Source: a virus
IMG/VR virus record: IMGVR_UViG_3300005613_003012
Span: 1-24,734 of that record
Strand: one strand, 5' to 3'
Length of the DNA stretch: 24,734 bases
Position 1 is the first letter of the stretch, and the number at the start of each line of letters is the position of its first letter. Below, piece by piece: positions 1 through 24,734 of this stretch. The notes beneath the pieces were generated by a model that was not told the origin of the DNA, ran no database searches, and saw nothing but the letters and a program-made list of their open reading frames with translations. Position numbers and translations under genes: made by a program.

Positions 1-1
1 C

Positions 2-61
2 GCCAGCCCGATGGAGAAACTCAACAAGGAGTACGACCTAAACAAACTATCCACAGACTGA
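2..61 (+). CDS. C-terminal end of an unknown protein (partial)
   Basis: An open frame enters from the left window edge and stops at TGA 59-61, giving 19 residues ending in NKLSTD. The next ORF starts four bases later, which is the usual tight packing here. Nothing can be said about function from this fragment. Confidence 0.5.
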   Translation, partial: ASPMEKLNKEYDLNKLSTD

Positions 62-65
62 GCTA

Positions 66-227
66 ATGCAATTTTTAGTTAGTTACAGAGACAAGCCTGA
101 TGACCGTACAACTACACGGCGCGAAACTATTGTTGAAGCTGACAATTTAAAGGAGGCACTTAACTCTTTCATCAACACAAACCCTTTCTCTCTCATTTAC
201 TTCATTAAGGAGATTACAAATGTCTGA
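66..227 (+). CDS. Small unknown phage protein, 53 aa
   Basis: The ORF starts at ATG 66, four bases after the preceding stop, and ends at TGA 225-227, overlapping the next start by 8 bases. It begins MQFLVSYRD and has a charged centre (residues 8-28) followed by a short amphipathic helix around NLKEALNSF. There is no signal peptide or membrane segment. The position inside a chain of overlapping small rightward genes supports it being real. Function is unknown; such ORFs are common in phage early regions. Confidence 0.6.
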   Translation: MQFLVSYRDKPDDRTTTRRETIVEADNLKEALNSFINTNPFSLIYFIKEITNV

Positions 228-405
228 CTGGGCTCACGAATACTATCGAGAATCTCGTGGTTACAACTGGCACGACATGATGGAGATGCGTAATCAACCA
301 CGCGATGTAATTACCGAAGTTCCTGACGTTTTCAAAGATAAGTTTGAGACAGTCGACGATTATGTCGAGTGGCTTGAGCAGAAACGTAAGGATTATTTCG
401 GCTAA
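220..405 (+). CDS. Small unknown phage protein, 61 aa
   Basis: It starts at ATG 220 within the end of the preceding gene; a GGAG at 209-212 lies about 7 bases upstream and can act as ribosome-binding site. The product is rich in Tyr, Trp and Asp (starts MSDWAHEYYRE, ends KRKDYFG) and ends in a helix, DDYVEWLEQKRKDYF. No family is recognised. Short aromatic- and acid-rich proteins of this kind often act as phage effectors on host enzymes, but that is only a general analogy. Confidence 0.65.
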   Translation: MSDWAHEYYRESRGYNWHDMMEMRNQPRDVITEVPDVFKDKFETVDDYVEWLEQKRKDYFG

Positions 406-427
406 CCTTAAACTTTCCCCTCTGACC

Positions 428-589
428 ATGAACTACAAACAACTCGCACTCCAGATCATCCAAATTCTTAACGACGAACAACGCGAACAAGAAGTTACAG
501 TCTTCGATAGTTATGAAGGCACACAACAACTTGTAAATGCTTTGATCGTCAACGACAAGGGTGAAGTCGAACTACTAACAAACGAATGA
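428..589 (+). CDS. Small unknown phage protein, 53 aa
   Basis: ATG 428 is preferred over an in-frame ATG at 344, because the longer form would overlap most of the preceding gene and add a basic, unstructured leader. The 53-residue product (starts MNYKQLALQI, ends LLTNE) looks like one helix followed by beta strands. The stop overlaps the next start as ATGA (586-589), indicating translational coupling to the secreted-protein gene. Function unknown. Confidence 0.6.
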   Translation: MNYKQLALQIIQILNDEQREQEVTVFDSYEGTQQLVNALIVNDKGEVELLTNE

Positions 590-837
590 AATTCTTTCCT
601 GTCATCATTTTCTCGCTTTTAATCGCCACACCGGCAAAAGCACAGGTCTGGGGTCGGTATTATGCCAACCCCATTTTTAATTTGATGGAAAATTATGTAG
701 TTGAAGAGATTGTGCAACAACGCAATCTCATACGTCGCAACTACGACTCAACAACATACGAAAACTATCAGATCTGTCAGGTCATCTCAGCTATCGGAGG
801 AGGGTCCGGCGAAACTTGCCAGGCTTTGCTCTATTGA
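586..837 (+). CDS. Predicted secreted small protein, 83 aa
   Basis: The product has a textbook signal peptide: MKFF, a hydrophobic core PVIIFSLLIATP, then a likely signal peptidase I site AKA|Q after residue 19. The mature part, about 64 residues, has many Tyr and Asn residues and two Cys near the end (ICQ and ETCQ), which could form a disulfide in the periplasm. Start and preceding stop overlap as ATGA. An exported protein in an early-looking phage cluster could act on the envelope, for example superinfection exclusion, but no family is recognised. Its TGA stop forms part of the -35 box of the next promoter. Confidence 0.65.
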   Translation: MKFFPVIIFSLLIATPAKAQVWGRYYANPIFNLMENYVVEEIVQQRNLIRRNYDSTTYENYQICQVISAIGGGSGETCQALLY

Positions 838-862
838 CAACCTTTGGCCGATCGCATACAAT
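834..862 (+). promoter_or_regulatory. Sigma-70 type promoter P1
   Basis: TTGACA (834-839), a 17-base spacer and TACAAT (857-862): a perfect -35, a -10 one base off consensus, and optimal spacing. It sits between two genes, with the -35 overlapping the TGA stop of the upstream gene. The start codon at 906 lies 43 bases below the -10, leaving a leader of roughly 35 bases with no clear Shine-Dalgarno sequence. The hexamers and spacing are the same as in P2 at 3587-3615. Confidence 0.8.
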
Positions 863-905
863 GCCAAGGTCAGCACGATCCTTTCTCACTGACACCAACA
901 ACACC

Positions 906-1115
906 ATGAACGCCAACAAATCAATCACTCTCACACTCACAGAAGAAGAGTTTCGTGACATGAGAGTAGCTCTTTCCGAGGCAGCCAGCTCGTGGTTTGA
1001 CCTCTATCAAGCTAAGGATTTCGACATCAATAGCGGTGAGCGACTGGTTTACGACGCCAGATCCAGACTCCGTGATAAATTCGCTGAGCTGTATAACAAA
1101 ACATTCCTTCCGTGA
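906..1115 (+). CDS. Unknown phage protein, 69 aa
   Basis: ATG 906 is chosen although the frame is open back to 816, because promoter P1 lies in that upstream stretch, so an earlier start would not be on the transcript. The product starts MNANKSITLTLTEEEF, a strand-then-helix pattern seen in small phage proteins, and continues with two helices containing many Ala, Arg and Asp residues. Its stop overlaps a GTG start (GTGA at 1112-1115), so the next gene is probably coupled. No family recognised. Confidence 0.65.
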   Translation: MNANKSITLTLTEEEFRDMRVALSEAASSWFDLYQAKDFDINSGERLVYDARSRLRDKFAELYNKTFLP

Positions 1116-1303
1116 CTGCGTTCATTCTCAAACGAACCGCAAACAACTTCCGCCCAGTCACTGTTGCTGAGTTTTCTTCTTACAAGGAAGCCGTCCGCGC
1201 TATCCCAGTGTTTCAAGAAGAAAGCCCAGAGGATTACTTCTACGTAAGACGCAAACCAACCCAAACTAAGCAATTCAAATGGCCTTCCACACTGTCCGCC
1301 TGA
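1112..1303 (+). CDS. Unknown small protein, 63 aa (GTG start)
   Basis: A GTG at 1112 overlaps the TGA of the preceding gene, the arrangement expected for translational reinitiation; no ATG is available near the start. The product begins with a beta-strand pattern (TAFILKRTANNFRPV) and then a helix, EFSSYKEAVRAIPVF, compatible with a small alpha/beta fold. It ends with a basic tail. Function unknown. Confidence 0.55.
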   Translation: MTAFILKRTANNFRPVTVAEFSSYKEAVRAIPVFQEESPEDYFYVRRKPTQTKQFKWPSTLSA

Positions 1304-1395
1304 GTAAGAACAAGTATGTTCGCTTCGATTCTTACTACAACACTGGTATTCGCATTTCTATTTTCAACCTTATCTCTTCTCTACTGAGGAAGTAA
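1279..1395 (+). CDS. Possible tiny protein, 38 aa
   Basis: This ORF runs from ATG 1279 to TAA 1393-1395, overlaps the previous gene by 25 bases and ends two bases before the next ATG. It fills what would otherwise be a gap in a run of contiguous genes, which is the main support. The product is basic and aromatic (MAFHTVRLSKNKYVRF...) with a hydrophobic C-terminal part, ISIFNLISSLL. No ribosome-binding site is evident and no family is known. Confidence 0.4.
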   Translation: MAFHTVRLSKNKYVRFDSYYNTGIRISIFNLISSLLRK

Positions 1396-1397
1396 TT

Positions 1398-1793
1398 ATG
1401 CGCGTCATCGAACAGAAAATGCTCGATGCTATTCAGTCGGGCAAGAATTTAAAACTAGCTAACACTCGCATCGAACACGTCGAACAAATTAACGGATTCA
1501 ACGACGATCACGTCGTAAAGCGAAGGATAAATGTTTATCTGCACGACAATCACGTTGCACAGATCACAGATAAAGAAGTCTGGGTCTCTCATTGTGGGTG
1601 GATCACTAAAACCACGGTCGCAAGGATTAACGTAGTCCTTCGCGAACTTACTAACTCAACCGCATTCATTTCTCACGGCAGATTTTTTATTCGAACCCCG
1701 CACAAACACGAGTTTATTAGTAACGCTTACCTACAACTGACTGACGACAAACAAGCCTCACTTACTCTCCCCCGAATCGAGGTAAAACAATGA
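1398..1793 (+). CDS. Unknown conserved-type phage protein, 131 aa
   Basis: The N-terminus MRVIEQKMLDAIQSGK, a central strand region (VYLHDNHVAQI), then WITKTTVARINVVLREL and a C-terminal FFI-type strand followed by a short tail match a pattern I associate with a small uncharacterised protein frequent in environmental phages (initial EQ...A...GK, then a strand with LHGN, then a W-x-T-x-TT-x-x-R-x-N helix). That resemblance is from memory and needs a profile search. An AGGAAG at 1387-1392 is about 5 bases before the ATG and is a good ribosome-binding site. The stop overlaps the next start (ATGA). No enzymatic motif is visible. Confidence 0.75.
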   Translation: MRVIEQKMLDAIQSGKNLKLANTRIEHVEQINGFNDDHVVKRRINVYLHDNHVAQITDKEVWVSHCGWITKTTVARINVVLRELTNSTAFISHGRFFIRTPHKHEFISNAYLQLTDDKQASLTLPRIEVKQ

Positions 1794-1993
1794 GTTGCAC
1801 CGCTGAAATCTACAGTGAAGCCATCCTATTTATGCTCGATAGCATGGCGCCGCATGAAAAAGTCCAGCTCAAAGACGACATTCGCTTCAAGCTGGACAGA
1901 GCTTATGAACTTCAGCCTTCAACAATGCAGGGACTAAAAGTTCTCTTGCAGCTAATGAAAGTCAGCGATTTGTCGCGACAACTTGAAGATTAG
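1790..1993 (+). CDS. Unknown helical small protein, 67 aa
   Basis: It is coupled to the preceding gene through an ATGA overlap at 1790-1793. The product appears all-helical, with a hydrophobic segment AILFMLDSM and a Leu/Lys-rich C-terminal helix LKVLLQLMKVSDLSRQL. It is the last gene before a 210-base spacer with a weak hairpin, so it may end the small-gene operon. Function not recognised. Confidence 0.6.
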   Translation: MSCTAEIYSEAILFMLDSMAPHEKVQLKDDIRFKLDRAYELQPSTMQGLKVLLQLMKVSDLSRQLED

Positions 1994-2203
1994 CGGGCTT
2001 GTATTGAACACCACGGTAAGTGAGCAGGACGGTGTCCTTTTCATTCATACGGCGCTCATGAGAATCTTGAGCTGCGCTACGCTGGGTTTTCTGGCGTTGC
2101 GATGTTAAATAGGTGAGCAGTGTGTTGTCCATGAGTTAATCTTGTAACTATTGATACTGTAAGACTTCTACCATCCCTCTGTAGTTCACCCTGTTACAAA
2201 CAA
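1994..2203 (+). other. Intergenic region with direct repeat and weak hairpin
   Basis: No convincing gene is seen in these 210 bases. A 5-bp hairpin AGGAC-GGT-GTCCT followed by a four-T run (2026-2041) could be a weak terminator. An imperfect 18-base direct repeat beginning GTGAGCAG and ending TGTCC occurs at 2020-2037 and 2113-2130 (14 of 18 bases equal); the first copy overlaps the hairpin. I could not find a well-spaced promoter for the following gene; TTGATA at 2149-2154 has no good -10 partner. Confidence 0.35.
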
Positions 2204-2485
2204 ATGACTAACTTCAAGTTCAAAGTCGGAGATCGTGTGGCAGAACGTCCACGGTTGAATTACAACATTTCAAAATCTCCACGCGGGAGAGAGTTGTATC
2301 AACAAAACAACAAGCAAAGGTACGGAACGGTCGTAGATCAATTTATCCGCAAAGATGGTAGAGGTGCCAATCAGAAAATTATCAAAGTTATTTGGGACGG
2401 TAAGCAGTCTCCAAGTGATCACCAGCAGATGAGATTGTGTTTTGTCAACGAGTTAGACGCACTAACTGACAAGTTCTTGCTGTGA
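2204..2485 (+). CDS. Small SH3/KOW-like protein, 93 aa
   Basis: The product opens with FKFKVGDRVAERP and later has YGTVVDQFI and IIKVIWDGK. That is the typical rhythm of a small beta-barrel (SH3/KOW-like) domain: 'VGDRV', then 'GTVV', then 'V-x-W-D'. Such domains bind nucleic acid or proteins. The middle segment, residues 20-40, is basic and could contact nucleic acid. The gene follows a 210-base spacer and is followed four bases later by a 52-residue ORF. The fold is inferred from pattern only; the specific role is unknown. Confidence 0.65.
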   Translation: MTNFKFKVGDRVAERPRLNYNISKSPRGRELYQQNNKQRYGTVVDQFIRKDGRGANQKIIKVIWDGKQSPSDHQQMRLCFVNELDALTDKFLL

Positions 2486-2489
2486 GCAA

Positions 2490-2648
2490 ATGTCTTTTAA
2501 AGCTTTACCTGAAGAATTCAAGCCTACGAAGGGTGACTTCTTTCAGGACAAGAAAACGCATGACCTTTATGTTTACGACGGTAACGAATGGCTATTAGTC
2601 TCAGTCGAATCCTTGCAACTTTTGCCCAAGAAAGATTTAGAGAAGTAA
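2490..2648 (+). CDS. Unknown small protein, 52 aa
   Basis: The ORF from ATG 2490 to TAA 2646-2648 begins four bases after the preceding stop and overlaps the next gene by 61 bases. The product (starts MSFKALPEEFKP) contains DLYVYDGNEWLLVS, a short beta-hairpin-like pattern often seen in phage structural or tail-accessory proteins ('Y-V-Y-D-G-x-x-W'). That resemblance is weak. The long overlap means either the next gene starts later or both are read in different frames. Confidence 0.5.
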   Translation: MSFKALPEEFKPTKGDFFQDKKTHDLYVYDGNEWLLVSVESLQLLPKKDLEK

Positions 2649-2887
2649 CTGTCTACACTCTTGTGGTCTTCTCAGTCATAGCTGAAGAGCATCCTCATGG
2701 TGTGCCACAGTCGCAGCTAGGTAAATTTCCTGCTTTACTTGACGGCTCAAAATCATCCTTGGCGCGTCACTGTCGGTTACTCGAATCGCTTGGTTTGATT
2801 AGTCGCACCACTATGAAAGATGACCGTAGACAGTTCAATTTATTTCTTACTGAACAAGGTCAAACTCTGTGGGAACAGTTAAAGTGA
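2588..2887 (+). CDS. MarR-like winged-helix protein, 99 aa
   Basis: The pattern fits a compact MarR-type winged helix: helix 1 with EVTVYTLVVFSVIAE, then a recognition-helix region SKSSLARHCRLLESLGLISR (residues 54-73), then a wing ending in the diagnostic FLTEQGQTLWEQL near the C-terminus. At 99 residues it is shorter than cellular MarR proteins (about 140), lacking most dimerisation helices, as usual in phage versions. ATG 2588 lies inside the preceding ORF; no later in-frame ATG would keep helix 1. Likely a DNA-binding regulator of phage transcription; its target is unknown. Confidence 0.75.
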   Translation: MAISLSRILATFAQERFREVTVYTLVVFSVIAEEHPHGVPQSQLGKFPALLDGSKSSLARHCRLLESLGLISRTTMKDDRRQFNLFLTEQGQTLWEQLK

Positions 2888-2914
2888 TCACGAATTGCGT
2901 CCACGTCGGTAAAG

Positions 2915-3436
2915 ATGATTCTTCCGGATTACGAGATTGCGCGGCTGTGTAAAGAACAAAACATGATCACGCCGTTTAACCCCGATCTGGTCAATCCGGC
3001 ATCTTTAGACGTTCGACTCGGTGAAACTATTCTTATAGAGCAAGAGAAATCAAGAGCACTGAGATCGTACTCACTTTGTAATTACACAAAAGACACCCCT
3101 TTCTTGCTTATGCCTGGTGAATTTATCTTGGCTGAAACGAAAGAAATATTTAACATGCCGGAGGATGTAGCAGCACATTTCGCTCTCAAATCTTCTTGCG
3201 CTCGCGCTGGATTCGAACATCTTCTTGCTGGTTTTATCGATCCCGGTTTCAACAATTCGGTTTTAACTTTGGAGATCAAGAACGCTAGGAATTTTCATGC
3301 AGTACCTATGTGGCCTGGCATGAGGATCGGGCAAATTATTTTTCACAGAATGGCTTCAGAACCATCAGTTACCTACAAAATTACGGGTCGCTACAACAAT
3401 GATCACCAAGTCTCGCAGTGCAAAGGGCTCATGTGA
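2915..3436 (+). CDS. dcd: dCTP deaminase / dUTPase-like protein
   Basis: Dcd converts dCTP to dUTP (bifunctional relatives continue to dUMP), supplying precursor for thymidylate synthesis. Recognisable blocks are NPASLDVRLG (residues 27-36), SSCARAGF (93-100), GFIDPGFNNSVLTLEIKN (106-123) and PGMRIGQIIF (134-143). In the family the catalytic glutamate is in the L-T-L-E motif, here E120, with Ser94 and Arg97 at the substrate site; all are present. Length is 173 residues against about 190 for the E. coli enzyme. It complements thyX at 20902-21612, which uses dUMP. The sequence cannot separate mono- from bifunctional forms. A promoter of its own was not found; it probably shares the transcript of the MarR-like gene. 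Confidence 0.93.
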   Translation: MILPDYEIARLCKEQNMITPFNPDLVNPASLDVRLGETILIEQEKSRALRSYSLCNYTKDTPFLLMPGEFILAETKEIFNMPEDVAAHFALKSSCARAGFEHLLAGFIDPGFNNSVLTLEIKNARNFHAVPMWPGMRIGQIIFHRMASEPSVTYKITGRYNNDHQVSQCKGLM

Positions 3437-3586
3437 GTCTTTTGTGTCTACTCTGAAATTTAGTTAACTAAGTATTAAAAACGACAATTACTGCAAAAAG
3501 TTGTTTACTTAATTAAAGTTTTTAAATTATGTTTTTCTACTTAAACTACTCTTTTAACTTACAGGAAGGTATCTTAGGCTACATGG
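3437..3586 (+). other. AT-rich intergenic spacer with palindromes
   Basis: This 150-base gap is visibly more AT-rich than the flanking genes. It holds a perfect 12-base palindrome, TTAGTTAACTAA (3460-3471), and a second AT-palindromic core, TTAATTAA (around 3510), between runs of A and T. No ORF fits. It ends at promoter P2. It could be an operator region, an easily melted replication origin, or simply leader sequence; the sequence alone does not decide. Confidence 0.4.
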
Positions 3587-3615
3587 TTGACAGCAGTTGA
3601 ACTGTGAGCTACAAT
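3587..3615 (+). promoter_or_regulatory. Sigma-70 type promoter P2 with dyad in spacer
   Basis: TTGACA (3587-3592), 17-base spacer, TACAAT (3610-3615): same boxes and spacing as P1. The spacer contains an 11-base dyad, CAGTT-G-AACTG (3594-3604), well placed for a repressor or activator. It lies directly upstream of the operon carrying the RavA/ViaA-like genes; the first start codon (3657) is 41 bases below the -10. Confidence 0.8.
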
Positions 3616-3656
3616 CTACTGTGTGCTCAACAGCACTTAATACAACCCACAAGAAC

Positions 3657-4073
3657 ATGAAACTGAACCAACTGATCAAACAAGCGCGTGAGTCGGCTCT
3701 ACTCTGGGACGACTGCGACAAAGCCCTTAACGAAGTCAACGACGCTTTCGGCGCATCTTATGAAGCGGCTCGAGACAAACTAAACAGCTCCCTGACGGTG
3801 GCTGATCAAAACGGTTTTGAAATGTCTCAGCTTCAAGGCGACGACTCAGCCTTTCGATTTCCAGATCTCGGAACCTTAGTCGTTGTTCGCGTTAGTAAAC
3901 TGCCAACACCTCACAAATCTCTTGAGACTATAGAGATGAAAATCGAACGACTTGAGCGTGAACTTAAGTTGGCTAAAACCGAGCGTAAGCATTTAATCGA
4001 AAGACTAAAGATTAATGCTCACGAATTTGTCACCGAAAAAGTAACTACAGCTTTCAAGAGGATCACCAAATGA
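3657..4073 (+). CDS. Unknown coiled-coil protein, 138 aa
   Basis: ATG 3657 is chosen over an in-frame ATG at 3597, because 3597 lies inside promoter P2. The N-terminal half (residues 1-85) mixes helices with a short strand segment (TLVVVRVSKL). Residues 89-120 form a clear heptad-like coiled coil (ETIEMKIERLERELKLAKTE...). It is the first gene of the P2 operon and overlaps the next by an ATGA. Co-transcription with the AAA+ ATPase and VWA genes suggests it belongs to that system, perhaps as an assembly or substrate factor. No family recognised. Confidence 0.7.
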   Translation: MKLNQLIKQARESALLWDDCDKALNEVNDAFGASYEAARDKLNSSLTVADQNGFEMSQLQGDDSAFRFPDLGTLVVVRVSKLPTPHKSLETIEMKIERLERELKLAKTERKHLIERLKINAHEFVTEKVTTAFKRITK

Positions 4074-5275
4074 CTCAACCCGAAGTTTTCATTCTTCATT
4101 GCTCTGTGTCTGCTTCAGTCAGACAGAGTATTCAGATTGCTTTCGAAGATTACAAACTACCTGAGGATGTAATCGATACGCTAAAGAAAGCTAACTCAAT
4201 CTCCATTCGTCCTAATTTATCTAGCGCTCTTAAAGGATGCCTAGATGAACTGAGGCTAATGCAACGTTATCTTTACGATCGTTGCACCATACATCACGGG
4301 GACATTCATTTCTTGCATCCTGACTATTTTCACGATGCAATGGAGCGAATAGAAGAGATTAAAAACCACGCTGTTACTTGTAACTCCAAACTCAAGCAGG
4401 AGTGGCGTCAAGAGTTCGACAAATGGAACTCGATGATTGACAACGTCTTCAGCCCTTTGTTCCCAGATAAGAATCAACTTGCTTTAGTTCGGGAAGCTTA
4501 TCTAAAGATGTTTCCGACAGCAGCAGAATTTGCAGCACCGATTAGTGTTCATGTTGTAGGTCCTTATCCTGCTTCTTTAGAGCGCGTAGAAGACCCTTCG
4601 GAAATCTCAGATTTCATAAAGAATGCAGCAGCGATTAACACTGAAGAAGTTCTAGAGGCTGCGCGGCACGGTGCTCTCGATGCCAGCATGGGTAAGATTG
4701 CAGAGTTGTTAGATGATCTAGATGCTAGATCTGCTAACAAGGTGGGAGAACGTGTCCTTAGTAACAACCCTAAGAAGCGTGGTAGTTGGCAAATTGCGGC
4801 ATCTGATCTAATCCTCTCAGCTACACATAACCCCGCTCTTAAACCGATAAGTAATCTTGTTGAAGAACTTATCAAAACTGGTGAACGTATGCGGGACGAA
4901 CCTAAAGGTCCAGCAAGAATCCAAGCCTTCAAACGTTATTCAGATTTGCGTGACGAGATTCGTGAGGAGGCTAAGCTCATCACCACAGCAAAGGACAGCT
5001 CGAAGGGATTTGAAGCTCTTCAAATGTCTCTGAGTCTTTCAAATAAGTATCAAGATCTTCTACAAAATGTAAGCACATGCGATTCCCTGGATGAACTTGA
5101 GCAACTTGAATCTGAGATTGAAACACAAACAAGTGTTTACAAACACAGAGCTAAACATCTTCAACAAGTGTTTGCTAAAGCTAAAGAAACAATGGTTGCT
5201 CGCGCCAACCTTTCAGCAGTTGCTGAAGAGCTTGCAACGAAAGAAATTAAATCAGAAGGTGATTGCGACTTCTGA
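4070..5275 (+). CDS. Unknown 401-aa helical protein of the RavA/ViaA-like operon
   Basis: This large, mostly helical, acidic protein starts MTQPEVFILH and is coupled to the previous gene by ATGA. No enzyme motif is visible. Residues 120-180 hold a Trp- and Phe-rich segment, and the C-terminal third (about 320-390) has long amphipathic helices with Leu/Glu repeats. Its place directly upstream of a MoxR ATPase and a VWA protein recalls phage and plasmid operons in which a protein of the DUF3150 type accompanies that pair; I offer this family only as a candidate. The helical build would suit a substrate adaptor or structural subunit of the ATPase complex. Confidence 0.75.
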   Translation: MTQPEVFILHCSVSASVRQSIQIAFEDYKLPEDVIDTLKKANSISIRPNLSSALKGCLDELRLMQRYLYDRCTIHHGDIHFLHPDYFHDAMERIEEIKNHAVTCNSKLKQEWRQEFDKWNSMIDNVFSPLFPDKNQLALVREAYLKMFPTAAEFAAPISVHVVGPYPASLERVEDPSEISDFIKNAAAINTEEVLEAARHGALDASMGKIAELLDDLDARSANKVGERVLSNNPKKRGSWQIAASDLILSATHNPALKPISNLVEELIKTGERMRDEPKGPARIQAFKRYSDLRDEIREEAKLITTAKDSSKGFEALQMSLSLSNKYQDLLQNVSTCDSLDELEQLESEIETQTSVYKHRAKHLQQVFAKAKETMVARANLSAVAEELATKEIKSEGDCDF

Positions 5276-5282
5276 GTATTTT

Positions 5283-5334
5283 GTTGATTATTACGATTCT
5301 TTTTAACCGTTGATTATTACGATTCTTTTTAACC
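5283..5334 (+). repeat. Exact 26-bp tandem duplication before the RavA-like start
   Basis: Two identical 26-base units (5283-5308 and 5309-5334), each starting GTTGATTATTACG and ending TTTTTAACC, sit head to tail. The second copy ends exactly where the ATG (5335) of the AAA+ gene begins. Together with seven other bases they make up the whole intergenic gap. There is no Shine-Dalgarno sequence in the unit. It looks like a slippage duplication that is either recent or selected. Confidence 0.95.
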
Positions 5335-6537
5335 ATGGACAACCAACTCTCAATCATGAACCACGAACTCTTCGCTAACTTTCAAAACTTTCGAGCAAGC
5401 ATCAACTCTGCTTTTCTTGAGCGGTCTGATGTAATCGATGGCGTTCTTGCATCGATGCTTACGAAACAGAATTGTTTTCTGTTCGGAGCACCAGGCACAG
5501 GTAAGTCCGAACTTGTACGAGCTGCTGCAAATGGTTTCAGCGGTTCTAAATTCTTTAACTATTTGTTATCTCCCACGACTGATCCTTCTGAACTCTACGG
5601 CCCAGTTGCCGTCTCTAAACTTCTGGAAGATGAGTACACACGAGACGTTAAAGGTTATTTGCCTGACGCAAACGTAGCTTTCTTGGATGAATTGTTTCGT
5701 GGTAGTTCTGCGGTACTTAACTCACTTCTTCAACTGCTTAACGAACGCACGTTTAATAATGGTCGGGATCTTATCAAAACTGATATTCAATCTATTGTCG
5801 CTGCAACTAACAGCTTCCCTACTGAAGAATCCTTGCAAGCTTTTTGCGATCGATTCCTATTCCGACCAACTGTGGAAGGTTTGAAAAAACCTACAAGCAA
5901 ACGAAAGCTTTACGGCTGGGTTATTAACAACGATCGTCCTGCTGTAAAAAGCGAGCTGACGATTGACAATCTTACTGAGCTACAAAAAATTACTACAAAC
6001 GTAGAAGTTAGCGATAACTTTCTCGATGTATTTAGCGAGACGATGGACATTCTTGAGTCTCGTGGTCTAAGTATTTCTGATCGTCGTCGCGTTCAAATCC
6101 TTAAATTTCTTAGAGGTTGGGCTGTTGTTCAGGGCGAAGATACTGTACACCCAGAGTATCTCCACTCAACACTACATCACATTGTTTACCAAACACCTGA
6201 AGATATTACGACGATCAAAGAAGTTGTAGATCAGTGTGTGCCCACAGCGGAGAAGTTCTTCCGTTCAGTACAGAAGGCTTCGAACGGAGTAATGAGTGAG
6301 TTTAATTCGTATCGATCTAAACACATGGATTCTCTCTCAGATGTAAACGCTCATGTAGCGAAGCTTAAAGAGCTGCATAATGATATGAGAGCTATTGCTG
6401 AAAGAGCAGAACGTGCTCTAGATGATGGAAACATGAAGCTGACAGCAGCAATGCGACTAAAAGCAACTAAAGTTTGCCAAGAAGTGAATCATAATCTTGA
6501 TCAAATTTCTGAAAACATTTCTCGTTATTCCAAATGA
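5335..6537 (+). CDS. RavA-like MoxR-family AAA+ ATPase, 400 aa
   Basis: MoxR AAA+ proteins are hexameric ATPases that remodel or activate partner proteins, usually with a VWA-domain partner. Visible motifs: Walker A GAPGTGKS (51-58), Walker B VAFLDE (114-119), sensor 1 AATNS (156-160), and a following DRF (172-174) suited to the arginine-finger region. The stretch PSELYGPVAV (84-93), KGYLPDANVAFLDEL and LNSLLQLLNERTFNNG (128-143) matches the RavA branch better than CobS or magnesium-chelatase I types. The C-terminal 200 residues are helical, with a coiled coil at about 330-395. ATG 5335 directly follows a tandem repeat; an ATG at 5356 is an alternative start. The stop overlaps the VWA gene start (ATGA). 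Confidence 0.9.
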   Translation: MDNQLSIMNHELFANFQNFRASINSAFLERSDVIDGVLASMLTKQNCFLFGAPGTGKSELVRAAANGFSGSKFFNYLLSPTTDPSELYGPVAVSKLLEDEYTRDVKGYLPDANVAFLDELFRGSSAVLNSLLQLLNERTFNNGRDLIKTDIQSIVAATNSFPTEESLQAFCDRFLFRPTVEGLKKPTSKRKLYGWVINNDRPAVKSELTIDNLTELQKITTNVEVSDNFLDVFSETMDILESRGLSISDRRRVQILKFLRGWAVVQGEDTVHPEYLHSTLHHIVYQTPEDITTIKEVVDQCVPTAEKFFRSVQKASNGVMSEFNSYRSKHMDSLSDVNAHVAKLKELHNDMRAIAERAERALDDGNMKLTAAMRLKATKVCQEVNHNLDQISENISRYSK

Positions 6538-8075
6538 ATACCACGACTGAAATTATCCGCCTAGCAGAATCGGAGCCTTTAGTTCTAACTGTCTCAGCAC
6601 TGACTGACTTTCTGTGGCCTGAGTTTGTTAGAGAGACAAAACCTCAAGTTCAATACTTGAGCGACAGGTTTGACATTCGTCAACTCAGTCGATTCGGTAA
6701 GGAAGTATTTGAGTTTCTGTATACCGGCGGAGACGTAACACCAATCGTATCGTTCGATGACATTGAACAATACTTTCGACAAAAGCAGGACGGTCAAAGT
6801 CCGCAGATGCCGAAAGGTTACAAACCAGAAAACGGATTATGGAACATGGTGTTAGACGATATTGTCAATAGCCCTGTGTACCATCAACTTAATACACTGT
6901 GTCTGGGTAGTCACTTTAACTCAGGTAACAATGCTGTTTGTATCCTTAACGAACTCAGCTCTGTCATGGAACAAATGCTTGAGACTAATCAAGCTGTACT
7001 AAGCGCATTAACTAGCAAGGCGCAACAACTCACAGACATTCGATCCAAGTTTGTTAAGGCTATGAAGTCTGGGGACACACAGACAGCAGCAGAGTTGCGT
7101 CAACAAGGAAAAGAACTCGGCGAGGAAATTGAGAATGCCTTAAGAAATGTGCATCAGGAGTACAAGCCGGAGATCGACAAGTCAATTGAAAAAGCCAAAG
7201 AAGAAGCTTCAAACATCGAAGAAGCTATGAGTGCTTTGGCTGGTGATAATAAAGGGATCGGAGTCAAACTAACCAACATTCGAGAAAAGAATGAACTAGC
7301 TCGTAAACTTAAAAACAATAAACGACTCTTAGCTTTTGCTCGGAGATTAGGTGCTTTGAAAAAAGCATGGTCACAACGTAAACGAGCTAAAAAGCATTCG
7401 TCTTCTTACAGCGACATTGTTGGCGCGGTCATGTCTGATCAAGTAACCAAAGCATTTCCCTCAGAGATCGCTTTAGCTGCCACAGCGTCGGGTCGTGCAT
7501 TGTTTGCACTCAAATACTCAGAACGTACACTATTAACAAAAGATTACGAAGCAAAGACCAAAGAGTTGGCTCGGGGACCTGTGGTGATGTATATCGATAT
7601 CTCAGGTTCTATGTCGGGTGAATCTGAGTTGTGGTCGAAAGCAATTGCTTACGTTATCGCAGAAGAGTGTGCTAAAGACAACCGCGAACTGCAAGTGCAT
7701 TTATTTGATACCAGCATTGACAAAAGCATAACTATTAAACCAGGTTGCTCTGACTTCTCTGATTTACTCAGATTTATCTTGGAGTGGTTTACCCACGGTG
7801 GGACTTCTTTTGATCAGGTTATGAAACACGCTTACGCCCGTGCTGACATAAACCCTAAAGCCGATGTACTTTTAATTACAGACGGTGAATGCGAAGTAAC
7901 AGATGCTGCGGTGCGTAAATTCAATATGTTTAAGAACGAACAAAGCTTAGACGTTCATGCGTTCTGTATCGGTAAAAAAGCTATGTCACTCAAGAAATTC
8001 TGTGACGATGTTCAACTTATCGACACGTCAGAAGATGCTGACTCATCGGAACTATTCCAAAAGGCAATCGCCTGA
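6534..8075 (+). CDS. ViaA-like VWA-domain protein, 513 aa
   Basis: This is the likely partner of the AAA+ ATPase, to which it is coupled by ATGA. The C-terminal third is a von Willebrand A domain starting RGPVVMYIDISGSM; the metal-ion site is complete: D355-x-S357-x-S359, T424 in GGTSF, and D450 in LLITDGE. The N-terminal part (1-140) is a mixed domain, and residues 140-290 form a long, charged, probably coiled helical stalk. Size and order (N-terminal helices, C-terminal VWA) resemble E. coli ViaA (about 480 residues). In E. coli, RavA-ViaA acts as a chaperone-like membrane- and respiration-linked complex; here the target is unknown. CobT- or CbbO-like roles are less likely alternatives. Confidence 0.9.
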   Translation: MNTTTEIIRLAESEPLVLTVSALTDFLWPEFVRETKPQVQYLSDRFDIRQLSRFGKEVFEFLYTGGDVTPIVSFDDIEQYFRQKQDGQSPQMPKGYKPENGLWNMVLDDIVNSPVYHQLNTLCLGSHFNSGNNAVCILNELSSVMEQMLETNQAVLSALTSKAQQLTDIRSKFVKAMKSGDTQTAAELRQQGKELGEEIENALRNVHQEYKPEIDKSIEKAKEEASNIEEAMSALAGDNKGIGVKLTNIREKNELARKLKNNKRLLAFARRLGALKKAWSQRKRAKKHSSSYSDIVGAVMSDQVTKAFPSEIALAATASGRALFALKYSERTLLTKDYEAKTKELARGPVVMYIDISGSMSGESELWSKAIAYVIAEECAKDNRELQVHLFDTSIDKSITIKPGCSDFSDLLRFILEWFTHGGTSFDQVMKHAYARADINPKADVLLITDGECEVTDAAVRKFNMFKNEQSLDVHAFCIGKKAMSLKKFCDDVQLIDTSEDADSSELFQKAIA

Positions 8076-8089
8076 CTTTGTATTAATTT

Positions 8090-8112
8090 GTAGGTGTCTC
8101 AACGACACCTAC
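8090..8112 (+). promoter_or_regulatory. Perfect 9-bp hairpin abutting a start codon
   Basis: GTAGGTGTC (8090-8098), loop TCAAC, GACACCTAC (8104-8112) are exact reverse complements, and the next three bases are the ATG of the following gene. There is no T run after it, so it is not a standard intrinsic terminator. The only purine-rich candidate ribosome-binding site (AGGTG, 8092-8096) is inside the 5' arm, so folding should lower initiation or protect the upstream mRNA end. Confidence 0.8.
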
Positions 8113-8499
8113 ATGCCAACACTTAAACAGGACATAGAAATTATCAGAGGGATAAGCGATAAATACAAAACAACCGAAGTAAAACTAGAGTTGAAACATT
8201 GGCTAGCTTCGTGCTTTACACACAAACAAACAAATATAAATAGACAAACACACTATAAACATTTAGTTATTACATTCATAGCACTCGAAGGTAGAGACTT
8301 TATTAATGTGTCAGTTTTTGATACAAACAATAATCAGTATTTTGATGATAGGTCGATTTTGCTCAAGCCCTATATATTAAAAAATTTTGGAGTAGAGTCA
8401 TTCGATAAACTTCACCAGAGCACTAAGTGCACTGTGTGCGATGTATGGCAGATGGTGGAAGAAGTTGAAGTCGAGATATTGGATTGTTTAGGCTGTTGA
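8113..8499 (+). CDS. Unknown protein, 128 aa, behind a hairpin
   Basis: ATG 8113 is preferred; the frame is open back to 7957 but there it only shadows the VWA gene. The product starts MPTLKQDIEIIRG and has a central beta-rich segment (HLVITFIAL, INVSVFDTNN). The C-terminal part has four Cys (TKCTVCDVW and LDCLGC), which could bind a metal ion. The gene is more AT-rich than its neighbours (runs of ACAAACAAACAAAT), hinting at separate acquisition. It closes the RavA/ViaA-like operon; its TGA lies in the -35 box of P3. No family recognised. Confidence 0.65.
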   Translation: MPTLKQDIEIIRGISDKYKTTEVKLELKHWLASCFTHKQTNINRQTHYKHLVITFIALEGRDFINVSVFDTNNNQYFDDRSILLKPYILKNFGVESFDKLHQSTKCTVCDVWQMVEEVEVEILDCLGC

Positions 8500-8523
8500 C
8501 CATTGCGGAATATTCCCTATAGT
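8496..8523 (+). promoter_or_regulatory. Sigma-70 type promoter P3 with palindromic spacer
   Basis: TTGACC (8496-8501), 16-base spacer, TATAGT (8518-8523). A perfect 10-base palindrome, GGAATATTCC (8507-8516), fills most of the spacer and is a likely operator. The -35 again includes the upstream gene's stop codon. The start codon of the controlled gene is at 8546, giving a leader of about 15 bases. Confidence 0.7.
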
Positions 8524-8545
8524 TGGCAAGCCAGAGTCTTTAACA

Positions 8546-9322
8546 ATGAAGCTCAATTTTCAACTTCACGGTGTCGACCTTCAAGAGGCCGAAGCCAAAT
8601 CACTTCTCAAAGTCCAAGAAGAAATCCCTGCGATCACGATCGACCTGGCGACAGTCTTAGATCGTGACGTTCTCGATGCAAAAAAGCTTTTTAATCTGAG
8701 CATTGAAAAGCAGCGGCCAGAGCTAGCCACACTTGCGGCAAAGCTTGCGATCCAGAAACCTTTTAGCAAGGTGAACACCAGGAAACCTGCTAAAGAACGT
8801 GTAGCGATCCCGGATCTAGCTGTCGAGCCTATCTCTCTCGACGAAGCGCTGGAAAAGCTTTGTGGCGACAAAAACCTGATGACTGCAGGAGCTGCAATGG
8901 TTCTCAGCAGTCTGGCAGAAAAGAACAACCGAACTATGCGTGAGATTGCTGTCGAGCAAGTGAATAAAATGTGGCGCAACGACGTGAACGTGCGCTCGAC
9001 CATATTTAACGGTTTCACGAAGATTAACGGTGTGTTTGCACCGTTTATTGGTAGGGCAGGTAAAGGTGTTGTCACTTACCACAGCTCGCCTCTTTACAAT
9101 TCTCTGCGAGAGGGGTCTGCCTTCCTTGTCAAGTCTGGGTTTGCTGTCGCTACAGGAGAAGTCAGTTTTGGGTCTGAAAATAAAAAATTGACCGGAAGCG
9201 AGACTCTTCTAAGGCGAGTTGTGTATCGGTTTAAGCTTACAGAGCACGGCTCTGTGCTCGCGGACACATGGGCTGACGTCGATCAAGCGATCTTTAATTA
9301 TTGGAACGATCGACTCAACTGA
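8546..9322 (+). CDS. Unknown 258-aa protein in a single-gene unit
   Basis: The gene stands alone between promoter P3 and an intrinsic terminator at 9345-9371, an unusual degree of isolation in this compact genome. The first 95 residues look helical and charged, with a basic linker (SKVNTRKPAKERV). Residues 104-165 are helical (ALEKLCGDKNLMTAGAAMVL...). The last 90 residues alternate strands and helices and include RRVVYRFKLTEHGSVLAD, similar in rhythm to the wing and last helix of winged-helix proteins. A self-regulated DNA-binding protein would fit the layout, but that is inference; no family is recognised. Confidence 0.75.
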   Translation: MKLNFQLHGVDLQEAEAKSLLKVQEEIPAITIDLATVLDRDVLDAKKLFNLSIEKQRPELATLAAKLAIQKPFSKVNTRKPAKERVAIPDLAVEPISLDEALEKLCGDKNLMTAGAAMVLSSLAEKNNRTMREIAVEQVNKMWRNDVNVRSTIFNGFTKINGVFAPFIGRAGKGVVTYHSSPLYNSLREGSAFLVKSGFAVATGEVSFGSENKKLTGSETLLRRVVYRFKLTEHGSVLADTWADVDQAIFNYWNDRLN

Positions 9323-9344
9323 TCTAAAAACCAGTAAACTCTAT

Positions 9345-9371
9345 GGACCGCAACTAAAGCGGTCCTTTTTT
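9345..9371 (+). terminator. Intrinsic terminator
   Basis: GGACCGC (9345-9351), 7-base loop, GCGGTCC (9359-9365), then six T. The perfect 7-bp GC-rich stem and T run make a clear rho-independent terminator for the 258-aa gene. The DNA polymerase start codon (9378) is only six bases further on, so the polymerase gene needs read-through or a promoter inside the upstream gene. Confidence 0.93.
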
Positions 9372-9377
9372 ATTGCC

Positions 9378-11273
9378 ATGAAAGTCTCTTACATCACAAC
9401 AAGGTCAGAACTGGAAACAGCTTTAGCAGAACTGTGGTTGCTGCCAAAACTTTGCGTAGATACAGAAACCACGGGTCTCGATGCTCGTGTTTGTGACGTT
9501 CGTTTAATTCAGTTGTGCACCACTCAAGAAGAAGTTGATGACAGAATTATTTACGTCATCGATTGCTTCAAGTGCAAAGACTTGGCTGGTTTAAAAGAGC
9601 TGCTTGAGTCACGTGAAATGCTTCTATTTCACAACGCTAACTTTGATATTCAGTTCTTACTAGAACTAAACATCGATTTTAAAAACAAAATTTTTGATAC
9701 TTTTATTGCTGAACGCTGCCTTATGGCAGGCGCGAAAGAAAAGAAAATTAGCCCAAATACTAAAAAAGTATTCTTTGGTGACGTTAGTTGCTCGCTTAAA
9801 GCCGTTGTAGCTAGGAGGTTAGAGGTAGAAATTTCTAAAGAACAACAGGTATCAGATTGGAGTAAAGACGATCTTGATTTAGAGCAGATCGAATACGCCG
9901 CAAAAGACGTAGACATTCTTCCTAAGATTGCCGCTCTTCAACTGGCAGAATTAGTAACAGAAAATTTACTAGAAGTTTACACTCTGGAGAGTAAAGTTAT
10001 ACGGCCAGTGGCACTAATGTGTCACTATGGGTTTAATATAGATGTTAATAAAATAAAGGTTTTGAGAGCAAGAAAACAGCAAGAACTTGACACGGCTACT
10101 AGATTGTTCTGTGAGTCTCTTGACAGACGTCTTCCTGATGAAAAGAAACTTCCCAGACGAGCCGACGGAGTTATTGCAATCGGAAAGAATGCAAAGAAGG
10201 AATTTAATCCTGGGTCAAATATGCAGTGCATCCGATACTTCAATGAGATCGGCACTGATTTACCAGTTGATGCAGGAACAGGAAAACAAACTCTGTCTCA
10301 AGTAGCTCTCTCTGAGTTTGATAGTACAGATGAAACCCTCAACCTATTACGAAAACGAACCAAGCTCGAAACAGCTCTCGGGCATGTTGACAAGATTATT
10401 GATAACATTAACCCTTTTTCTGACCGTATCCACAGCGGTTATAACTCGTATGGGGCCAATAGTGGAAGATTCACAAGCTCCGGATCTAAAAGAGTTACTG
10501 GAAAGAAAAAGAAAGAAACCTGGGGAATCAACATCCAACAAGTGCCCCGAGATAAAGAGTTCAGGGAGTGCTTCATTCCGACACCAGGATTTAAATTTGT
10601 AATAGCTGATTATTCTCAGATAGAACTGCGGTTAGGGGCTGAGCTCATAGGTATACCGCAGATGATTGAGGCTTTTAAAAACGGTCAAGATTTACATTCG
10701 TTGACCGCTAGTTTGATCTACCACGTAGGCATAGACGAGGTGGAAAAGTCTCAGCGTCAGATGGGCAAGACTCTGAATTTTGCCCTTCTTTACGGTATGG
10801 GTTTTAGAAAATACAAAACTTACAGCGCTCAGTCGGGAAACATAATCACGCTTTCAGAGGCAAAAACAGCTCACGCCGCATTCCACCGCGCCTACCCAAG
10901 GTTGCGTGAGTGGCATCGCGAGAGGAGTTCAATGGTCGAGGATGGTTGGACATATGTTCGTACTCCCATAGGACGGCGCAGGTTGCTTAGTTACGATGAC
11001 GCGACTATGTCCGCTTGTGCGAACACCTTGATTCAAGGGGCGGGTGCTGACATTTTAAAACTGGCTATAGCAAAGCTGGGGAATTATGTGTCTGATGAGT
11101 TTCGACCCATTGCCACGGTGCACGACGAACTGATTTTCGAGGCTATCGAAGACAAAGCAGAGATCTATAAAAACACACTTGAGACTCAAATGAGAGAAGC
11201 TGCGGAGTCCGTACTTAAGGAAGTTCCTGTAAAGTGCGATGCTGGTATCGCTGAAAGCTGGGCTGAAAAGTAA
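9378..11273 (+). CDS. polA: Family A DNA polymerase with 3'-5' exonuclease
   Basis: This is the replicative polymerase candidate, 631 residues. ATG 9378 is chosen because an upstream frame (to 9219) would cross the terminator. The exonuclease domain has D28-x-E30 (VDTETTGLD), HNANFD (85-90) and YAAKD (173-177). The polymerase domain has motif A, FVIADYSQIELR (407-418, D411), motif B, RQMGKTLNFALLYGMG (460-475, K464), and motif C, VHDE (581-584). No 5'-3' exonuclease domain is present, as usual in phage enzymes. The residue equivalent to E. coli Phe762 is Phe468, a state linked in surveys to virulent rather than temperate phages. It heads a cluster with SSB and a helicase, and its TAATG stop overlaps the next start by one base. 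Confidence 0.95.
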   Translation: MKVSYITTRSELETALAELWLLPKLCVDTETTGLDARVCDVRLIQLCTTQEEVDDRIIYVIDCFKCKDLAGLKELLESREMLLFHNANFDIQFLLELNIDFKNKIFDTFIAERCLMAGAKEKKISPNTKKVFFGDVSCSLKAVVARRLEVEISKEQQVSDWSKDDLDLEQIEYAAKDVDILPKIAALQLAELVTENLLEVYTLESKVIRPVALMCHYGFNIDVNKIKVLRARKQQELDTATRLFCESLDRRLPDEKKLPRRADGVIAIGKNAKKEFNPGSNMQCIRYFNEIGTDLPVDAGTGKQTLSQVALSEFDSTDETLNLLRKRTKLETALGHVDKIIDNINPFSDRIHSGYNSYGANSGRFTSSGSKRVTGKKKKETWGINIQQVPRDKEFRECFIPTPGFKFVIADYSQIELRLGAELIGIPQMIEAFKNGQDLHSLTASLIYHVGIDEVEKSQRQMGKTLNFALLYGMGFRKYKTYSAQSGNIITLSEAKTAHAAFHRAYPRLREWHRERSSMVEDGWTYVRTPIGRRRLLSYDDATMSACANTLIQGAGADILKLAIAKLGNYVSDEFRPIATVHDELIFEAIEDKAEIYKNTLETQMREAAESVLKEVPVKCDAGIAESWAEK

Positions 11274-11791
11274 TGTTCACTGCATGGTTCCCCTCCACAG
11301 AAGGAAAAGACGTATTCACCGCAAAAACGGATAGCGGCTATGTGGGTTGTGTACGTACAAATGAATGTCTCGTGATGACCGTAGATTTTTTTGAGAAACC
11401 TTTAGCAGCAGCTAACGCTGCAAGAAAACTAAAAAAACAGATCAACACCAACTCTTCACTGACAACTGTGCAGCAAGAAACTAAAAAACAAATAAAATTT
11501 AAGCAAAAAGCTAAAACGCCGTTAAAGTTAACAGGCAGGCTTTACACAACTGAACAAGCAGAAGCTATGCCTCTCTTGAGATTCCAAGAGGTTTGGGTCA
11601 TCACACATGGTGACGAGTTTGTTTCTGATTGTCTTGATGTCGAAAAAAAGCGTTTAGTTTCTTTTACGAAAGACAGAGAAAAAGCAAAACGTTTTAAAGA
11701 TCACGAAGACGCGAAAAGAGTTATGAGGACACTCAAAAGTGTTGTCGGACCTGGATTTGACTTACTTAGATATTTTATTCGCGTAGACTAA
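11273..11791 (+). CDS. Unknown basic protein, 172 aa
   Basis: It starts within the polymerase stop (TAATG) and so is probably coupled. The product is Lys-rich, especially residues 45-85 (KKLKKQIN, KKQIKFKQKAK), with flanking alpha/beta segments such as MFTAWFPSTEG and FQEVWVITHGDEF. The middle basic linker joins two similar-sized halves and may bind nucleic acid. Location beside polA suggests a role with the replisome, but no domain is recognised. Confidence 0.7.
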   Translation: MFTAWFPSTEGKDVFTAKTDSGYVGCVRTNECLVMTVDFFEKPLAAANAARKLKKQINTNSSLTTVQQETKKQIKFKQKAKTPLKLTGRLYTTEQAEAMPLLRFQEVWVITHGDEFVSDCLDVEKKRLVSFTKDREKAKRFKDHEDAKRVMRTLKSVVGPGFDLLRYFIRVD

Positions 11792-11813
11792 ACGAGACGA
11801 ATCTGTTTAATTT

Positions 11814-12086
11814 ATGGCCACGCGGTACGCAGGGGACTACTTCGGTCTCAGTATGGGCGACATGAACGACTCAGACAGCTCAAAGTTGATGAGTTATTTC
11901 CCTGCGTTACGGAGCACTTACAGTAAGAAAAAACAAGAAGACGGTAGTCCAGTTCTTTTCGGCGGTGTGTCAGGCGTAAAGCCTTTCGGTGGGTTTAAAC
12001 CTAACTTAGGGTCGTTTGCACCTAGGGAAACCAATGAAAAAATGCAAACAGGTGTATTTGGTGGTTCTAAACCGGGTGAATTTTAA
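11814..12086 (+). CDS. Gly/Phe-rich unknown protein, 90 aa
   Basis: The ORF begins MATRYAGDYFGLSMGD and has a low-complexity second half rich in Gly, Phe, Pro and Lys (FGGVSGVKPFGGF, GSFAPRE, GVFGGSKPGEF). The FGG repeats suggest a flexible, disordered tail. Such proteins in phages are often virion-associated or scaffolding-like, yet this one sits among replication genes. It stands 22 bases after the previous gene and 34 before the next. No family recognised. Confidence 0.65.
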   Translation: MATRYAGDYFGLSMGDMNDSDSSKLMSYFPALRSTYSKKKQEDGSPVLFGGVSGVKPFGGFKPNLGSFAPRETNEKMQTGVFGGSKPGEF

Positions 12087-12120
12087 GTATATTAAATTAT
12101 AGGCAAAGTTACTTTTTAAA

Positions 12121-13275
12121 ATGACTTCCTCGCGTCGTTATACTGCTCCTGTAATCGATCAGTTTAGGCAAGCTGGTTCTCGACTAGGCTTAGATTTAGC
12201 TGGTTTATTTGAAGAAGACGATAACGGTCAACTTGGCTTAGGTGGGTTTGTGCCCCAGATGCGTACATCCAGCACATCACGTGGGCGCGGATACGGCTTG
12301 ACGATGAAGCCGCAACAAAAAGATCCTGTGACCACGGAGTTTGCTCTGACGCCGGACAAAGGCGCGTCAATGGCGCTCCCGACCCAACAAGAACCAGCAG
12401 AAGAACCAAAGGCAGAAGAACCAAAGGCAGAACCCGCTAAGCAACTGTACGTACCTCACTCAGTTACGTATAGCACTGACTACATGGGTAACTTGTCCTC
12501 TCAAGAAGCTGTTGGTAAAGCTAACCAACTCTTAGCAAGAGCATTAGGACCTGAATACGTAGGCACACAAGAGACCTACAACAAATTATTCGAGCCTTTA
12601 TATAAAAATTTACAGACTGGTGACGACTACGGAACGGATATAGCAAAGTTCTACGAAACCGCTCGCGCAGAGGGCTTTGAACCATATTCGAAAACTCAAA
12701 CGGACATTAGTGCTCCCGCATCACAAGGTGCATCCGCTTACGAACAATTTGTAAACACTAGATTCGGTGAGAACTTCTACGATCCTGCTGATTTTGGAAG
12801 GAGAATACTTGAAGGTAAAGCATTCTACAGACCCGGCGGGGAACAGACTAACTTGACAGCTATCGGTCAAGTTCAGAATCGTATTGAAGCTGGTGAAGGT
12901 TCTTTCTGGGGTAAAGATAAGCCTTACGAAAGCGGATACCGTGCAGCTTCGTTCGTGAACAAAAGTGATCCCTTTAAGATGTTCTTCGAGAACTATTTAG
13001 CGGGTACGCAAGCTGATCCAGAGCAATTCAAGAAGGCAGCATCTACTCCCTCGGCCACGGTTCCTCCTAGCGCTGGTTTACAAGCAAGCCTACAAGCCGA
13101 TCCGAACAGGTTTGCTGACTACGATTTTGCGTCTCAAGGAGAGGCTGGCTTTGGTATGAAAGATGTTAAATACTTATTAGGTGAAGGTGCCTCATATAAT
13201 CAATTAAAAGAGATCGCTAAACGTGCTCCCGGCGGACAGATCGGTGACGTTGCAAGGCAACTCTTAGATCTTTGA
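12121..13275 (+). CDS. Unknown 384-aa protein with Pro/Glu-rich linker
   Basis: The N-terminal 90 residues are Gly-, Arg- and Gln-rich. Residues 90-107 form an acidic PAEEPKAEEPKAEPAK linker encoded by a 15-base tandem repeat. The rest is a Tyr-, Phe- and Gly-rich region with segments such as TRFGENFYDPADFGRRI and RKxSDPF-like repeats without clear secondary structure motifs. The C-terminus, YNQLKEIAKRAPGGQIGDVARQLL, is helical. Composition resembles internal virion or structural accessory proteins, but the neighbours are replication genes. The neighbour at 11814 shares the Gly/Phe-rich style. Function unknown. Confidence 0.7.
   Translation: MTSSRRYTAPVIDQFRQAGSRLGLDLAGLFEEDDNGQLGLGGFVPQMRTSSTSRGRGYGLTMKPQQKDPVTTEFALTPDKGASMALPTQQEPAEEPKAEEPKAEPAKQLYVPHSVTYSTDYMGNLSSQEAVGKANQLLARALGPEYVGTQETYNKLFEPLYKNLQTGDDYGTDIAKFYETARAEGFEPYSKTQTDISAPASQGASAYEQFVNTRFGENFYDPADFGRRILEGKAFYRPGGEQTNLTAIGQVQNRIEAGEGSFWGKDKPYESGYRAASFVNKSDPFKMFFENYLAGTQADPEQFKKAASTPSATVPPSAGLQASLQADPNRFADYDFASQGEAGFGMKDVKYLLGEGASYNQLKEIAKRAPGGQIGDVARQLLDL
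12397..12426 (+). repeat. 15-bp in-frame tandem repeat
   Basis: GCAGAAGAACCAAAG occurs twice head to tail (12397-12411 and 12412-12426) and is followed by a partial third copy. It encodes repeating A-E-E-P-K in the linker of the 384-aa protein. Because the unit is five codons, changes in copy number would alter linker length without shifting the frame. Confidence 0.9.
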
Positions 13276-13859
13276 TGCTTGTCGAAAAGTATAAATTAAC
13301 TTTAATCTCAAAAAAGCAAACAACCTTACTTTGTCTAAAAGCATTTGATGCTGCCCACGCTCAGGCACAAGCGCTTGACATTGCCAGAAGTTTGTGTGCA
13401 GATAAATTTGAGCTTGGTTACGGAGCGTGTAAGGAAGACAACTTAAGCAACCTTTACATAAAATTAGCTTTTAATGACTTTACTCATGGCGAATGTTATG
13501 AGTGGCGTGGATCAGTAACTAACAAAGTACCGTCTGTTTACGCACTATCAAAGCGATTTTATGTTCGTCCATTAATTCTAAGTTATTTGGATATAAGTAA
13601 AGACAAAACAGTCAAGAATACGTGTCACAACCCCAAATGTGTAAATCCGTACCATAACCTATACTTAAACGAAAAAAACTCAAAATTGGGTGGCGGAGAC
13701 TTGAAAATGCTATTAGCATTCCGAAGCCAAGGCGTAAGCGTTCCGCAGATCGCCAAGGCTCTAAACGTACATCGCTCAACGGTCTACCGCTTACTCAAAA
13801 ATGAACGTGTTCCTATTGGGGATCAGGATCACAGAAACTGCAATCCACGAAGACGGTAA
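13275..13859 (+). CDS. HNH-like protein with C-terminal helix-turn-helix, 194 aa
   Basis: ATG 13275 overlaps the previous TGA by one base; a TTG at 13272 is possible. Residues 74-130 match the phage/homing HNH fold: CYEWRGS (74-80) and CHNPKCVNPYHNLYL (117-131), containing two Cys for metal and the final His127. Where family members usually have H-x-C before the Cys, this protein has N115-T-C117, so the usual catalytic histidine appears to be Asn. A resolvase-like helix-turn-helix follows (SVPQIAKALNVHRSTVYRLL, 155-174). This combination occurs in free-standing homing-type endonucleases; the substitution suggests weak or lost cleavage. The last 59 bases overlap ssb. Confidence 0.82.
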   Translation: MLVEKYKLTLISKKQTTLLCLKAFDAAHAQAQALDIARSLCADKFELGYGACKEDNLSNLYIKLAFNDFTHGECYEWRGSVTNKVPSVYALSKRFYVRPLILSYLDISKDKTVKNTCHNPKCVNPYHNLYLNEKNSKLGGGDLKMLLAFRSQGVSVPQIAKALNVHRSTVYRLLKNERVPIGDQDHRNCNPRRR

Positions 13860-14448
13860 AGTCAACGTAATTGCAGAGTCTCTTCCTGCTTCAAACAAAC
13901 GAGTTGCTACTAAAGTGCAACTCATTCAAAAGTCAGACCATTACGTCGGAAAACTTCTAGACCAACTAGAAGAAAAGGAAGAAGTCTTGGCGATTGGTCC
14001 AACCAAGGCCACGCCAGATGGAGTAATCCAAATGCAACCGATGTTGATTGTTACTCGGGATAACTTCACAGATATCCTCGCAATTAACACCTTCATGGCT
14101 TGCGGTGGTCTTGGACCTAAGCAAGAGGAAGCAGAAGTTGGCGATTCAACGGTAACTAATCGTTCTATTGCCTGGCAAACCCCTGACGACAAAGAAACCA
14201 ACTGGTTCAAACTTACAGCCTGGAACGAACATTCAAAACAACTCTCAGAGCTGCCAAACGGAACACCGACGATTGCGGTCGGTCGGGTAAGCACAAGCGA
14301 AAAGGACGAAAAGCAGTACCTTAATTACTCGGTAGACCAGATTCTCTATCTACCGAAGGGCACGAAGTCCGCGCCCAAAAAAGCAGCAGATCCCGAAAAA
14401 GGTCAAGTGGCTGCAGCGGCTCTAGGTTCAATTAATTTCTCGCTCTGA
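13801..14448 (+). CDS. ssb: Single-stranded DNA-binding protein, SSB-like
   Basis: The C-terminal half of the core carries the SSB OB-fold signature: NWFKLTAWNE (134-143), a helix with Q-x-x-E-L-P-N-G, then IAVGRVSTSEK (158-168) and LNYSVDQILYLP (174-185). The N-terminal part (1-115) is longer and less familiar, so this is a divergent phage version. The C-terminus is a Lys/Ala/Pro tail ending INFSL, not the acidic D-D-I-P-F type tip that recruits partners in bacteria. It protects single strands during replication and recombination. It starts inside the HNH gene, suggesting that the latter invaded next to it. Confidence 0.8.
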   Translation: MNVFLLGIRITETAIHEDGKVNVIAESLPASNKRVATKVQLIQKSDHYVGKLLDQLEEKEEVLAIGPTKATPDGVIQMQPMLIVTRDNFTDILAINTFMACGGLGPKQEEAEVGDSTVTNRSIAWQTPDDKETNWFKLTAWNEHSKQLSELPNGTPTIAVGRVSTSEKDEKQYLNYSVDQILYLPKGTKSAPKKAADPEKGQVAAAALGSINFSL

Positions 14449-14457
14449 TTCTTCACC

Positions 14458-15267
14458 ATGGTTTTTATCGCTGGACAATTTGCGGCTGATGAGATTCTTT
14501 GTCAAGTCCCGCCTCACACGCTACGGATCGATCTTCAACAACGTCGCTGGAAATCCGATACAGATCCGGATTCGGCAATCACCGACTCCAATGACAACGG
14601 CATCCCTATCGAGTTTGTACTGCTCGGGTTTACTCCCTTCTACGGCAACCTCGGTATGCGAAACCACGAGGAGTTCATTCGCATTGCTTACATTGGTGTT
14701 TCTCCTTCACACCGTTTGCTTCCTCCTCGCTGTGTTGCAACCAGTATTGTCTCTGGTAAAAGCAGCCAGAAGAACTTTATTTCGTACTTCCAGACTCTCT
14801 ACAACAACCGAATTAATGTTGCGGAGGTAGTGACGGCAACTAAGTTTGTGCAAAAAAGTTTTACACAAACTGATCCCACAACGGGTGCTGACACTGGGAA
14901 AATTAATTACAACGTTCTAGAGTTCTCGGATCGGCCAGTTAAAGGTGAAGACGAAAAGACGCTCATCGAAGATATTGGAACGTGGCTCGCTGCTGATGGA
15001 GGAGACCTGGTATCGGCTGCACTACGTTCTCATATCTCCGGTGCGAATTTGGTTGAGTTACCTTTGGGATCAGATCACGTCGAGATCAAAGCAGCTTTTG
15101 ATGAAGCACATCCGAAGCTAGAAGGTTCCAAACCAGAGGGCTTAGCAGCCCTCCCAGCGGGCGCAGGAGACCCGAAAGCTGCCCCACCGGAACCTTCAAA
15201 GGATAAGCCTAAGGAACTTACCCAAGAACAAAAGGACGCTCTCAAAGCAGCCGGTTTGGAGATCTAA
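14458..15267 (+). CDS. Unknown protein following SSB, possible DNA-binding partner, 269 aa
   Basis: The gene starts nine bases after ssb. The first 185 residues form a compact-looking alpha/beta domain, with PIEFVLLGFTPFYGNLG, HRLLPPRCVATS and INYNVLEFSDRPV as conserved-looking blocks; LEFSDRP after a GKINYN strand recalls the last strands of an OB-like fold. Residues 228-255 are a Pro/Ala/Gly/Lys linker, and the end is a short helix, LTQEQKDALKAAGLEI. That plan (folded domain, flexible tail, terminal contact helix) is like SSB proteins. A link to cyanobacterial DUF5895-type proteins came to mind but is unverified. A strong terminator follows at 15298. Confidence 0.72.
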   Translation: MVFIAGQFAADEILCQVPPHTLRIDLQQRRWKSDTDPDSAITDSNDNGIPIEFVLLGFTPFYGNLGMRNHEEFIRIAYIGVSPSHRLLPPRCVATSIVSGKSSQKNFISYFQTLYNNRINVAEVVTATKFVQKSFTQTDPTTGADTGKINYNVLEFSDRPVKGEDEKTLIEDIGTWLAADGGDLVSAALRSHISGANLVELPLGSDHVEIKAAFDEAHPKLEGSKPEGLAALPAGAGDPKAAPPEPSKDKPKELTQEQKDALKAAGLEI

Positions 15268-15297
15268 ACTGGTAGCGGAAGGGCAAACCTGCCGCAC

Positions 15298-15321
15298 GGG
15301 TCGCTTCGGCGGCCCTTTTTT
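15298..15321 (+). terminator. Intrinsic terminator with UUCG tetraloop
   Basis: GGGTCGC (15298-15304), loop TTCG, GCGGCCC (15309-15315), then six T. The stem has one G-T wobble and is closed by the very stable C-UUCG-G tetraloop. It ends the polymerase-to-SSB block and overlaps the stop codon of the oppositely oriented NblA-like gene by two bases. Confidence 0.93.
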
Positions 15322-15520
15322 AATCTTTTAAAAGCTCCGAGAGAGGAGGTAATTCAAAGCCGTTAACAGTAACAGTCAAGGCTAATTTTGAAAAGAGTTT
15401 TGACTTAATAACGTAATTCGCATGGACAAGATCTAAAATCTCTAACAACTCATCCTTATCCGAAACTTGTTTTGCTTTCTGCATGAACTTATGATGGTAG
15501 AACTCCTGTTCTAAAGACAT
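15320..15520 (-). CDS. nblA: NblA-like phycobilisome degradation adaptor, 66 aa
   Basis: NblA is a small helical-hairpin protein that links phycobilisome rods to the ClpC protease and so triggers dismantling of the light-harvesting antenna; phage copies are known. The start MSLEQEF matches the family's (L/M)-S-L-E-Q-x-F opening, followed by F12, K15 and S20, helix 2 with ELLEILDLVHANYV, and a terminal LFSKL comparable to family L-x-x-L-L-K. Helix lengths align without a gap; a 16-residue extra tail follows. ATG at 15520 is chosen because GAGAGG precedes it; a longer frame starts at 15559 without such a site. It is the only minus-strand gene in an otherwise rightward 20-kb block and is divergent from the next gene. 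Identification is by eye. Confidence 0.68.
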   Translation of the reverse strand: MSLEQEFYHHKFMQKAKQVSDKDELLEILDLVHANYVIKSKLFSKLALTVTVNGFELPPLSELLKD

Positions 15521-15557
15521 ATATCCTCTCAGTTTTTCTAAAAGTCCTTCTGCGTCC

Positions 15558-16091
15558 ATGGATTTCTACCGAGTCCCGAACAATATCTTCAATCCTATTT
15601 CCGATCGAGGGTTATGCGACGGTCGGATAGTACTTCCTATCGACGCTAAAGGTGAGCTAAAAGATCAATTAGAAAGTGCTGGATATACAGACATAATAAG
15701 AGCAAACGATACTTGCGATCATTTAGATATAAAATGGTGGAAAGCGCTGCCTGAGTTTGACTGGACAATCGCTATAACGCAGGGTTTAAAAAACAACCTC
15801 GAATGGATCTTAGAGCCTGGTTACGAGCTGGCTAACAAAGGTCTCATAGTTTTAGATCGAATAACTTTCTTAGAGCCCACGAGGGCTCGTTCAGACTTCT
15901 TAAAATCAAAACCTTTATCAAATATGATTGTTTTAAATCCTAGACCTGAGTTTCGTGCGGACCAGAGAAAATCAAAAGACTCTGTGACTTCTGCGTGGTT
16001 TGTGTACGACAAAACCAAAAATCAGACTATCGGGACAAACATTTATTTCGATGTAAGCTGGCAGCGACCAAAATCTTTTTTTAAAAAATGA
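15558..16091 (+). CDS. Methyltransferase-like protein lacking the catalytic motif, 177 aa
   Basis: The layout follows N6-adenine DNA methyltransferase-like phage proteins: a motif I position at VLPIDAKGEL (25-34), then LPEFDWTI (64-71), then LANKGLIVLDRITFLEPTRAR (91-111), IVLNPRPEF and SVTSAWFVYD. Active enzymes carry N-P-P-Y/F right after a segment like FDWTI; here the bases encode A-I-T-Q-G (72-76). Motif I also lacks the usual G-x-G. The protein is thus probably not an active methyltransferase and may be a DNA- or protein-binding derivative. Its ATG 15558 lies 38 bases above and divergent from nblA; the stop overlaps the next gene's start by four bases. Confidence 0.68.
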   Translation: MDFYRVPNNIFNPISDRGLCDGRIVLPIDAKGELKDQLESAGYTDIIRANDTCDHLDIKWWKALPEFDWTIAITQGLKNNLEWILEPGYELANKGLIVLDRITFLEPTRARSDFLKSKPLSNMIVLNPRPEFRADQRKSKDSVTSAWFVYDKTKNQTIGTNIYFDVSWQRPKSFFKK

Positions 16092-16411
16092 GAGGCCGCC
16101 TGCAGTTGTTGCTCACGCAGTACGTAGACGCGCAGCAACAAACAAACAGAATGCTTGAAAAGATAGCAGCTCTCATGGTCAGCAACCAATTACTGCAGGA
16201 GTGTATAGACCACGAGGGTAAACCACGGTTGCCAGATGAAATAGCTGAGCTTGTCGCGGACTCATTTTCGGCTGGTCTGTGTCTTTTAAACGAGCTTGAA
16301 CAACGAAACAAAGATTTTGATTATCAAAAACGAGAGTTTTTTATAGAGGATACTGAGAGTGATGACGATCAAGACGAAGATGACAATAAACAAAGCTTGG
16401 GATCGTTCTAA
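16088..16411 (+). CDS. Unknown helical protein with acidic tail, 107 aa
   Basis: The product is helical throughout residues 1-75 (QLLLTQYVDAQQQTNRMLEKI and a Leu/Ala-rich second helix) and ends in a strongly acidic tail (IEDTESDDDQDEDDNK, 86-101). The start overlaps the preceding stop by four bases, so the two are coupled. Acidic tails of this sort can mimic nucleic acid or contact basic proteins. It could bind the neighbouring nuclease or primase, which is speculation. No family recognised. Confidence 0.65.
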   Translation: MRGRLQLLLTQYVDAQQQTNRMLEKIAALMVSNQLLQECIDHEGKPRLPDEIAELVADSFSAGLCLLNELEQRNKDFDYQKREFFIEDTESDDDQDEDDNKQSLGSF

Positions 16412-16435
16412 TATAAATACAAGCGAGTTAAAATT

Positions 16436-17221
16436 TTGGACACCAGAAAAACTATAAATGGTTTAAGGCATTACAGGTGTCCTGGAGTGCCTGATTACTT
16501 GCCGTCAGTAACTTCAATTCTTAGCGCAACGCAATCAGCTAAAACTCAACAGAAACTAGCGCACTGGAACATAATGAATCCAGGAGCAGCAGATGCGGCT
16601 GCTGAAAGAGGAACATGGATACATAACAGTGTTGAAAATCATTTAAGAGGATTGAAAGTAGTACCTCCAGAAAGGTACGCACCATACTGGGAAGGTGTGC
16701 CGGAGTGCGTTGATTCTCTTTTAGACGGTGGTCGAGTGCTTTGGTCGGAAAGGCCATTCAACCAACCACGTTGGTCTAGATACGTAGGGGAAGACGGTGT
16801 GGGTCGTATTTTTTATTATGATCCTGACTCTAAACATGGATACGCAGGCTGTTGTGATCTCATTTACATGGACAACAACGCCGAAATAATCCTTGCAGAT
16901 TTCAAGACAAGTTCGGGTCCATACAGTGCGAGATTTCCTAATAAAAATTCAAACATAGACGAAAAAACAAAGAAAGCTCTTATCTCTGGAGTATTTAAAA
17001 CTAAGAAAACTCGATTACAATTAGCTGCTTATAAGCTCGCTGCCGAAGCATGTTTGGGAATTAAAATTAACAAAACCCAAATTATTGTGAGTACTGCTAT
17101 TAAGGAGTACCAAACACAAGTATTCACGTTTGGGGAAACTGAGGTAGAAAAAGACGAGATTGCGTGGCTGCAGCTTGTCGATAAATTCTTTACCGAGGTG
17201 CGTCCAGCACAAGCCGCTTGA
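16436..17221 (+). CDS. RecB/Cas4-type PD-(D/E)XK nuclease, 261 aa
   Basis: This fits phage-type RecB-like exonucleases. Catalytic positions are visible: H63 in RGTWIH, D141 in GYAGCCDLI, D155-F-K157 in ADFKTS, and Q195-x-x-x-Y199 in LQLAAYKLA, the order expected for the family (H, D, D/E-x-K, Q-x-x-x-Y). The N-terminal LPSVTSILSAT is also typical. A TTG at 16436 is the only start codon between the upstream stop and these motifs. There are no four-Cys iron-sulfur positions, unlike Cas4 or AddB. It likely degrades or processes DNA ends in recombination or host DNA breakdown, beside the primase-helicase. Confidence 0.87.
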   Translation: MDTRKTINGLRHYRCPGVPDYLPSVTSILSATQSAKTQQKLAHWNIMNPGAADAAAERGTWIHNSVENHLRGLKVVPPERYAPYWEGVPECVDSLLDGGRVLWSERPFNQPRWSRYVGEDGVGRIFYYDPDSKHGYAGCCDLIYMDNNAEIILADFKTSSGPYSARFPNKNSNIDEKTKKALISGVFKTKKTRLQLAAYKLAAEACLGIKINKTQIIVSTAIKEYQTQVFTFGETEVEKDEIAWLQLVDKFFTEVRPAQAA

Positions 17222-17254
17222 TCATGAGGATTTTGCAAAGCTTGCGCCAAAACC

Positions 17255-17283
17255 AAGACACCAGCGGATAGCTGAGGCATAAT
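17255..17283 (+). promoter_or_regulatory. Possible promoter P4
   Basis: AAGACA (17255-17260), 17-base spacer, CATAAT (17278-17283), 21 bases before the primase-helicase ATG. Both boxes are off consensus (4 and 5 of 6 bases) but spacing is optimal. It falls in the largest gap (83 bases) of this gene block, just where a promoter would be useful. Confidence 0.4.
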
Positions 17284-17304
17284 GTTGTCACTACAGAGCA
17301 CTCC

Positions 17305-20049
17305 ATGAAATTCTCTTGTTCAATCAACGAAAAAGTCGTCAGTGCTCTTGATAAAAATAGCGGAAAGATAGAAGCTGGAGGTAATTTTGCTGCGTTTAAT
17401 ACCGGTTGGAAGTCTGAAAACATAAATGCAGAACAAATCGCTAATCAAGTAGCGCAAAGAAAAGGTTTATGTGCGTGGCATCTTGTTGACGGTAAAAGAG
17501 AAAAGAACAGCACCGACCCTATTGTTGCAGGTTTAATAATTATTGATATAGACAACCAAGCGGACGGTAAAGATCAAGATGGTAACAAAATTCAAAAACA
17601 AGAATTAACTTGGGAGCAAGCTAAAGAACTAGAAGTATGTAAAAAATATTTATCGTTAGCCTACAATTCTCCATCTAATACGAATGGATGGCCTCGTTTT
17701 AGATTAGTTTTTGGTTTAGAGAAAGATATTATTGACGCTGATTTTTATCAATGGTTCGTCAGAGCTATTGCTAAAGACATTCCCGGATCAGACAAACGAG
17801 CTACCACGGCTGTCAATTTATTTTATGGCGCGAAAACTGGAAAGGACATTCTGTGTATAACAGATAAGTTCATACCGGTTAGCAAGATAGAAGAAGCTCA
17901 AAAAGTATATGCAGCACTTCCTGCTGAAGATAAGGGAGAAAAATTCAATGTTACCGAGGCTCTAAGCAACATAAACATAGAAGATCAAGGTGTTGAAATA
18001 CGTAGTTTATTGTCCAGGTCTGTAAAAGACATTCTCGATGGAAAGCCTGTTGATGATAGGAGCGCTGCTGTAACAAGAGCTGTAAAGGAGATATTGGGTT
18101 GGGTCAACTGGCTTAGAGCAAAGGACATAGCCTCGTGCGTATCACCCTTGACAGTAGCACATAATGCGTTCTATGCTGTGTATGACTATCCCCCGGAGGT
18201 AGATGGTAAGTTCACCCGAATCGTTGAGAGCATCCGTGATGTTGAAGCAATCCAGCCGTCTATCGTCATGGCTTCTGAGCACGACGAGGTTGCGGCATGG
18301 AAGAGACTAAAAGCGATAGATCTAAATGTTTTCAACAACGTTGCTACTGAAGAAGTAAAAGAATCTATCAAGAAAACAAAACCTCAACCGAAAAATTCAA
18401 TTTTAAATTTTGAAGACTTTTCAGTAGACACTCAGACAACTACAAAAACAACAACAGAATCAATGACAACACCCACCACACCAGCTCAGCTAGTTAACTT
18501 GCAAAATGCACAACAACAACAAAGAGCTTTTGCTGAGAATGACGTTGCAGACATAATTTCAACTAATCAAGGAGATAATTATCTTTATGACAGCACTCAT
18601 GACAATTTTTATACTTACGACGACGATAAAGGCGTATGGTATGTGCAAGATGAAATGCACGTCAAACGTCGAATTGTAAACGCTTTAGATACTTTTGTAA
18701 CCGCTGGAGTTCTCCCTAAGTATCAATCGTCAACCGTTAACAGCGTATATGCCATGCTGCAAGCGAAAATGCTTAAGTCTTTAGATGGAGGCAGGGTAAG
18801 CATTTTTAGTAAAGGTAAAAGATACATTCCGTTTGCAAACGGCGCACTAAACAGCGAAACTTTTGAGTTCACACCAGGTAAAAACAAAGAGCTTTATTTC
18901 CGTAGCCGTCTTATGTACGAATGGGATAAAGATGGCAAATGTCCAAAGTTTCTCGCGTGGATGGATGACTCTTTAAGAAAAGGTCAAAGTCGATTAATTC
19001 AAGCGTTTGCTAGAGCGTTGTTGACCGGGTATACATCGGGCGAACGCTTTTTGCATTTGGTTGGCCCTGGTGGCACGGGTAAATCAACCATGCAGCAATT
19101 AATGATTGCTCTAGCGGGTTTTAACAGCACTCATACATCGAGTCTGGAGATTATCGAGACAAACAAATTTGAAAGCTACAACTTGATCGGTAAAAGACTT
19201 TTACTGCTGACAGATGAATCTAACTACAACAAGCGGATGGACGTGCTCAAAAAACTTACATCCGCTTCAGATACTTTGCGAGCAGAACGAAAGTACGGTA
19301 AAGAAATTATTAGTTTCAAGCCTGAGTGTCTTGTCTGCATAGCGAGCAACGAACACATAAGCTCGAATGACTCCACAAGCGGTCTGGAGCGACGTCGCTT
19401 GACGATCGTTATGGATAAGGTTGTACCACCAAGCCAGCGTAGGGAGCTGCTCAGCGTTTACGGAGACAGGCTCGAAGGTGAGTTCGTTGAAGAACTACCT
19501 GGAATAGTTGCTTGGGCTCTGTCGATGACTTTTGAAGAGATGAGAGATGTTTTAGCTAATCCGGTCAAACACGCTCCATCGCTGGCTAGGACAAACATCG
19601 ACGCTCTTGTATTCAATAATCAGTATGTTGCGTGGTTAGCAGATTGTTGTCTTTATGCTCCCAACACAGCGACAGTTGTAGGTAGAGGTGCAGCAAGACC
19701 AAGCACCGACGAATCAGAGAAAGGTATGTTTGTTAAGAACGCATATTCAGAACTTTATGCAAGTTATGCAAACTTCTGTAAGGCTTGCGGTTATAAACCA
19801 GCAGCTAAACCTCGATTCGTAGAGCGCACTATGGAAACTCTATGCAACATCTTAAAGCTACCCAATTGCAAAACTACCACTAAAAATGGTTTACCGGCTA
19901 TAAAAGGTTTACGACTGAAGCCTTTTGATCTAACATCCGATCGCGCCTCTCACGGCCCAGATAGACTCCCGAACCCAGTGGAGTTTGCACAGGAACCTGA
20001 CTTTTCTAAGTGGGAAAACAATTTCAACAAACACGATGCCAACACCTAA
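17305..20049 (+). CDS. PrimPol-D5 type primase-helicase, 914 aa
   Basis: This is a fusion of a primase and a superfamily 3 helicase that would prime and unwind at the fork. The N-terminal domain has the archaeo-eukaryotic primase metal motif D81-x-D83 (IIIDIDNQ) and the nucleotide-binding stretch PRFRLVFGL (130-138). A linker of about 100 residues follows (370-430, Thr/Gln-rich). The helicase part has Walker A GPGGTGKS (587-594), a Walker B-like LLLLTDES, and the D5 signature VCIASNEH followed by SGLERRRLTIVMD. The C-terminal 200 residues are typical of phage/plasmid D5 proteins. It is coupled to a membrane protein gene by a 14-base overlap. It can serve as both primase and replicative helicase with PolA and SSB. 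Confidence 0.92.
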   Translation: MKFSCSINEKVVSALDKNSGKIEAGGNFAAFNTGWKSENINAEQIANQVAQRKGLCAWHLVDGKREKNSTDPIVAGLIIIDIDNQADGKDQDGNKIQKQELTWEQAKELEVCKKYLSLAYNSPSNTNGWPRFRLVFGLEKDIIDADFYQWFVRAIAKDIPGSDKRATTAVNLFYGAKTGKDILCITDKFIPVSKIEEAQKVYAALPAEDKGEKFNVTEALSNINIEDQGVEIRSLLSRSVKDILDGKPVDDRSAAVTRAVKEILGWVNWLRAKDIASCVSPLTVAHNAFYAVYDYPPEVDGKFTRIVESIRDVEAIQPSIVMASEHDEVAAWKRLKAIDLNVFNNVATEEVKESIKKTKPQPKNSILNFEDFSVDTQTTTKTTTESMTTPTTPAQLVNLQNAQQQQRAFAENDVADIISTNQGDNYLYDSTHDNFYTYDDDKGVWYVQDEMHVKRRIVNALDTFVTAGVLPKYQSSTVNSVYAMLQAKMLKSLDGGRVSIFSKGKRYIPFANGALNSETFEFTPGKNKELYFRSRLMYEWDKDGKCPKFLAWMDDSLRKGQSRLIQAFARALLTGYTSGERFLHLVGPGGTGKSTMQQLMIALAGFNSTHTSSLEIIETNKFESYNLIGKRLLLLTDESNYNKRMDVLKKLTSASDTLRAERKYGKEIISFKPECLVCIASNEHISSNDSTSGLERRRLTIVMDKVVPPSQRRELLSVYGDRLEGEFVEELPGIVAWALSMTFEEMRDVLANPVKHAPSLARTNIDALVFNNQYVAWLADCCLYAPNTATVVGRGAARPSTDESEKGMFVKNAYSELYASYANFCKACGYKPAAKPRFVERTMETLCNILKLPNCKTTTKNGLPAIKGLRLKPFDLTSDRASHGPDRLPNPVEFAQEPDFSKWENNFNKHDANT

Positions 20050-20587
20050 ATCCTTTCCTCTAACGATTCTCGTAGGAGGAGCCGCAGCCGTTGCCACAGC
20101 GATCACTGCACCTCAGTTTGTAGGGGCGCCGCTGGCGTTTATCGGAGGGACGTTAGCAGGTATCTCGATCTCCGATAAAAAGAAACTCCGTCGCGATGAA
20201 GGCAAAGACGTAGCGAACAGGGTCAGCGGAGCTTTCAGTGCTCTTTATGAAAAAAACCGTGGTTTAGTTGACCCAGTAGAGCTAGCTTTTGTCGCTAACG
20301 TCAGTATTGACCAGACCCACGGGTTCTTAACTGCTTTAGCGGAAAGCACGGGAGCGACTAAAGTAACGACCAATCAAGGTGTCAACGTTGCTTTTAACTT
20401 CCCTCACACAGCAAACGCTTTAGAAGAACTTTCTAAAAACGCTCAGAACTGGGCGCAGAGCCAGATCGCTCAACTGAGTCAGCAGTTAGAATTGCATCAA
20501 CAAGCGCTTCGTGCAGCTCAACTCGCTCAAGCTGCGGGTCCCAGGCAACAAGTGCGACAAGCTAACGAAGACGTCTGGCAGCAATGA
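20036..20587 (+). CDS. Membrane protein coupled to the primase gene, 183 aa
   Basis: ATG 20036 lies 14 bases before the primase stop; an earlier in-frame start at 19985 would only read through the primase end. Residues 8-46 hold two Gly/Ala-rich hydrophobic segments (TILVGGAAAVATAITA and APLAFIGGTLAGISI), probably a membrane hairpin, followed by KKKLRRDEGK. Residues 65-125 have a winged-helix-like rhythm: LVDPVELAFVANVSIDQTHGFLTALAE, then a V-T-T-N-Q-G wing. A Gln/Ala/Leu-rich coiled coil (130-170) ends the protein. It might anchor DNA or the replication complex at the membrane; that is inference from layout. No family recognised. Confidence 0.72.
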   Translation: MPTPKSFPLTILVGGAAAVATAITAPQFVGAPLAFIGGTLAGISISDKKKLRRDEGKDVANRVSGAFSALYEKNRGLVDPVELAFVANVSIDQTHGFLTALAESTGATKVTTNQGVNVAFNFPHTANALEELSKNAQNWAQSQIAQLSQQLELHQQALRAAQLAQAAGPRQQVRQANEDVWQQ

Positions 20588-20772
20588 GTGAACCCGTCAT
20601 TGAAATGACACCTGATCAAACAATGTATCGGGTGTCACTCAAAGAAGACGGGTTTGAAGCCACCAGTTACGTCTCAAGTATGCACTTGGTTGACGAAAAG
20701 GTGAAATACCTCCGACACAAAATCAAGGAGGAAGCCAGAAAAGCCTACCTAAAAAACTTCGATGACATCTGA
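20584..20772 (+). CDS. Unknown small protein, 62 aa
   Basis: It is coupled by ATGA to the membrane-protein gene. The product has two strands (MYRVSLKEDGFEATSYVSS) then a basic helix (DEKVKYLRHKIKEEARKAYLKNF), an arrangement seen in small DNA- or protein-binding phage proteins. It overlaps the next ORF by 11 bases. Function unknown. Confidence 0.65.
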   Translation: MSEPVIEMTPDQTMYRVSLKEDGFEATSYVSSMHLVDEKVKYLRHKIKEEARKAYLKNFDDI

Positions 20773-20914
20773 ACAGCCTGATATCGACGAGCGCTTCGAA
20801 GAACTCTCGGAAGAAGAAAAAGAGCTACTAGATCAAGCTCTCAAAAATCTGATGGGTTTTATCGAGGAAGAGACTTCCTTAGGTTTATGGGAAGAAGAAG
20901 CTCAAGAAGACTGA
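20762..20914 (+). CDS. Highly acidic small protein, 50 aa
   Basis: The ORF runs from ATG 20762 to TGA 20912-20914, continues the overlap chain, and its last 13 bases overlap the end of thyX on the other strand. Of 50 residues, 19 are Asp or Glu and only three are Lys or Arg, so the charge is about -16. It should be one or two helices. Such acidity could mimic DNA, but nothing specific is recognised. Confidence 0.6.
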   Translation: MTSEQPDIDERFEELSEEEKELLDQALKNLMGFIEEETSLGLWEEEAQED

Positions 20915-21612
20915 GCCAAAAACTTCCAGCCCTTAAGTGCGGAATCAGGGTTATCACTATCTGTAGCTGCGTTAATGGCGGCTTTAACGACTGTAGGAAT
21001 TTCAAGTCCGAGTATCAAGGCAACTTGCTGAGCAATCTTGCGGTGTTCTAGCTGAGTATCCTCTTGGGCTCGAAGTCCAACATAGTGGACCCAAGAACGA
21101 ATAGTGCCTTGCATGTGCATAAGTGTAGGTGTATACAGAGGTAAGATATTCCTTGCACATTCTTGTGCCACACCGGCCTCAAGCATATCGGCATACAAAT
21201 CATGTATTTCTACATCAAGATTTGTAATACGAGTGCGGAAATCCCTCATAAGCTCACGGTCAATTGGCTTGGTACTCGACTGTCGATTCTTTTCTGACTG
21301 CTCCCTTAACTCAAACCCGTCAGGGTGGTCGTGAATATCACCAATAATTTCAAAGGGATTGCAATACCTTTGAGAAAGCTCCTGAAAGGAGAAAGATCGG
21401 TGACGCAGGATTTGAGCAGAAATGGCCCTAGATGTAAGAATTTGAAAACTGGCGTTAGCTTGCTCTAGGATCGACCAATGACCGTGTCTAATGCAGTAAG
21501 AAAGGAGACGAGCATACTCCTCTCGATCCGGATTTGAAGTCGAAACGCGAGCGTGTCGAGCTATAACTTTTTCTGCGTCAGGAGTGATCCAATCAAGCTT
21601 GACTGTGTGCAT
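20902..21612 (-). CDS. thyX: Flavin-dependent thymidylate synthase ThyX
   Basis: ThyX makes dTMP from dUMP using FAD, NADPH and methylene-tetrahydrofolate. The signature R-H-R-x7-S is present as RHRSFSFQELS (70-80) followed by QRY. Other blocks are ARVSTSNPDR (21-30), the HWSILEQANASF region (45-56), and IRSWVHYVGLR near residues 170-180, with D-x-Q-x-E-H-R downstream in place of the C-terminal Q-x-E-I motif. Length of 236 fits the family. It is the last gene of the leftward operon and converges on, and slightly overlaps, the rightward block. It completes the dCTP-dUTP-dUMP-dTMP route started by dcd. Confidence 0.95.
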   Translation of the reverse strand: MHTVKLDWITPDAEKVIARHARVSTSNPDREEYARLLSYCIRHGHWSILEQANASFQILTSRAISAQILRHRSFSFQELSQRYCNPFEIIGDIHDHPDGFELREQSEKNRQSSTKPIDRELMRDFRTRITNLDVEIHDLYADMLEAGVAQECARNILPLYTPTLMHMQGTIRSWVHYVGLRAQEDTQLEHRKIAQQVALILGLEIPTVVKAAINAATDSDNPDSALKGWKFLAQSS

Positions 21613-21641
21613 TATGTTTCCACGGTTCGGACAAGCTTAAC

Positions 21642-21785
21642 TCAACTCTTGGGAAAAGTCTGTTGGTAACGCAGTCGAGCCGTTATCTCAGCAGGATTAC
21701 TAACAGCCCGAATCATATCTGCAGGACCCATGCCAAGAGCAACCCCAGCCATCCTGAAAGGCTCTACTCGATCACTTCTTACCAT
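21642..21785 (-). CDS. Small unknown protein, 47 aa, between thyX and its upstream gene
   Basis: On the minus strand an ATG at 21785-21783 opens a 47-residue frame ending at TGA (21644-21642). It overlaps the end of the preceding leftward gene by 14 bases and ends 29 bases before thyX. A GGGGTG about seven bases upstream can act as ribosome-binding site. The product starts MVRSDRVEPFRMAGVALGMG and has a helical, Ala/Gly-rich first half and a C-terminal ITARLRYQQ helix. It fills the only gap in the operon. Function unknown. Confidence 0.55.
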   Translation of the reverse strand: MVRSDRVEPFRMAGVALGMGPADMIRAVSNPAEITARLRYQQTFPKS

Positions 21786-22293
21786 TAGGAGCACCCCGGA
21801 AAGCTTGTTCTTGTAAAGATAAATCGTCTAAACGCCTGTAATCTTGCGGCAGTGGGAGAGACTCTTGTGTTTTTACGTTATAGAAATTTTGTTCAGGTAA
21901 CAAAGTAAGAGCCTGAACATTTAAACGCATGGATGGATCAAACTTATTAGTTTCTTGGCTTAAGTACTGAGCTTCGGGCATATCCACAGCGCGTTCCGGG
22001 AGAGGCATACCGCGATGCTGATAACCAGCAGGACCAGTCACCTGAGCTGAAGGAGTGATGTTGCCTTCTCCGTAAGTAGCTGGGGGAACCGGAGTACGAG
22101 CATATTCTCCGTGATCGATATTGTACTGAGCAAAAACTCGATTAACGTCATCGAGATAAGCCTGACGCCGAGAAGAAATACTAATTTCGTCATTCATATA
22201 CGCACTCGGGTTAGCCATAGGCATACCCAAAGGTTTAAGAGCAGGCATGGGGCCTAAACCGCCAGGACGCTGTAAGAAGTTTTGCTGTTCCAT
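21772..22293 (-). CDS. Unknown Pro/Gln-rich protein, 173 aa
   Basis: The product starts MEQQNFLQRPGGLGPM and is rich in Pro, Gly, Gln, Met and Tyr with few predictable helices, except around SSRRQAYLDDVNRVFAQY (residues 40-57). No signal peptide, membrane segment or enzyme motif is visible. The composition suggests a mostly disordered protein that may be structural or packed in the virion, compatible with its place in the leftward endolysin operon. No family recognised. Confidence 0.65.
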   Translation of the reverse strand: MEQQNFLQRPGGLGPMPALKPLGMPMANPSAYMNDEISISSRRQAYLDDVNRVFAQYNIDHGEYARTPVPPATYGEGNITPSAQVTGPAGYQHRGMPLPERAVDMPEAQYLSQETNKFDPSMRLNVQALTLLPEQNFYNVKTQESLPLPQDYRRLDDLSLQEQAFRGAPNGKK

Positions 22294-22309
22294 GCTCTTA
22301 TTTTAACTC

Positions 22310-22537
22310 CTATTTTTTACTGCGATTAGTAGAAGCATCAATAACTCTTAGGTTGCTAGGGCTATTGTCATGGGGATTACCATTTTTGTGGTCTACATCT
22401 TTGCCGTCTCCCTTATGAGCGCGTCCATTGCGTTCCATATACCTTCTAGCTTTATTTCTAGCTGCTCTCTTTTTCTTTACGCGCTCAGTGCCGTCATAGT
22501 TCTCATATTCACGTTTATAATCGCGCTCGTAAGCCAT
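22310..22537 (-). CDS. Small HNH endonuclease, 75 aa
   Basis: The N-terminal half is very basic (ERDYKREYENYDGTERVKKK then RAARNKARRYMERNG). The C-terminal half holds the HNH core GKDVDHKNGNPHDNSPSNLRVIDASTNR, with the D-H pair (49-50), N-G-N and N-L-R expected of this phage nuclease type. Such proteins nick DNA and are often found by terminase or lysis genes, where they may help packaging. Start and length suit the family, which is about 70-100 residues. It shares its N-terminal pattern with the truncated gene at 22626-22718. Confidence 0.85.
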   Translation of the reverse strand: MAYERDYKREYENYDGTERVKKKRAARNKARRYMERNGRAHKGDGKDVDHKNGNPHDNSPSNLRVIDASTNRSKK

Positions 22538-22625
22538 GAGAATCTACGCTTTTACTTAGTTTAAGTTACTAAACACGAGATCCCCAGAAAATATCTCTGA
22601 TTGACTTATCTAGAAAGCAAACTTG

Positions 22626-22718
22626 TTAACGAGCTTTATTTCCAGCCGCACGACGTTTCTTCTGACGTTCTGTACCGCCGTGCTCACGATATTCCTTTTC
22701 GTAATCACGATCGCTCAT
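22626..22718 (-). CDS. 30-aa truncated relative of the HNH protein
   Basis: From ATG 22718 to TAA (22628-22626) it encodes a 30-residue basic peptide starting MSDRDYEKEY and ending AAGNKAR. It matches the first 31 residues of the neighbouring HNH gene at the shared positions RDY, EY, GTER, KK, RAA and NKAR, then stops; the 88 bases that follow show no HNH remnant. It is either a partial duplication or a separately kept basic domain. It fits the 9-base gap after the upstream gene. Confidence 0.55.
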   Translation of the reverse strand: MSDRDYEKEYREHGGTERQKKRRAAGNKAR

Positions 22719-22727
22719 ATAACCAGT

Positions 22728-22922
22728 TTAAATAAAATATTGATCACGAGCAAATTCAGCAGATTTTTGTTTGAAATCTTCCCATAAACCAGTTAACAGG
22801 CCATCAGTACGACCCGATTTTTTATACAAAACTTCCATAAAAAGAGCTTTTTGATTCTCTTTTTCAACATCCCAATTATCAAAAATATTTGCGTACTTAG
22901 TCACGGCTTCAAAAGAACTCAC
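22728..22922 (-). CDS. Unknown small protein, 64 aa (GTG start)
   Basis: A GTG at 22922 begins six bases after the endolysin stop; no ATG is available before the first conserved-looking helix. The product (starts VSSFEAVTKYANIF, read as Met) is helical and charged, with WDVEKENQKALFMEVLY and LLTGLWEDFKQK. Position directly behind an endolysin is where holins or spanins often lie, but there is no membrane segment or lipobox here, so neither role is supported. Confidence 0.6.
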   Translation of the reverse strand: MSSFEAVTKYANIFDNWDVEKENQKALFMEVLYKKSGRTDGLLTGLWEDFKQKSAEFARDQYFI

Positions 22923-22928
22923 TAAAGA

Positions 22929-24170
22929 TTACCACTTAACAGCCAGCACTGACCATCCGGATCCTTTGCCTTCGACCATCCACCGAGGGCCAAGGTTCTT
23001 TTTGGAGTATTGGACGTATTTGCCGTTGGAATTGACGTATCCGCCTCCGACGACGTCCATCTCGCCCCACGGGTCGTGAATCCAAAGGTTCTTACCATCG
23101 GCGCTAATGCCGACGCAAAGCACCCAGTGACCGCCTCCGGATGGCGAGCTAACTGGGCCGTGGTGAAGGACACCCAAGGGAACAGGAACACCAGCCCGAA
23201 GCAACTCCTCGACGGTATTCCAATCAGCATTCTGACGAAACTCAGCCTCAATACCGTAACGCTCCAGTGCTGACAACTGAACCCAGGATTCTGTAGTGTC
23301 TCCGATTGAAAAAACCGTTTCAACATATTCGTCATCATTATCTATTGCATTCGGTTTTAAGGCCGAAAGCAACATAGCACACGTACTACTAAAGCACGTA
23401 CGATCCGCATCTCTGTAATTATCTCTTTGAGAATAGTAAGGAACAGATAGTTTTATCTCAGAAGACTTAGCATAAGTAACTGCCTCAGTAGGAACATCGT
23501 TAATAATCTTCCAGTGCTCTGAAAAGATAAACCAAGACTCATTGGGTTTAGCAAGGAGTCTTACTTCCTGGTGTTTACTGCCAGCAAACATTGTTATAGA
23601 AGACCACTCCCAAGCACTTCCCTTAGGGACAAAAACTTTTTCTTCAGGTTTTAGTAAAGAGGAGTCCGCAGCTCTCCGCTTAAGCCACGTGTCTCGCTTG
23701 GCGAGGATTGATTGGCCCAAAAGAGGATGTTTAATCTTGGTCAAGAATAACTTGCACTCTTCTTCTCGTCTACGCACAAGGCCGGGAATTGTTTCATTAT
23801 CACCACCTTTTACCCACCTCTTAAACTCTTGCGAAACAATCTTACGATCAGCTTTTTCGTTTAATAACTTTAATAAAGTTGAGTTAATAAAAGCAGTAGT
23901 TCCTACGTTAAAAGTAAAGCTTACAAGAGCATCGTATTCATTCTGATTAATCTTTACCGAAACAAAACTATTTACACATTGTTCAAAAGATTCAATATCT
24001 TTCCAAAGCAACTGTTCTGCTTTTTCTTCCGATATTTTTAGACCCGAATAAACATCACTACCTGTGTGGCCGTAACCTATTGTCCACACTCCGGCGGGAC
24101 AAAGATAGGCAGTAAGCCTTAATCCTTCAAATTTTTTAATTAAATCAAGACCAGTTTTTGATAGTTTCAC
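22929..24170 (-). CDS. Two-domain endolysin: GH24 lysozyme plus C39-like peptidase, 413 aa
   Basis: It degrades cell-wall peptidoglycan to release phage. Residues 1-145 are a T4/P21-type lysozyme: KKFEGLRLTAY with catalytic E15, then C24 and T30 in CPAGVWTIGYGHTG, the phage form of E-8-C/D-5-T. A central segment (150-235; AWEWSSITMFAG, WFIFSEHW) may be a small binding domain. Residues 240-413 match papain-like C39_2 peptidases: Q248, C259 in RTCFSSTCAM, H348 in GGGHWVLCVG and D366 in WIHDPWGE. C39 domains cleave peptide bonds, so the protein may cut both sugar and peptide links. No signal peptide is present, so a holin is needed; I did not see one. Confidence 0.9.
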   Translation of the reverse strand: MKLSKTGLDLIKKFEGLRLTAYLCPAGVWTIGYGHTGSDVYSGLKISEEKAEQLLWKDIESFEQCVNSFVSVKINQNEYDALVSFTFNVGTTAFINSTLLKLLNEKADRKIVSQEFKRWVKGGDNETIPGLVRRREEECKLFLTKIKHPLLGQSILAKRDTWLKRRAADSSLLKPEEKVFVPKGSAWEWSSITMFAGSKHQEVRLLAKPNESWFIFSEHWKIINDVPTEAVTYAKSSEIKLSVPYYSQRDNYRDADRTCFSSTCAMLLSALKPNAIDNDDEYVETVFSIGDTTESWVQLSALERYGIEAEFRQNADWNTVEELLRAGVPVPLGVLHHGPVSSPSGGGHWVLCVGISADGKNLWIHDPWGEMDVVGGGYVNSNGKYVQYSKKNLGPRWMVEGKGSGWSVLAVKW

Positions 24171-24238
24171 TGGCTGTTTGTCGTGCTTCTATATTCTGGA
24201 CGAAACAGCACATTTATATCCTTAAGGATTAGTTATTC

Positions 24239-24640
24239 TTAAGGGACGACAATAGCAGTAACGCGATACTCGGCTGCGCTGCGATCGGTTCGATTGACAT
24301 AAAGGGTAGCTGTGTCACCCGAGGTTACAGAAAAAGCAACACCTGAAGCAGAGCGGCGCGTTTTCTTGGGAGCTTTAGCAGTGCCGTCTTCCACGCCGTC
24401 AGAGCCGACCACGGTGATTCCGCTGACCCCAAAAGCTTCAGCGTCCAGCAAAAATGTCGCTAGTCCGGTTGCACCGTAAGTAACTTCAAACACATCTGCT
24501 AAAGGATAAGAACCGTCGCCAGCAAAAGAACGGTAAGAATTAATAGTTACGTTGCTACCGTCATCGGTGCGAATCTGACCAAAACGACTGATGCCAGCAG
24601 GGGCGGCACCTAATTCACGGTTAAAAGTTGCCTCAGCCAT
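24239..24640 (-). CDS. Unknown beta-rich protein, 133 aa, possible virion decoration protein
   Basis: The product starts MAEATFNRELGAAPAGI and is rich in Thr, Ser, Gly, Val and Ala, with alternating strands, few helices and almost no Cys or Trp. That pattern suggests a compact beta-sandwich such as an outer capsid decoration or fibre-associated protein, which fits the leftward lysis/structural side. This is composition only; no family was recognised. Between it and the endolysin lie 68 bases containing a 12-base palindrome, ATCCTTAAGGAT (24218-24229). Upstream (24641-24713) is a divergent intergenic region without a clear promoter. Confidence 0.6.
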   Translation of the reverse strand: MAEATFNRELGAAPAGISRFGQIRTDDGSNVTINSYRSFAGDGSYPLADVFEVTYGATGLATFLLDAEAFGVSGITVVGSDGVEDGTAKAPKKTRRSASGVAFSVTSGDTATLYVNRTDRSAAEYRVTAIVVP

Positions 24641-24713
24641 TACGTAACTTACGCATTGTTTTAATTCTAACCCAAGGTTTTTTGTCTAGGCTAAAACCAA
24701 ACGACAAAAACAA

Positions 24714-24734
24714 ATGGAATCAATCGAATACAAC
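24714..24734 (+). CDS. Start of a rightward ORF cut by the window edge
   Basis: ATG 24714 opens a frame (MESIEYN) that leaves the window. It is divergent from the 133-aa gene with 73 bases between. Seven codons are too few to identify anything, and coding status is uncertain. Confidence 0.3.

Follow-up and report, generated by a model that had tools for sequence, protein, structure and literature searches.

A conserved four-gene MoxR-VWA cassette of uncultured tailed phages, with a third component of predicted DUF3150-like fold

The window that we analysed, the whole 24,734-nucleotide stretch of the IMG/VR record IMGVR_UViG_3300005613_003012, carries four co-directional genes encoding a small protein (P138), a larger one (P401), a MoxR AAA+ ATPase and a VWA protein (Table 1). 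A preliminary description of this DNA had placed a near-consensus promoter ahead of the four genes, and it is indeed there: TTGACA-N17-TACAAT occurs twice in the window against 0.08 matches expected, and in 19 of 40 non-redundant relatives a TTGACA with a 17-bp spacer precedes P138 by 36-92 bp. The ATGA joints reported earlier are present at two junctions (4070-4073 and 6534-6537) but not at the third, where P401 and the MoxR gene are separated by 59 bp containing a near-perfect 26-bp tandem duplication. The hairpin downstream of the VWA gene, which is found identically in the close relative L043 and is missing from some other relatives, possibly marks the end of the cassette transcript, although it is not followed by a T-run.

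Table 1. Positions of the cassette genes and associated features in the window
Feature	Position	Strand	Description	Basis
Sigma70-type promoter	3587-3615	+	TTGACA-N17-TACAAT	exact match
P138	3657-4073	+	138 aa, ATG start; predicted long antiparallel helical hairpin (H3-51, H87-119)	AF2
P401	4070-5275	+	401 aa	
C-terminal Asp-Phe codons of P401	5267-5272	+	encode the invariant terminal residues	P401 tail comparison
MoxR ATPase	5335-6537 (start possibly 5356)	+	400 aa; MoxR-clade AAA+ (bpMoxR/AAA_5 + AAA_lid_8)	PF20030, PDB RavA, motifs
VWA protein	6534-8075	+	513 aa; helical N-terminal region, C-terminal VWA domain	VWA_2, 2.3e-7
MIDAS of VWA protein	DxSxS 7596-7610; T 7803-7805; D 7881-7883	+	complete	motif
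Hairpin	8090-8112	+	perfect 9-bp stem, between VWA stop and next start	sequence and folding

As for the ATPase, its top Pfam match is PF20030 (bpMoxR, 4.6e-54), and AAA_lid_8 is also recognized (4.6e-6). The complete Walker A, Walker B and sensor 1 that had been read from this one sequence hold across 38 relatives, in which GAPGTGKS, FLDE and ATN, together with a DRF arginine and an SDRR motif, are invariant or nearly so. The protein thus shows the marks of the MoxR clade, i.e., Walker A and B, sensor 1, arginine finger, sensor 2 and an adjacent VWA gene. Its true start may be the downstream one listed in Table 1, because in many relatives the protein begins with the Met found here at position 8. 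The VWA partner exhibits a MIDAS formed by D355-x-S357-x-S359, T424 and D450, all invariant in 38 relatives, which substantiates the earlier claim of a complete metal site. A MIDAS typically binds an acidic residue of the target, and in NorQ-NorD the target requires the MIDAS residues whereas ring binding does not (PMC9976466).

The pair had been described as RavA/ViaA-like. Like RavA-ViaA of Escherichia and Salmonella it combines a MoxR ATPase with a VWA protein, and RavA is the closest solved sequence relative of the ATPase (PDB, 5e-38). However, the match covers the AAA+ module only, ending at residue 302 of RavA's roughly 498 with the LARA region absent from the alignment, and both proteins fall far below the equivalog cut-offs (126.8 bits against 681 for RavA model NF010054; 45.6 bits against 500 for ViaA model NF008230). 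In trees, the phage MoxR/VWA clade is separate from Salmonella RavA/ViaA with full support, while its placement relative to plasmid clades was not confident. Together with the two additional partners, this does not support assigning the pair to the RavA/ViaA family.

The gene order P138-P401-MoxR-VWA is complete in 74/78, 70/78 and 60/79 loci in three independently seeded IMG/VR surveys, and incomplete loci coincide with contig ends in every case but one. At this exception (L269/G012), the only locus with sufficient upstream DNA where P138 was not found, the MoxR-VWA pair is present without P401 and P138; the partners may therefore have been dispensable once, unless the assembly is broken there. 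The four genes are a single conserved unit of a widespread uncultured tailed-phage lineage. The synteny on which the preliminary description depended is thus upheld, and so is its core, namely that the phage encodes a MoxR AAA+ ATPase and a VWA protein together with two partners dedicated to them. A peptide-pattern scan of GTDB contigs found no P401 in 84,980 bacterial species genomes.

The two partners had both been called unknown. For P138, the AF2 model has a mean pLDDT of 93.6 and a pTM of 0.57, and we found no confident family and no fold match in the PDB. One member out of 42 matched a GapR-like DNA-binding domain (PF10073), with E=0.006, and the GapR structure in the PDB was matched at E=0.097; these matches are weak, coiled-coil bias is likely, and we base no claim on them. 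Matches to the repeat protein Tako8 are sums of 2-3-bit repeats and are meaningless.

For P401, by contrast with that description, a fold relative can be named. There was no confident sequence match in Pfam, PHROG or the PDB, the DUF3150 Pfam model (PF11348) matches nowhere in the window at E<=10, and a PDB fold search gave nothing at E<0.05. The best Foldseek match of its AF2 model (pLDDT 85, pTM 0.75) is nonetheless a phage DUF3150 protein (E=1.2e-7, probability 1.00, TM 0.44/0.57). Aligned by hhalign with a profile of six plasmid DUF3150 sequences, P401 shares 209 colinear columns (P=0.005, probability 7%), with a score of 30.2 that none of 60 column shuffles reached (15.9 +/- 2.8); a single DUF3150 sequence gave no significance. 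As modelled, P401 is a diverged DUF3150-fold protein, its sequence relation being weak and the TM-score about 0.5. Mean column identity over 40 P401 sequences is 56%, and the C terminus is constant: Phe ends all 89 unique C-termini (Asp-Phe in 87) and all 79 distinct 12-residue tails. The last residue of P138, MoxR, VWA and PolA is, as a rule, other than Phe. A LemA match (E=0.008, 4/40 members) was dismissed as coiled-coil noise, and profile comparison with DUF6744 (PF20529) gave P=0.24-0.34, shuffles scoring equally high. Three short motif likenesses between P401 and DUF6744 were noticed by eye.

On plasmids, in more than 1,100 records of which 970 are conjugative, DUF3150 proteins are encoded in modules that include MoxR and VWA genes, and these modules adjoin RecT/Bet, exonuclease, SSB or primase genes. 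The IncA plasmid pRA1 has AAA, Bet, exonuclease, DUF3150 and VWA; Marinobacter (pMAQU02), P. mandelii and Citrobacter (pRHBSTW-00678_2) plasmids have RecT, exonuclease, MoxR, DUF3150 and VWA; a Proteus module has exonuclease, MoxR, DUF3150 and VWA; and a Hydrogenophaga module has MoxR, SSB, DUF3150, VWA and toprim. They thus share with the cassette a MoxR AAA+ protein, a VWA protein, a third protein of the P401 fold and recombination or replication neighbours, and their third protein has an acidic or variable tail with a terminal Phe in 4/6. They differ in gene order (MoxR-DUF3150-VWA), in having no P138, in that P401 falls below the Pfam model, and, at least in pRA1, in the type of the pair, which matches CbbQ_C and CobT models.

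In other MoxR-VWA modules, on plasmids and in the Moorella phage MTATph1, DUF6744 takes the place of DUF3150. Here the ATPase is closer to that of the window (bpMoxR), the VWA proteins can be aligned with the window VWA protein along its length, and the third gene (300-370 aa) occupies the same position, both Pseudanabaena DUF6744 proteins examined ending in Phe. However, P138 is absent and, as noted, the P401 match is not significant. dnaN lies directly upstream of two of these modules, and in phage CL131 it directly follows a MoxR-VWA pair, whereas around several of the actinobacterial DUF6744 modules the nearest 5 kb are free of replication genes. A peptide-pattern scan of GTDB contigs for DUF6744 returned nothing, its single-protein pattern being too narrow, since tblastn does find plasmid copies. 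Our literature search found no paper naming DUF3150 or DUF6744.

The genomic setting of the cassette is consistent with such neighbours. It lies near the start of a plus-strand block with the order dcd-cassette-g258-PolA-SSB-exonuclease-primase, in which the SSB gene is g215 and the exonuclease gene spans 16436-17221. The genes for terminase, portal and major capsid are on the minus strand. Among named phages, the freshwater Synechococcus phage S-EIVl is nearest in capsid, portal, terminase, primase and ThyX, with 69% identity in the major capsid protein, 43% in the portal and 54% in the terminase; from this virion kinship, the host of the lineage is likely cyanobacterial. S-EIVl differs in having none of the four cassette genes, and its SSB and PolA are different (only 22% identity for PolA). 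Since its virion genes are alike while cassette, polymerase and SSB are not shared, gene content ties the cassette to the replication block rather than to the virion block.

We propose, with a probability of roughly 0.5, that the cassette encodes a system that uses ATP to remodel replication/recombination complexes of the phage and in which P401 serves as adaptor. The four proteins would build one machine. By analogy with family biochemistry, MoxR would most likely be a hexameric ATPase ring and the VWA protein its partner gripping the substrate; P401 would be the dedicated third component bringing them to the target, and P138 a small coiled-coil accessory. A replication/recombination role is probable because P401 resembles DUF3150, a neighbour of recombination genes on plasmids. 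The likeliest target would be an SSB, annealing, exonuclease or polymerase assembly of the phage, which the machine would load, dismantle or remodel early in infection; we read this target from gene neighbourhood, and lying next to replication genes does not amount to contact. The acidic Asp-Phe terminus of P401 probably serves for docking, either as an SSB-tip-like peptide or by supplying the acidic ligand to the metal site of the VWA protein. More tentatively, and at the level of speculation, DUF3150, DUF6744 and P401 could be versions of one adaptor, forming with MoxR and VWA a general, undescribed ATP-driven remodelling system that mobile elements use to recombine their own DNA by single-strand annealing and to replicate it, with the acidic Phe tail as a mimic of the SSB tip. 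If so, a number of genes called "CobS/CobT" in phages and plasmids would not be cofactor genes. MoxR-VWA pairs are already known, yet their viral targets are almost unstudied; a constant four-gene phage set is now linked to plasmid modules, and a vague "chaperone" label becomes a testable claim on mobile-DNA recombination and replication.

Other targets have to be weighed. Dismantling of a host complex, be it one of defence, of replication or of transcription, is an unlikely alternative. The cassette promoter is of early type, conjugative plasmids and phages alike meet host defences, and bacterial MoxR-vWA ternary systems with a third, sensor component have been proposed to be conflict systems (PMC7159879); but none of the four proteins gave a convincing defence-family match, the near-universal presence of the cassette is unlike accessory anti-defence genes, and P401 is conserved.

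A role as chaperone in the folding or mounting of tail or head proteins, suggested by virus-encoded pairs elsewhere, is distinctly unlikely. In the archaeal virus ATV, p618 (MoxR) binds p892 (VWA) as well as virion proteins and was assigned a role in tail development (PMC4124505), and the window VWA protein weakly matches phrog_22583, which is 892 positions long. This pair and the MoxR-VWA pair of the archaeal virus SMV1 are remote, however, with 24% identity to the SMV1 ATPase, and are components of virions; we found neither P401 nor P138 beside the SMV1 pair. Phage MoxR-VWA pairs were also noted earlier in jumbo phages and Bacillus phage 0305phi8-36, and virion assembly was proposed for those of jumbo phage group 2.2 (PMC7824862); the vWA of the jumbo phages is fused to a metallopeptidase, and the passages concerned describe no third component. 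Virion targets, like the metalloenzyme and photosynthesis targets floated at the outset, are disfavoured by the place of the cassette within the early/replication block, whose strand is not that of capsid, portal and terminase; by S-EIVl, which has homologous virion genes without the cassette and led us to lower this reading; and by DUF3150/DUF6744 modules on virion-less plasmids, beside RecT/Bet, exonuclease, SSB and primase genes. The tails of the lineage and of the S-EIVl group may still differ.

Superinfection exclusion by a phage-borne relative of the ternary conflict systems is very improbable: the bpMoxR match and the grammar of MoxR, vWA and third protein fit, but the beta-propeller that marks those systems was not found in the VWA protein, nor were beta-propeller, effector, protease or toxin domains in any component, and we saw no hypervariable part in a strictly conserved cassette within the replication block. 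Least probable is an auxiliary metabolic helper of a metalloenzyme or of photosynthesis, in the manner of CobS/CobT, CbbQ/CbbO or NorQ/NorD, for despite the likely cyanobacterial host and the models matched by the related pRA1 pair, at E<=0.1 the window ATPase matches neither CbbQ_C nor Mg-chelatase and the window VWA protein does not match CobT, none of the identified genes adjoining the cassette is a cofactor or photosynthesis gene, and homologous modules reside on plasmids of non-phototrophs.

The four co-directional genes of the window, 24,734 bases of an IMG/VR virus record, follow a near-consensus promoter and form a real, coherent and syntenic cassette. Among MoxR-VWA modules it represents a new phage variant, which comprises a predicted DUF3150-fold adaptor (P401) and one lineage-specific coiled-coil protein (P138). 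That the genes travel together, which the preliminary description had proposed to check, was borne out by three separate IMG/VR surveys seeded with the VWA, P401 and MoxR profiles, in which the same order was kept in 60/79, 74/78 and 70/78 loci, respectively. All exceptions but one are loci whose DNA ends within or next to the cassette. The genuine exception (L269, on contig G012) keeps MoxR and VWA, but P401 was not found anywhere in its 45.8-kb record; loss, swap or an assembly break may explain the absence of P138/P401. This contig also keeps the replication block, and small unrelated ORFs occupy the expected P138/P401 place. A scan by peptide pattern did not find P401 in the genomes of 84,980 bacterial and archaeal species, so the cassette looks like the property of free phages.

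Features of the cassette and of other parts of the window
Feature	Position	Strand	Remark
Second promoter-like site	834-862		exact TTGACA-N17-TACAAT
Promoter	3587-3615		near-consensus
P138	3657-4073	+	first cassette gene
P401	4070-5275	+	second cassette gene
Tandem duplication	5285-5334		directly 5' of MoxR start
MoxR	5335-6537	+	third cassette gene
VWA	6534-8075	+	fourth cassette gene
Hairpin	8090-8112		perfect; separates VWA from next gene
g107	16088-16411		107 aa, upstream of exonuclease
Lysozyme fusion	22929-24170		papain-like C39/C70 peptidase domain

The promoter pattern exceeds chance in the window (2 matches vs. 0.08 expected), and TTGACA with a 17-bp spacer lies 5' of P138 in 19/40 non-redundant relatives. 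The second site matches the cassette promoter. Of three joints thought to be ATGA overlaps or nearly so, two are indeed such overlaps, while P401 and MoxR are separated by a 59-bp gap containing a near-perfect tandem duplication of ~26 bp (gttgattattacgattctttttaacc). The ORF listed from 7957 probably starts at 8113, past the hairpin.

MoxR matches bpMoxR (4.6e-54) and AAA_5 in Pfam, and RavA is its nearest solved relative, across the AAA+ module only. "RavA/ViaA-like" is not supported as a family name, because the window proteins score far below both equivalog cut-offs and, in maximum-likelihood trees, the phage proteins form one fully supported clade separate from Salmonella RavA/ViaA. The MIDAS residues of VWA are invariant. 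Family biochemistry suggests that the pair would be an ATP-driven remodeller; the analogues are NorQ-NorD, in which MIDAS is required for the target but dispensable for the ring (PMC9976466), and the interacting ATV proteins p618 and p892 (PMC4124505).

P401 has no confident match in any sequence library searched. Its AlphaFold2 model (40 sequences; pLDDT 85, pTM 0.75) finds its best viral structural match in a DUF3150 protein of a phage (E=1.2e-7, probability 1.00; TM 0.44 by query, 0.57 by target), and seven further phage proteins match at <1e-3. Its profile aligns colinearly with six plasmid DUF3150 proteins over 209 columns (P=0.005), scoring 5 standard deviations over column-shuffled controls. 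Since the Pfam DUF3150 model has no match in the window, P401 is, as modeled, a remote fold relative outside that family. Profile comparison found no statistical link to DUF6744. P138 is confidently predicted as a helical hairpin, for which known relatives were not found.

At least 1,107 plasmid records carry DUF3150. Plasmid pRA1 encodes, in order, an AAA ATPase (matching CbbQ_C), an unknown protein, Bet, a lambda-type exonuclease, DUF3150 and a VWA protein (matching CobT). On 5/5 further divergent plasmids, DUF3150 accompanies MoxR and VWA genes; the neighbours are RecT and exonuclease on three of them, exonuclease on another, and SSB with a toprim protein on the remaining one. DUF6744, a second third-component family, adjoins MoxR-VWA in Moorella phage MTATph1 and at 11/11 annotated plasmid loci examined, and dnaN lies directly upstream of two DUF6744 sets. 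At a twelfth, unannotated locus (L296, Subdoligranulum plasmid), neither a MoxR-like long ORF nor a MoxR-VWA pair was recognised within 5 kb; primase-like, SMC/SbcC-like and Rad52-like ORFs, labeled by eye, precede DUF6744. In Aphanizomenon phage CL131 (L278), an LPD29 protein, MoxR, VWA and dnaN are consecutive, which is another third-component variant.

P401 ends in Phe in 79/79 distinct C-terminal 12-mers, nearly always as Asp-Phe, while the preceding residues vary widely; P138, MoxR and VWA as a rule lack such an end. Phe also ends 4/6 DUF3150 proteins (DDDDDCFF in pRA1) and both Pseudanabaena DUF6744 proteins (LFDLGF/LFDIGF). These ends recall the SSB tip; the annotated SSB of Synechococcus phage S-EIVl ends TDEPF. 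Alternatively, Asp400 of P401 may be an acidic ligand for the VWA metal site. In the replication block, g107 has a very acidic tail that ends in Phe (DDQDEDDNKQSLGSF), as do 5/5 distinct homologous tails found, and its Phe would provide a second SSB-tip-like end.

The relative G003 is 86,390 bp long, and its 127-bp end repeat is what a circularly closed assembly should show. Its cassette (41.7-46.2 kb) heads a + strand block, to which PolA, an SSB-like protein, exonuclease and primase also belong; the - strand carries terminase, portal and capsid. The last three are homologous to those of S-EIVl, from a high arctic lake (54%, 43% and 69% identity, the last for the major capsid protein), and this kinship makes a cyanobacterial host likely for the window phage. 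S-EIVl was reportedly described as a new widespread lineage (Chenard 2015, cited in PMC6293099). In contrast to the virion genes, its PolA shares only 22% identity, and none of the four cassette genes is detectable in it. The cassette thus goes with the replication genes and not with the virion block. Its most likely job, with a probability of about 0.5, is remodelling phage replication/recombination complexes. Counter-defence or takeover ranks lower and is unlikely; a role in virion assembly is somewhat less probable still. The lysozyme-C39/C70 fusion of the window is kept in G003 (65%), with an S-EIVl match over ~190 residues.
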